Below, piece after piece: positions 1 to 54,106 of a DNA stretch of 54,106 nucleotides; position 1 is the first letter of the stretch; every line of letters starts with the position of its first letter. Both the position numbers and the translations under genes were made by a program. Source of the DNA: Rhodoferax sp. (lineage in GTDB: Bacteria > Pseudomonadota > Gammaproteobacteria > Burkholderiales > Burkholderiaceae_C); NCBI GenBank assembly GCA_013791765.1, contig VMTC01000117.1:1-54106 (forward strand), read 5' to 3'. The notes below the pieces were generated by a model. The model worked only from the letters and a program-made list of their open reading frames with translations. It had not been told where the DNA came from and did no database searches.

Positions 1-312
1 CAGGTGGTCAATTTCGACCTGCCGATCGTCGCCGAGGACTACATCCACCGCATCGGGCGTACCGGCCGCGCAGGCGAAAAAGGCGTGGCTTTGAGCTTTG
101 TCAGTGCCAGCAGCGACGCGCATTGGCGCTTGATTGAAAAGCGCCAGGGCTTGAGTCTGGTGCGTGAGCAGGTTGCCGGTTTTGAGCCCACGACGCTCAA
201 TCCTGCACCGGTGGGTGACGCGAGCGCCACGCCGCCTGGCACCGGTGGCATCAAGGGCCTGCGCCCAAGCAAAAAAGACAAATTGCGCGCTGCCGCGGTG
301 CGCGGTCAATAA
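1..312 (+). CDS. DEAD-box RNA helicase, RhlE type, C-terminal part (5' end outside window)
   Basis: The frame is open from the first base and ends at a TAA. It begins [20 protein letters not shown] and contains helicase motif VI ([10 protein letters not shown]), the end of the second RecA-like domain of DEAD-box RNA helicases. The tail of about 60 residues is basic and low in complexity and ends [16 protein letters not shown], which resembles the unstructured C-termini of RhlE-type proteins. RhlE proteins remodel RNA in ribosome assembly and mRNA decay. The next gene converges on it with a 9-base gap. The RhlE subfamily is inferred only from the motif VI neighbourhood and the tail, because the N-terminal half is not in the window. 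Confidence 0.85.
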
Positions 313-321
313 GCCCAAGAA

Positions 322-1536
322 TTACGCGAGCTGCGATTCTTTGGCCTGCGCCGTGTCCTGCAGACCGTAACGCCGAATCAGGGCGGCGCGTTGGCGCGGG
401 TCCAGGTTGATGCGGCTCGCATCGCGCCCGACCACCCCAAGCAGCCGTTCATTCATCACATAGCGCCACAGCGCCGGAATATAGGCCACGGTGAACATGC
501 CGAAATAGCCGCTGGGCAAGCGCGGCAGATTCTCAAAATGGCGCAGTGACTGGTAGCGCCGCAGCGGATGCGCGTGGTGGTCGGAGTGGCGCTGCAAGTG
601 AAAAAGCGCCCAATTGGAGAAAATGTGGTTGCTGTTCCAGGAGTGGTGCGGCTGGCAGATTTCATATTTGCCGGGCGCGCGCAGCTGGCGCAGCAGCCCG
701 TAATGCTCGATGTAGTTGGCCGAAGTCAGCTGGAAGTTGGCCCAGAACGACGCAATCAGCAAAAACGGCAGCAACCCGATCCCGAGCCAGGCAAGCAGCG
801 TGCCCCACAGCAGCAGCGTGATCAAAGCCGGTTGCAGAATTTCATTGTGCAGCGACCACAGGGGCAGTTGCACGCGCTGCAGCCGGTCGGATTCGAGCTT
901 CCAGGCGCGTTTGAACGCACCGGGCATCTCCCGCCCCACAAAATGGTAAATCGACTCGCCCATGCGCGAGGAGGCCGGGTCCAGCGGTGTTGCCACGTCA
1001 CGGTGGTGGCCGCGGTTGTGCTCGATGAAGAAGTGGCCATAAGCCGTGGGCGCCAGAATGAGCTTGGCCAGCCAGCGTTCCAGTTTCGTATTTTTATGGC
1101 CCAGCTCATGGCCCAGGTTGATGCTAAAGCCACCCACCGAACCGGTGATCAGCACCATCGCCAGCAAGCCGTGCCAGGGCAGGGCGTGCGTGCCCACAAA
1201 CCAGGCGCTGAATATGAAGGCCGCCCACAGCACCGGCACCAGCGCGTAGGTGATGCGGCGGTAGTAGCGGTCGGCGTCCAGTGCCGGCACCGCGCTCTCG
1301 GGCGGGTTGCTCAGGTCTTCGCCCAAGAGCCAGTCCAACAGGGGTGCGACGATGTAAAAGAAAATCGCCGGAATCCACAGCGCACGCACATCGCCACTGG
1401 CCAGCATCAGCGCCGGGCCGATGACCACGGTGGCGGGCACCAGCAAGGACAACAGCCAGGCATAACGTTTGCGGTCGCGGTAGGGCGGCGCCGCAGGGGA
1501 CGCTTGCACTTCGGGTGGGGACGGGCTATGGCGCAT
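322..1536 (-). CDS. alkB: Alkane 1-monooxygenase (AlkB family)
   Basis: This 404-residue integral membrane di-iron hydroxylase would convert medium-chain n-alkanes to 1-alkanols using O2 and electrons from rubredoxin. All AlkB histidine boxes are visible: HELGHKNTKLER, HNRGHHRDVATP and LQRHSDHHAHP, plus the NYIEHYGL motif typical of the family. Hydrophobic helices surround the boxes (for example LLSLLVPATVVIGPALMLA near residue 30). The length is normal for AlkB (about 400). No rubredoxin, rubredoxin reductase or AlkS-type regulator gene is adjacent, so electron partners must be encoded elsewhere. The start ATG lacks a clear Shine-Dalgarno. Related membrane hydroxylases such as XylM are less likely given the box spacing. 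Confidence 0.9.
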   Translation of the reverse strand: MRHSPSPPEVQASPAAPPYRDRKRYAWLLSLLVPATVVIGPALMLASGDVRALWIPAIFFYIVAPLLDWLLGEDLSNPPESAVPALDADRYYRRITYALVPVLWAAFIFSAWFVGTHALPWHGLLAMVLITGSVGGFSINLGHELGHKNTKLERWLAKLILAPTAYGHFFIEHNRGHHRDVATPLDPASSRMGESIYHFVGREMPGAFKRAWKLESDRLQRVQLPLWSLHNEILQPALITLLLWGTLLAWLGIGLLPFLLIASFWANFQLTSANYIEHYGLLRQLRAPGKYEICQPHHSWNSNHIFSNWALFHLQRHSDHHAHPLRRYQSLRHFENLPRLPSGYFGMFTVAYIPALWRYVMNERLLGVVGRDASRINLDPRQRAALIRRYGLQDTAQAKESQLA

Positions 1537-1804
1537 CGGCTAGGCCCGCTGCGACAGGAGCGCAGGCCGGGCAAACGCCATTCTGCGCGAAAATTGTCGA
1601 CTTGAAAACCGGGTTTTTAGGCTGGGGTGCGCAAGCGCTTGTCGGCGCGCGCCTTTCACGCAGTAGCCCGGTCGCATAGCCCAATCACCGTGCCTGACGC
1701 CGTCGAAGTCAAAATTGCTGCCGTAGAAGGCGCTCATTAATTCGCATCACACCCACCGCAGGCAACTTTTGACTTCCCCCTGTCGGCGTACCCAATCGCT
1801 CGCA

Positions 1805-1896
1805 GAATCAGTCGGGTGATGCGTTTTGCGGAGGTCAAGGAGGAGCTCGCGAAGCGGGCGGTGGACACGTAGCAAAGCGCATCGCCCGGCTGATTC
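1805..1896. repeat. Inverted-repeat pair, 25-base arms around a 42-base spacer
   Basis: The left arm (1805-1829) reads gaatcagtcgggtgatgcgt and ends tttgc. The right arm (1872-1896) is its reverse complement with about three mismatches, reading gcaaagcgcatcgcccggct and ending gattc. The right arm overlaps the start of the 116-base repeat. The arrangement resembles the ends of a small mobile or REP-like element, but I cannot assign a family. Confidence 0.6.
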
Positions 1897-1993
1897 ACCC
1901 ACCACCGTGGTATCAGCCCCGACCCAATAGCCGCACCTGAGTGCTTCGGAAAAAACCAGTCATCTGAAGCCCACATCACTTTGAATTGCACCC
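1878..1993 (+). repeat. 116-base dispersed repeat, copy 1
   Basis: It runs from cgcatcgcccggctgattca to ttgaattgcaccc. By eye it matches 12157-12273 in the same orientation with about nine differences including one indel, and similarity stops abruptly at both ends. It is intergenic here, whereas copy 2 cuts off hypD. No transposase lies nearby, so it may be a non-autonomous element or the end of a lost insertion sequence. Confidence 0.8.
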
Positions 1994-2044
1994 TTTGCGC
2001 TGCTCGCAGTCGGGTCGGGCTCAGGCGCAGCGGCGCCGTTGGAC

Positions 2045-2281
2045 TCAGTTCAGCAAGAAAGCTTTGGCATGGGCCAGACGGTCCTGCGCATCGATCTCTT
2101 CGTCATACGCGGCGCGGCTGGCCAGCGCTTCACTGGTGTAGGGAATCAAGGGTTTGTCCAGCGGGTGCAGCTTGTGGCGGCGCAGGCCGCGCAGCTGCTG
2201 CGAACGCTCCATGGTTTGCAACACGCGTTCGGGTTCCATCATCAGGCTGAAGGGATTGAGTTCAAGAGCAGTGTTGTTCAT
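2045..2281 (-). CDS. Small conserved-looking protein of unknown function (78 aa)
   Basis: I do not recognise the family. The protein begins MNNTALELNPFSLMMEPERV and is charged, probably helical, with an Arg-rich middle (QQLRGLRRHKLHPLDKP) and an acidic C-terminal third ending DRLAHAKAFLLN. It has no signal peptide or membrane segment. I chose the ATG at 2281 because GGAG lies about 9 bases upstream; a longer reading from 2350 has no such site. It lies downstream of dbpA on the same strand with a 144-base gap and could be co-transcribed. Confidence 0.65.
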   Translation of the reverse strand: MNNTALELNPFSLMMEPERVLQTMERSQQLRGLRRHKLHPLDKPLIPYTSEALASRAAYDEEIDAQDRLAHAKAFLLN

Positions 2282-2425
2282 CAGGATTCTCCGGTGGGTT
2301 CCAAGCGCCTTCGGGGTCATTTGGCGCATGAGACAACTGTAGTTGCCCACCGGGTGCGCTGAAGTCAGTAAGTGGCTGTAAAGCGTGTCGGTATTTGCCT
2401 TACACGATGACGCTGCGCGTAAAAG

Positions 2426-3856
2426 CTACAAAAGCCGTACTTTCACGCTTTTGCCTTTGATCTTGCCCGCGTTGAGTTTTTGCATCGCGGCCAGCGCAAT
2501 GTCGCGCTGCACCGCCACAAAGGTGGTGAATTCGGTCACCATGATCTTGCCAATTTGCTCGCGGTTATAGCCCGCATCGGCGGTCAAGGCGCCCAGCACG
2601 TCGCCGGGACGAATCTTTTCTTTGCGGCCACCCAGAATCTGCAGCGTCACCATCGGTGGCTTCAGCGGCCCCTCGCCGGTGGGCGTGAGTTCTTCCAGCT
2701 TGTGCCACACCGATTCGCGCTTTTGGTACTGCTCGATCTTGCCGACCGCACCCATTTCATTCATGCTCGCCAGGCTCAAGGCCAAGCCAGATTCACCGGC
2801 GCGCCCGGTGCGGCCAATGCGATGCACATGGACCTCGGGGTCGGGCGTGATGTCGACGTTGATCACGGCTTCAAGTTGTGTGATGTCCAGGCCGCGCGAG
2901 GCCACATCGGTGGCCACCAGGATGGACGCGCTGCGGTTGGCAAACTGCGCCAGCACCTGGTCGCGCTCGCGCTGCTCCAGCTCGCCATACAGCGCCAGCG
3001 CGCTAAAGCCCTGCTCCTGCAGGTAAGTCACCAGGTCTTTGCACTGCTGTTTGGTGTTGCAAAACGCCAGCGTGCTGATGGGCCGGAAGTGGTTCAGCAA
3101 CTGCGCCACGGTCGCCAGCCGGGTGTGGCGTGTGACCTCGTAAAAACGTTGCTCGATCAGGCTCTCGGTGTGCTGCGACTCGACCTTGATCTGGATCGGA
3201 TCGCGCATGAACTGCTTCGCCAGTTTTTCGATGCCTTCCGGGTAGGTGGCGGAGAACAGCAGGGTTTGCCGCTCTTTCGGGCATTGCTTGGTGACGGTGG
3301 CAATGTCCTCAAAAAAGCCCATGTCCAGCATGCGGTCGGCTTCGTCCAGCACCAGGGTGTTCAGGGCTTCGAGGTTGAGGTACTCGCGCTCCAGATGGTC
3401 CATGATGCGCCCCGGCGTACCCACCACGATGTGCGCGCCCTGCTCCAGCGAGGCGCGCTGGCCGCGCAAGGCCACCCCGCCACACAGGGTGACGACCTTG
3501 ATGTTGTCGGTGGCGCGGGCCAGCCGGCGAATTTCGATCGTCACCTGATCGGCCAGCTCACGCGTGGGGCACAGCACCAGGGCTTGCACGGCAAAACGGC
3601 GCGGGTTCAGGTTGGTCAGCAAGGCCAGGGCGAAAGCGGCAGTCTTGCCGCTGCCGGTCTTGGCCTGCGCAATCAGGTCTTTGCCGGCCAGGGCGGTGGG
3701 CAGGCTGGCGGCCTGAATGGGCGTCATTTCCAGATAACCCAGTTGTTCCAGATTCGCCAGGGTGGCCGGGTTCAGGGGCAGGGACTCGAAGCCCTTGCCA
3801 GCAGTGGAAAGGGGGGCGGTGACGGCAGCGGCTGCCTTGGTTTCGTTTGTACTCAT
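2426..3856 (-). CDS. dbpA: ATP-dependent RNA helicase DbpA
   Basis: This 476-residue DEAD-box helicase acts on the 23S rRNA hairpin 92 during large-subunit assembly. Motifs appear in order: the Q motif region (MTPIQAASLPTALAGKD), Walker A AKTGSGKT, PTRELADQV, TPGRIMDH, DEAD in LVLDEADRMLDMGF, SAT in LLFSATYP, and [10 protein letters not shown]. What marks it as DbpA rather than RhlE or SrmB is the C-terminal RNA-binding domain of about 75 residues (GDVLGALTADAGYNREQIGK, then KGKSVKVRLL at the end). The length is close to the family's usual 457-460. The first 20 residues are Ala/Thr-rich and probably disordered. Confidence 0.95.
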   Translation of the reverse strand: MSTNETKAAAAVTAPLSTAGKGFESLPLNPATLANLEQLGYLEMTPIQAASLPTALAGKDLIAQAKTGSGKTAAFALALLTNLNPRRFAVQALVLCPTRELADQVTIEIRRLARATDNIKVVTLCGGVALRGQRASLEQGAHIVVGTPGRIMDHLEREYLNLEALNTLVLDEADRMLDMGFFEDIATVTKQCPKERQTLLFSATYPEGIEKLAKQFMRDPIQIKVESQHTESLIEQRFYEVTRHTRLATVAQLLNHFRPISTLAFCNTKQQCKDLVTYLQEQGFSALALYGELEQRERDQVLAQFANRSASILVATDVASRGLDITQLEAVINVDITPDPEVHVHRIGRTGRAGESGLALSLASMNEMGAVGKIEQYQKRESVWHKLEELTPTGEGPLKPPMVTLQILGGRKEKIRPGDVLGALTADAGYNREQIGKIMVTEFTTFVAVQRDIALAAMQKLNAGKIKGKSVKVRLL

Positions 3857-4198
3857 CCCCCGATTATCCGGCCCGGCGCGCTGCCCCGGCAGGGCTGCTC
3901 ACACCCGGCGGTTCGCCCAGAGTAACTTAGGGAAGACGGGCCAGGGCAGCGCGCTTGGCAACTACTGCGTAATTTGCAGCCACACGACGTGGTTTTCTTT
4001 GGCGGGCCAGGTCCAATGTGGTTGGCGTTGGGGTCCAGATAACCACGCGGACGCACCAGCCCGATGATGGAAAACGCCGGCAGGTCGGCATCGGTAAATG
4101 AAAAAGCACCAAGAAACACCCGTCTAAACCTACACACTCCCAACAAAAAATGGCCGCCACAGGCCAGTCCGTGAAAATCAAGGGGTCACGCAAAATTC
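3857..4198. other. 342-base stretch without a recognised gene
   Basis: It lies between the divergent starts of dbpA and the slyX remnant, so it should hold promoters for both. I see no convincing -35/-10 pair. One minus-strand frame contains a plausible-looking run (FTDADLPAFSIIGLVRPRG), but there is no good start, ribosome site or family match, so it is not called as a gene. Confidence 0.5.
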
Positions 4199-4342
4199 AT
4201 GTCCAATAGGGCCATGGAAAACGAATTTGACACGAATGCGCGCCTGACCAACCTGGAGGTCGCCAACCTTCGCCAGTCGAGTGCCGACCCGGGCGCCAGT
4301 GTGCCGCGCAACCCGCGCGACGACATGCCACTGCATTTCTAG
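4199..4342 (+). pseudogene. slyX: SlyX-like protein with its central coiled coil deleted (47 aa)
   Basis: The reading MSNRAMENEFDTNARLTNLE then VANLRQ then NPRDDMPLHF keeps the two ends of a SlyX protein. SlyX proteins open with a motif like ARLTELE and close with a motif like RDELPPHY. In the family about 35 coiled-coil residues separate these ends (commonly including an RQQ..ID segment), for a total near 70-75 residues; here VANLRQ follows LTNLE at once. An in-frame internal deletion is the simplest explanation. Translation could start at 4199 or 4214 (MENEF). The downstream AI-2E family gene follows closely on the same strand. SlyX function is itself poorly known. Confidence 0.6.
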
Positions 4343-4372
4343 TCCGATGATTTAGACATGGAGCCAACCGAC

Positions 4373-5554
4373 ATGGAAACAACCTCAACGCCTCCCGGTG
4401 ACGCCGGTGCGGAGCCGTCGAGCGGGGCGGCGACGACCGCCGAACTGTCCCGTGTGCTGCTGCACATGCCGGTCGATGTGCGCAGCTTGTCGCTCGTGGT
4501 GCTGGCCACGCTGGCCAGTGTGTTCATGCTGCGCTGGGCCAGCGCGGTATTTATTCCCGTGATGGTCGGACTGCTGTTCAGCTATGGACTGTCGCCCGTG
4601 GTGGACTGGCTGGCGCATCGCCGGATTCCCCGCGCCTTGAGCGCGGCCGTCCTGGTGCTGGGCATTGTGGCGGGTGTCGGCGGCACCGTGTATTCACTCA
4701 GCGACGATGCGGCCGAGCTGGTCGAATCTTTGCCGGTGGCTGCGCAAAAGCTGCGCTACTCCATTCGCGCGCTGCAGGGAAAAGAGGACAACACACTGGT
4801 GACCATGCAGAAAGCCGCCAGCCAACTGGAGCAGGCGGCCGAAGAGTCGAACCGGGCTGCGCCGGTTCAGCGCGGTGTGCAGCGGGTGCAGATCGAAAAG
4901 CCGAAGTTTGCCATCAATGACTATTTGTGGAGCGGCACGATGGGACTGCTTGCCATGTTGGGCCAGGTCGGGATCGTCGCTTTGATTACATTCTTCCTGA
5001 TGGCCTCTGGCGACACCTTCAGGCGCAAGCTGGTCAAACTGGCCGGACCGACGCTGAGCCGCAAAAAAGTCACGCTGCAGGCGCTCAACGAGATCAATGA
5101 CCAGATTCAGCGCTACATGCTGGTGCAGCTTTTCACCAGCGCGGTGGTGGGTGTTGCGACCTGGTTGTGCTTGTTGGCCGTGGGGCTGGAGCAAGCGGCG
5201 GTTTGGGGTGTTGCCGCCGGCGTTCTCAATCTGGTTCCCTACATTGGCAATGTGATCGTCACGGCCGGTTCGGCCATGGTCGGCTTCATGCAGTTTGGCA
5301 CACTGGAGATGGCGTTGCTGGTGGCTGGCATCTCGCTGGTGATCAACAGCATCGAAGGTTTTTTGTTGACGCCCTGGTTGACCAGCCGCGCCAGCAAAAT
5401 GAATCCGGTGGCTATTTTTGTTGGCGTACTGGCCTGGGGCTGGCTCTGGGGCCCCTGGGGCTTGTTGCTCGGGGTGCCCATTTTGATGGTTATCAAAGCC
5501 ATTTGCGACCGGGTTGAAGACCTCAAGTCGGTCGGTGAATTTCTCGGAGCCTGA
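4373..5554 (+). CDS. AI-2E family transporter (PerM-like membrane protein)
   Basis: This inner-membrane protein of about 393 residues belongs to the AI-2E transporter superfamily (formerly UPF0118/PerM). Members are 8-helix proteins linked variously to autoinducer-2 export or Na+/H+ exchange, so the substrate cannot be read from sequence. An N-terminal helix cluster (LSLVVLATLASVFMLRWASA) is followed by a soluble segment (residues about 100-180) and C-terminal helices containing the typical LNLVPYIGNVIVT and GPWGLLLGVPILMVIK motifs. I prefer the ATG at 4373 because GGAG stands 9 bases before it; an upstream ATG at 4358 adds MEPTD. It follows slyX and nearly abuts the carboxypeptidase gene. 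Confidence 0.85.
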   Translation: METTSTPPGDAGAEPSSGAATTAELSRVLLHMPVDVRSLSLVVLATLASVFMLRWASAVFIPVMVGLLFSYGLSPVVDWLAHRRIPRALSAAVLVLGIVAGVGGTVYSLSDDAAELVESLPVAAQKLRYSIRALQGKEDNTLVTMQKAASQLEQAAEESNRAAPVQRGVQRVQIEKPKFAINDYLWSGTMGLLAMLGQVGIVALITFFLMASGDTFRRKLVKLAGPTLSRKKVTLQALNEINDQIQRYMLVQLFTSAVVGVATWLCLLAVGLEQAAVWGVAAGVLNLVPYIGNVIVTAGSAMVGFMQFGTLEMALLVAGISLVINSIEGFLLTPWLTSRASKMNPVAIFVGVLAWGWLWGPWGLLLGVPILMVIKAICDRVEDLKSVGEFLGA

Positions 5555-5556
5555 AG

Positions 5557-6708
5557 GTGACCCAACTCCACATCTCCACCGAGTTCGACTCCGGCGCCAT
5601 CGAGGTGCTGAGTCTGGCGGACCCGCAGGATATTCAACTCCATATCCGCCGCGACAACGCCAGCGACTTTGCGCAGTGGTTCCATTTCTCGTTGCAGGGC
5701 GCTTGCGGCGTGCCGGTGCGGCTGCGCTTGCTCAATGCCGGTCAGTCGGCGTACCCGAAGGGCTGGGAGGGCTACCGCGCGGTTGCCAGCCATGACCGCC
5801 AACACTGGTTTCGCATCGACACCGAGTTTGACGGCCAGGTCTTGTCCTTTGGGCTCACGCCCGAGAGCCAATGCGTTTATTTTGCTTATTTCGAGCCCTA
5901 TTCCTACGAGCGGCATCTGGACCTGTTGGCTTCGCTGACGGGCTGCCGCCACGTCACGCAAGAGCGCCTGGGCAGCACGCTGGACGGTCGCGACATGACG
6001 CTGCTGGTCCTGACCGATGCGCACAACGCCATGCCCCTGGCGCAGAAAAAGAAGGTCTGGCTGATCGCGCGCCAGCATCCCGGCGAAGCCATGGCCGAGT
6101 GGTTTGCCGAGGGTTGTCTGCAGCGATTGCTTGATGGCGCCGACCCGGTGGCACGGGTGTTGCTCACCCAATGCGTGTTTTACGTCGTGCCGAACATGAA
6201 CCCCGATGGTGCCGTGCGCGGCAACCTGCGCACCAACGCGGCCGGTGCCAACCTGAACCGCGAATGGGCCACGCCCAGCCTGGAGAGCTCACCCGAGGTG
6301 TTCCTGGTGCGTCAGAAGATGCTGCAGCTCGGCGTCGATCTGTGCCTGGACGCGCATGGCGACGAGGGCCTGCCCTACAACTTTGTGGCGGGCTGCGAAG
6401 GCAACCCCGGTTACACGCCGCGCCTCGAAGCCCTGGAAAACAGCTTCAAGTCGGCCTGGCTTGCCACTTGCCCTGATTTTCAAAGCACCCACGGCTATGG
6501 CCGTACGCCGGCGGGCGAGTCCAACCTGACGCTGGCCACCAAGTGGGTTGGTCAGCACTTTGACTGTCTCTCCTTCACCATCGAGATGCCGTTCAAAGAC
6601 AACGCCGATCTGCCGGACCTGCGGGTCGGCTGGAACGGCGAGCGCTCCAAAAAGCTCGGCGCCAGCGTGCTGCTGCCGATTCTCGCGGTGCTGAATCGAT
6701 TGCGTTGA
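5557..6708 (+). CDS. M14-family zinc carboxypeptidase (cytosolic carboxypeptidase-like)
   Basis: This 383-residue metallopeptidase has an N-terminal beta-sandwich domain (about residues 1-120, the M14_N type found in cytosolic carboxypeptidases) and a catalytic M14 domain. Visible zinc ligands are the His and Glu of ARQHPGEAMAEW and the His of CLDAHGDEGLPYN. Substrate-binding NPDGAVRGNLRTN and ANLNREW follow, and the likely catalytic Glu is in FTIEMPFKD. No signal peptide is present, so it is cytoplasmic. Eukaryotic relatives remove glutamates from tubulin; the bacterial substrate is unknown. The start is GTG two bases after the stop of the AI-2E family gene, indicating co-transcription. Confidence 0.85.
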   Translation: MTQLHISTEFDSGAIEVLSLADPQDIQLHIRRDNASDFAQWFHFSLQGACGVPVRLRLLNAGQSAYPKGWEGYRAVASHDRQHWFRIDTEFDGQVLSFGLTPESQCVYFAYFEPYSYERHLDLLASLTGCRHVTQERLGSTLDGRDMTLLVLTDAHNAMPLAQKKKVWLIARQHPGEAMAEWFAEGCLQRLLDGADPVARVLLTQCVFYVVPNMNPDGAVRGNLRTNAAGANLNREWATPSLESSPEVFLVRQKMLQLGVDLCLDAHGDEGLPYNFVAGCEGNPGYTPRLEALENSFKSAWLATCPDFQSTHGYGRTPAGESNLTLATKWVGQHFDCLSFTIEMPFKDNADLPDLRVGWNGERSKKLGASVLLPILAVLNRLR

Positions 6709-6737
6709 GGCGCCTGGCTGGCGGTCAGCACGAAATC

Positions 6738-6800
6738 TAATCAAATTTCATAGCTTATGACGCATATTCCATGCGGGCTAGAGGCTAAAAACGTATAAAT
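6738..6800 (+). repeat. Dispersed GGGCTAGAGGC-type repeat, copy 1
   Basis: The core is tccatgcgggctagaggct, preceded by tcaaatttcatagcttatga and followed by an A/T-rich stretch. The same pattern (TAGCT, a spacer, GGGCTAGAG, then AT-rich sequence) recurs in this window at about 11.3, 23.8, 47.9, 49.9 and 53.6 kb. It is intergenic, between the carboxypeptidase and the flavin oxidoreductase gene. Confidence 0.7.
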
Positions 6801-6969
6801 ATTGGGTGATTCAGGTGGCAAACCCATCGGTGCGCCAACTGACAAGCAGCTGTTCAAATCAGGTTGGGACGCCTGCGCGACCCGGGCCGCCTGGGCGCTG
6901 GCCACTGCGCCAGCTGCGAATCCTACAATCCATAACCCACATTTTTGACCAACGCTACCAAGGACTTTC

Positions 6970-8067
6970 ATGCCCATCGATTCCCTGTTTCAACCCTTCC
7001 AGCTCAAGACCCTGAAACTGCCCAACCGGGTGGTGATGGCGCCGATGACGCGTTCGTTCTCGCCCGGGGGCGTGCCGACAACCCAGGTGGCTGACTACTA
7101 CCGGCGCCGCGCCGAAGCGGCCGTGGGGCTGATCATTTCAGAGGGCACGGTGGTCAATCGCCCCTCAGCGTCGAACGACCCGGCCGTGCCGCGCTTCTGG
7201 GGCACGGACGCCTTGGCGGCCTGGAAGCAGGTGATTGACGGCGTGCACGCTGCCGGTGGCGTGATGGCGCCGCAGCTCTGGCATGTGGGCGCGGCGCGCA
7301 ATCGGCGCTCCGACTGGGTCGCACCGGGGCCGGTGGACAGCCCCTCGGGCCTGTCGTCACCGGGCAAGCAATTTGGCGAACCGATGACTGATTGCGCCAT
7401 TGCCGACACCATCGCCGCCTTCGCGCAGGCGGCTTTGGACGCGAAAACGCTCGGCTTTGACGCGATTGAACTGCACGGCGCCCACGGTTACCTGATTGAC
7501 CAGTTCTTCTGGGACGGCACCAATGCGCGCACCGACCGTTTTGGTGGCACGCTGGTGCAACGCGGCCAGTTTGCGGCCGATATTTTGCGCGCCGTGCGCA
7601 CCGCAGTCGGCCCCGACTACCCGGTGATCATTCGCCTGTCGCAGTGGAAGCAACAAGATTTCACGGCCCGGATCGCCAAAACCCCGCAAGAGATGGAAGC
7701 CTGGTTGCGGCCGCTGGCCGACGCCGGTGCCGACATCTTCCATTGCTCGCAGCGGCGCTTTTGGGAGCCGGAGTTTGAGGGCTCTGACCTGAATTTTGCT
7801 GGTTGGGCCAAGAAGCTCACGGCTAAGCCCACCATCACGGTCGGTTCGGTTGGCTTGAGCGGCGAATTCATTGCCGCTTTTGGCGGCGAGTCGTCCCAAC
7901 CGGCCTCGCTTGATGAACTGCTGCGCCGCTTTGACCGCGGTGACTTTGACCTGGTCGCGGTTGGGCGCGCCTTGATCAACGACCCGCACTGGGTGCAGAA
8001 GATTCGTGATGGTCGCCAAGCTGAATTGATGGACTTTTCACCGGCCTCGCTGGCGACCTTGTTCTGA
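6970..8067 (+). CDS. NADH:flavin oxidoreductase, Old Yellow Enzyme family
   Basis: This 365-residue FMN-dependent TIM-barrel enzyme would reduce the C=C bond of activated alkenes using NAD(P)H. The N-terminus LFQPFQLKTLKLPNRVVMAP and the MTRS that follows are the standard FMN-binding start. PQLWHVGAARN, FDAIELHGAHGYLIDQFFWD (the His/Ala pair that holds substrate) and the C-terminal phosphate-binding VGRALINDPHW are all present. The sequence resembles the 12-oxophytodienoate reductase-like subgroup more than NemA. It ends 7 bases before hypA, so it may be part of the hyp transcript, though no functional link to hydrogenase maturation is known. A second family member lies at 18291-19412. Confidence 0.9.
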   Translation: MPIDSLFQPFQLKTLKLPNRVVMAPMTRSFSPGGVPTTQVADYYRRRAEAAVGLIISEGTVVNRPSASNDPAVPRFWGTDALAAWKQVIDGVHAAGGVMAPQLWHVGAARNRRSDWVAPGPVDSPSGLSSPGKQFGEPMTDCAIADTIAAFAQAALDAKTLGFDAIELHGAHGYLIDQFFWDGTNARTDRFGGTLVQRGQFAADILRAVRTAVGPDYPVIIRLSQWKQQDFTARIAKTPQEMEAWLRPLADAGADIFHCSQRRFWEPEFEGSDLNFAGWAKKLTAKPTITVGSVGLSGEFIAAFGGESSQPASLDELLRRFDRGDFDLVAVGRALINDPHWVQKIRDGRQAELMDFSPASLATLF

Positions 8068-8074
8068 CGCTGCC

Positions 8075-8416
8075 GTGCATGAAATGTCACTCGTTGAAGG
8101 GGTCTTGCAGCTGATCGAAGAGGCGGCGCGCAAGGATCACTTTGCCAAGGTCAGCACCGTTTGGCTTGAAATTGGCCAGCTCTCGGGCGTGGAGCCGCAG
8201 GCCTTGGCATTTTGCTTTGACGCCGTGACGCGCGGTAGCCTGGCCCAAGGAGCGCGGCTGGAGATCATTGCCGTGCCTGGCAGCGGCTGGTGCATGGCAT
8301 GCGAGAAGACGGTGCCGATGACAGAGTTATTTGGTGAATGCCCGCAGTGCGGCGGCTTCCCATTGCAGGTGACCGGTGGCACAGAAATGCGGGTCAAGGA
8401 ACTTGAAGTATCCTGA
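8075..8416 (+). CDS. hypA: Hydrogenase maturation nickel chaperone HypA
   Basis: This 113-residue protein delivers nickel with HypB to the large subunit of [NiFe] hydrogenases. It starts at GTG, giving the conserved MHEMSLVEGVLQLIEEAARK; His2 is the nickel ligand. The C-terminal half carries the structural zinc site CMACEKT and CPQCGGFPLQVTGG. Length and layout are those of normal HypA, so this gene appears intact. It stands first in hypA-hypB-hypF-hypC-(hypD), directly after the flavin oxidoreductase gene. No hydrogenase subunit gene is in the window. Confidence 0.95.
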   Translation: MHEMSLVEGVLQLIEEAARKDHFAKVSTVWLEIGQLSGVEPQALAFCFDAVTRGSLAQGARLEIIAVPGSGWCMACEKTVPMTELFGECPQCGGFPLQVTGGTEMRVKELEVS

Positions 8417-8492
8417 GATGTTGCGGTACCGGGCGCAGCTGCTTGAAATGAGCTTGCCCCTGTCCCCCAGCTGACCAAATAAGGAGACGGCG

Positions 8493-9380
8493 ATGTGTAT
8501 CACTTGCGGCTGTGGTGAAGCTGAAGTCAGGATCGAGGGCGAGAGCGCGCATGGACAAGGGCACGACGACAGCCACCCCCACCCCCACCCCCATTCGCAC
8601 GATGACGCCCCGGTGCACGCGCACGCCCACGCCCCCGGTCTTGCTCCCCAGCGCATGGTGCAGATCGAACAGGACATCCTGGCCAAGAACAACGCCTACG
8701 CACAGGCCAACCGGCAAGCCCTGACCGAACGCGGCATTTTTGCGCTGAACCTGGTGTCGAGCCCCGGCTCTGGCAAGACCACGCTGCTTTGTAAGACGAT
8801 CGCTTTGCTGGGCCCGCAGGCTGTGGCGGTGATTGAGGGCGACCAGCAGACCAGCCTGGATGCTGAGCGCATTCGCGCCAGCGGCGCCCAGGCGGCCCAG
8901 ATCAACACCGGCAAGGGCTGTCACCTGGATGCCCACATGGTCGGGCACGCGATGGATCACCTGAAACTTGCGCACGACTCACTCTTGATGATCGAAAACG
9001 TGGGCAACCTGGTGTGCCCGGCGGCCTTTGATTTGGGCGAGGCGCACAAGGTCGTGATTCTGTCAGTGACCGAGGGTGAAGACAAACCCATCAAGTACCC
9101 CGACATGTTCCGCGCCGCCAGCCTGATGCTGCTCAACAAGATTGACCTGTTGCCGCATCTGAATTACGACGTCGAGGCGGCGATTGCGTTTGCGCGTCGG
9201 GTCAACCCCGCCATCCGGGTGATTGCGCTCTCGGCGACCAGCGGGGAGGGCCTGAACGAGTGGCTGAGCTTTTTGCGCGATGGCGTGACCCAGGCCGGTG
9301 CGGCCAGAGCGCAGACGGTGCAAGCTTTGAAAGCCCGCGTGGCGCAACTCGAAGCCCAGTTGCAAGCGCAGGCCAGGTGA
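8493..9380 (+). CDS. hypB: Hydrogenase maturation GTPase HypB
   Basis: This 295-residue SIMIBI-class GTPase drives nickel insertion together with HypA. It begins [11 protein letters not shown], the high-affinity CxxCGC nickel motif. A His-rich, metal-storing stretch follows ([11 protein letters not shown] and HAHAHA, residues about 28-50). The G domain shows the P-loop [11 protein letters not shown] near residue 90, the metal/switch region [22 protein letters not shown] and NKIDLLPHL. The last 25 residues are an extra Ala/Gln-rich helix. The gene looks intact and is preceded by AAGGAGA. It lies 76 bases after hypA and its stop is in frame with hypF. Confidence 0.95.
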
Positions 9381-9386
9381 GCGCCC

Positions 9387-11690
9387 TTGCTTGCACACCG
9401 CATTCGCGTCACCGGCGTTGTACAAGGCGTCGGGTTCCGGCCCTTTGTCTGGCGCCTGGCGCAGCAGTTGCAACTCACCGGCTGGGTGCGCAACGATGCC
9501 CAGGGCGTAGAGCTGCTGGCCCAGGGCAGCGCGCTGCGGCTGGCCGAGCTGCTTGAGCGTCTGCGCCTTGAGGCGCCCCCGTTGGCGCGCGTCGCCACGG
9601 TGCAGGCTCAAGCGGCGCTGGCCGAAGCTTTCACGAGTTTTACCATCCTGGCCAGCCAATCGGGGCAGGCCAGCACCGCCATTGGCCCTGATGTGGCCGT
9701 ATGCTTTGATTGCCTGGACGAACTGTTTGAGCCCACCAGCCGACGCTATCGCCACGCCTTCATCACCTGCACCCACTGCGGCCCACGCTTCACCGTCACA
9801 CGCGAGCTGCCTTATGACCGGCCGCAAACCAGCATGGCGCCGTTCCCGCTGTGCCCGGCTTGTGGGACAGACTACACGGCGCCAGCGAACCGGCGCTTTC
9901 ATGCCGAGACCACCTGTTGCCCGCAATGCGGCCCGCGGCTGACTTTGTCTGACCCGCAGGCGCAGGCGATCACGGGCGACCCGATCGCTCAAACGCTGCA
10001 ACTGCTGCAAAGCGGGCACATCGTCGCCATCAAAGGCCTGGGCGGTTTTCATCTGGCCTGCGATGCGCGCAACCCAGAGGCGCTGGCGCGGCTGCGCTGG
10101 CGCAAGAACCGCGAGGCCAAGCCCTTGGCCGTGATGCTGGCCAACGTCGCCAGTGTGGCGCCGTATGCGCAGGTATCGGATGCAGAGCGGGCTCTGCTGG
10201 AGAGCCGCGAGCGCCCGATCGTGTTGCTGCGAACCGCGATTGGTGGCGCTGCGGCATTGCCCGGCGTCGCCCCCGGGCTGTTGAATCTGGGCGTGATGCT
10301 GCCGACCACGCCGATCCATTTTTTGTTGTTTCATGAAGCGGCGGGGCGGCCTGCGGGCACCCAATGGCTGAGCGAGCCACAGGCCATGGTGCTGGTGCTG
10401 ACCAGCGCCAACCCGGGCGGCGAGCCGATCGTGCGCGACAGCTTGGAGGCGCACACGCGCTTGGCCGATATTGCCGATGCCTTTCTGGACCACGACCGTG
10501 ACATCGTGGCGCGCTGCGACGACAGCGTGATTGCGCCCATGGGAGCGGGCTGGCAGTTCATCCGGCGCAGCCGCGGTTACGCGCCCGCGGCCATCAGCTT
10601 GCCCCATAGCGGCCCCTCGGTGCTGGCCTTTGGCGCCCACCTCAAGAACACCGTCTGCGTTACCCGGGGCAATGAGGCCTACTTGTCACCGCACATTGGC
10701 GACCTGGACAACGCGGCCAGTTGTGCCTTTCTCGATGAGACGGTGCAGCGCTTGTGCGATCTGCTCAATGTCAAGCCAAGCCTGGTAGCGCACGATTTGC
10801 ATCCCGATGACTACAGCACCCGCGCCGCCATCAGCTTTGCCGCGCAGCACGGGCTGCCCACGCTGGCGGTGCAGCATCACCATGCGCACATCGGCGCGGT
10901 CTGTGCCGAGCATGGCTGGCACGGGGCGCTGTTGGGGCTGGCGCTCGATGGTGTGGGTCTGGGTACGGACGCCACAGCCTGGGGCGGCGAGTTGCTCAAA
11001 GTTGAGGGCGCGCAGTTTGAGCGCTTGGGCCACCTGCGGCCCTTGGCCCTGCCCGGTGGCGATAAGGCCGCCCGCGAACCCTGGCGCATGGCAGCCTGCG
11101 TATGGCATGAGTTGGGCCGCAACGCTGACATTCCCAGGCGCTTTCAGGAGCCCGGCGCAGCGACCGTGGCCACCATGCTGGAGCGCCAGTTCAACTGCCC
11201 TCGCACGTCCAGCATGGGGCGCGTGTTTGATGCCGCTGCGGCTTTGCTGGGCCTGTGTTCCTACATGACTTATGAGGCTCTAGCCCCCGTCCTTCTTGCC
11301 CAAGAAGCTACTATTTTTATAGAGGAGAAGGGCTGGCCAGACCCCATGACGGACGGCTGGACCATCACCGACAGCGGTCAGCTGAACCTGTTGCCCCTGC
11401 TGGCTTCGCTCGACTGCGCGCCGGATGTCAACCAGGCTGCGGCCCGCTTTCACGCGACCCTAATCGCCGCGTTGACTGATTGGGTCATGCGAGCCGCAGA
11501 CGCCACCGGGCTCAAGACCCTGGCCTGGGGCGGCGGTTGCTTTCTCAACACCTTGTTATCGTCCGGCTTGCGGCAAAATTTGGAGCAACGCGGCCTCACT
11601 GTGCTGGCACCGATCCGCACCTCGCCGGGCGATGGCAGCATCGCACTCGGGCAAGCCTGGGTTGGCATGAACTATCTGGAGACAAACTGA
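9387..11690 (+). CDS. hypF: Carbamoyltransferase HypF (contains an in-frame repeat insertion)
   Basis: This 767-residue enzyme makes the CN ligands of the [NiFe] active site by transferring a carbamoyl group to HypE. Domains in order: acylphosphatase (VTGVVQGVGFRPFVW), two zinc-finger pairs (CFDCLDE, CTHCGPRF; CPACGTD, CPQCGPRL), a YrdC-like domain, and a Kae1-like domain with HHHAHIGAV, ALDGVGLGTD and GGGCFLNTL. The only possible start in this frame is a TTG 6 bases after the hypB stop. Oddity: residues about 629-646 (ALAPVLLAQEATIFI) are encoded by a copy of the dispersed repeat, placed between SYMTYE and EEKGW where relatives continue with ordinary helix sequence. The frame stays open, so the protein may or may not still work. 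Confidence 0.9.
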   Translation: MLAHRIRVTGVVQGVGFRPFVWRLAQQLQLTGWVRNDAQGVELLAQGSALRLAELLERLRLEAPPLARVATVQAQAALAEAFTSFTILASQSGQASTAIGPDVAVCFDCLDELFEPTSRRYRHAFITCTHCGPRFTVTRELPYDRPQTSMAPFPLCPACGTDYTAPANRRFHAETTCCPQCGPRLTLSDPQAQAITGDPIAQTLQLLQSGHIVAIKGLGGFHLACDARNPEALARLRWRKNREAKPLAVMLANVASVAPYAQVSDAERALLESRERPIVLLRTAIGGAAALPGVAPGLLNLGVMLPTTPIHFLLFHEAAGRPAGTQWLSEPQAMVLVLTSANPGGEPIVRDSLEAHTRLADIADAFLDHDRDIVARCDDSVIAPMGAGWQFIRRSRGYAPAAISLPHSGPSVLAFGAHLKNTVCVTRGNEAYLSPHIGDLDNAASCAFLDETVQRLCDLLNVKPSLVAHDLHPDDYSTRAAISFAAQHGLPTLAVQHHHAHIGAVCAEHGWHGALLGLALDGVGLGTDATAWGGELLKVEGAQFERLGHLRPLALPGGDKAAREPWRMAACVWHELGRNADIPRRFQEPGAATVATMLERQFNCPRTSSMGRVFDAAAALLGLCSYMTYEALAPVLLAQEATIFIEEKGWPDPMTDGWTITDSGQLNLLPLLASLDCAPDVNQAAARFHATLIAALTDWVMRAADATGLKTLAWGGGCFLNTLLSSGLRQNLEQRGLTVLAPIRTSPGDGSIALGQAWVGMNYLETN
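11273..11326 (-). repeat. Dispersed GGGCTAGAGGC-type repeat, copy 2, inside hypF
   Basis: The plus strand reads gaggctctagcccccgtcct, then an aagaagcta segment and ttttatagag. It matches the copy at 49894-49950 (ttctagcccccgtccctatt, then aagcagctcttttatagata) closely enough to be the same element. Its position inside the Kae1-like domain of hypF, without breaking the frame, is unusual. Confidence 0.75.
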
Positions 11691-12172
11691 TGTGTCTTGC
11701 ATTACCGGTCAAAGTCATTGAGGTGGGCTGCGGGCCGGCAGGTGATTGGGCCATGGTCGATCTGGGGGGCGTCAAAAAGGAAATTTCGCTGGCGCTGCTC
11801 GACGATGTTCAGGTCGGGGACTATGTCATTCTTCTCGTCGGTTATGCGCTGTCCAAACTGGACCCCGAAGAGGCCGCGCGCACGCTGGCGCTGTTCTCCG
11901 AGATGGCCGATTCAACCGCAGTGGCCCCACGAAATACATCGACGAGTTCCGCGACGGCGAAGTTGCCAAAACGCTGGCCCTCAAGATCGCCAAACGGGCG
12001 CAGCCCGGGCGCAGCCCGGGCGCAACTACAGTTTCATGGAATTTTGCGGCGGCCACACCCACGCCATCTCGCGCTACGGCCTGATCCGACCTGTTGCCGC
12101 CCCAGGTGCGCATGGTGCATGGCCCCGGCTGCCCGGTGTGCGTGCTGCCCATTGACCGCATCGCCCGGCTGA
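11690..12172 (+). CDS. hypC: Hydrogenase maturation chaperone HypC, stop codon lost (read-through tail)
   Basis: HypC with HypD carries the Fe(CN)2CO unit to the hydrogenase large subunit. Residues 1-80 are a complete HypC: MCLALPVKVIEVGCGPAGDW (essential Cys2), VDLGGVKKEISLALLDDVQV, GDYVILLVGYALSKLDPEEA. Family members end around residue 75-82. Here codon 81 is CGA at 11930-11932, where a TGA would be expected. Translation therefore continues for about 80 residues through the hypD relic in the wrong frame and ends in the 116-base repeat. The ATG overlaps the hypF stop (TGATG). The single T-to-C change inferred at 11930 also destroys the hypD start. Confidence 0.85.
   Translation: MCLALPVKVIEVGCGPAGDWAMVDLGGVKKEISLALLDDVQVGDYVILLVGYALSKLDPEEAARTLALFSEMADSTAVAPRNTSTSSATAKLPKRWPSRSPNGRSPGAARAQLQFHGILRRPHPRHLALRPDPTCCRPRCAWCMAPAARCACCPLTASPG
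11929..12156 (+). pseudogene. hypD: hypD remnant: start lost, two frameshifts, truncated
   Basis: HypD is a [4Fe-4S] scaffold for the Fe(CN)2CO group. The remnant reads (ACG)KYIDEFRDGEVAKTLAL, then in a second frame NYSFMEFCGGHTHAISRYGL, then back in the first frame LLPPQVRMVHGPGCPVCVLP. Lesions: ATG changed to ACG at 11929; an 11-base tandem duplication of gcgcagcccgg at 11998-12019; one extra C near 12086; and loss of everything after about residue 75 of the usual 370, where the 116-base repeat begins. The duplication and the extra base together add 12 bases, so the last segment returns to the starting frame. Confidence 0.9.
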
Positions 12173-12273
12173 TTCACCTACCACCGTGATATCTGCCCCG
12201 ACCCAATAGACGCACCTGAGTGCTTCGGCAAAGAACCATTGATCTGAAGCCCACATCACTTTGAATCGCACCC
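12157..12273 (+). repeat. 116-base dispersed repeat, copy 2, at the break in hypD
   Basis: It runs from cgcatcgcccggctgattca to ttgaatcgcaccc, in the same orientation as copy 1 at 1878-1993 and nearly identical. It directly replaces the rest of hypD, so the deletion that removed hypD (and presumably hypE and anything beyond) ended at or inside this element. The 168 bases from here to the next gene hold only that gene's promoter region. Confidence 0.8.
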
Positions 12274-12441
12274 GCGACTGAGAAAAAATACACGCGCACT
12301 GCGCCTTGTGCTAGGCTCATGCCGACTTTTCTGGCGCCTGTCTGGCGCGCTTGCTGACCATTCGATTCCGAATGGGGGCATGTTCAAACGACGGTAAATA
12401 GTGCATCAGGCAGTGAGTCAAAGCGCCCCTAAGGAAGAATA

Positions 12442-13680
12442 ATGGCTGGTCAACGTGTTCCTGATCTTGATGACCGCTTGATTGCGCGCAGGGTCTTGGG
12501 CGAACGCACCAGGGTATTTACTGATCGATCGGTCGCTGGTGCGTTGACATCGCCTCTGGGGACGCTGCTGCTGGCATGGGTTGGGGCAGCCGCTTCTGGA
12601 TGGCTCGTGGCGTTGGCTTGGTTGAGCCTTATTAACGCCGTTGAAGTGGCGATTGTTGTCCTTGGCATGCGCTACCGACGCAGCGCGCGCCGCAACGAAG
12701 AAGCTCAGCGGTGGGCCCGGTATCAAATTGTTTGCGCTGGCCTGGTGGGCCTTGCGTGGGGCTCCTCGGTTTGGTTTTTCTGGGCTGATGGATACTATCT
12801 TCTGTATCTGCTCAACCTGACGGTGCTGGTGGGTGTCTCTGGGGTTTGCATGATCATCATGTCGGCCTTTCGAGGTGCCACCTTGATGTTTTCCATCGGT
12901 ATTTTGCTGCCGCCACTGGTGCAACTGGCGTATGTGGATAACCCCTATGTTTTGCAAATTGCCGCGGGCCTGCTGGTGCTCTTTGCCGTGCAAATTCGCT
13001 ACGCACGCGAGGTAGAGCAAGAACTCCACCGTGAACTCACCCACTCGGTTCGTAACGCGGCTCTGGTCATGCAACTGTCCACGGCGCGCTTGGAACTTCA
13101 TGAAAACCACGCGCAGTTGGAGGCAAAGAACGCGCAATTGCAATCTGCGCTTGCACGTTTGAACGAGGTAGTCACCCATGACATGCTCACGGGCGCGTTC
13201 AGTCGCCGTCACATTTTTGAGCAATTGGAGCAGCAGGTCTCTATTCGACAGCGTCACGGCGCAACCGCTTGCATCATGATGTTTGATCTGGATAACTTCA
13301 AGTCCATCAATGACCGCTACGGGCACCCTGTGGGGGACCGGGCCTTGCAAACCGTCGTGAACACCGTGAAGGCCCAACTGCGTGACGGCGATTTGCTGGC
13401 GCGGGTTGGCGGCGAGGAGTTTCTGGTGCTGTTGCCTATGACCACTGGCGACGCAGCTTTCGTGTTGGCCGATCGGCTTCGCGGTCTTCTCTCAGAAACT
13501 GTGATGCATGAACCCGCAGGCAAAATTGCGCTGCCGGCTTCGTTTGGTGTGGCGGAACTGTCTGCCGGTGAGGATGTTGCAACGTGGTTCAAAAGGGTCG
13601 ATGACGCCCTCTATCTGGCCAAGGCCCGGGGCCGTAACGCAACCGTACAAGCGCCACCACTACTTCGACTTGCAGGCTGA
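12442..13680 (+). CDS. Membrane diguanylate cyclase (GGDEF domain)
   Basis: This 412-residue protein would make c-di-GMP from two GTP. The N-terminal half has about six hydrophobic helices (residues about 40-180, for example LLAWVGAAASGWLVALAWLS), resembling an integral-membrane sensor of unassigned type. A coiled coil follows (residues about 195-240, NHAQLEAKNAQLQSALARLN), and then a GGDEF domain with the active signature RVGGEEFLVLLP. The RDGD motif five residues before GGEEF is an inhibitory product-binding I-site, predicting feedback control. The start ATG follows AAGGAAGA. It is the first intact gene after the hypD break. The signal it senses is unknown. Confidence 0.92.
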   Translation: MAGQRVPDLDDRLIARRVLGERTRVFTDRSVAGALTSPLGTLLLAWVGAAASGWLVALAWLSLINAVEVAIVVLGMRYRRSARRNEEAQRWARYQIVCAGLVGLAWGSSVWFFWADGYYLLYLLNLTVLVGVSGVCMIIMSAFRGATLMFSIGILLPPLVQLAYVDNPYVLQIAAGLLVLFAVQIRYAREVEQELHRELTHSVRNAALVMQLSTARLELHENHAQLEAKNAQLQSALARLNEVVTHDMLTGAFSRRHIFEQLEQQVSIRQRHGATACIMMFDLDNFKSINDRYGHPVGDRALQTVVNTVKAQLRDGDLLARVGGEEFLVLLPMTTGDAAFVLADRLRGLLSETVMHEPAGKIALPASFGVAELSAGEDVATWFKRVDDALYLAKARGRNATVQAPPLLRLAG

Positions 13681-13725
13681 AATTCACCGAGCCAAGGCAG
13701 CACCGAAGCCAGCGATGCCGCCCGC

Positions 13726-15024
13726 TCACTGCAGTCGCTGCAGAAGATCCAGCGTCGGATAGCCGTCCGCCGGCAGGCCCAGGCTCAGTTGGTATCGACG
13801 AACGCCGCCGCGCGTGGCCGGGCCCATCACGCCGTCGGGCGCGCCACTGTCAAATCCCAACTGATTGAGTGCAGTCTGCAGCACCAGCAACTGGCTGCGC
13901 GAGAGTAACTGCAAATCGCGCGGCCAGGGCGTCTGCACTACGGGGCCGTCGTTCAACCTTTGCGCCAACAAACCGACCGCGAGTGCATAGCTGCTCGAGT
14001 TGTTGTAGCGCAGGATGGTGCGAAAGTTGGGGCCTATCAGGAAGGCCGGCCCGCGCGCGCTGGCTGCAAGCAAGATCGAACTGTCAGCCAAGAGCGGCAG
14101 CGGCGCGCCGTCCATCGATTGCACGCCTTCCTGCGTCCATTGGGTCGTCGGCTGGCGCACGTCGGGGTCAGCGCGCGCGTAGTCGAATCCCGCCGGCAAG
14201 CGCACCTCAATCCCCCAGGGCTGGCCGGCTTGCCATCCGGAGCTGGCCAGGAAGTTGGCGGTTGAAGCCATCACATCGGGGAGGCTGTTCCAGATATCGC
14301 GTCGGCCATCGCCATCGGCATCGACCGCATAGGCTAAAAAATTCGAGGGCAAAAACTGCGTCTGGCCCATTGCGCCTGCCCACGAACCGATCATCTGCGC
14401 GCGGTCGATGTCACGATTTTGCAGAATTCTCAATGCGGCGAGCAACTGGCTACGGGCCCACTCCTCACGGCGACCCTCGTAACCGAGCGTCGCCAGCGCG
14501 TCAATGGTCGGGATGTCGCCCACAAAACTGCCGTAATTGCTCTCCATGCCCCAGATGGCGACGAGAACCTCTGGCGGGACGCCGTAGTGCGCTGCTATGG
14601 GCGCCACAACGGGGCTCAGTTGCAGCAGCTTGTCCTGGCCACGGGCGATTCGCTGCGGCGACAGCGCGTTGTCGAGGTAGTCCCATATGGGGCGGGTGAA
14701 CTCGGGCTGCGTTCGATCCAGCTCAATGACGCGCGGGACGAAGCGCACGTTGTCGAATGCGATTCGGAGCGTTTCATCCTGGATGCCGGCCGCGCGTGCA
14801 GTGCTGCTGAACTGGGCGACCCAGCGGGCAAACTTCTGGTTGTGTTCGACTTCAATGGATTGGGCGCGCGTCAGATTGATGTCGACCTTCGTGGGCGGCA
14901 CCGCTTGGGTTTCGACGGTTGGTGTAAAGCCGCAACCCGTCATCGCGAAGATCAACAACGACGCGGGAACAAGCCAGTAGCGAGCGCCAGCTGGTAAAAG
15001 GAGTAATGTTTGCATGCGTTCCAT
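13726..15024 (-). CDS. Lytic murein transglycosylase B-type lipoprotein with peptidoglycan-binding domain
   Basis: This enzyme of about 432 residues cleaves peptidoglycan to 1,6-anhydromuropeptides. It starts with a lipoprotein signal ending FAMTGCGF, so it should be anchored in the outer membrane. The SLT_2/MltB catalytic domain shows AIWGMESNYGSFVGD with the catalytic Glu, and SWAGAMGQTQFLPSNF. The last 60 residues are a peptidoglycan-binding domain (LNQLGFDSGAPDGVMGPATR). I placed the start at MERMQTLLLL; an upstream ATG at 15093 lacks a signal-like N-terminus, and the ATG at 15015 is also possible. It lies downstream of gshA on the same strand. Confidence 0.88.
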   Translation of the reverse strand: MERMQTLLLLPAGARYWLVPASLLIFAMTGCGFTPTVETQAVPPTKVDINLTRAQSIEVEHNQKFARWVAQFSSTARAAGIQDETLRIAFDNVRFVPRVIELDRTQPEFTRPIWDYLDNALSPQRIARGQDKLLQLSPVVAPIAAHYGVPPEVLVAIWGMESNYGSFVGDIPTIDALATLGYEGRREEWARSQLLAALRILQNRDIDRAQMIGSWAGAMGQTQFLPSNFLAYAVDADGDGRRDIWNSLPDVMASTANFLASSGWQAGQPWGIEVRLPAGFDYARADPDVRQPTTQWTQEGVQSMDGAPLPLLADSSILLAASARGPAFLIGPNFRTILRYNNSSSYALAVGLLAQRLNDGPVVQTPWPRDLQLLSRSQLLVLQTALNQLGFDSGAPDGVMGPATRGGVRRYQLSLGLPADGYPTLDLLQRLQ

Positions 15025-15093
15025 TCTCGTCGTTCCGTGGAACCAGGGTGATCTGACGCCCTGGCAGCGATGGCGCGGGCACGGTGAGCGCAC

Positions 15094-16656
15094 TCAGGCG
15101 TAATACTGCGCCACAAACGTTTCAAAACTACCCTGTTCGGCGCTGTCTATGCTTTGCTGCGCTTGCAGCGAGTCCCTCACACTGGTGGCAAATTTAGTCA
15201 GCGTCGCGGCATCGAGCGCCTGAGCTTGCAGCGCCTGGGTGTGTTGCCGGGCCATCTCCATTCCAAAGTTGAAAAATCCGCCCTGGGTGCGGGAGGCTTC
15301 CAGAACCTGCGCTGACGGGGTCGTTTCGGGCTGGTCAATACGCGTGCGCAAACCCTGCATCGTGCTGCTGTAACGTCGGCCACCATAGGCTGCATCCAAC
15401 ATCTCGGCAAAGGGTTGCATGTCGTCAAACAGCTCGTGCGCCAGCGCGCGAAACGGTTGCTCACGGTTGTACACCAGCAGCTGCAAGCCGGGCTCGCGGC
15501 CCCGGTTGACGACGCGGTGCTTGTTCTCATCGTTTTCGCTTTGCTCGCGGGCGGTGATGGGCGGGCTGTCGCGAAACAGGCACATCAGCAGCAGCACGTC
15601 GGCAAAAGTGCTCTGCTCGGGGACTATGCCGATGTCGACGAAGGGGTTCAGGTCAAACAGGCGCATCTCGACGTACTCCACGCCGTAGGTCTGCAGCGCC
15701 TTGGCCGGACGCTCGCCCAGCTTGCCCACCCGCTTGGGCCGCATGCCGGCGTAGTACTCGCTCTCGGTCTGCAGCAGGTTGGCATTGAGCTGCTTCCAGT
15801 GCTCGCCGTCGCGTACGCCAAGTTGCGCGTAGAACGGGTCGGGCGTGCGAATGGCGGCTTCCAGCGCTTGCGTGTATTCAAGCAGTGAGTTGACGCTGAC
15901 GTGCAGCTGGTCTTGGGCCCGATTCTGGTAGCCCAGGTCGCTCATGCGCAGGCTGGTGGCATAAGGCCCGTAGCGCGTGCCCGGCACCAGTTCCGGCAAA
16001 TCGGAAGGATGGCCTTGCAGAAAGGACTCGCAGATTGCGGGTGAGGCGCCAAACAGGTAGGGAATCAGCCAGCCAAAGCGCAAAAAATTGCGGATCAGAC
16101 CGAAATAGCGCTCGCTGACAAAGTCCTGGCCGCGGCTGCCCGCGCTGCAGCAGTCTTGCAGCGCCAGCCAGAAGTCCGCCGGTAGCGACCAGTTGTAATG
16201 GGCGCCGGCAATGGTCTGCATCTGGCGGCCGTAGCGCAGTCCCAAGCCCTCGCGGTAGACGTACTTGAAGCGCGCGGCATTGGAGGGGCCGTAGTCGGCA
16301 ATTGGAATTTCCTGGCCGCTGCTGAGCACACACGGCATGGAGCCGGCCCACAGGTATTCGCCCTGCAACTGCTGGGCGCTGTAGCGATGGATGTCGCGCA
16401 GGAACTGTAGCGGAAACGCCGGGTCTTGCGATGGCGGCGTGATGAATTCGAGTAGCGCCTCCGAATAGTCGGTGGTGATCCAGGGGTGCGTGAGCTTGGA
16501 GCCCAGCGCCAGCGGATGCGGGGTTTGCGCCAGCGTGCCGTTGCGGTCAACGCGCAGGCACTCGCGCTCGTAGCCGCGCGTGATGCCGCGCAGTAACGGC
16601 GCCGTGGCATGCCCGGAAAACTGTTTGACCGCATCGCAGCAGGTGAACTTCAACAT
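15094..16656 (-). CDS. gshA: Glutamate-cysteine ligase
   Basis: This 520-residue enzyme catalyses the first, ATP-dependent step of glutathione synthesis. The N-terminal region ITRGYERECLRVDRNGTLAQ, then HPLALGSKLTHPWITTDYSE and LLEFITPP, matches the E. coli GshA class (518 residues) rather than the shorter plant/alphaproteobacterial class. VEYVEMRLFDLNPFVDIGI is the later active-site stretch. It is divergent from amn (115-base gap) and followed by the transglycosylase gene. Glutathione also buffers cytoplasmic copper, but this gene sits far from the copper locus and is housekeeping. Confidence 0.93.
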   Translation of the reverse strand: MLKFTCCDAVKQFSGHATAPLLRGITRGYERECLRVDRNGTLAQTPHPLALGSKLTHPWITTDYSEALLEFITPPSQDPAFPLQFLRDIHRYSAQQLQGEYLWAGSMPCVLSSGQEIPIADYGPSNAARFKYVYREGLGLRYGRQMQTIAGAHYNWSLPADFWLALQDCCSAGSRGQDFVSERYFGLIRNFLRFGWLIPYLFGASPAICESFLQGHPSDLPELVPGTRYGPYATSLRMSDLGYQNRAQDQLHVSVNSLLEYTQALEAAIRTPDPFYAQLGVRDGEHWKQLNANLLQTESEYYAGMRPKRVGKLGERPAKALQTYGVEYVEMRLFDLNPFVDIGIVPEQSTFADVLLLMCLFRDSPPITAREQSENDENKHRVVNRGREPGLQLLVYNREQPFRALAHELFDDMQPFAEMLDAAYGGRRYSSTMQGLRTRIDQPETTPSAQVLEASRTQGGFFNFGMEMARQHTQALQAQALDAATLTKFATSVRDSLQAQQSIDSAEQGSFETFVAQYYA

Positions 16657-16771
16657 AAATCATTTCTTTCTGAAACCGGGTGGGGCAGCCCCAACGCTTG
16701 GAGAGGCCCGCAGTATCGCCCCATTTGGGCAGGTCCACAGGGCGAGCTTGCAGAGCGTGGACAATAGCCGC

Positions 16772-18265
16772 ATGCCCTATTTGCCTGCCTTCATTGCCCC
16801 CGCCCGTTTCACCGACCCGGCCGCCGCCCTGGCCCGGGTGCGTGAGATCTATGACGCCAACATCAGCCATTTGCGCCACGCCATGCAGCGCTTTGTCGCG
16901 GGTGAGGACTTGCCCGGTCATGTGCGCGCCTGTTACCCCTGTGTGCGGGTGCAGACCGACACCGTGGCACGCCTGCACTCGCCCGAGAGTTCGCGCCTGA
17001 GCTTTGGTTTTGTGGCCGGGCCGGGCCGCTTTGAGACCACGCTCACCCGCCCGGACCTGTACGCCAGCTACTACCTGGAGCAGTTCACGTTGCTGCTTCA
17101 AAACCACCAGGTTGAGCTGGAAGTGGGCACCAGCGCCCAGCCGATCCCGGTGCATTTCTCCTTTGCCGAGCATGACCATGTTGAAGGCACTCTGAGCCCG
17201 CAGCGCCGCCAGTTGATGCGCGATGTCTTTGACCTGCCCGACCTGGCCGCCATGGACGATAGCATCGCCAACGGCACCTTTGAGCCGCGCCCGGGCGAGC
17301 CGCAACCCTTGTCCTTGTTCACGGCGCCGCGGGTCGACTATTCGCTGCATCGGCTGCGCCACTACACCGGCACGGGCCCCGAGCATTTTCAAAACTTTGT
17401 GCTGTTTACCAATTACCAGTTTTACATTGATGAATTTGTGCGCCTGGGCCACGCCGCCATGGCCGACCCGGCCAGCGACTACATTGCGTTTGTCGAGCCC
17501 GGCAACGTGGTTACGCGCCGCCTTGGAAGCGCCGCGTGCACGGGTGATGAACTGGGCAAGGTGCCGCCCCGGCTGCCGCAAATGCCGGGCTACCACCTGC
17601 TGCGCTTTGATCGCAGCGGCATCAGCATGGTCAATATCGGCGTCGGCCCGGCCAACGCCAAGACCATCACCGACCACATTGCCGTGCTGCGCCCGCACGC
17701 CTGGATCATGCTGGGTCACTGCGCCGGCCTGCGCAATACCCAGCAGCTCGGCGACTACGTGCTGGCGCACGGCTATGTGCGTGAAGACCATGTGCTCGAC
17801 GAAGAACTGCCGTTGTGGGTGCCGGTGCCGGCGCTGGCCGAGATTCAGGTCGCGCTGACCACGGCCGTCTCGGACGTCACGCAACTCACCGGGCCAGAGC
17901 TCAAACGCATCATGCGCACCGGCACCGTAGCCAGTACCGACAACCGCAACTGGGAGCTGCTGCCCGACAACGGCCCGCAGCGCCGCTTCAGCCAGAGCCG
18001 CGCGGTGGCGCTCGACATGGAAAGCGCCACCATAGCGGCCAACGGCTTTCGCTTTCGGGTGCCCTACGGCACGCTCTTGTGTGTGAGCGACAAGCCACTG
18101 CATGGCGAGATCAAGCTGCCGGGCATGGCGGACCATTTTTACCGCGAACGCGTCGACCAGCACCTGCGCATTGGCATCCGCGCGATTGAGCTACTGCGTG
18201 AGCAGCGCGTTGACCAGCTGCACAGCCGCAAGCTGCGCAGCTTTTTTGAGGTGGCGTTTCAGTGA
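16772..18265 (+). CDS. amn: AMP nucleosidase
   Basis: This 497-residue enzyme hydrolyses AMP to adenine and ribose 5-phosphate and helps set cytoplasmic AMP levels. The N-terminal domain (FTDPAAALARVREIYDANIS) is the AMP-nucleosidase-specific domain. The C-terminal half is a nucleoside-phosphorylase-like fold with NIGVGPANAKTITDH, MLGHCAGLRNTQQLGDYVLA and VALDMESATIAANGFRFRV. The length fits the family (E. coli 484). The frame is open further upstream, but the ATG at 16772 gives the family N-terminus MPYLPAFIAP. It converges with nemA. Confidence 0.93.
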   Translation: MPYLPAFIAPARFTDPAAALARVREIYDANISHLRHAMQRFVAGEDLPGHVRACYPCVRVQTDTVARLHSPESSRLSFGFVAGPGRFETTLTRPDLYASYYLEQFTLLLQNHQVELEVGTSAQPIPVHFSFAEHDHVEGTLSPQRRQLMRDVFDLPDLAAMDDSIANGTFEPRPGEPQPLSLFTAPRVDYSLHRLRHYTGTGPEHFQNFVLFTNYQFYIDEFVRLGHAAMADPASDYIAFVEPGNVVTRRLGSAACTGDELGKVPPRLPQMPGYHLLRFDRSGISMVNIGVGPANAKTITDHIAVLRPHAWIMLGHCAGLRNTQQLGDYVLAHGYVREDHVLDEELPLWVPVPALAEIQVALTTAVSDVTQLTGPELKRIMRTGTVASTDNRNWELLPDNGPQRRFSQSRAVALDMESATIAANGFRFRVPYGTLLCVSDKPLHGEIKLPGMADHFYRERVDQHLRIGIRAIELLREQRVDQLHSRKLRSFFEVAFQ

Positions 18266-18290
18266 TTTTCAGCAGCCCAAGCGCGCGCGT

Positions 18291-19412
18291 TCAGGCTGTT
18301 GGCACGCTGGGGTAATCGGTGTAGCCCTTGGCGCCACCGCCATAGAAAGTGCTGCTGTCACAGTCGTTGAACGGGCCACCGCGGCGCAGGCGCTCAACCA
18401 GGTCCGGGTTGGCAATGAACGGGCGGCCAAAGGCCACCAGGTCAACGCCTGCGGCAATGGCCGCTTGCGCCAGGTCCAGGTCCAGTCCGTTGTTGACCAT
18501 CCAGGCGCCTTTGCCCCCGGCAGCCCGGTAGGCGCGGCGCAGGCCGGTGTAGTCGAACGGGCGATCCGGCAATACGCGCGCGCCGCCGGTGGCGCCTTCA
18601 ATCAGGTGCACGTAGGCCAGCTTGAAGGTGGCCAATTCGCGCACCACATAGTCGAACAAAGGTTGCGGATCGGGGTCAAAGGCGTCGTTGGCCGGGGTCA
18701 CGGGCGACAGACGAATGCCCACGCGCCCGCCGCCCACGGCCGCAGTCACGGCCTGCACCACTTCAAGTAGCAGGCGGGCGCGGTTCTCGATGCTGCCGCC
18801 GTAGTCGTCGCGGCGCAGGTTGGAGCCCGCCTTTAGAAATTGGTCTAACAAATAGCCGTTGGCGGCGTGAATCTCGACGCCGTCAAAGCCGGCGGTCTGT
18901 ACCGCGTTGCGCGCAGCCGCCTGGTAGGTGTGCACGATGTCGGGCAGCTCATAGGCTTGCAGCGCGCGCGGCTCCGAAGTCGGCACAAAGACCGGAACTC
19001 CGTCTTGCAGCAGCACCGTCTTGGTCTCGGCGGCAATCGCTGACGGCGCCACCGGCTGGCCACCCTCGGGTTGCAGGCTGGTGTGCGAGACCCGGCCCAC
19101 GTGCCAGAGCTGCACCACGATCTTGCCGCCGGCCGCGTGCACGCTGTGGGTGACGTGCTTCCAGCCCTCCAGCTGCTCCGAGCCATACAAGCCGGGTACG
19201 TCGGCATAGCCTTGGCCCTGGTGGCTGATGGCGGTGGCTTCAGAAATGATCAGGCCGGCGCTGGCGCGCTGGGTGTAGTACTGAGCCATCAGCGCCGTGG
19301 GGATGGCATCGGGCGCACGGTTACGTGTGAGCGGCGCCATCACGATGCGGTTGGCGAGCTTGAGCTCACCGGCCTGGACCGGGTCAAAAAGGGTGGCATT
19401 GCGGTAGGGCAT
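18291..19412 (-). CDS. nemA: N-ethylmaleimide reductase-type alkene reductase (Old Yellow Enzyme family)
   Basis: This 373-residue FMN enzyme reduces alpha,beta-unsaturated carbonyls, maleimides and nitro compounds. It begins LFDPVQAGELKLANRIVMAP then LTRNRA, the NemA/OYE N-terminus. VVQLWHVGRVSHTSLQPEG, FDGVEIHAANGYLLDQFLK (the His/Asn pair characteristic of NemA-type enzymes), DDYGGSIENRARLLLEV and VAFGRPFIANPDLVERL follow. In E. coli nemA is controlled by NemR; no regulator gene is adjacent here. It is distinct from the OYE at 6970-8067, which has His/Ala in that pair. Confidence 0.9.
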   Translation of the reverse strand: MPYRNATLFDPVQAGELKLANRIVMAPLTRNRAPDAIPTALMAQYYTQRASAGLIISEATAISHQGQGYADVPGLYGSEQLEGWKHVTHSVHAAGGKIVVQLWHVGRVSHTSLQPEGGQPVAPSAIAAETKTVLLQDGVPVFVPTSEPRALQAYELPDIVHTYQAAARNAVQTAGFDGVEIHAANGYLLDQFLKAGSNLRRDDYGGSIENRARLLLEVVQAVTAAVGGGRVGIRLSPVTPANDAFDPDPQPLFDYVVRELATFKLAYVHLIEGATGGARVLPDRPFDYTGLRRAYRAAGGKGAWMVNNGLDLDLAQAAIAAGVDLVAFGRPFIANPDLVERLRRGGPFNDCDSSTFYGGGAKGYTDYPSVPTA

Positions 19413-19477
19413 AAAGAATCCTGGTTTAGAAGTGGGTTATGGAGCGGGCGCGCGCAGGCAAATGGTCATGGGCGTCC

Positions 19478-20059
19478 TTATCGTGAGAGTTTGTAGACCG
19501 AGGTACCGGCCAGTAGATTGGGCAGGCGGCGCACCACCTGGCCGTTTTGCAGGCCAAAACTGTCGAGCACCGTGAGGCTGTTGCGGCCCGCCAGAATGCC
19601 CAGATCGGCATGCGTTCCGACGCGGATATTGGGGGTGTCAAACCACTGGTAGGGCAGGCGGCGTGTTACCGGCATGCGCCCGCTCAAGATGCTCAGGCGG
19701 TTCGGCCAGTGCGCAAAATTGGGGAAAGCCACCACGCCGAAGCGCCCCACCCGCACCGTCTCGCGCAGCATCACCTCGGCGTTGCGCAAGTGCTGCAAGG
19801 TGTCGATCTGCAGCACCACGTCAAAGGAGGCGTCTTCAAACAGCGACAACCCCTCGTCCAGGTTGAGCTGGATCACATTGACGCCACGCTTGACGCAGGC
19901 AAGCACGTTGGCGTCGTCAATCTCGATGCCGTAGCCGCTGCAGCCGCGGGTGCGCTGCAGGTGCGCCAGCATGGCGCCGTCGCCACAGCCCAGGTCGAGC
20001 ACGCGGGCACCTTCGGGCACCAGCTGGGCCAGCGCGTCCATGGTTTGCAGGTCGCTCAT
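19478..20059 (-). CDS. metW: Methionine biosynthesis protein MetW
   Basis: This 193-residue protein has a SAM-methyltransferase fold, with [15 protein letters not shown] as the SAM-binding motif I and GYGIEIDD as motif II. MetW is conserved next to MetX in many proteobacteria and is needed with it for homoserine acylation. The C-terminal half ([32 protein letters not shown]) is specific to MetW. Its ATG overlaps the metX stop by 4 bases, so the two are translationally coupled. Confidence 0.93.
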
Positions 20060-21198
20060 GGTGTCACCTCGACACTATCAAAATAAGAGCGTATCACGCT
20101 GGTGTAGCGCGGGTCATCGAGCAAAAAGGCATCATGACCATGGGGGGCGTCGATCTCGGCATAGCTCACACCCAGCCGGTTGTGCAACAGCGCTTTGACG
20201 ATCTCGCGGCTGCGCTTGGGCGCAAAGCGCCAGTCGGTGCTGAAGCTCACCAGCAGAAACTTGCAGCGTGCGCGCGCAAGCGCGTGGCTCAGGTCGCCGC
20301 CATAGGTGCGGGCCGGGTCGAAGTAGTCCAGCGCGCGTGTGATCAAGAGATAGGTGTTGGCGTCAAAGTACTCGGCAAACTTGTCGCCCTGGTAGCGCAG
20401 GTAGCTCTCGATCTGGAACTCCGCCTCCAGCGTGCTGAACAGGTAGTCGTCCTGCCCCCCCCCTTTGGCCGCGGCGATCAACTGGCGGCCAAACTTTTCG
20501 TTCATCACGTCATCGCTGAGGTAGGTGATGTGGCCGATCATGCGTGCAATGCGCAGGCCGCGCTTCGGGACCGTGCCGTGCGCATAAAAATGCCCGCCAT
20601 GAAAGTCGGGGTCGGTCGCAATCGCCCGGCGCGCCACCTCGTTAAAGGCGATGTTCTCGGCCGTCAGGTTGGGTGCGCTGGCAATCACCACGGCGTGGCG
20701 CACGCGCTCGGGGTACTGCAGCGCCCAGCTCAGCGCCTGCATGCCGCCCAAGCTGCCACCCATCACGGCGGCGAGCGTCTGGATGCCCAGGGCATCGAGC
20801 AAGCGGGCTTGAGCGTTGACCCAGTCCTCGACCGTGACCACCGGAAAATCGGCGCCATAGATGCGCCCGGTGTCGGGGTTGGTGTGCATCGGGCCGGTCG
20901 AGCCAAAGCAGGAGCCCAGGTTGTTGACGCCGATGACAAAGAACTTGTCGGTGTCAAGCGGCTTGCCGGGGCCGATCATGTTGTCCCACCAGCCCTCGGA
21001 CTTGTCCTGGCCCGCGTAGCGGCCGGCCACATGGTGCGAAGCGTTCAGGGCGTGGCAGATCAGCACGGCGTTGGACCTGGCGGCGTTGAGTTCGCCGTAG
21101 GTCTCAAAACTCAGGGCGTAGTCACGCAGCGCGGCACCACATTGCAGCGGCAAGCTGGCTTTGAACTGCATGGATTGGGGAGTAACGATCATTTTCAT
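20056..21198 (-). CDS. metX: Homoserine O-acyltransferase MetX
   Basis: This protein of about 380 residues is an alpha/beta-hydrolase that activates homoserine for methionine synthesis. The family motif [20 protein letters not shown], the nucleophile elbow [20 protein letters not shown] and the C-terminal [20 protein letters not shown] (catalytic His) are visible. Homology alone does not tell acetyl-CoA from succinyl-CoA use; several proteobacterial MetX proteins coupled to MetW use succinyl-CoA. The start is uncertain: MKMIVTPQ at 21198 is preferred by family N-termini, but no Shine-Dalgarno is evident. It runs from recQ through metX to metW on the minus strand. Confidence 0.9.
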
Positions 21199-21248
21199 CA
21201 ATGGGGAAGGAACAAATGCGCATCGCACGACTGCAGGTATGCCACATC

Positions 21249-23210
21249 TTAATCAGTTGGTGGCAGGGCTGGCTCAAGACCGGCCAATTGCTGCGCCACC
21301 CAGTGGCGCACCTCGGCATAGGGGTAGTGCTCCAGCGCGGCAAAGCCGGGCAGGCTACGCGCCTTGAGTTGGGTCAAGAGTGGTGCGCTCACGCCGCACA
21401 GGAAGCGCGTCAGCGTCTCGGCGCTGATCGGGCGAGCGCCCGGCGTCTGTGGTCGCGCCAGCAGCTCGCCGCACAGCGCCCTGAAGTTCTGCCCGGCCAG
21501 CGCTGGCAAGGGCTCAGCCTGCGGCAAGTGCGCCACCTGGTCATCGCAGACCGAGCAATGGCCGCAGTGCCGCGGCGCTTCGGTGTCGCCAAAGTAAGCG
21601 GCGAGTTGCTGGCTCAGGCAGCGCTCACTGGCAAAAAACGCCAGCATGGCGTGAATGCGCACAATCTCACTGCGTTCCCTAGCCTCAAAATACGCGGCCA
21701 GTTCCCGGCTTAACGCTGGCGCATCCAAGCCGGGCATCAAGACCGCATAGACCTCGGTCATTTGCTTGGCCTCGAGTTCGATCCAGCCTTTTGTCACCAG
21801 GTAGTCCAGCGCCGTGATGACCCGGCTGTGCTCGGCTGGGTAGCTCTGGTGCAGCGCGTCAAAGTCGAGCGTGCACCAGGTGCGCGCTTGCTTGGCGCAA
21901 TTCAAAATGGCCTGCACAAATTGCTGGCGTTCGCCGCTGAAGTGCGCCAGCAGCGCCTCGGGCGCAATCAGGTATTTGAAGCGGTACTCGGCAAAATAGG
22001 CGTAGCGCGCGGCCAGAATGCCGCGCAGCTCCAGTTGCACCAGCAGGGTTTTGAGCGGCAGCAGGCGAATGTTGCTTTGCACAGACAGAGCGCTCAGCGT
22101 GAGCTCCCAATTTTTGCCAGGCGCCACGGCATCAATCTCATCGAGCACGCAGCGGATGCCCTGCAGCTCAGGCGTGTCGCCATAGACAAAGTTCTCCAGC
22201 ACCTGCAGGCTGTCGCGGTTGGCCAGCGCCAGACAGTCAGAGGGCAGACCATCGCGCCCGGCGCGGCCAATCTCCTGGCTATAGCCCTCAATTGACTTGG
22301 GCAGGTCAAAGTGGACCACGTTGCGGATGTCGCTTTTGTCAATGCCCATGCCAAAGGCGATGGTGGCGACGATGCAGTTGATGTGCCCGGTCATGAATTG
22401 CTTTTGGACGGACTCGCGCTGTTCGTGCACCATGCCCGCGTGGTAGGCGTGGGCGGCAACCCCGTGCTGACTCAGATGCTGCGCCACCTGTTCGGCCGTC
22501 TTTTGCAGCGTCACGTAAACAATGCTTGGCTGATCTGCGCGTACAGCCAGCCACTGAACCAGCCGGCGCAGTTTGCCCTGGCCGCTGACGGGCTCCACCT
22601 TTAAGTTGAGGTTGGCGCGGTAAAAGCCGGTGCAAACTACATCAGCTGCAGCAATGGCAAACTTGGTTTGCATGTCGGCCACCACTGCCGGCGTGGCGGT
22701 GGCGGTCAGCAACAAGGTTTGGGGAATGGAAAACTGGCGTTGGTAGTCGGGCAGCTTGAGGTAGTCCGGGCGGAAGTTATGGCCCCACTCCGAGATGCAA
22801 TGGGCCTCGTCGACCACCAGCAGAGAAACCGGAATTTGCGCGATGAAGTTGCGAAAACGCTCGTTTTTCAGCCGCTCCACCGAAATCATCAATATCTTGA
22901 GCTGACCGGCGCGGGCTTGCGCCATCACCGCCTGGGTCTGCTCGTGGCTTTGCGCCGAGTCAATGCTGGCCGCTGCGATGCCGTGGCGCGCCAGGTAAGC
23001 CAGCTGGTCCTGCATCAGCGCCAGCAGGGGCGAGACCACCAGCGTCAGGTGCGGCAAAAGCAGCGCGGGCAATTGGTAACACAGTGATTTGCCCGAGCCG
23101 GTCGGGAAAATAGCGGCGGCGGACCGTCCCGCCAGCACGGCTTTGACCACCGCCTCCTGGCCGGGGCGAAACCGTGGGTAGCCAAAAACGCGCTCTAAGA
23201 TTTGCTGCAT
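21249..23210 (-). CDS. RecQ-family ATP-dependent DNA helicase (no HRDC domain)
   Basis: This superfamily 2 DNA helicase has about 653 residues. Visible motifs are [19 protein letters not shown] (motif 0), Walker [15 protein letters not shown], the aromatic-rich region beginning [28 protein letters not shown], and [14 protein letters not shown] (motif VI). The C-terminus carries the zinc-type cluster ([14 protein letters not shown], then [11 protein letters not shown]) but no HRDC domain, unlike the second RecQ at 46054-47904. I start it at the ATG at 23210; an in-frame TTG at 23246 would add 12 residues. The metX frame follows 50 bases downstream. Confidence 0.9.
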
Positions 23211-23378
23211 GCGGTGGGTGTCAGTGGACTCGGGGGCGCCATTCAAGGCATTTGTCTCTGGTTTGCTTACGATAGCACTTCACAGTTCTGCCGTGCGCTT
23301 GCTTGCGGCTTGTCAAAGCTCTATTCTTCACGCTGCGTAGTCTCACCCGGCTGGACTTAGCTGCAAATGGAGAAAACG

Positions 23379-23705
23379 ATGAAACACAAAGTGCTTTTGG
23401 CACCCGCTGTCAGGCAAGCCGCTGACGCGCAACAAGACTCGAACGCCGACGCTGACGCTGAACTGGAGCGGATCACGGCGCGGCCGGACGGCTATTACTG
23501 GCAAACCCCGGATGGCAGGCAGGAGTTTGGTCCATTTGAGAGCCTGGAGTTGGCCCAGGCCGACCGGGACGCCTCTGATGCGGATGACTTGGGGCCGGGC
23601 GAAATGCTGCAGGAGGTCGAGCAGGAGCTCGGCATCGCGAGCTGGATCGACCCTGAAACCGGCGAGCCTGCCAATGGCCAGTCGCGGCCACGATTGGAGG
23701 AGTGA
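23379..23705 (+). CDS. Small acidic protein of unknown function (108 aa)
   Basis: I do not recognise a named family. The sequence opens MKHKVLLAPAVRQAADAQQD and has a compact middle, PDGYYWQTPDGRQEFGPFES, with repeated aromatic and glycine positions suggesting a small beta-structure. It ends in an acidic helix-like tail (DLGPGEMLQEVEQELGIASW). There is no signal peptide. I chose the ATG at 23379 because GGAG lies 6 bases upstream, within the alternative 23367 start. It is divergent from recQ. Confidence 0.65.
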   Translation: MKHKVLLAPAVRQAADAQQDSNADADAELERITARPDGYYWQTPDGRQEFGPFESLELAQADRDASDADDLGPGEMLQEVEQELGIASWIDPETGEPANGQSRPRLEE

Positions 23706-23773
23706 CTTTGCCCTGCGAGTCTGCTGCTTGTGGTGGGGTTCGAAACGAGAAGAAAAGGAGGGCACTTCTGGTG

Positions 23774-23840
23774 CAAAATGCTATTAAAACAGCAGCTACA
23801 TGTGCAGTTTATACGTGGGCTAGAGCTCAATTTAATGTAA
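23774..23840 (+). repeat. Dispersed GGGCTAGAGGC-type repeat, copy 3
   Basis: It contains ctattaaaacagcagctac, then acgtgggctagagctcaatt and an AT-rich end. It matches the copy at 47914-47977 (acgtgggctagaggctgatt). It lies directly against the C-terminal cusA scrap. Confidence 0.65.
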
Positions 23841-23850
23841 ATTTTGTGGC

Positions 23851-23920
23851 TCACCCCTGCATCCCCCGCTTCAGCCGCCACTGCTTCAGCAACGCACAAA
23901 TGGCCGGTATGACGGCCACT
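23851..23920 (-). pseudogene. C-terminal scrap of a CusA/CzcA-type transporter gene
   Basis: On the minus strand it reads VAVIPAICALLKQWRLKRGM then QG and a stop. The intact CusA at 26918-30052 ends VVIPAIYAMVKQWRLKRGLE then S. The match is about 17 of 21 positions by eye and includes the exact C-terminal position. Nothing upstream in frame continues as CusA; instead a chemoreceptor gene occupies the space. A second scrap of the same kind of gene lies beyond the chemoreceptor at 26205-26379. Confidence 0.85.
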
Positions 23921-24114
23921 TCCAATACATGCAAAGCTGCGAAAGCCGACGTAGCCAAAAGCGCAAAGCAGCCGTTCGATGGCTCGTCACCGCCCACGCC
24001 TTAACCTTCGGCTTAAGTGAGCGACGACGGTGGGACGCCTGACCGCGCTTGATGGCAGGCCATTGGCGCTCCGGTTGAGCTATTGTTTGTATAGCGAAAA
24101 AGCCTACCTGGAAT

Positions 24115-25893
24115 TCAGAAAGTTTCCCACTCTCCCTGGCCGCCGCTTGCGCAGGCAACCTTACTCGATGCATTCGCGAGAGCTAGTTTGGGTGCTGCGG
24201 CCGGGCGCTTGATTCCAGTCGCACTGGCGTTGTCGATCTTGGATGCTGGAGGTGCGAACGGGGTCTTCTTCTCACCCTGATAGGGGCCGGTTTGGTGTAG
24301 CCGCGCTGTCGTTGCAGAAGGCACGGCCGTCATGGCATGGCTATCGCCGGCACCGAGTTTGAAGACGGCTACCGTCTGAACTAATTCCTGCGCCTGGGAT
24401 TTCAGGCTGGACGCGGCTGCTGCCATTTCTTCCACCAAAGCCGCGTTTTGCTGCGTGGCCTGATCCATCTGCGTGACGGCTTCACCGACCTGACTCACAC
24501 CCTGGCTTTGCTCGTTGCTGGCGGCGCTGATCTCACCCATGAGGTCGGTGACGCGGCGGATTGAGGCAACCACCTCAGTCATAGTGGCGCCGGCCTGGTC
24601 GACCAGAGCCGTGCCTTGTTCGACCCGCTCCACGCTGGTGTTGATTAAGGACTTGATTTCCTTGGCCGCATCGGCGCTGCGTCCGGCCAGCGAGCGCACC
24701 TCAGAGGCCACCACGGCAAAACCACGACCTTGTTCGCCCGCTCTTGCCGCTTCGACGGCGGCGTTGAGTGCCAGAATATTGGTCTGAAACGCAATGCCGT
24801 CGATCACGCTGATGATGTCTGAAATCTTGCGGCTGGCGTCGTTGATGCCTTTCATGGTGTCCACCACCTGGGCTACGACGTTGCCTCCCTTAACGGCCAC
24901 GGTGGAGGCATTCATGGCCAATTGATTGGCCTGGCGGGCGCTGTCAGCGTTTTGTTTGACGGTGGAGCTGAGCTCTTCCATGGAGGCTGCTGTTTCTTGC
25001 AGCGCGCTGGCTTGTTGCTCGGTTCGGGCAGACAAATCGTGATTGCCTTGGGCGATTTCGGCTGAGGCGGTCGCCACGCTTTCGGAGCCCTGGCGCACAT
25101 CAGTGACGACACTTGCCAGGCTGGCCTGCATGTCGCGCAGGGCGCTGAGCAGTTGCGCCGTCTCGTTCTTGCCCTCGCTTTCAATCTGCAGACTCAGGTC
25201 GCCGGCGGCCACGGCGCGTGCCACGCTCACAGCCCGGTTGAGCGGCTGCGTGATCGCGCGAATAATCCAGATCGACATCAGCACGCCAACGATCAGCGCA
25301 CTCGCAATCGTGATCTCGATCGCGCGTTTGGTGTTCGCAGCCGTGGTCATGGTGTCAGCCGTGTTGTCGACCTGCACCTTGTCCTGCGCCCAGTACAACT
25401 CGTCGAGGGCATCAAAATACTCCGCTTGGATCGGGCCGATATCGATCTGAATCCCCGCCTTGGCCTCGAAGGTTTGACCATTGGACGCCAGCTGCACCAC
25501 CTCGTCCAACGTCGACTCATATTTGCCGCGGGCGGCAATGACGGCGTCAAGGGCGGCCTTGCCTTCCGCCGCGACGATGCTTTTTTGCAGACCCTCAAGC
25601 CGCTTTCCGGTGCTTGCCTTCGTCGTGGCAATGCGCTCGGCCTCTTTTTCTATTTCAGCCTTGTCTAGCAGCATGACCATATTGCGTGCCGCAATGGCCG
25701 TGATATTGACGTCATTCTTGATGTCCGTGACCACGACAATTTTTGGAAATGTGTGTTCTGTCAGCTCGAAGAAGCTGTCCTTCAAGGCGCTTACCTTGAT
25801 CCACGCAAGGCTGCCCATGAGCACAATCAGCAAAACCAGCACGCCAAACCCCAACATCAGCCGGTTGGAAATTTTCATATCTTTGAAATTCAT
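24115..25893 (-). CDS. Methyl-accepting chemotaxis protein with CheR-tether tail
   Basis: This transmembrane chemoreceptor has 592 residues. TM1 is at residues about 10-30 ([20 protein letters not shown]), followed by a periplasmic helical-bundle sensor of the four-helix (4HB_MCP) type (residues about 35-185), TM2 ([18 protein letters not shown]), a HAMP linker and a long cytoplasmic signalling helix. The hairpin tip is [20 protein letters not shown] then [11 protein letters not shown]. The protein ends GEWETF, the xWxxF pentapeptide that recruits CheR/CheB, as in Tar and Tsr. The ATG at 25893 is preceded by AGGTG. The gene sits between two fragments of a broken cusA, next to a live copper locus; its ligand is unknown. 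Confidence 0.92.
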
Positions 25894-26439
25894 TGAAGAC
25901 ACACCTAAATGAGATAAATGAGATCGGATTTCCTGCAAGAGGTCCTCAGACCGGCTGCGCGGCCTTGCTGCGCGACTAAAGCAAGGGAAAACCCTGGTAT
26001 TTCACACCGTCATGACCACTCAAGGCTTGATCCAGGTCAGGGCTTGGTCTGCAAGGAGGCACTCGGGTCAACTCAAAAGCGTTCCCAGTCGGTCTGCCCA
26101 CTGGCCCCAGCACTGCTGGTGGTTGGCGGCTTGGTCGCTAACGGGCGCGCTGCGCTCTGGGTGTTTCTGCAGGCGAGTTTCTGATTAACTTTCTGCCAGC
26201 TCCCGTCCGCCACCCCGGCCAGCGCAATGAAGCCGACCGCAACGCGTTCTCGGTGCAGATGCCCGGCGCGCCCTTGGCGACGATCACCTTGGCCACCTGG
26301 CTCGGTGGGATCATGGCGCCGTCCATGGTGGGTGCCAGCACTTGCGTGGCGATCTGCTGTGGGTAGCCCCTGAGCTCGCGCTTTAACTGGTAAAACTCCT
26401 ATACTTCCATTCAGGCTTACCGTCCTTCGCGTCGTTGGA
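25894..26439. other. 546-base stretch: chemoreceptor upstream region and cusA scrap
   Basis: The part next to the chemoreceptor (25894-26200) should hold its promoter; I see no clear sigma-28 or sigma-70 elements. From 26205 to 26379 it is a dead cusA fragment. The last 60 bases run into the DUF4160 frame, which is open from before 26401 but lacks an ATG. Confidence 0.5.
26205..26379 (-). pseudogene. Internal scrap of a CusA-type transporter gene with deletion
   Basis: On the minus strand it reads RELRGYPQQIATQVLAPTMD, then GAMIPPSQVAKVIVAKGAP and CTENAL. It then shifts frame to VAVGFIALAGVAD. The intact CusA has RELRSDPQQIAREVLVPTM, GGAMIPLGQLAKIEIAKGAP, RTENAL and, about 90 residues later, VAVAIGFIALAGVAA. 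So two CusA segments are joined here with the region between them deleted. It is degenerate and cannot be expressed as a transporter. Confidence 0.85.
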
Positions 26440-26899
<460 letters not shown>

Positions 26900-26917
26900 T
26901 TGGTTTTGCGATTTGGA

Positions 26918-29900
26918 TCAGCTCTCCAACCCCCTCTTGAGCCGCCACTGCTTGACCATCGCATAAATCGCCGGAATGACCACCAACGTCAGCACCGTGC
27001 TGGAGATCATGCCGCCCACCATCGGCGCGGCAATGCGCCTCATCACTTCAGAGCCGGTGCCGGTGACCCACATGATGGGCAGCAGACCGGCCATGGTTGA
27101 CACAACCGTCATCATCTTGGGCCGCACACGCTCTACGGCGCCTTCCATCACAGCCTCATACAGGTCGCTGGCGTCCGGCATGCGTGCGGCCTTGCGGCAC
27201 TTCACCTTGACCTCTTCCCAGGCCTGGTCGAGGTAGATCAGCATGACGACACCGGTTTCCGCGGCCACGCCGGCCAGGGCTATGAAGCCAATGGCCACCG
27301 CCACCGACATGTTGTACTCAAGCAGCCACATTAGCCAGACGCCGCCAATCAGGGCGAAGGGCACGGACAGCATGACGATCAGCGTTTCGGTGACACGCCG
27401 GAAGTTGAGGTACAGCAACAGGAAGATCAGCAACAGCGTCACCGGCACCACGACCTTCATCTTCTCGATGGCGCGTTCCATGTACTCGAACTGGCCGCTC
27501 CAGGTGATGTAGTAGCCACTGGGGAAGACGACCTGTTCGGCCACGGCCTTTTTCGCGTCGGCCACGTAGCTTCCGATATCGCGCTCACGCAGATCGACAT
27601 AGATGTAGGCCGACAGCAGGGCGTTCTCGGTGCGGATGACCGGCGCACCCTTGGCGATTTCGATCTTCGCCAGTTGTCCCAGCGGGATCATGGCGCCGCC
27701 CATGGTCGGCACCAGCACCTCGCGGGCAATTTGCTGCGGGTCCGAACGCAGTTCGCGCGGGTAGCGTACCGTGACACCGTAACGCTCCCGGCCTTCAACC
27801 GTGGTGGTGACCAACTCTCCCCCAATCGCGGTGCCAATCACGTCCTGCAATTCACCGATCGACAGGCCGTAGCGTGCCAGCTGCATGCGGTCCGGCTCGA
27901 TGTTGAGGTAAAAGCCACCGGTGATGCGTTCAGCAAAAGCGCTGGACGTACCAGGCACGGTCTTGACGACCGCCTCGATCTCCTTGGCCAGACGCTCCAT
28001 TTCGTTCAGATCTTTGCCGAAAACCTTGATGCCGATCGGTGTACGAATGCCGGTGGACAGCATGTCGATGCGTGCCTTGATGGGCATGGTCCAGGAATTG
28101 GCGACGCCGGGGAACTGCAGCGCTTTGTCGAGCTCGGCAATCAGCTTGTCCATGGTCAGGCCGGGGCGCCATTCGGACTCCGGCTTGAGGTTGATCACGG
28201 TCTCAAACATCTCGATCGGCGCCGGGTCGGTCGCGGTGTTGGCGCGCCCGGCTTTGCCGAAGACTGAAGCAACCTCAGGAAAGCTCTTGATGATCTTGTC
28301 CTGCGTCTGCATCAGCTCGGCCGCTTTGGTCACCGACATACCAGGCAGGGAGGCCGGCATGTAGAGCAGCGAGCCCTCGTTGAGCGTCGGCATGAACTCG
28401 GAGCCCAACTGGGAGGCCGGGTAGTAGGAGACCCCCAGCACGGCGACTGCAATCAGGATCGTAAGCGTCTTCGCGCGCATCACGCCAGTGATGATGGGAC
28501 GATAGACCCAGATCAGGAAGCGGTTCACCGGGTTTTTGGCTTCGGGCAGGATCCTGCCTCGCACGAAAATCAGCATCAGCACCGGCACCAGCGTGACCGA
28601 GAGGAACGCCGCAGACGCCATCGAAAACGTCTTGGTCCAGGCCAAGGGCGCAAACAGCCGTCCTTCCTGACCTTCCAGGCTGAACACCGGCACGAAGGAC
28701 ACCGTAATAATGAGCAGCGAGAAGAAAAGCGAGGGACCGACTTCCTTGCAGGCGTTAATCAGGGCCGTGACGCGCTCGCGCTCGCTGTGCTCTTTGGGCA
28801 GGCGTTCCAGGTGCTTGTGCGCGTTCTCGATCATGACAATGGACGCATCGACCATTGCGCCGATGGCAATCGCAATGCCACCCAGACTCATCAGGTTGGA
28901 GGTCATGCCCAGCGACCGCATGGCAATGAACGACATCAGGATGGCAATGGGCAGCATCACTGTGGCGACCAGCGCACTGCGCAGGTGCAGCAGGAAAACG
29001 AAGCAGACCACCGCCACGATGATCAATTCCTCGATCAGCGTATTTTTGAGCGTGTTGATCGCGCGGTAAATTAGTTCGGAGCGGTCGTAGACCGCTTCGA
29101 CTGTCACGCCTTCGGGCAACCCGGGGCCGATCTCGGCAATTTTTTCCTTCACATTGCTGATGACTTCCAGGGCATTTTCGCCGTAGCGCGCCATGACAAT
29201 CCCGGCAACCACTTCGCCTTCACCATTGAGTTCGGTCAGCCCGCGCCGCTCGTCAGGCACCAGTTCAACGCGGGCAATGTCGCGGATCAGCACCGGCGTG
29301 CCCTGCTCGCTTTTCACAACCAGCATTTCAATATCTTCCCTGCCCCGCAGGTAGCCCTTGCCGCGCACCATGTACTCGGTCTCGGCCATTTCCACTGCGC
29401 GCCCGCCGACGTCGCGGTTCGAGTCGCGAATCACCTGGCCGACCTTCATCAGGGGAATGCCGTAGGAGCGCAGCTTGACCGGGTCGACGGTGACCTGGTA
29501 GGTCTGCACAAAGCCGCCGATCGACGCGACCTCGGCTACCCCGTGCGCCTTGGTCAGTTGGTAGCGCACATACCAGTCCTGGATCGAGCGCAGCTCGGCC
29601 AGCGTCTTGTCCTTGGCCAGCAGCGCGTACTGAAACACCCAGCCGACCCCCGTGGCATCGGGCCCGATCTGCGGCGTTACGCCCCTGGGCATGCGCCCGG
29701 CAGCGGAATTAAGGTACTCCAGCACCCGTGAGCGGGCCCAGTAAATGTCGGTGCCGTCTTCAAAGATGATGTAGACAAACGAAGCGCCGAAGAACGAAAA
29801 GCCGCGCACCACCCGGGATTTTGGCACCGAGAGCATGGCCGTCGTCAGCGGGTAGGTAACCTGGTCCTCCACCACCTGCGGTGCCTGGCCGGGGTACTCG

Positions 29901-30052
29901 GTGTAGACGATGACCTGGACGTCGGAGAGATCCGGCAGCGCGTCAATCGGTGTCCTGAGAACGGCAAAAATGCCCCACAGGGTGATGAAGAGGGTGGCGA
30001 GCAGGACCAGGAAGCGGTTCTTGCCCGACCATTCGATGACGTTGGAAAGCAT
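26918..30052 (-). CDS. cusA: Copper/silver efflux RND transporter CusA
   Basis: This 1044-residue heavy-metal RND pump of the inner membrane exports Cu(I)/Ag(I) through CusCBA using proton motive force. It starts MLSNVIEWSGKNRFLVLLAT. Large periplasmic loops separate 12 transmembrane helices, with MSLGGIAIAIGAMVDASIVM in TM4 (the proton-relay acidic residue). RIDMLSTGIRTPIGIKVFG is the signature of monovalent-cation (HME4) members, with the Met used for Cu/Ag. The length is normal. GGGAGA precedes the ATG. It is last in the string cusF-dsbB-dsbA-like-cusC-cusB-cusA. Substrate class is inferred from the motif and from its copper neighbours. Confidence 0.94.
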   Translation of the reverse strand: MLSNVIEWSGKNRFLVLLATLFITLWGIFAVLRTPIDALPDLSDVQVIVYTEYPGQAPQVVEDQVTYPLTTAMLSVPKSRVVRGFSFFGASFVYIIFEDGTDIYWARSRVLEYLNSAAGRMPRGVTPQIGPDATGVGWVFQYALLAKDKTLAELRSIQDWYVRYQLTKAHGVAEVASIGGFVQTYQVTVDPVKLRSYGIPLMKVGQVIRDSNRDVGGRAVEMAETEYMVRGKGYLRGREDIEMLVVKSEQGTPVLIRDIARVELVPDERRGLTELNGEGEVVAGIVMARYGENALEVISNVKEKIAEIGPGLPEGVTVEAVYDRSELIYRAINTLKNTLIEELIIVAVVCFVFLLHLRSALVATVMLPIAILMSFIAMRSLGMTSNLMSLGGIAIAIGAMVDASIVMIENAHKHLERLPKEHSERERVTALINACKEVGPSLFFSLLIITVSFVPVFSLEGQEGRLFAPLAWTKTFSMASAAFLSVTLVPVLMLIFVRGRILPEAKNPVNRFLIWVYRPIITGVMRAKTLTILIAVAVLGVSYYPASQLGSEFMPTLNEGSLLYMPASLPGMSVTKAAELMQTQDKIIKSFPEVASVFGKAGRANTATDPAPIEMFETVINLKPESEWRPGLTMDKLIAELDKALQFPGVANSWTMPIKARIDMLSTGIRTPIGIKVFGKDLNEMERLAKEIEAVVKTVPGTSSAFAERITGGFYLNIEPDRMQLARYGLSIGELQDVIGTAIGGELVTTTVEGRERYGVTVRYPRELRSDPQQIAREVLVPTMGGAMIPLGQLAKIEIAKGAPVIRTENALLSAYIYVDLRERDIGSYVADAKKAVAEQVVFPSGYYITWSGQFEYMERAIEKMKVVVPVTLLLIFLLLYLNFRRVTETLIVMLSVPFALIGGVWLMWLLEYNMSVAVAIGFIALAGVAAETGVVMLIYLDQAWEEVKVKCRKAARMPDASDLYEAVMEGAVERVRPKMMTVVSTMAGLLPIMWVTGTGSEVMRRIAAPMVGGMISSTVLTLVVIPAIYAMVKQWRLKRGLES

Positions 30053-30064
30053 GGTGTCTCCCGG

Positions 30065-31666
30065 TCAGTGACCGGCGTGCGGGTTGGGCGCGGGCGCCAT
30101 CACGGCCGTTCCGGCCACCATCGGTTTGACCCGGGTAATGACCCATTCACCGGCCTGGCGTTCCACAAACTCGAATTCGACCCTGGCACCCGGCTTCAGG
30201 TCCTTGAGCAGGGCGTCATTGGCGGCCTTGAATTCCATGGTCATGGCGGGCCATTTGAGGCTGGCGACAGGGCCGTGACTGAGGCTGATGGCGCCCGTTG
30301 TCGGATCAATGCTGTCAACCGTTCCCTGCGCCTGATGCCCTGCGGCACTCGTTGCGGGCACTGGGGCTGCCGGGGCCGCGCTGCCAAAGCCACCGATGGC
30401 CGCCCGCAGGTTGCTCTCGGCATCGATCAGGAAGTTGGCCGCGACCACCACCGCCTCGCCTTCCTTCACCCCTTCAAGGATTTCCACATGGCTGTCGCTG
30501 CGCAAGCCCAGCCTGACATCACGCGGCTCAAACCGGCCTTCTCCAGTCTGGATCAAAACAATCTGGCGCGTACCACTGTCGATCACGGCCGACACCGGAA
30601 CGGTCACAACCTTCCCCTTGGCCGACGCCAGGACTTCCACCTGCGCAAACATCGCGGGTTTGAGCAACAGGCCGGGGTTGGCGAGTTCCACGCGCACGGA
30701 AACGGTCCGCGTCTCGGCCTGCAGCGTCGGGTAAATATAGGTCACGGTGCCCGTGAATTCCTTGTCCGGGTAGGCATTGATCCTGACCCTGGCTTTAGCG
30801 CCGGACTTAATCAGGCCAATGTCTTGCTCAAACACGTCAGCGATAACCCAAACGCGCGACAGATCCGCCACCTGGTAGAGCATCTCGCCGGGCATGAAGC
30901 GCATGCCCTGCACCGCCTTTTTCTCCATCACGATACCCGCGACAGGCGAGCGGAAGGTCAAGGTTCGTTTGGACTCGCCCGATTGGGTCAAAGCCTTGAC
31001 CTGCGCTTCCGAGATGTCCCAGTTGCGCAGGCGTAGCAAGCTGGACTCGGCCAGCTGCTGCATCCCCGACTGCGCCTGGCCATCCGCCCCCTTGAGCGCA
31101 GTCACACCTTGCACGGCGATGGCATATTCGCGCTGGGCGGCCACCAGTTCCGGACTGTAGACCTCGAACAGCGGCTGACCGCGACCGACCGGCTGGCCGG
31201 TGACATTCACATGCAGCCGCTCCACGTAACCTTCAAACTTGGGGGCAATGGTGTACAGACGACGCTCATCGGGCTCGATCCGGCCAGAGGCGCGTACCAT
31301 TTTGTCCAGCGCACGCAGTTCCGCAGGCTCGGTGCGAACCCCCAGCTTTTGGACCTTCTCGGTGCTGATCCTGATCTGACTGGAGCCAGCCGGCTCGTCA
31401 TCATCTCCGCCTTCAAAGACCGCGATGTAATCCATGCCCATCGGGTCTTTTTTCGGCGTGGGAGAGGTATCGGGCAGGCCCATGGGGTTGCGGTAATACA
31501 GAAGTTTTTTCTGAGCGCTGCCAGCGCCCGTGTCAACGGCAGCGGCGGTCGCCGACACTGTTCCCTGAGCTTGGGTCGCTGGGCTTTTGTGGCCTAGCCA
31601 GTAGCCGGCGCCCGCAGCCATTGCCGCGGCGATGACGGCAACCGCGATTCCCGTACTTTGTTTCAT
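30065..31666 (-). CDS. cusB: Periplasmic adaptor CusB with fused metal-binding domains
   Basis: This 533-residue membrane fusion protein links CusA to CusC. An N-terminal anchor helix (AVAVIAAAMAAGAGYWLGHK) is followed by a heavy-metal-binding segment (YYRNPMGLPDTSPTPKKDPM, GMDYIA; residues about 55-85). Hairpin and lipoyl-like domains come next (GYVERLHVNVTGQPVGRGQP). The C-terminal domain, residues about 445-520 (VDSIDPTTGAISLSHGPVAS, LKWPAMTMEF), copies the CusF fold with its W and MxM copper ligands. Such CusF-tailed adaptors are known from SilB of Cupriavidus. E. coli CusB (407 residues) lacks this tail. Its start overlaps the cusC stop by 4 bases. Confidence 0.93.
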   Translation of the reverse strand: MKQSTGIAVAVIAAAMAAGAGYWLGHKSPATQAQGTVSATAAAVDTGAGSAQKKLLYYRNPMGLPDTSPTPKKDPMGMDYIAVFEGGDDDEPAGSSQIRISTEKVQKLGVRTEPAELRALDKMVRASGRIEPDERRLYTIAPKFEGYVERLHVNVTGQPVGRGQPLFEVYSPELVAAQREYAIAVQGVTALKGADGQAQSGMQQLAESSLLRLRNWDISEAQVKALTQSGESKRTLTFRSPVAGIVMEKKAVQGMRFMPGEMLYQVADLSRVWVIADVFEQDIGLIKSGAKARVRINAYPDKEFTGTVTYIYPTLQAETRTVSVRVELANPGLLLKPAMFAQVEVLASAKGKVVTVPVSAVIDSGTRQIVLIQTGEGRFEPRDVRLGLRSDSHVEILEGVKEGEAVVVAANFLIDAESNLRAAIGGFGSAAPAAPVPATSAAGHQAQGTVDSIDPTTGAISLSHGPVASLKWPAMTMEFKAANDALLKDLKPGARVEFEFVERQAGEWVITRVKPMVAGTAVMAPAPNPHAGH

Positions 31667-32934
31667 AAATCTTCTCCCACTAGCTTTTCGATTTCGGCCA
31701 AGCGCATTTGCCCTTCAAACTGGGCCTTGATTCGGCTTTGTTTGGCCTGGCGGATCTGGCGCTGGGCGTCGAGCAGGGCGGCAAAATCGAGTTTTCCGTT
31801 CTCATAGCTGGCTAGCGCGGAATTGAAGCTCAGGTCCGCCTGCGGCAACAAGCTGGTGGCGGCGAGCGCCTCGGTGCGCCGCGCAGCCTCCAGGCCTGCC
31901 AGGTTCTGGGCGAGTTCCGCCAGCACCTGGTTGGCGGCAGCCTCTTTGCGCGCGTGCGCCGCCGAGACCATGGCCTGTGCTTCGCGCTCCATCGCGCGTC
32001 GGGAAGTTTGCTGCAGCGGAATATTGACTTCGAGCATCAGACTCCACTCTTTGATGCGACTGTCGATTTGCGTCGGCGAGATCGCCAGTGTGAAATCAGG
32101 GTAGCGATTTTTATAGCTTAGGTCCCGGCTTTTCTCGGCCGCGTGGATGCGCGCCTCTTCACTGAACAGTTGCGGATTGTGGCTGCGCACGCGCTGCTCC
32201 AGCCTGGCGGGGTCAAGCAGGGCGGCGGCGGGTGTCGGGCGCAGACCGTTCGGGCGCGCCAGTGGTGCTTGAGAAGGCCGCGCCAGCAGCGCATTGAGTC
32301 TCGCATCAACTTGCAGACGCTCACTCTCGAGCATCACCAATTCATTGCGCATATTGGTCTGCTCGACCTGAGACCGGATCACGTCTTGCTGGGCCGCCAA
32401 CCCGCCAGCATAGCGGCTCTGCGCCACCTGCTCAAGTCGCGCCATCAAATCAAGAATCTCCCGTGTCAATTTTTCGTTGCCATCGAGGTAGTAGCGCTGG
32501 GCCTGAGCCGTTTTGATTCGCGCTGCCAATTCAGACCACGCACCCAGCGCCTTGCCTTCGCTGCTCTGGGCCTCAAATTGCGCGATGTCGCGCTTGAGCT
32601 CACGTTTGCCAAACCAGGGGATATCCTGCATCAGGGTGTATATGGTGCTGCCGACATCACTGGGCCACAGCGTAGGGCTTTGCTCACCCATTTTGGTGAT
32701 GTCCATCCACTCGATGCGAAATTTCGGGTCCATCAAGGCGCCGGCCGGGGCCACACCCTCCAAGGCGGCCTGCGCCTCGTAACGCATGCTGGCGTACTCC
32801 GGATTGCTCGCTTGGGCCAGTGCAAGCAGACCCTCAATGCTGGCCCCAGGCATTTCTTGGCTGGTTTGGGCCGCGATGGGCGCGCCCAGAGCCAGCAGCA
32901 CGGCGATCACGCCGGTCTGTAGCGGGTATGACAT
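31663..32934 (-). CDS. cusC: Outer-membrane efflux protein of the TolC family (CusC)
   Basis: This 423-residue trimeric outer-membrane channel has a signal peptide (TGVIAVLLALGAPIAAQTSQ) without a lipobox Cys, so it is processed by signal peptidase I rather than acylated as E. coli CusC is. Two OEP repeats rich in long helices follow: ELAARIKTAQAQRYYLDGNE and NQVLAELAQNLAGLEAARRT. The C-terminal LDFAALLDAQRQIRQAKQSR is typical. It is assigned as CusC from position directly before cusB (4-base overlap) and cusA; by sequence alone it is a general heavy-metal OEP. Confidence 0.88.
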   Translation of the reverse strand: MSYPLQTGVIAVLLALGAPIAAQTSQEMPGASIEGLLALAQASNPEYASMRYEAQAALEGVAPAGALMDPKFRIEWMDITKMGEQSPTLWPSDVGSTIYTLMQDIPWFGKRELKRDIAQFEAQSSEGKALGAWSELAARIKTAQAQRYYLDGNEKLTREILDLMARLEQVAQSRYAGGLAAQQDVIRSQVEQTNMRNELVMLESERLQVDARLNALLARPSQAPLARPNGLRPTPAAALLDPARLEQRVRSHNPQLFSEEARIHAAEKSRDLSYKNRYPDFTLAISPTQIDSRIKEWSLMLEVNIPLQQTSRRAMEREAQAMVSAAHARKEAAANQVLAELAQNLAGLEAARRTEALAATSLLPQADLSFNSALASYENGKLDFAALLDAQRQIRQAKQSRIKAQFEGQMRLAEIEKLVGEDL

Positions 32935-32942
32935 GGCGGGGC

Positions 32943-33599
32943 CTACTTTGAGTTGCTGGCCAGCAGGGCGTCACCAACCAGGCTTCGCAGCTGGTCAAAG
33001 CCGAAACTTGGCAGCGGCTTGCCGTTAACGAAATATTCAGGCGTCTTGGTGACGTTCATGGTCTTCGCATCAAGCAGATCGCGCGCAATAATGGCGGCTA
33101 CTTCAGGGGCATTGGCGTCGTTCTGCAATCGGCCCATGTCGATTCCCAAGGGCGCCAGCAGCGGACCGATCAACTCGGCGTGGGCGACGTGGTTTTGGAC
33201 CCAGACATTTTGCGAGGCAAACAGCGTCTCCAGCGACGGCTCAAACTTGCCTTGCTTGCGCGAGGCTTCCAGGGCCTTGACCACGGCTTCTGAGCCCTGG
33301 TGAAAAGGGGCATAGCGCAAGGTCAGCCGGATTTTGCCGGGGTGCTCCGCCATCAGCGCCTTGACCATCGGGTAGAAGTCGCGGCAGGTTTCGCAGGCCG
33401 GATCAAAGAATTCGACGATATGCACCGGCGCATCCGCGTTGCCAAAGCTGGGGGCATCCGGGCGCACCAGGGCGACCTGATTTTTTGCTGCCAGTTGCGC
33501 GGCCTGCTCGGTCTGTTGCTTCTTGTAAAAATAGGAGCCAGTGACAAAGGCGACAAGCAGCAAGACTGCGGCGACGATAAAGATATGCTTTTGTTTCAT
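32943..33599 (-). CDS. DsbA-like thiol:disulfide oxidoreductase, membrane-anchored
   Basis: This 218-residue thioredoxin-fold protein has an N-terminal anchor or signal (HIFIVAAVLLLVAFVTGSYF). The active site is CETC in VHIVEFFDPACETCRDFYPM, and the cis-Pro loop is near VTKTPEYFVNGKPLPSFG. The layout resembles DsbA-like and BdbD-type oxidases that introduce disulfides. Its start overlaps the end of dsbB by 4 bases, making an oxidase/reoxidase pair. Placement inside a copper efflux string suggests repair or formation of disulfides under copper stress, comparable in principle with the scs copper-tolerance genes of Salmonella. Its substrate is unknown. Confidence 0.85.
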   Translation of the reverse strand: MKQKHIFIVAAVLLLVAFVTGSYFYKKQQTEQAAQLAAKNQVALVRPDAPSFGNADAPVHIVEFFDPACETCRDFYPMVKALMAEHPGKIRLTLRYAPFHQGSEAVVKALEASRKQGKFEPSLETLFASQNVWVQNHVAHAELIGPLLAPLGIDMGRLQNDANAPEVAAIIARDLLDAKTMNVTKTPEYFVNGKPLPSFGFDQLRSLVGDALLASNSK

Positions 33600-34015
33600 T
33601 TGGATGTCTTCAGGTAAGCGGCGATCAGCAAGGCGTTAATCACCAAAAATGCGAGGAAGGAAAGCAGCGGGATAGTGACAAAGCCCAGCCACTCGACCTG
33701 CACGGTAGAGCAGGGAATACCTTGTCGGCACGGGGTCAAGGTTTCTGGGATGTAGCCAGCGACCAGCAGCAGCTGAAAGCCCGCTACCAACAAGCCGCCC
33801 ACGGCCAAAGGCAGGGCGTAGCGCAGCACTTTCGGGTCGAAGGGAAAGAGTCCGACTGCCAGAATGAGAACCAGCGGGAACATGAAGATGCGCTGGTACC
33901 AGCACAGCACGCAGGGTGCAAAGCCCATGATGTCGCTCATGAACAAGGCGCCCATTGTGGCGGTGGCGGCGATCAGCCAGGCAGAAAATACAACCGCCCA
34001 GGGAGATGTTTTCAT
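33596..34015 (-). CDS. dsbB: DsbB-type disulfide bond formation protein
   Basis: This 139-residue inner-membrane protein has four helices and two redox Cys pairs: the CVLC of MGFAPCVLCWYQRIFMFPLV in the first loop, and the Cys pair of TLTPCRQGIPCSTVQVEWLG in the second. It would pass electrons from the DsbA-like partner to quinone. The short form and CxxCW..R motif match the BdbC/DsbB family. It lies between cusF and the DsbA-like gene in the minus-strand copper string, with a 27-base gap to cusF. Confidence 0.9.
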   Translation of the reverse strand: MKTSPWAVVFSAWLIAATATMGALFMSDIMGFAPCVLCWYQRIFMFPLVLILAVGLFPFDPKVLRYALPLAVGGLLVAGFQLLLVAGYIPETLTPCRQGIPCSTVQVEWLGFVTIPLLSFLAFLVINALLIAAYLKTSK

Positions 34016-34042
34016 GTGAACGCGTCTGTTTAACGCAAGGTC

Positions 34043-34393
34043 TTACTTGACTGGCTCAAAGTGCGACACGGTCATGCCGTCTGCGGGGTCGGTGGCAAAA
34101 AGAATCTTCTGTCCAACTTTCAAGGTGTCGAGCCAGGCAGCGTCCTTGACCTTGTAGGCCATGGTCATGGGCGGCATGCCGTTGGGCAGCGCACCGTGCG
34201 TCAGGGTGACGGTTCCCTTGGCTGCATCAATTTTTTTCACTTTGCCCTCACCCATGGCGGTAGTCGCTGCCTTTGGAGCAGAAGTGGCTGCCGCACTGCC
34301 ATGCATGTTGTGCTCGGTTTGGGCCATGCCCGGCGTAGCGAAAGTGCCAGTGACCAATGCAATGATCGATACAAGGTGGAGTCGGGTGGACAT
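34043..34393 (-). CDS. cusF: Periplasmic copper-binding chaperone CusF-like
   Basis: This protein of about 116 residues has a signal peptide ending GMAQTEH. The mature domain is a small OB-like barrel: GEGKVKKIDAAKGTVTLTHG, NGMPPMTMAYKVKD, LFATDPADGMTVSHFEPVK. The H..MxM pattern is present (THG, then PPMTM). The CusF tryptophan is replaced: the PAMTM stretch preceded by W in the CusB tail reads GMPPMTM here, so the cation-pi ligand is missing or elsewhere. The start at 34393 is preceded by AAGGA. It lies first in the string leading to cusA, just after a CopR-type palindrome. Confidence 0.88.
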   Translation of the reverse strand: MSTRLHLVSIIALVTGTFATPGMAQTEHNMHGSAAATSAPKAATTAMGEGKVKKIDAAKGTVTLTHGALPNGMPPMTMAYKVKDAAWLDTLKVGQKILFATDPADGMTVSHFEPVK

Positions 34394-34459
34394 TGAGGGA
34401 TCCTTGGGTAAATGGAATGCCCCTATTTTGCCCACAGGGCTTCGACAAGAAGCTGACCT

Positions 34460-34483
34460 GAAAATTACATTTTTGTCATTTTC
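34460..34483 (-). promoter_or_regulatory. CopR/CusR-type palindrome upstream of cusF
   Basis: gaaaattaca-tttt-tgtcattttc is a 24-base inverted repeat with one mismatch between its 10-base arms. It resembles the box bound by CopR/CusR response regulators (ATTACA/ATGACA half-sites around four bases). It overlaps the copA stop codon and lies 67 bases before the cusF start, so it could drive cusF-dsb-cusCBA independently of copA. Confidence 0.65.
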
Positions 34484-36891
34484 GGATTGACCGGCTCTGC
34501 GCCAACGGTCAGGCGGCTGCCACGCAACCTTAGCGCGTTGCCAATCACCGACACGGAACTGAAGCTCATCGCCAGCGCCGCGATCAGCGGCGACAAAAGC
34601 CAGCCGGTCAGCGGATACAGAACTCCGGCCGCAATCGGGACACCCAGCGCGTTGTAAAGGAAAGCAAACATCAGGTTTTGCTTCATGTTGGCTACCGTGG
34701 CTTGCGACAACTCACGCGCGACGGCAATGCCGCGCAAGTCGCCCTTGACCAGCGTGACCTGCGCACTGTTCATGGCCACGTCCGTGCCGGTGCCCATGGC
34801 GATGCCGACATCGGCTTTGGCCAGTGCCGGGGCATCGTTGATGCCATCACCGGCCATTGCAACGACGCGCCCTTCCTTTTGCAGGCGCTCGACCAGCATC
34901 AGCTTGTCCTGCGGCTTGACTTCTCCATGGAATTCTTCGATGCCCAGTCGTGCCGCCACCGCCTTGGCGGTGGTCAGGCCGTCTCCGGTGGCCATCACGA
35001 TGCGCAGGCCCGCCGCTTTCAGGGTTGCCAGCGCTTCGGGCGTGCTTGTCTTGATCGGATCAGACACCGCCAGCAGGCCCGCCAACTGGCCGTCGACTGC
35101 CAGATGCATCACGCTGGCACCCTCGGCGCGCAAGGCCTCTGCCTGTGGCAACAGGGTGTCAACTGCCACGCCCAACTGCTGCATCAAGGTGGTGTTGCCC
35201 AGCGCCAGTTCGCGAGCGCCGACCTGTCCGCGCACACCAATGCCCGAGCCCGACTCGAAGTTCTCTGGTTTGTCCAGCGTCATACCCCGCTCGCGCGCAG
35301 CGCGCACGATGGTGTCTGCCAGCGGGTGTTCGCTGCCCTGGTCCAGGCTGGCCGCCAGGCGCAACACCTCATCAGCCTCGAAGCCCGGGGCAGGCACTGC
35401 GCGGTCAAACGTCGGGCGACCCTCGGTCAGCGTGCCGGTCTTGTCAATGATGAGCGTGTCAACCTTGCGCAGGTTCTCGATCGCTGCCGCATCGCGAAAC
35501 AACACGCCCTGGGAGGCGCCGCGACCAGTGGCGACCATTATGGACATGGGCGTGGCCAGGCCCAACGCGCAGGGGCAGGCAATGATCAGCACCGCCACCG
35601 CGTTGATCAGGCCGAATACCCAGCTGGGCTCGGGCCCGAAAAATCCCCAGCCAAAAAAAGTCAGCGCGGCAATGGCCACGACGGTCATGACAAAGTAACC
35701 CGCCACCAGATCGGCCATGCGCTGCATAGGGGCCCTTGAGCGCTGGGCTTGCGCCACCATCTGCACGATTTGCGCGAGCACCGTGGATGAGCCCACTTTT
35801 TCAGAACGCATGACCAAGGCGCCGCTGGTGTTGAGCGTGGCGCCTATCACTCTATCCCCCACGCGCTTGCTCACCGGCATGGGTTCACCCGTGAGCATGG
35901 ACTCATCGACCGAACTGCTGCCCTCCACCACCACACCATCGACCGGCACTTTTTCTCCCGGCCGGATACGCAACTGGTCATCGATATGGACATGGCTCAG
36001 TGGCACATCCTCCTCGCTCCCATCGGGCCGGATGCGCCGGGCAGTCTTGGGCGCCAGGCCGAGCAGGGACTTGATGGCAGCGCCGGTTTGCGAGCGGGCT
36101 TTGAGCTCCAACACCTGACCCAGCAGGGTGAGCGAGATGATCACTGCCGCCGCCTCAAAATACACCGCCACGCGACCCATGGAGATGAACGATGCCGGAA
36201 ACACCTGCGGCGCGACAGTCGCCACCACGCTGTAGACAAAAGCGGCACCGGTGCCCAGACCAATCAAGGTCCACATATTGGGGCTGCGATTCACCACCGA
36301 CTGCCAGCCGCGCGTGAAGAACGGCCAGCCAGCCCAAAGCACGATGGGCGTTGTCAGCACCAGTTCCACCCAACTCTGCACAGCCATGTCCATCCACTGC
36401 AGACGGTGGCCGAACATGGCGAGCACGAAGACGACGGCCGTCAACGGCAAGGTCCACCAGAAGCGACGTGAGAAGTTGCGCAACTCCGGGTTCTCGTCGT
36501 CATCAAGACTGGGCAGTTCCGGCTCCAGTGTCATACCGCACTTGGGACAGTTGCCAGGATGGTCCTGGCGAATTTCCGGGTGCATCGGGCAGGTGTAGAT
36601 GGTCGCGCCGACCGGTGCGGCTGACTTCGACTCCAAGGACTCCGGTGATGGCGATGTCGTCTCGGTGGGAGCCGGCGACAGGTAAGACCCCGGATCAGCG
36701 CCGAATTTGCTCTGGCACTTGGCGCTGCAGAAGTAGAACGTACGCCCATCGTGCGCAAGCTGGTGCGGCGACTCAGTGCTAACTGACATGCCGCAAACCG
36801 GGTCTTTCAGTGGCGGCGCAGCACCAGCGCCTGGTCCCGATTCTGCGAGCGGATGTTGGGGCGAATCGGTAGGGTGATCCGGGTGGTTCAT
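34465..36891 (-). CDS. copA: Copper-exporting P-type ATPase CopA with YHS/HMBD N-terminus
   Basis: This 808-residue P1B-ATPase exports Cu(I) from the cytoplasm. In place of the usual CxxC HMA domain, the N-terminus has a YHS/TRASH-like domain ([33 protein letters not shown]) followed by a heavy-metal-binding motif ([27 protein letters not shown]). Core motifs are [13 protein letters not shown] (transport CPC, about residue 440), the phosphorylation site DKTGTLTEG (about 484), the HP locus [10 protein letters not shown], and [20 protein letters not shown]. The C-terminal helices keep the N and M-x-x-S-S copper-site residues ([15 protein letters not shown]). GAGGAGA precedes the ATG. It is first of the minus-strand copper genes. 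Confidence 0.95.
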
Positions 36892-37118
36892 GTTTCTCCT
36901 CAGACTTTAAACAATGACCCAGCGCCACGGTTGTCAATCAGACCGTCTGCGCATCGCAAAGAGCCTCCCATGCGCTGGCCAGCAGATAAAAGCCGAAGCC
37001 AAGAAAAACCTAGCGGGCAATGTGCAGAGGGCTAAACTGCGGATCACCCTTTTCATCCAGTGACGGCTGCTTCGGGTGATTGATGGACGTCCACGCCAGA
37101 CCGAGCCGCCCCGTTACG
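36892..37118. other. Spacer between copA and the Met-rich lipoprotein gene
   Basis: On the minus strand, ttgacaaccgtggcgctggg lies about 50 bases before copA and could be a -35 element; the matching -10 (tttaaa) is at an overlong spacing of about 20. Such spacing is seen with MerR-type activators, but the dyad here is too weak to claim a CueR site. No gene is seen. Confidence 0.35.
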
Positions 37119-37547
37119 CTACTTGGCCATTGGCATGGCAGCAGACTCCCGATCCATCATCATTTGCATCATCATCTGCATCATCTGCATGCGCTTGGCC
37201 ATCATCTTGTGGTGCGCACCCATGTCGCCAGTCATGCCCGGCATGGCCTTCATGTCGCCCATGCCAGCGCTGGACATATCGCCCATCATTGCCATGCCGT
37301 CCTGCATTGCTTTCATGTGCTCGGCCATCAGCTTGCTGCGCTCTTGCGGCGTCTTGGCGCTGACCATTTTGTCGTGCATGGCCTGCATGCTCTTCATTTG
37401 CGCGTCCATCTTGGCCGTATGGTCCGGGGTCGCCATGCCGTGGGCAGTTGCGGTGCCCATGGGGGTCGTCGGCGCTGTGTTGCAGGCCGCCAGCAAGGCG
37501 GCACTGGTGAGGACAGCGGCCAGTGGAACAAATCGAAAATGGGTCAT
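37119..37547 (-). CDS. Methionine-rich putative lipoprotein (142 aa)
   Basis: A signal peptide with lipobox (AAVLTSAALLAACNT) precedes a mature part unusually rich in Met and His: HDKMVSAKTPQERSKLMAEH, MKAMQDGMAMMGDM, GDMGAHHKMMAKRMQMMQ and MMMQMMMDRE. I count roughly 30 methionines in about 120 residues. AGGAGG precedes the start ATG. No named family is recognised with certainty. The position between copA and cusRS and the Met clusters suggest periplasmic Cu(I)/Ag(I) binding on the inner face of the outer membrane; this is inference. Confidence 0.8.
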   Translation of the reverse strand: MTHFRFVPLAAVLTSAALLAACNTAPTTPMGTATAHGMATPDHTAKMDAQMKSMQAMHDKMVSAKTPQERSKLMAEHMKAMQDGMAMMGDMSSAGMGDMKAMPGMTGDMGAHHKMMAKRMQMMQMMMQMMMDRESAAMPMAK

Positions 37548-37623
37548 GGCAGCCTCCTGGTTAGCTTGATTAACACCGCGAACGGCGAGGGACATTCGAT
37601 ACATGGGCGGCCCTGCAATGGCG

Positions 37624-37824
37624 TCACTTTCCGCCCCGCTTGATGATCCATACCACAAGCACGACAACGACAAGCAGCAAGACCGGCATTCCGATGCCAC
37701 CGTAGCCGCCCATCCACCCAGTGCCCCACATGCTGCCATTCATCATGGTGCCGTTCTGCGCCAACGTGACACCGGTGGTGAACAGGGCCAGTGCACCAAC
37801 TGCCGAAGTAAATAAGGTTTTCAT
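37624..37824 (-). CDS. Small Gly/Met-rich membrane protein (66 aa)
   Basis: The N-terminus is a signal-like segment (FTSAVGALALFTTGVTLAQN). A short Met/Trp/Gly patch (GTMMNGSMWGTGWMGGYGGI) follows, then a strong transmembrane helix (MPVLLLVVVVLVVWIIKRGG). AGGAAAG precedes the ATG. It lies upstream of the Met-rich lipoprotein gene on the same strand and opposite cusR, from which it shares a divergent promoter region containing a CopR-type box. Similar mini-proteins occur in copper loci of related bacteria, but I know no defined function. Confidence 0.75.
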   Translation of the reverse strand: MKTLFTSAVGALALFTTGVTLAQNGTMMNGSMWGTGWMGGYGGIGMPVLLLVVVVLVVWIIKRGGK

Positions 37825-37988
37825 TCGTCTTTCCTGTAAAGCATGGAACGTTCAATTTAAGTTGGCGTCCTGCAGATGTCTGTTCGGTAGCATGCGCAAC
37901 ACGGCGTCAACACAGATGATGGGGGTCTTGTTCAGCGTGTGTTGCCAATGACAGTGTGCAAATCCGTTCCCATCAGCGAGCTGACAGC

Positions 37989-38010
37989 CAGATTACATTC
38001 CTGTTATCTG
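37989..38010. promoter_or_regulatory. CopR/CusR-type palindrome in the cusR divergent region
   Basis: cagattaca-ttcc-tgttatctg is a 22-base inverted repeat with one mismatch. It shares the ATTACA-N4-TGT layout of the box before cusF. It ends 36 bases before the cusR ATG, so it fits autoregulation of cusRS and possibly control of the small membrane protein and lipoprotein genes on the other strand. Confidence 0.65.
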
Positions 38011-38046
38011 GCGCGTGCTGACGCGCAGGCAGCGCAAAATGTCGTC

Positions 38047-38730
38047 ATGAAAATCCTCATCGTCGAAGACGAGCCAAAAACCGGTGACTATCTCAAACAG
38101 GGCTTGGTCGAGTCGGGTTTCGTTGTCGATCTGATACGCAACGGCACCGACGGCCTGCATCACGCGCTCACAGAAGACTACGACCTGGCCATTCTCGACG
38201 TGATGTTGCCTGGCCTGGACGGCTGGGCGATTTTGGCGGGCATCCGCAAAGCTGGCAAGGACACCCCGGTCTTGTTTCTGAGCGCACGCGACCACGTCGA
38301 TGACCGGGTCAAGGGGTTGGAGCTTGGCGCAGACGACTACCTGGTCAAACCCTTTGCTTTTTCCGAATTGCTGGCGCGTGTGCGCACCTTATTGCGCCGC
38401 GGCAGTAAAACGTCGGCAGCAGAGTCCTTGCGCGCCGCCGACCTGGAGCTCGATTTGATGCGCCGCCGTGTCACGCGCGCTGGCAAACGCGTCGATCTCA
38501 CGGCCAAAGAATTTGCCTTGTTGGAGTTGCTGCTGCGCCGCCAGGGCGAGGTTTTGCCGCGTTCCCTGATCGCCTCCCAGGTATGGGACATGAATTTTGA
38601 CAGTGACACCAACGTGATCGAGGTCGCCATGCGGCGCTTGCGCGCCAAGGTGGATGACGAGTTTGAACCCAAGCTCATTCGTACCGTGCGCGGCATGGGC
38701 TATGTGCTGGAGAACCCCAATTGCGCTTGA
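38047..38730 (+). CDS. cusR: Copper/silver response regulator CusR/CopR (OmpR family)
   Basis: This 227-residue regulator has a receiver domain with acidic pocket VEDE and the phosphorylated Asp in [16 protein letters not shown], Thr/Ser in VLFLSARD, and Lys in [11 protein letters not shown] winged-helix DNA-binding domain follows ([20 protein letters not shown], then [20 protein letters not shown]). The ATG at 38047 gives the family start [20 protein letters not shown]. It overlaps cusS by 10 bases. Assignment to copper rests on the neighbouring efflux genes and the palindrome in its promoter. Confidence 0.92.
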
Positions 38731-40115
38731 GCGGCAAGACGTCCATCACGCGCCGTTTGACGCTGCTGTTTGTCACAGCCTCATCGGTCGTTTTGCTGGC
38801 ACTGGGCTTCGTCGTCGCTTCCTCGGTGGAGCAGCACTTTGAGCAGCAGGACATGGAGGTTTTGACGGGCAAGATGGAACTGGCCCGGTACGCCTTGCAG
38901 ACCTTCAAGTCGCAGGATGATCTGGCGCAAATTTCACGCGTGATCAGCGATTCCCTGGTCGGGCACCATGGACTTGAATTGATCATTTTTGGCTCTGACC
39001 AGGAGCTGATGTTCGCCACGCCAAAGCCGCATTTTCCTTTTGACCTGATGGCAACTCTGGCCGCCAATAGTCCGTATCGTCCCATGACCTGGGAGTTGGG
39101 GGGGCAAAGCTACCGCGGCATCGCTGCCGAGCTGCCCACCGGCATCAGCGCGCATTCCAAGGTGGTGGTCGCGGTGGCCCTGGACATCGCCCACCACCAG
39201 GCGTTCATGCGTTCTTTTTTGCAGACGCTATGGATATTTGTAGCAGGCGCTGCCGTGCTGACCGGTGTGCTCGGGTGGGTCGCCGCACGGCGCGGCTTGG
39301 CGCCGCTGCGTGCCATGCGTGAGCAGACGCTTGTGGTCACGGCACAGCAATTGAGCCATCGCCTGCCGGTAGAGTCGGTGCCGCTGGAGTTGGCCGAACT
39401 GGCGCAGTCCTTGAATGACATGCTGGCCCGGCTTGAAGAAGCGTTTCTGCGACTGTCAGAATTTTCGTCCGACATCGCGCATGAGTTGCGCACGCCGGTG
39501 AGCAATCTGATGACGCAAACGCAGGTTGCCCTGTCACGAGCGCGCGACGCTGACGAATACCGTGGCATTCTTGAGTCGAACGCTGAAGAGTTCGAGCGCA
39601 TGGCCCGCATGATCGCGGACATGCTGCTGCTGGCCAAGGCTGAAAATGGCTTGGTGGTGCCGACCCGGGAATCAGTCAGTCTATCGGCCGAGGTTCTGGC
39701 ACTATTTGATTATTACGATGCGGTCGCCGAAGAAAAGGGGCTGCGCCTCGCCGTTGAAGGCGACGGCCAGGTGAGCGCCGACCGGCTGATGTTGCGCCGG
39801 GCACTGGGCAACTTGCTGTCCAACGCGGTGCGGCATTCAACCGCCCACACCACGGTGCGCGTTCGTGTCCATGCCGATCAGGACGCAGTCTCGATTGGCA
39901 TGGAAAACACCGGCGACGGCATCGCGCAAGAGCATTTGGAGCGTGTTTTCGACCGCTTCTTCCGGGGCGACTCCTCGCGGCAACGCAGCACTGAAGGCAC
40001 TGGCCTGGGCCTGGCCATTACCAAGTCAATCGTCCTTGCCCACGGTGGCACGATCTCGGTCGCCTGCCTCGATAAAGTGACCACCTTCACGATCAGGCTG
40101 CCGCGCGTGCCCTGA
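38721..40115 (+). CDS. cusS: Heavy-metal sensor histidine kinase CusS
   Basis: This 464-residue inner-membrane kinase has TM1 at residues about 14-34 ([20 protein letters not shown]), a periplasmic sensor of about 130 residues, and TM2 near residues 165-190 ([20 protein letters not shown]). HAMP, the dimerisation helix with His in [18 protein letters not shown], and a catalytic domain ([28 protein letters not shown]) follow. The size and layout match CusS/CopS/PcoS kinases that sense periplasmic Cu/Ag. Translation starts at TTG within the end of cusR, indicating coupling. Confidence 0.92.
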
Positions 40116-40279
40116 GATGCATTGCTGACCACTTTGTAATTTGGCCGTCATGTGCCTGTTGGGGGTAATTTTTTATAGTTCACTCATACCGCAACGTAGC
40201 GGTTAAAGCTGGACAAGACGGTACACGATGACGACCGACCTGCCCGGAAAAATTTGACAAACTTTGAAAGGAAATCATC

Positions 40280-40684
40280 ATGAAAACCAAATTCGCCGCC
40301 ACCGCTCTTATTCTCGCCTCCGGCCTGTTCGCTGGCACCTCGTCCTTTGCCGAATCCTCGCTCACCGATGCCGATGACATTTATACGGCAGGCGCGATCC
40401 CAACCCAGCAAGTGCAATCGGGCGTTACGCGGGCGCAAGTCAGTGCCGAATTCGTCGCCGCCCATCGTACCGGTCGCCACGAGATCATTCAGATGAGCCG
40501 GACCGAGGGCCTGCCTGTGCCCGATGCACTCTCGCTCAAGCAAACGCCGTCTCAGGTCACGCGTGCGCAAGTGCAGGCCGAACTCGGACAAGCTGTTTCT
40601 ATCGCCGACCAGGAATTGATCATTAGCGGAAGGGACGGTGGCAAGTGCATCGAGGTGCATCCCGAAATGCACCCGGCCGGTTGA
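40280..40684 (+). CDS. DUF4148 periplasmic protein
   Basis: This 134-residue secreted protein has a signal peptide MKTKFAATALILASGLFAGT ending SFAES. Two similar segments, SGVTRAQVSAEFVAAHRTGR and SQVTRAQVQAELGQAVSIAD, follow the DUF4148 pattern (V-T-R-A-Q-V-x-A-E-L), a family common in Burkholderiales with no known function. AAAGGAAA precedes the ATG, and a TATAGT -10-like sequence lies about 100 bases upstream. A strong terminator follows. It is next to cusRS, so copper-responsive expression is possible but unproven. Confidence 0.85.
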   Translation: MKTKFAATALILASGLFAGTSSFAESSLTDADDIYTAGAIPTQQVQSGVTRAQVSAEFVAAHRTGRHEIIQMSRTEGLPVPDALSLKQTPSQVTRAQVQAELGQAVSIADQELIISGRDGGKCIEVHPEMHPAG

Positions 40685-40729
40685 TGGTGTACTGAGAGCC
40701 TGGAGCGGCTTGTTGCCGCCTTCCCCGCA

Positions 40730-40757
40730 ATCCCGCCCTCATGGCGGGATTTTTTTT
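40730..40757 (+). terminator. Rho-independent terminator after the DUF4148 gene
   Basis: ATCCCGCC, a 5-base loop CTCAT, GGCGGGAT, then a run of eight T. It is a perfect 8-bp GC-rich stem with a T-tract, 46 bases after the stop codon. This is the clearest intrinsic terminator in the window. Confidence 0.92.
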
Positions 40758-40984
40758 GCGCCCCGGAAACAACGCGTATTGCCGGTTCACCGGCTTCTTG
40801 ATCGGTAAGGCGTATTTTGCATCCGCCGTTGCTAATGCGCCCAGTGTTGGCGACTCAAAAATGACATTGATGTTGCCGATAGGTGCTTCAACCGCATCAG
40901 GCCAAGTGTGACTCCAAAGATCAGCCTCAGAACCCACGCTAATCCGCAGTTGCCGGCCTGATTGCCCAAGAATTTGCGCCCCAT

Positions 40985-41100
40985 CATCGACCGAAAAACC
41001 GCCACCACAAATTGCAAATGCGTGTTCAGGCTGGAGCCAAAGCGGTGGCTCTGACGGCGATGGCGCGTCGCAACTGCTGCTGTAGCGGCAGTAAAGGGCA
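40985..41100 (-). pseudogene. IS91-family transposase scrap (tentative)
   Basis: On the minus strand RHRRQSHRFGSSLNTHLQF resembles the IS91/ISCR transposase segment (RFGS-x-LN followed by a histidine motif like HFH). The sequence decays directly after it, and no ends or other domains are visible. It adjoins the hemerythrin-GGDEF relic. Identification rests on about 12 residues. Confidence 0.45.
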
Positions 41101-41123
41101 GTTTAATGCGGATGTCTGACACC

Positions 41124-41482
41124 CGCAATTTCAGTCTATTAAGCCCGACAACTACCTGTCCAATTGGCTGGCCCATCACATTCTGGGCTCGGACCAGCTG
41201 ATGGCCAAGCTGCTATCGGCCTCCAAGACGGGCACCTGCGCACAGGATGTCTACCACGCTTACCAGCACAGCCGGGACCCGGCCACGGCCACCTTGCTTC
41301 ACGCGACGCTGGTACTGGAGCGCGAATGGCGAGGGAGCATCAGCATTGGCGTTGCCGTTGCCGTTGCCGCGCGCAACGACGCCATGAAGGCTGGCGAGCA
41401 ACTATTGAAAGAGGCCGACGAAGGCGTGTATATTGCCAAGCGCCGGGGCCGCAACTGCGTGGCCACTACCCAACCCTCCTGA
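41124..41482 (+). pseudogene. Hemerythrin-GGDEF protein remnant
   Basis: Starting just after an in-frame TGA, the frame reads SIKPDNYLSNWLAHHILGSD, a C-terminal hemerythrin helix with the HxxxD iron ligands. After a short link it jumps to SISIGVAVAVAARNDAMKAG, EQLLKEADEGVYIAKRRGRN, which is the end of a GGDEF domain. The GGDEF core with its active site is missing, so it cannot make c-di-GMP. No good start exists at the left edge. The stop (TGA 41480-41482) overlaps the ATG of the next gene, so an ancestral coupling with the binding-protein gene is likely. Confidence 0.7.
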
Positions 41483-42654
41483 TGCGTATGTTTATGTTGT
41501 TCCCCCTCCTGCGTCGCGCCGCCCGGGCAAAGTTGGGCCTGCCTTGCTTATTCGCCATTGCCAGCCTGGTGAGTGGCTGTGCGCCGCCGGAGCCGATCCG
41601 GCTGGGCTTTCTCGGCGGCATCTCCGGGCGCGTGGCCGATCTTGGTGTGGGCGGGCGCAACGGTGCAGCGCTGGCCATCGACCTGCGCAACCAAGCTGGC
41701 GGCATCAATGGCCGCAAGGTCGTGCTGATCGTCGAGGATGACCAGCAGAACCCCGAGGTGGCCAAGCAAGCCGTGACCCGATTGATCACGCAAAAGGTGG
41801 CGGCGATCATTGGCCCGATGACCAGCGCCATGGCGGTGGCCACCGTGCCGCTGGTCAATGAAGCCAAGCTGCTGATGCTGAGCCCAACCGTCACAACGAC
41901 CGCCCTCAGTGGCCTGGACGACTACTTCCTGCGCATTATTGAGCCCACCACGGCTTACGCCAGAAAGGCCGCGCTCTACCACTTCAACAATCAGGGCAGC
42001 CGCCGCATCGCCGCCGCCTATGACCAGCGCAATCTGGCCTATACCGAAAGCTGGTTGACGGACTACCGCCGGGTCTTTGAAACCGCCGGCGGCGCGGTGC
42101 TCAAGACGGTGGCCTTCAGCTCGAACGAGACGACCCAGTTCGGGGAATTGGCGGATCGCCTGCTGGAGGTGCAGCCTGACAGTGTGCTGATTGTGGCCAA
42201 TTCGGTCGACACCGCCTTGCTCGCGCAGCAGCTGCGCAAACGCAGCGCCAGCGTGCACATCAACACCTCCGAGTGGGCCGCCACCGAGCGTCTGATTGAG
42301 CTGGGCGGCAAGGCGGTCGAAGGGATGGTGATCGCGCAGTTCATCGACCGCGACAGTACGCAACCGGCCTACCTGGCCTTTCACAAGGCTTACCTGGCGC
42401 GTTTCGGGCAGGAGCCGGGGTTTGCCGGCCTGAGCGCCTTCGACGCGACCAATGTCGTGCTCGACGCCTTGCTGGGCCAGAAGGAGGGGCAGTCGCTCAA
42501 GCATTTGATCTTGACGCGCAGGGAGTTCGCGGGCGCGCAGGCGCCGATTCGGTTCGACGCGAACGGCGATGCCACGCGCGAGGTGTACCAGACGATCATT
42601 CGCAACGGCGCCTTCGTGCGCCTGCGCTGCAACACCACCGCCAGCTGCGAGTAG
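41482..42654 (+). CDS. ABC-type amino-acid-like substrate-binding lipoprotein
   Basis: This 390-residue periplasmic binding protein is of the LivK/Peripla_BP_6 type. The signal FAIASLVSGCAPPEP has a lipobox with Cys at residue 33. Family motifs are IRLGFLGGISGRVADLGVGG, DLRNQAGGINGRKVVLIVED and IGPMTSAMAVATVPLVNEAK. No permease or ATPase genes are nearby. It is followed 7 bases later by a membrane c-di-GMP enzyme with a periplasmic Cache domain, so it may present a ligand to that sensor rather than to a transporter. The ATG overlaps the stop of the upstream relic. The ligand is unknown. Confidence 0.87.
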   Translation: MRMFMLFPLLRRAARAKLGLPCLFAIASLVSGCAPPEPIRLGFLGGISGRVADLGVGGRNGAALAIDLRNQAGGINGRKVVLIVEDDQQNPEVAKQAVTRLITQKVAAIIGPMTSAMAVATVPLVNEAKLLMLSPTVTTTALSGLDDYFLRIIEPTTAYARKAALYHFNNQGSRRIAAAYDQRNLAYTESWLTDYRRVFETAGGAVLKTVAFSSNETTQFGELADRLLEVQPDSVLIVANSVDTALLAQQLRKRSASVHINTSEWAATERLIELGGKAVEGMVIAQFIDRDSTQPAYLAFHKAYLARFGQEPGFAGLSAFDATNVVLDALLGQKEGQSLKHLILTRREFAGAQAPIRFDANGDATREVYQTIIRNGAFVRLRCNTTASCE

Positions 42655-42661
42655 CCAATCC

Positions 42662-45436
42662 ATGCCGCGCTCCCTGCGATCCCAGCTCTGGCTTGAACTC
42701 TCCACGCTGATCGCCCTGGCGGTGCTGGCCGTCATCGCAACCCTGCTCGGCGTGCTGCTACCGCGTCTCAATGCCGACGTGGTCGCCGAAAACCGCCGAC
42801 TCGGCGTGGCGACTGCAGCGCATATTGAGAGCTTTCTCACCAATTTCTCGACTGAAATCGATCAGCTGGCCGAGGACATCGCAGCGAAGCCGGCACTCCC
42901 TGCCAGCCAGCGGCAGAGGATGCTTGACACGCTTGCCAACGCACACGTCAATCTTGATGCGCTTTACCTCGTCAATGCCAGCGACCAGGTCACGGCAGTG
43001 GGCTTGCCGACGGCTCAGCGCGCCACACGAGACAACCTGATCGGCGTCGACTTCTCCGGGCGCGGGTTCGTGACGCAAGCCCGCCGCGAGCGGCGCATCG
43101 TCTGGTCCGATACCTATTTGTCGTCGCGGGGCCAAATCGTGGTGGGGGTCGCGCTGCCGCTGCCGACGCCCGCCGAGGCCTTGGCGCCGGTCCCCGGCGT
43201 ACTGGTGGGTGAGCTCAACCTGGCTCAAGTATCACGCTTCGCCGCCGAACTGGCCAAATCCAACGAACTGCTGCCAATCATCGTCGACCAGCGCGGCAAT
43301 ATCGTCGGCCACCCAGACGCGCAGCGCGCGCTGCACCAGGACAACATCAGCTACCTGCCCCTGTTGCACGGCGCTGTGGCGAGCCGACCGCAGACCGACC
43401 GCTTCACGCTCGACGGTATCGACTACATCGGCAACGCGACCCCCATCAAAGGGCCGGGCTGGACCGCCCTGGTAGCGCAACCGAGCGAGCAAGCCTTCGC
43501 CACGGTCCGCTCAACCTTGCTGGCGTTGGCCGCAGGCAGCGTGCTGGCGCTGCTGTTGGCCGTGATCATGGCGATCATCGGCAGTCGCCGCATGATGCGC
43601 CGGGTCACGCAGTTCAGTGAGCAGATGCACGCCATTGCCAACGGCGACTTTCGCGCCACCATTCCCCGCTCGAATATCGAAGAGATTGAAAGCCTGGCGC
43701 GCAGCATGCGCGAAATGGCCAATGCGGTGCTGGAACGCGAAGCCCGCCTGCAACTGGCCGCCAGCGTCTTTACCCATGCCCGCGAAGGCATCACCATTAC
43801 CGATGCCGCAGGCACCATCGTGGAGGTCAACGACACCTTCTCGCTCATCACCGGTTACAGCCGCGAAGAAGTGTTGGGGCAAAACTCGCGCCTGCTGCAG
43901 TCGGGCCGGCAAGGGCCGGACTTCTATGCGGCGATGTGGAAAGACCTTGCCGGCAAAGGCCACTGGTATGGCGAAGTCTGGAACCGGCGCAAGAACGGCG
44001 AGCTGTACGCCGAAATGCTCACCGTCAGCGCAGTGCGCGATGGCGCTGGCAAGACCCAGAACTACGTGGCGCTGTTCTCTGACATCACCTCGGTCAAGCA
44101 GCACCAGAGCCAGTTGGAGCACATTGCCCATTACGACACGCTGACCGGTCTGCCCAACCGCTTGCTGCTGGCCGACCGGTTGCATCAGGCCATACTGCAA
44201 AGCCAGCGCCATAGCCGCTCGCTGGCGGTGGTATTTCTCGATCTGGACCACTTCAAGGCCGTCAACGATGCCCATGGCCACAACATCGGCGATGAGTTGC
44301 TGGTCGCCCTGGCGCTGCGCATGAAAGCCGCCCTGCGCGACGAGGACACGCTGGCGCGGCTGGGTGGTGATGAATTTGTGGCGGTGCTGGTCGACCTGGC
44401 GCAGCCCCAAGATTGCGAACCGGTGCTGGCGCGCCTGTTGCAGGCCGCCAGTGACCCGATCACGGCACACGAACAAGTGCTGCAGATTTCAGCCAGCATC
44501 GGGGTGACGCTCTACCCGCAGGATGGTGGCGACGCGGACCTGCTGCTGCGCCACGCCGATCAGGCGATGTATGCGGCCAAGCAGTCCGGGCGCAATCGCT
44601 ATCATTTATTTGATGTGGTCCAGGATGCTGCGATGCAGACCCAGCACGAAAGCCTGGAGCAGATTCGCCGCGCGCTCGAGCGGGAGGAGTTTGTGCTTTT
44701 CTACCAGCCCAAGGTCAATATGAAAACCCAGACGGTGATCGGCGCCGAAGCCTTGATTCGCTGGCAGCACCCCGAGCGCGGCCTGCTGGCGCCGGCCTGC
44801 TTCTTACCCGTCATCGAAGGCCATCCGATCAGCGTGGCGATGGGTGAATGGGTGATCAACGCGGCACTGACCCAGATGTCTAAATGGTATGCGACGGGCC
44901 TGAATTTGCCGGTGAGCGTCAACCTGGGCGCCCATCAACTGCAGCAAGATGACTTCGTGTCGCGCCTGACGATCTTGCTCGGTGCCCACCCGGATGTGCC
45001 GCGACAATGCGTGGAGCTCGAAGTGCTGGAAACCAGCGCGCTGGAAGACATGGCGAAAGTGTCGCGCGTGATGCAATCGTGCCGTGAAATAGGGGTGCGC
45101 TTTGCCTTGGACGACTTTGGCACCGGCTATTCCTCGCTGACCTACCTCAAGCGCCTGCCGGCGCAGGTGCTCAAGATTGACCAGAGTTTTGTGCGGGACA
45201 TGCTCGTTGACGCGGATGACCTGGCCATCGTGACCGGCATCATCGGCCTGGCCCGCGCCTTTGACCGCGAGGTGATTGCCGAAGGGGTGGAAACACCGGC
45301 CCATGGGCAACTGCTGCTGTCGCTGGGCTGCGAGTTGGCGCAAGGCTACGGCATTGCCCGCCCGATGTCGGCGCTGGCACTGGCGGCGTGGGTGGCCAGC
45401 TGGCAAGCGCAGCAGCCGTGGTGCACACCGGCGTAG
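42662..45436 (+). CDS. Cache-HAMP-PAS-GGDEF-EAL c-di-GMP enzyme
   Basis: This 924-residue protein has TM1 at about 10-35, a periplasmic double-Cache-like sensor (about 40-285, with DNLIGVDFSGRGFVTQARRE), TM2 (about 288-310) and HAMP. The PAS is at about 370-490 (IVEVNDTFSLITGYSREEVL). The GGDEF domain has LARLGGDEFVAVL, with RDED five residues earlier as an I-site. The EAL domain shows IGAEALIRWQHP, SVNLGAHQL, LDDFGTGYSSLTYLKRLP and IAEGVET. Both active sites look intact, so it could make and break c-di-GMP. It is coupled to a substrate-binding protein gene. Confidence 0.93.
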   Translation: MPRSLRSQLWLELSTLIALAVLAVIATLLGVLLPRLNADVVAENRRLGVATAAHIESFLTNFSTEIDQLAEDIAAKPALPASQRQRMLDTLANAHVNLDALYLVNASDQVTAVGLPTAQRATRDNLIGVDFSGRGFVTQARRERRIVWSDTYLSSRGQIVVGVALPLPTPAEALAPVPGVLVGELNLAQVSRFAAELAKSNELLPIIVDQRGNIVGHPDAQRALHQDNISYLPLLHGAVASRPQTDRFTLDGIDYIGNATPIKGPGWTALVAQPSEQAFATVRSTLLALAAGSVLALLLAVIMAIIGSRRMMRRVTQFSEQMHAIANGDFRATIPRSNIEEIESLARSMREMANAVLEREARLQLAASVFTHAREGITITDAAGTIVEVNDTFSLITGYSREEVLGQNSRLLQSGRQGPDFYAAMWKDLAGKGHWYGEVWNRRKNGELYAEMLTVSAVRDGAGKTQNYVALFSDITSVKQHQSQLEHIAHYDTLTGLPNRLLLADRLHQAILQSQRHSRSLAVVFLDLDHFKAVNDAHGHNIGDELLVALALRMKAALRDEDTLARLGGDEFVAVLVDLAQPQDCEPVLARLLQAASDPITAHEQVLQISASIGVTLYPQDGGDADLLLRHADQAMYAAKQSGRNRYHLFDVVQDAAMQTQHESLEQIRRALEREEFVLFYQPKVNMKTQTVIGAEALIRWQHPERGLLAPACFLPVIEGHPISVAMGEWVINAALTQMSKWYATGLNLPVSVNLGAHQLQQDDFVSRLTILLGAHPDVPRQCVELEVLETSALEDMAKVSRVMQSCREIGVRFALDDFGTGYSSLTYLKRLPAQVLKIDQSFVRDMLVDADDLAIVTGIIGLARAFDREVIAEGVETPAHGQLLLSLGCELAQGYGIARPMSALALAAWVASWQAQQPWCTPA

Positions 45437-45439
45437 CAG

Positions 45440-45570
45440 TTACAAAATCTGGTCCAGCGCGGCGGCCAGTTTCGAGGCGGTGCGGTCCATGTTGTAGCAC
45501 TTTGTCAGGCCGAACAGGCCAACCGGAAGATGCATGAACTTGGCCGGCTTACCGGCTTCTTGATAAGTCG
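45440..45570 (-). pseudogene. Unidentified coding tail (about 43 codons)
   Basis: The minus strand reads ATYQEAGKPAKFMHLPVGLF then GLTKCYNMDRTASKLAAALD and QIL before a TAA. The composition and codon use look like real protein, but there is no start codon or further sequence upstream. The 20-odd bases at its left end (ccggcttcttgat) resemble those at about 40785-40800 on the other side of the c-di-GMP block. I do not recognise the family. Confidence 0.35.
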
Positions 45571-45637
45571 CAATCGCCCGGCGCCTGCAACTGCGAGGAT
45601 AGGCCCATGCCCATGCCAGTGGTACTCAGGAACACCC

Positions 45638-45970
45638 ATGCAACGCGAAGTTACTCTGTACGAGATATTGGAGGTCAGCCCGCATGCCAGCGCCCAGGTC
45701 ATCAGGGCTGCTTACCGTTGCCTGGCCCAATGCAACCATCCCGACAAGAACGCCGGGAGCAATGGCGCCAGTGAGCGTCAGGCGCAGATCAATAGCGCTT
45801 ATGGCGTCTTGTCGGATCCGCGCAAGCGCCGTCGCTACGACCAGTGCCTTGACGTCCAGGCCTGTGGTGTCGAGCGTCGCGGCAGCGATTTGGCAACGCG
45901 TGTACGCCCCGCAGCGATGGATGACGCACCACCGGTGTCCCGGGCTTTCGTATTTCGGCCGTTCAAGTAG
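45638..45970 (+). CDS. Short J-domain protein
   Basis: This 110-residue protein is essentially one J domain: TLYEILEVSPHASAQVIRAA, YRCLAQCNHPDKN (the HPD loop that stimulates Hsp70 ATPase) and INSAYGVLSDPRKRRRYDQC. The last 40 residues show no G/F, zinc-finger or substrate-binding domain, so it is a class III DnaJ-like co-chaperone of unknown client. The ATG at 45638 starts MQREVTLYEILEV, which fits the domain boundary; a longer reading upstream has no similarity. Confidence 0.88.
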   Translation: MQREVTLYEILEVSPHASAQVIRAAYRCLAQCNHPDKNAGSNGASERQAQINSAYGVLSDPRKRRRYDQCLDVQACGVERRGSDLATRVRPAAMDDAPPVSRAFVFRPFK

Positions 45971-46053
45971 GGGTTGGGCGCAACGGCCCGGCCAAGCACC
46001 CAGTGACTGATTTTGGCGGGAATTTCAAGCGAGGGGAAGGCGGGCACTGGCCC

Positions 46054-47904
46054 TCACACGCTCACCATCACGCGCAACACCTCGTCGCCATAAGCTTCGA
46101 GCTTCTTCGCGCCAATGCCGCTGATGCCCTGCAGGTCACCCAAAGAATTCGGCGCGCGCTCGGCAATGGCCGCCAGCGTGGCATCGTGAAAAATCACGTA
46201 GGCGGGCAGGTTGTGCTCTTTGGCGACTTCACCGCGCCAGGCTTTCAGGGCGGTGTAGCGGGACTGCGCCGGGGCATCGAGCGCAATCGGCGCTTTGCTG
46301 GCGCTGCTGGCGTGGGCTGTGCTGCTGCGTTTGGCCTTGCGCTCGGCCGGGTTTGACAGCGATGCCCGCAACCGCACCGGCACCTCGCCCTTGAGCACGG
46401 CGCGCGAGCCCTCGGTCAGCTTCAGCGTATTGAAGGCCTCGGCATCGACCGCCACGGCACCAATCGCGATCAACTGGCGCAGCACGCCGCGCAACTGCAC
46501 TTCGCTTAAATCTGCGCCAATGCCAAAGGTGCTTAAACGCTCGTGCCCGCGCTGCACTACTTTCTCGGTGCTTTTGCCGCGCAGAATGTCCATGATGTGA
46601 ACCGCGCCGTAGCTGCCGCCCATCTGCTGCACCCGGTAGATGGTGCTGAGCAGCTTGCGCGCCGCGTCGGTGCCGTCCCACACCGCCGGTGGCTGCAGGC
46701 AGTTGTCGCAATTGCCGCAGGGTTTACTTTCTTCGTCAAAGTAAGCAAGCAGCCGCACGCGGCGGCAATCGGTGGCCTCGGCCAGACCCAGCAGCGCATC
46801 CAACTTGCCGCGCAGGCCGGCCTTAAATTCCTCCCCGGCCGGGCTCTCGTCGATCATGCGGCGCTGGTTCACCACGTCTTGCAGGCCGTAGCACATCCAG
46901 GCCTGCGCGCTCTGGCCGTCGCGCCCGGCGCGCCCCGTTTCCTGGTAATAGCCCTCGATGTTTTTGGGCATGTCCAGATGCGCCACAAAGCGCACATCGG
47001 GTTTGTCGATGCCCATGCCGAAGGCTATTGTTGCGACCATCACAATGCCCTCGCTGCGCAAGAACTGGTCCTGGTTTGCTTGGCGCACCTTCGCATCCAG
47101 TCCCGCGTGGTAGGGCAGGGCGGCAACGCCCTCGTCGCACAGCAGGTTGGCAATGTCCTCTACCCGCTTGCGCGACTGGCAATAGACGATGCCGGCCTCG
47201 CCCATGTGCTCACCGCTAATGAAGCGCAGCAACTGCTGCGTGGCCTGCGTCTTTTCGACGATGGTGTAACTGATGTTGGGGCGGTCAAAGCTGCTGATGA
47301 ACAGCCGTGCGTCCTGCAACTGCAGCCGCTCCACGATGTCGGCACGCGTCAGTGCGTCGGCCGTGGCGGTCAGCGCAATGCGCGGCACGCTGGCATAACG
47401 CTCATGCAAGACCGAAAGCGCCCGGTACTCGGGCCTGAAGTCATGGCCCCACTGGCTCACGCAATGGGCTTCGTCGATGGCAAACAGGCTCAGTTTGCCG
47501 CGCTCATGCAGGGAATCAAGCTGCGCCAGAAAACGCGGATTGGTCACGCGCTCGGGTGCCGCGTACAAGAGCGTGATGTCGCCGCGCAGCAGGCGCCGCT
47601 CTACCTGCGAGGCCTGTTCACCCGACAAGGTGGAGTTGAGGAACTCGGCGCTCACACCGGCCTCATGCAGCGCGCCAACCTGGTCGTGCATCAGCGCGAT
47701 CAGAGGCGAGATCACCACCGTGATGCCCTGGCCGGCTTGCTCGCGCGCAATCGCCGGAATTTGGTAACACAGCGACTTGCCGCCGCCGGTGGGCATCAGC
47801 ACCAGCGCGTCGCCGCCCGCCACCACGTGCTCGATGATGGCTTGCTGCGGGCCACGGAATGCGCCGTAGCCAAAGACTTCTTGCAGGATGTGGTGAATGG
47901 ACAA
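46054..47904 (-). CDS. recQ: ATP-dependent DNA helicase RecQ
   Basis: This 616-residue protein has full RecQ architecture: helicase motifs ([68 protein letters not shown]), an RQC domain with zinc cysteines ([27 protein letters not shown]) and a C-terminal HRDC domain ([33 protein letters not shown]). It is the true RecQ orthologue, unlike the HRDC-less paralogue at 21249-23210. The start is TTG with no clear Shine-Dalgarno. It unwinds recombination intermediates in RecF-pathway repair. Confidence 0.95.
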
Positions 47905-47913
47905 AATCAGACG

Positions 47914-47977
47914 CTACTAAATATAGAGCTACTTAGGCTTATGGTACGTGGGCTAGAGGCTGATTTGGTATAAATTT
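47914..47977 (+). repeat. Dispersed GGGCTAGAGGC-type repeat, copy 4
   Basis: It reads gctactaaatatagagctac, then a spacer and acgtgggctagaggctgatt followed by AT-rich sequence. It lies in the divergent region between recQ and metH. The rest of that 162-base region holds the metH promoter; I see no riboswitch. Confidence 0.7.
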
Positions 47978-48066
47978 GTCGGCAAAACCCGACAATCACC
48001 AAACGTCGCTGCGGCCATTGTCCCACCGCTCACAAGCCGGCCGGCGGCTTTCTACAATACGCGGCT

Positions 48067-49113
48067 ATGAAAGCACTCCACTACACCCGCGGCCAGCAGC
48101 TGCCCGAGATTTTGCAACACCGTATCCTGGTGCTCGACGGCGCCATGGGCACCATGATCCAGCGCTTCAAACTGGGCGAGGCCCAGTACCGCGGCGAGCG
48201 CTTCAAGGACTTCCATAAAGATGTGAAAGGCAACAACGAGTTGCTGAGCTTGACGCGCCCGGACGTGATCAGTGACATCCATGAGCGCTACCTGGCGGCC
48301 GGTGCCGACCTGATCGAGACCAACACCTTTGGCGCCACGCGCGTGGCGCAGGCGGATTACGACATGGCGGACCTGGCCTTTGAGATGAACCTGGCCTCGG
48401 CCCAGTTGGCCAGAGCCGCCTGCGACAAATTCACGACGCCCGACAAACCGCGTTTCGTGCTCGGCGCCCTGGGCCCCACGCCCAAAACCGCCAGCATCAG
48501 CCCGGACGTGAATGACCCCGGCGCGCGTAACGTGACTTTTGAGCAACTGCGCGCCGCCTATTACGAACAGACAGACGCGCTGGTGCAGGGTGGCGCCGAT
48601 GCGCTCTTGGTCGAAACCATTTTTGACACGCTCAACGCCAAGGCGGCGCTGTTTGCCATTGACGAATACTTTGAAGCGGCAGGTGAGCGCCTGCCGATCA
48701 TCATCAGCGGCACGGTGACGGATGCGTCCGGCCGCATCCTGAGCGGCCAAACGGTCACCGCCTTCTGGCACAGCGTGCGCCACGCGCAGCCGCTGGCCGT
48801 GGGCCTGAACTGCGCGCTGGGCGCCGCGCTGATGCGCCCCTACATCCAGGAGCTGGCCAAGGCCGCGCCCGACACCTTCATCAGCTGCTACCCCAACGCC
48901 GGCCTGCCCAACCCGATGAGCGACACCGGCTTTGACGAAACCCCCGAAGTCACCAGCCGCCTGGTTGGCGAATTCGCTGCCGAGGGCCTGGTCAACATCG
49001 TCGGTGGCTGCTGCGGCACCACGCCGGAGCACATTGGCGCCATCCACGACAAGGTGGCACCGTTGGCCGGGCGGGTGTTGCAGAGGAATGTGTTTTACAA
49101 AGAGGCGGCTTGA
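48067..49113 (+). CDS. metH: Homocysteine methyltransferase domain of a split methionine synthase
   Basis: This 348-residue protein corresponds to the N-terminal homocysteine-binding module of cobalamin-dependent MetH. The start region [40 protein letters not shown], and the zinc-binding cysteines of VGLNCALGA and [15 protein letters not shown] are present. E. coli MetH is 1227 residues; here translation stops after this module. Many Burkholderiales carry MetH as two proteins, with the folate-, B12- and activation-domain part encoded separately. That second part is not in this window; a toxin-antitoxin pair follows instead. The protein ends naturally (VFYKEAA), so it is a split gene, not a truncation. 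Confidence 0.9.
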
Positions 49114-49132
49114 GGATAGGATCGGTAAACTT

Positions 49133-49155
49133 GTACATTTCAACTTAAAATGTAC
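49133..49155 (+). promoter_or_regulatory. Palindromic operator before the Phd/PIN module
   Basis: gtacattt-caactta-aaatgtac has perfect 8-base arms and lies 26 bases upstream of the antitoxin ATG. Antitoxin-bound palindromes at this position autoregulate most type II modules, so this is the likely operator. Confidence 0.6.
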
Positions 49156-49181
49156 GTTTTAAAAGATCATTAAGGTGTGTT

Positions 49182-49469
49182 ATGTCTATCTCCATCGCCC
49201 AATCACGCCAACAGTTGTCAGCCCTGATCGCGGCGGCACAGCAGCAGCCGCAGGTCATTAGCAAACGCAACAAGCCGGTGGCGGTGCTGGTCTCGGCGGA
49301 CTACTTTGCACGCACCCAAGCTGCCGCAGCGCCCGCGCCCGAGGGTTTTTACCGCCAACTGATGCAACTGCGGCAAAGCTACGTCCCCGATGACGACAGC
49401 GGCTTGCCTCAGGGTCAAGCGCGTCAAAGCGCCTGGCAGCGTGCCAACGCATTTGCCGACCCCGCTTGA
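49182..49469 (+). CDS. Type II antitoxin, Phd/YefM family
   Basis: This 95-residue protein has the family N-terminal DNA-binding fold: ISIAQSRQQLSALIAAAQQQ, then ISKRNKPVAVLVSADYFART. The C-terminal half (LRQSYVPDDDSGLPQGQARQ) is a flexible toxin-neutralising tail. AAGGTG precedes the ATG. The PIN-domain toxin gene starts 10 bases after it. It would neutralise that toxin and repress the operon through the palindrome upstream. Confidence 0.9.
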   Translation: MSISIAQSRQQLSALIAAAQQQPQVISKRNKPVAVLVSADYFARTQAAAAPAPEGFYRQLMQLRQSYVPDDDSGLPQGQARQSAWQRANAFADPA

Positions 49470-49479
49470 GGCTGCGCCC

Positions 49480-49890
49480 ATGAGCGCTCTCATTATTCTG
49501 GCGGACACCAACGTCATCAGTGAATTCGTTAAAAAAACACCCGACGCCCAGGTCATGCAGTGGTTGCAGTCGGTTCAGCAGCTGGCTATCTCGGTCATCA
49601 CGCTGGAAGAAGCTCACTTTGGTCTGGCCTGGCAACCCAACGCACGCAAACTCATGCTGTTTGATGCGCTGGTGCAGCGCCTGCACGCGGTGTACCCCAT
49701 CACCCCCGCCATTGCCGAGCGCGCTGGCGTGTTGCGCGGCCAGTTTCAGGCGCAAGGCATCATCCGAAGCACCCCCGACATGCTGATCGCCGCCACTGCC
49801 GTTGAACATCAACTGGCAGTGGCCACCCGCAACGTGCGCGATTTTCTGGGTTGCGGGGTCCAAATCGTCAACCCATTTGAGTTTTCTTAA
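49480..49890 (+). CDS. PIN-domain ribonuclease toxin (VapC/FitB type)
   Basis: This 136-residue toxin has PIN-domain acidic residues: the Asp of IILADTNVISEFVKK, the Glu of VITLEEAHFGLAW, and the Asp of STPDMLIAATAVEHQLAVAT plus a later Asp in RNVRDFLGCGV. Together they bind Mg2+ for endoribonuclease action. The layout is complete, so it is probably active. It forms an operon with the Phd/YefM-type antitoxin upstream, a common mixed pairing. The ATG at 49480 is preferred; a longer upstream frame overlaps the antitoxin gene. Confidence 0.92.
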   Translation: MSALIILADTNVISEFVKKTPDAQVMQWLQSVQQLAISVITLEEAHFGLAWQPNARKLMLFDALVQRLHAVYPITPAIAERAGVLRGQFQAQGIIRSTPDMLIAATAVEHQLAVATRNVRDFLGCGVQIVNPFEFS

Positions 49891-49893
49891 GCC

Positions 49894-49950
49894 AAATTGG
49901 CTTCTAGCCCCCGTCCCTATTGCGTAAGCAGCTCTTTTATAGATAGCGTG
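49894..49950 (-). repeat. Dispersed GGGCTAGAGGC-type repeat, copy 5
   Basis: It reads aattggcttctagcccccgt, then ccctattgcgtaagcagctc and ttttatagatagcg. It is the closest relative of the copy inside hypF. It directly precedes copy A of the duplicated flagellin leader. Confidence 0.75.
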
Positions 49951-49973
49951 CTGCTGCAAGCCCGAGCCAGCTA

Positions 49974-50083
49974 ATTCGACGGGCTTCACGAGAGTAAAGC
50001 TCAAGGTCCGGCAAGCGCCTTAAACCGCGCACCGGTCATGGCGGTCAATCCAGTGGGGTTGACGTTGGGATTGGCGGCAACTT
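49974..50083 (+). repeat. Orphan copy of the flagellin gene leader (copy A)
   Basis: It reads attcgacgggcttcacg, agtaaagctcaaggtccggc, and accggtcatggcggtcaatc, and then ggttgacgttgggattggcg. Copy B at 53733-53840, just upstream of fliC, is nearly identical. Here no flagellin follows; similarity stops as the sequence runs into the antisense end of the higA gene. It is a direct repeat with copy B, 3.76 kb apart. Confidence 0.85.
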
Positions 50084-50087
50084 GCGC

Positions 50088-50519
50088 TCAGCGTGGCACA
50101 AACACCGCCGGGCTCACACCAAAAAACTTGCCGAGCTTGCCCGCCATTGCAGCGCTTATTTTTCTCTTGCCAACCAAGATGGCAGACAAATTGCTTTGGG
50201 GAACAATGGCGCTGAGGTCTTCCTGTTTGAGCCCTCGGGCCTCCATCAGGAAACGCAGGGCGTCCTTCGGCGTAGCGGGTTCGATGGCGTGGTGTTCCTG
50301 TTCGTACCTGGACACCAGATCGCTTGCAAGTTCAAGCAAGCTGGAAAGCGGATGATCTTCGTCGTCCCCTGCTTTATCCAAAAGCGAATTCATCAATTCG
50401 ACCATGCGCTCGTAATCGCTTTCGTTGCGAATGGGGCGCAGGTGCGCGACGGTGTCAAAAGCCTGCCATGAGGCTTGAATGGCTTGAATGTCAATTTGAA
50501 CGTTTGCTGTTGTCTGCAT
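50088..50519 (-). CDS. higA: HigA-type antitoxin (XRE helix-turn-helix)
   Basis: This 143-residue protein has an N-terminal part (YERMVELMNSLLDKAGDDED, LSSLLELASDLVSRYEQEHH) matching the long HigA antitoxins that pair with HigB. The C-terminal XRE helix-turn-helix reads LRFLMEARGLKQEDLSAIVP, SNLSAILVGKRKISAAMAGK. It follows higB, the reversed order (toxin first) typical of HigBA. The start is 2 bases after the higB stop. Its last codons abut the duplicated flagellin leader. Confidence 0.9.
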   Translation of the reverse strand: MQTTANVQIDIQAIQASWQAFDTVAHLRPIRNESDYERMVELMNSLLDKAGDDEDHPLSSLLELASDLVSRYEQEHHAIEPATPKDALRFLMEARGLKQEDLSAIVPQSNLSAILVGKRKISAAMAGKLGKFFGVSPAVFVPR

Positions 50520-50521
50520 GA

Positions 50522-50824
50522 CTACACCTTGCCTTTCCGGTAGAGCTTGTTCCAGTCGTCATATTCTCGATGCGTCATCACCTTTTGGACAAAAACCTTC
50601 TTGAACTTGTACCTGACGATGACGACCAATCGGTAATTGTTGCCGCCTACATCGAAGATGATATAGGGCGGAACGTAGTCGGCGGAATTGAAAACTTGCC
50701 GAACATGATTGAAGTCCTTGAACTCGACATGTTCAACAACCGAATGCCAAGCTCGCAGAACGCTTTCTGCCTCCGGATGCTTCTGCCAAAAGGCGCGGAG
50801 CATTTTGATGGAGATAACATGCAT
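50522..50824 (-). CDS. higB: HigB-type mRNA interferase toxin
   Basis: This 100-residue toxin has HigB_toxin family features: MHVISIKMLRAFWQKHPEAE, LRAWHSVVEHVEFKDFNHVR, PYIIFDVGGNNYRLVVIVRY and VQKVMTHREYDDWNKLYRKG. The family cleaves mRNA in a translation-dependent way. It is intact and first in higBA, directly behind a palindromic operator. Confidence 0.93.
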   Translation of the reverse strand: MHVISIKMLRAFWQKHPEAESVLRAWHSVVEHVEFKDFNHVRQVFNSADYVPPYIIFDVGGNNYRLVVIVRYKFKKVFVQKVMTHREYDDWNKLYRKGKV

Positions 50825-50832
50825 AAATGAAT

Positions 50833-50849
50833 TATATCAAAATGATATA
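50833..50849 (-). promoter_or_regulatory. Palindromic operator before higBA
   Basis: tatatca-aaa-tgatata has perfect 7-base arms, ending 9 bases before the higB ATG on the minus strand. Its AT-rich halves also overlap the likely -10 region. This fits HigA autorepression. Confidence 0.6.
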
Positions 50850-50913
50850 TTTAGGCAAGCCAAGCCGCATTTCCCTTGGAACGAGAAGTGGCCCAATGCG
50901 CCCGGCCGCGTTT

Positions 50914-51852
50914 TTACCCCACCAACAAACCATCGTCCAACAGCTTTTGCACAATTTCTGCCTGGCGCAGGTCACGGCGTCTCTTGGCGGCAATCCGATT
51001 TTTGGCTTTTTCTGCCATCCAGAGTTTGAACTCGACGAATGTTTGGGGGGCGATGGTGCGCATCAGCGCCATGCGACCGGTCGCTGAAATCACCAAGTGC
51101 TCGAAGCGGGGTGCGCTCGTCAAAACGCAGGCCCTTTCTGTGCGCACCGGCCACAAGTCGTCCTCATCGTCCGAGAACCGAAACGGGTGCGGATCGTCGC
51201 CTTCGGGCTGGCGACGCAAAAAGTCCACCTCGAAGCCTTTGGCATTGATGGCCGTTTCCTTCTGGTCTGCCATGCGCTGAAAGCTCGGGTCTGCTCGTTG
51301 CAGCACGCCTAGCATTGATGTCTCGGTACGCCCCAAGTCTGTGAAAAACTGCACCCGTTTACGCGCGTCCCACAGCAAGTCAACGTCTTGGGTCGCCAGC
51401 GCGCCTTGCACAATCCGAACGCCAGCCGCAGTCTCATACGCGTAAAGCGCGTGCGTACCTACCACGGTAAAGTGAGGGCCCATTCCAGCCGCTTCAAGCG
51501 CTTGCAGCAGCGCGACAACGATAGCTGGAGTTCTGCCTGCCTTCAGCGCCTTGTTCATGCGCTCGGCCTCGATCAATGCAGGGCGCAGCGATTGAAGCCG
51601 TGACTCGACCGCCTGCTTGCGCGTTGTAAAGTCTTCGTAGATTTTTTCTGTTTCTGGGGAGCGACGCCCTTGTCGGCTCTGGCGGTTGTCGGGGTAGGTC
51701 TTGACGAGGTATTCGTAGGCCCCCTCGCGTTTCCAGTACATGCCACCCGCGTAAGGCTGCGCTTGAGCTTTGACGCGCATGAATTCGTCAAAGACCGTCG
51801 TGGAGTCAATGACTTGCCTTGCCGCATTGTCTGAGAGTAGGAGATAGTCCAT
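50914..51852 (-). CDS. Nucleotidyltransferase-fold protein of the GSU2403 type
   Basis: This 312-residue protein has an N-terminal helical region (residues about 1-110). A nucleotidyltransferase-fold core follows: FTVVGTHALYAYETAAGVRI, then ATQDVDLLWDAR with the paired acidic residues. Its C-terminal part reads FEVDFLRRQPEGDDPHPFRF and FVEFKLWMAEKAKNRIAAKR. The pattern fits the GSU2403-family nucleotidyltransferase proteins, which have unknown targets. Related folds act as toxins (MNT, AbiEii) that modify proteins or tRNA. No obvious antitoxin gene overlaps it; it lies between higBA and a HicB scrap. Confidence 0.75.
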   Translation of the reverse strand: MDYLLLSDNAARQVIDSTTVFDEFMRVKAQAQPYAGGMYWKREGAYEYLVKTYPDNRQSRQGRRSPETEKIYEDFTTRKQAVESRLQSLRPALIEAERMNKALKAGRTPAIVVALLQALEAAGMGPHFTVVGTHALYAYETAAGVRIVQGALATQDVDLLWDARKRVQFFTDLGRTETSMLGVLQRADPSFQRMADQKETAINAKGFEVDFLRRQPEGDDPHPFRFSDDEDDLWPVRTERACVLTSAPRFEHLVISATGRMALMRTIAPQTFVEFKLWMAEKAKNRIAAKRRRDLRQAEIVQKLLDDGLLVG

Positions 51853-51944
51853 TCGCCGTGTTATGTTAAAAAAGCAATTTTATACGGTGAACTTCAATAA
51901 CCCTTGCCAAACCGGCAAGTGGCAATCGCCAGTCAAATGGCAAA

Positions 51945-52098
51945 TCAAGAGCTGCTTGCGGCTTGCCGGATCGCCTCAAGCGCCCATTGATTCAGGCTTT
52001 GACCTTGGGCGGCGGCGGCAAGGGCGGCGGCTTCATGGGTGGCCGGATCCACGCGAAGCGAGAATTTTCCTGAGAAATGTTTGCGCGGCTTTCCCTGG
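51945..52098 (-). pseudogene. HicB-type antitoxin C-terminal scrap
   Basis: On the minus strand it reads GKPRKHFSGKFSLRVDPATH, EAAALAAAAQGQSLNQWALE, AIRQAASSS and a stop. This is the ribbon-helix-helix tail typical of HicB antitoxins (SGKF-x-LR-x-P, then SLNQW). The N-terminal HicB domain and any hicA toxin are missing, and there is no start codon; upstream the frame runs into the DUF5610 gene. The flanking bases up to 51853 show nothing else. Confidence 0.7.
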
Positions 52099-52746
52099 CT
52101 AGCCCAGGGCTGTGCTTGTGTCTTGTGGCGGTGTGTTGGCCGCTGGGCCGGGGTTCAATTTGGCAGCCAGAAAATCGTCATAGCCCTTCATGACCAGCGC
52201 ATAAGTTTGCTTGATGCCTTGCTCAATCGGGCTGTCCGCGCCGAGCACACCCAAGCCGCTGAGGATGTCCTGGGCTTCGCCAAAACCGCGCTCAAAGCCG
52301 CCGCGGATCAGATCAACAAAATTGCGTGCCAGGGTTTCTGAGTCCAGGTCTTTGTTTTTGGACTGCGCGGCATACGCGTCGTAAAAAGCCGTGGACAGCG
52401 CCACAATGCGCCCGGCCGTGGCCTCTGGTGTGAACAAGTCTGTTGTGGGGGCGCTGCCAATGGCGTTGGGCCCCAACTCAGGCTCCAGCTCCAGGTTGAT
52501 GCGGTCAATGGCGGTGCGGTACAGCAGGGCCAGTGACGAATCGGCGGACTTGATCGACACCTCCATAGAAGCTTGCAAAATTTGCTTGTTCTGATGGCTG
52601 CGCTGCGTGCTGGCCGTGGTGTTGGTCTGGGTGGAGGCCTTGGCGTCCTGCGTAGGCCCAGCGTCTTTCGCGGGCGGGGCAGCGCGTGCCGAGTCAAGTG
52701 CTGCCGATGCGCCAGGGCGCGGGAATCCGATAGAAGGGGTGCTCAT
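52099..52746 (-). CDS. DUF5610 protein
   Basis: This 215-residue protein has a low-complexity N-terminus of about 50 residues (Ala/Thr/Gln). A helical domain then matches the DUF5610 pattern: LQASMEVSIKSADSSLALLY, FTPEATAGRIVALSTAFYDA and GGFERGFGEAQDILSGLGVL. The family is often found in genomes with polar or lateral flagella and its role is unknown. There is no signal peptide. It sits 1.1 kb upstream of fliC but on the opposite strand. Confidence 0.82.
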   Translation of the reverse strand: MSTPSIGFPRPGASAALDSARAAPPAKDAGPTQDAKASTQTNTTASTQRSHQNKQILQASMEVSIKSADSSLALLYRTAIDRINLELEPELGPNAIGSAPTTDLFTPEATAGRIVALSTAFYDAYAAQSKNKDLDSETLARNFVDLIRGGFERGFGEAQDILSGLGVLGADSPIEQGIKQTYALVMKGYDDFLAAKLNPGPAANTPPQDTSTALG

Positions 52747-52817
52747 GATGACCTTTGGTGCGTGTTCCCTGTGTGGCCACTACCCAAAGTCATCGGCAAG
52801 TTCGGCCAAAAGTTGAA

Positions 52818-53135
52818 TCAATGGTAGTCATCCTCGCGCTGGTGGCGTAGGGCACCCATGATGACCCGCTTGCCATCAACGATTTCAAACAAGGCAACGT
52901 AACCGGTGCTTCCAAACGAAATAACGAGTTCCCGAATGAATGGGCTGGCCCCCACTTTGCGGCAGGTAAATGGAGATGATTTCAGAAATGCAACCCCGTT
53001 CCTTATCGCCTGGATTGCTCTACCGGGTGCATCCAAGTCGCCTGATTCACTGTTTAATTCACGCTGCAACGCGAAATCAAACAATCTCTCCAGGTCTGCG
53101 TCAGCTTCTTCGCTGAACTCAACCTCGTACATCAT
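52818..53135 (-). CDS. RelE/ParE-family toxin
   Basis: This 105-residue protein starts MMYEVEFSEEADADLERLFD, the standard ParE N-terminus. A central AIQAIRNGVAFLKSSPFTCR segment and the C-terminal strands ELVISFGSTGYVALFEIVDG and RVIMGALRHQREDDY follow, with the family's R-HxxE/D ending. ParE relatives poison gyrase, while RelE relatives cut mRNA; this looks closer to ParE. Its ATG overlaps the antitoxin stop by 4 bases. Confidence 0.9.
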   Translation of the reverse strand: MMYEVEFSEEADADLERLFDFALQRELNSESGDLDAPGRAIQAIRNGVAFLKSSPFTCRKVGASPFIRELVISFGSTGYVALFEIVDGKRVIMGALRHQREDDYH

Positions 53136-53413
53136 TGCTTGCGCTGAGCTTGCGCCAGTCTTGCGGCGGCTAATTTGGCTTCCAGTTTGGCAATAACCAC
53201 CTCTGCGGCGATGCCGCTACCGGCGCGCTTGGTCAATTCAATTGCCGCTATGCCACGTCGCACAAACTCAGCCTGATTCTTGCGCTTCAAGACAGTTTCG
53301 CGAACAGCGCTCTCAACGAATTGTGAAAGCGATTCGCCTTGCGCAAGCACGCCCTCGACTTCAACCCTGAACTCAGGCTCTATGCGTATGGGGGGGAGGG
53401 TTGCAGTTTTCAT
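53132..53413 (-). CDS. Ribbon-helix-helix antitoxin partner of the ParE-like toxin
   Basis: This protein of about 93 residues begins MKTATLPPIRIEPEFRVEVE. The N-terminal strand-helix-helix (GVLAQGESLSQFVESAVRET) is a CopG/ParD-like DNA-binding fold. The C-terminal helices (AGSGIAAEVVIAKLEAKLAA) would wrap the toxin. It precedes and overlaps the toxin gene, the usual parDE order. An upstream ATG at 53437 is possible but adds residues outside the family pattern. Confidence 0.85.
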   Translation of the reverse strand: MKTATLPPIRIEPEFRVEVEGVLAQGESLSQFVESAVRETVLKRKNQAEFVRRGIAAIELTKRAGSGIAAEVVIAKLEAKLAAARLAQAQRKQ

Positions 53414-53537
53414 TGAAAAATTGTATAGCAAATGCAATGCTTCTTTGCCTTAACGGCGAAATCCGGTACCGAGCCGGAAATGTCGTTTTGTAGCGGCAGT
53501 TTTGGCCAGTGCATTGAAACGGTGGCGTGCCATTAAT

Positions 53538-53600
53538 GATAAAAACGCCTCTTAGCCCACGTCCTGCTTGCGTAAGAAGCTAGAAATAATGTAGCAAGTG
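53538..53600 (-). repeat. Dispersed GGGCTAGAGGC-type repeat, copy 6
   Basis: It reads gataaaaacgcctcttagcc, cacgtcctgcttgcgtaaga and agctagaaataatgtag. It precedes flagellin leader copy B just as copy 5 precedes leader copy A, though at a larger distance. Confidence 0.7.
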
Positions 53601-53654
53601 ACGCATCTTGCGCAGTCCGCTGCCATACGCGGCTACCGTCGATTCAGACGAATT

Positions 53655-53682
53655 AGCCCTAAACCCCGCCGTTTATCGGGCT
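53655..53682 (+). other. Hairpin upstream of fliC
   Basis: agccctaaac-cccgcc-gttta-tc-gggct forms two stacked 5-bp stems with a 2-base bulge and is followed by TTTAG. It could end transcripts entering from the left or shape the flagellin promoter region. The T-tract is too short to call a terminator with confidence. Confidence 0.45.
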
Positions 53683-53732
53683 TTAGACCAATCGTAACTT
53701 TTGTAATCTCTCTACCGTTTCATCGAAAAGTG

Positions 53733-53840
53733 ATTCGACGGGCTTCACGCAAGTAAAGCTCAACGTCCGGCAAGCGCTTTTAAGGCGCACCGGTCATGGC
53801 GGTCAATCCTTTTGGGGTTGGCGTTGGGATTGGCAGCAAT
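53733..53840 (+). repeat. Flagellin leader (copy B of the duplicated leader)
   Basis: It reads attcgacgggcttcacgcaa, gtaaagctcaacgtccggca, then accggtcatggcggtcaatc and ggttggcgttgggattggca. It ends 35 bases before the fliC ATG and is presumably its 5' untranslated region. It matches copy A at 49974-50083 with few differences. Confidence 0.85.
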
Positions 53841-53875
53841 GCCGGATTTATTCAGCTTAAACACGGAGCTTCAAA

Positions 53876-54106
53876 ATGGCCTCAGTCATCAATACAAACA
53901 TCAGTTCACTCACAGCGCAACGCAACTTGGGCATGAGCCAGGCTTCGCTGGCCACCTCTATGCAACGCCTCTCAAGCGGCATGCGCATCAACAGCGCCAA
54001 AGACGATGCCGCAGGCATGGCCATCAGTGACAGGATGTCGTCACAAATCCGCGGCAGCAACCAGGCGGCGCGTAACGCCAACGACGGCATCTCGCTGGCG
54101 CAAACG
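53876..54106 (+). CDS. fliC: Flagellin, N-terminal part (3' end outside window)
   Basis: The protein starts [20 protein letters not shown], with [20 protein letters not shown] and [17 protein letters not shown], the highly conserved D0/D1 helices of bacterial flagellin that also form the TLR5-recognised and polymerisation surface. GGAG lies 7 bases before the ATG. The reading frame is open to the window edge. It is the structural subunit of the flagellar filament, exported by the flagellar type III apparatus. The leader upstream is duplicated 3.76 kb away. Confidence 0.95.

Follow-up and report, generated by a model that had tools for sequence, protein, structure and literature searches.

The closest described counterparts of the locus analyzed here are the hyb-hypABFCDE operons of Rhodoferax-like genomes (for example, L034, L038, and L094). 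These share with our sequence the gene order hypA-hypB-hypF-hypC and the length of HypC, which comprises 76 to 80 codons in these operons and leads into hypD through an NTGA stop/start overlap. In L034, hypD is full length, and genes for HybA, cytochrome b, HybC, and HybD-type and HybE-type proteins are located upstream of hypA; L038 also has a full hypD, with HybA, cytochrome b, and HybC, the three tested in this case, encoded upstream. The function of the conserved histidine of HypC has been studied in Escherichia coli (PMC9002611, with PMC12134894 as a further reference). There, HypC H51 is described as needed for HypD binding, and the H51A variant showed <5% of the total hydrogenase activity together with impaired binding of HypD. 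With hypD co-expressed, the H52A variant of HybG regained activity, in the maturation of another enzyme.

Here, we examine a hyp cluster in a 54,106-nucleotide stretch of Rhodoferax sp. DNA (assembly GCA_013791765.1, contig VMTC01000117.1, positions 1 to 54,106), hereafter the window. The cluster consists of hypA, hypB, hypF, a hypC without its stop codon, and a stump of hypD (Table 1).

Table 1. Features of the hyp cluster and of the associated repeat, in window coordinates
Feature	Coordinates	Strand	Comparison or basis
Hairpin repeat, longer copy with hairpin core	1786..1993	+	
hypA, GTG start, frame open and intact	8075..8416	+	ATG in 10/10 compared relatives
hypB, frame open and intact	8493..9380	+	
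hypF, full length (767 aa), TTG start, frame open and intact	9387..11690	+	
hypC, 80 codons as in relatives, Cys2 kept	11690..11929	+	Open frame, profile match
CTC, Leu49, equivalent of E. coli H51	11834..11836	+	His in 58/59 other HypC
ACGA at the place of the hypC/hypD NTGA stop/start overlap	11929..11932	+	Comparison with relatives
HypC read-through, 80 extra codons and stop, frame not that of hypD	11930..12172	+	
hypD stump, about 74 codons, frame broken twice	11932..12163	+	
Tandem duplication of 11 bp (CGGGCGCAGCC)	11995..12016	+	Absent in 10/10 aligned relatives
Extra base	12084..12084	+	Relative to 10/10 aligned relatives
CGCATCG, hypD/repeat junction, probable end point of a microhomology deletion	12157..12163	+	
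Hairpin repeat (same dispersed family), left-truncated copy	12157..12273	+	

Results

The stop/start overlap at the hypC-hypD junction

As stated in a preliminary description of the sequence, CGA (11930-11932) replaces the hypC stop, and ACG (11929-11931), shifted by one base from the hypC frame, occupies the place of the hypD start, directly preceding the HypD N-terminus KYIDEFRDGEV. An overlapping pair of the ATGA type, in which stop and start share bases, is absent at this junction, where the sequence reads ACGA. In bacteria, ACG is a very weak translation start.

The window HypF was used as the query to fetch 80 named loci, 58 of which include the end of HypC and 22 of which do not. The 58 junctions were sorted by a script into 41 four-nucleotide NTGA overlaps, 9 TGATG, and 8 others; on re-reading, L141, where hypD seemingly starts further on, and L142, where no hypD follows, were moved to the last class. 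The corrected counts are 40 four-nucleotide overlaps (22 GTGA, 14 ATGA, and 4 TTGA), 8 TGATG, and 10 others, and none of the 48 recognizable hypC/hypD overlaps among these 58 loci is ACGA. A HypF tree was constructed from 38 rows: the window plus 37 loci taken from the 80. Besides L097, L101, and L129, these were the nearest ones whose junction could be read, with more distant rows excluded. The window belongs to a supported set of 9 (98/97), and the 8 other members of this clade carry ATG (ATGA) in 7 cases and GTG (GTGA) in 1. Because 7 of these 8 carry ATG, a single T-to-C change at 11930 from an ancestral ATGA, as originally proposed, is the simplest history. A GTGA ancestor was suggested by the first relatives and became less likely after closer named relatives were fetched.

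The hypD stump, the missing hypE, and a dispersed hairpin repeat

The preliminary description attributed the silencing of hypD to this one change. Whatever its start codon, the gene would not function: in addition to carrying an 11-bp duplication and an extra base, it has lost about 80% of its length, leaving approximately 74 of some 380 codons. A HypD family search at the locus recovers two fragments in different frames, covering profile positions 13 to 38 and 39 to 70 of 351, and the stump is far from full length by comparison with either the profile or the intact copy of the same genome (381 aa). Homology with the hypD of 10 relatives ends near codon 74, at about 12157 to 12163, an end that had been missed in the first reading of the sequence. 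The hypE of this operon was not found in a whole-genome search, which yielded one match above the family cut-off, on contig C99, and three weak matches below it on other contigs, with none on the contig of the window.

From position 12157 onward, the sequence is a 92% copy of window positions 1878 to 1993, which belong to a dispersed hairpin repeat. Searching the same genome with this repeat produced 43 matches, of which one is the repeat itself, 39 others measure about 100 bp or more, and 3 are short; with 40 of 93 candidate places scored, there are at least 39 other copies. In the fullest form examined, the hairpin core (window 1804-1900) has a 25-bp stem and a z score of -5.75, and none of 200 shuffled sequences was as stable; inverted terminal sequences are present in some copies. 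A search of window positions 1500 to 2400 against Rfam matched no family to the repeat. Searches of relatives covered 60 genomes including that of the window, that is, 59 relatives, and sequence related to the repeat occurs in 11 of the 59, all from the same genus.

The copy joined to hypD begins inside the right arm of the hairpin, and all 19 other fetched copies contain hairpin sequence further to the left than its start. The hypD genes of relatives and the other repeat copies were compared at the junction. The heptamer CGCATCG is found at the matching place of hypD in 7 of 10 relatives (3 lack an exact match) and in 9 of the 19 other repeat copies (10 lack one). Among 223740 hypothetical junctions between the hypD of L094 and the repeat, 118 have a shared stretch of at least 7 bp. 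The presence of CGCATCG in both kinds of parent suggests that the hypD/repeat junction was likely produced by a microhomology deletion.

These findings bear on the possibility that the T-to-C change was the primary event, silencing hypD and lengthening HypC, and that the other lesions came later. The route from ATGA to ACGA by a single change is the simplest history, and outside the indels the hypD stump is still close to its relatives. However, nothing places this change earlier than the deletion, which alone accounts for the loss of the window hypD. Furthermore, hypD is not lost to the genome, given that a whole-genome search identified one intact copy, on contig C99. We therefore consider a leading role for the T-to-C change unlikely.

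HypC and its read-through

The HypC frame that starts with ATG at 11690 runs through 80 codons, continues into CGA, and reaches a stop at 12170 to 12172, for a total of 160 aa. The expected extension of HypC by about 80 residues thus holds, the frame running for 80 more codons with CGA counted. The original 80 codons are also the length of HypC in 7 of the 8 other clade members (79 in L123). The HypC/HupF profile is matched across the whole domain (PF01455, E = 3.3e-24; TIGR00074, E = 2e-20), the N-terminal Met-Cys is present (MCLALPVKV), and a single change affects a column invariant in relatives (0 to 2 in other rows). Nothing about the tail points to a function: when hypC is read on past its stop in 16 relatives, the frame remains open for another 10 to 103 codons.

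The gene does not, however, read perfectly up to its lost stop, as had been claimed. The conserved histidine near residue 50 is missing; residue 49 is leucine, and the comparison set of 59 HypC sequences consists of the 58 named loci and the C99 copy, one of the two HypC copies found in the whole-genome search. The sole non-histidine among these 59 is a glutamine in L097, a distant match (41% identity) that is probably a paralogue. By analogy with E. coli, Leu49 need not be fatal to HypC, because HybG H52A still supported maturation when hypD was co-expressed. What this HypC appears to have lost is contact with HypD, a partner that its own operon no longer has.

The preceding genes, the upstream flank, and the second hyp locus

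Changes at invariant columns number 3 in hypA (one being the GTG start), 2 in hypB, and 10 in hypF, compared to 0 to 3, 0 to 6, and 4 to 18, respectively, in the other rows. There is thus no excess of conserved-column changes in these three genes, and dN/dS is ordinary for all four, hypC included. Judging from these comparisons, hypA, hypB, and hypF may still be functional; a recent relaxation of selection would be hidden on the long branch of the window. A candidate repeat-like insertion in hypF near 11307 (GCTACTATTTTTATAG) was rejected: the protein aligns with 10 relatives without an insertion, and this is the only site of the motif in the window.

Upstream, a gene for an FMN oxidoreductase (PF00724, which we take to be the "old yellow enzyme" family) ends 7 bp before hypA (window 8065-8077). 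At the cut-offs used, the flank genes are matched in 2 (GGDEF), 11 (transglycosylase), and 14 (FMN oxidoreductase) of the 59 relatives, and in the 10 relatives with both FMN oxidoreductase and HypD, the two are on different contigs. Flank synteny accordingly carries little information. The other breakpoint of the old operon is probably the boundary between the FMN oxidoreductase gene and hypA.

Contig C99 carries an intact hypC-hypD-hypE set beside other hydrogenase genes, the subunit genes among which are presumably hox. The HypB, HypC, HypD, and HypE of C99 all score above the family cut-offs. HypA scores 74.4 bits, below its cut-off of 88.1, and HypF is a short form of 394 aa, its match to the HypF profile being confined to the C-terminal half (L033, 8575-9759). 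A whole-genome search for large subunits yielded two on C99, one on C117, and, on C32, a match that falls short of the cut-off. Compared with the C99 and C117 subunits, the hyb large subunits of relatives show only 22 to 31% identity. Queries with HybA and cytochrome b found nothing in the four stretches of the same genome that were tested.

Because C99 has only a short HypF and a HypA below the cut-off, the window genes might be important. One reading along these lines is that a split hyp set is in use, in which the full-length HypF of the window, with HypA and HypB, operates together with the HypC, HypD, and HypE of C99. The intact and constrained appearance of hypA, hypB, and hypF is consistent with such a division. 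Conversely, of the 33 relatives in which HypD is matched, 11 lack the zf-HYPF match that marks a full-length HypF, although 5 of these 11 (G002, G004, G005, G010, and G022) have candidates that were partly scored and two (G005 and G020) have a partial HypD. One of them, G022, has a whole, C99-like short HypF of about 398 codons; in G032, the HypF frame runs past the end of the fetched stretch. Because 11 of the 33 HypD-bearing relatives lack the match, a short HypF, it is suggested, can suffice, and a split set in use is accordingly doubtful. An extended version, in which the cluster is selected as one half of a split set (HypF here and HypD and HypE on C99) and the long Leu49 HypC serves shifted partners, could draw on an E. 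coli precedent, the change in client specificity of HybG when its histidine was exchanged (PMC9002611); it is highly improbable.

Discussion

The locus is, with high probability, the remnant of a redundant hyb-hyp operon that is decaying at its 3' end. A hyb-type uptake-hydrogenase operon, consisting of hyb genes followed by hypABFCDE, would have been made redundant by the second hydrogenase/hyp locus. Illegitimate recombination at the short stretch that hypD and the hairpin repeat share would then have removed the remainder of hypD along with hypE. The T-to-C change, the replacement of His49 by leucine, the 11-bp duplication, and the extra base would be hits in the unselected 3' end. If expressed, HypC would reach 160 aa, its tail being a product of chance, and would probably bind HypD weakly; maturation would depend on HypC, HypD, and HypE from the other locus.

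With Leu49, the duplication, the extra base, and the deletion, hypC-hypD carries at least five changes, only one of them the lost stop/start (ACGA). The "coupled gene loss" that the preliminary description saw in it may be a by-product of decay. Against decay stands the observation that, beyond Leu49 and the lost stop, hypC looks ordinary, and nothing in the sequence appears to mark it or the preceding genes as decaying.

An error of sequencing or assembly at 11930 or within the hypD stump is very improbable: the assembly is a draft of 136 contigs, and copies of the hairpin repeat are also located near several contig ends, but the lesions are several and distinct, lying within about 330 bp of each other, and one is a junction with only 7 shared bases; moreover, the adjoining genes are long and open. 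The sequence beyond the repeat copy at 12157 to 12273 could be an assembly misjoin; the hypD side of the junction, sharing only 7 bases, is less open to one.

If the locus is indeed a decaying remnant, it would be a clear natural case of the decay of a redundant accessory operon, illustrative rather than surprising. It would combine a single base in a stop/start overlap that affects two genes together, a chaperone that loses the residue binding its absent partner, and a dispersed hairpin repeat that marks the end of a deletion.

Comparison with known systems

In contrast to L034 and L038, the window has no hyb structural genes that could be found upstream, and its hypD is a stump. L101, from an uncultured beta proteobacterium, resembles the window in encoding HypF and HypC while lacking a hypD downstream of hypC. 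However, the hypC of L101 (6320-7800) is shortened to 69 codons, and a response-regulator-like gene follows immediately, its start overlapping the hypC stop; the absence of hypD there is probably a separate, independent loss. The HypC H51A and HybG H52A variants of E. coli (PMC9002611) have the same histidine replaced, by alanine and through engineering, whereas the HypC of the window carries a natural leucine in a gene that is also without its stop.
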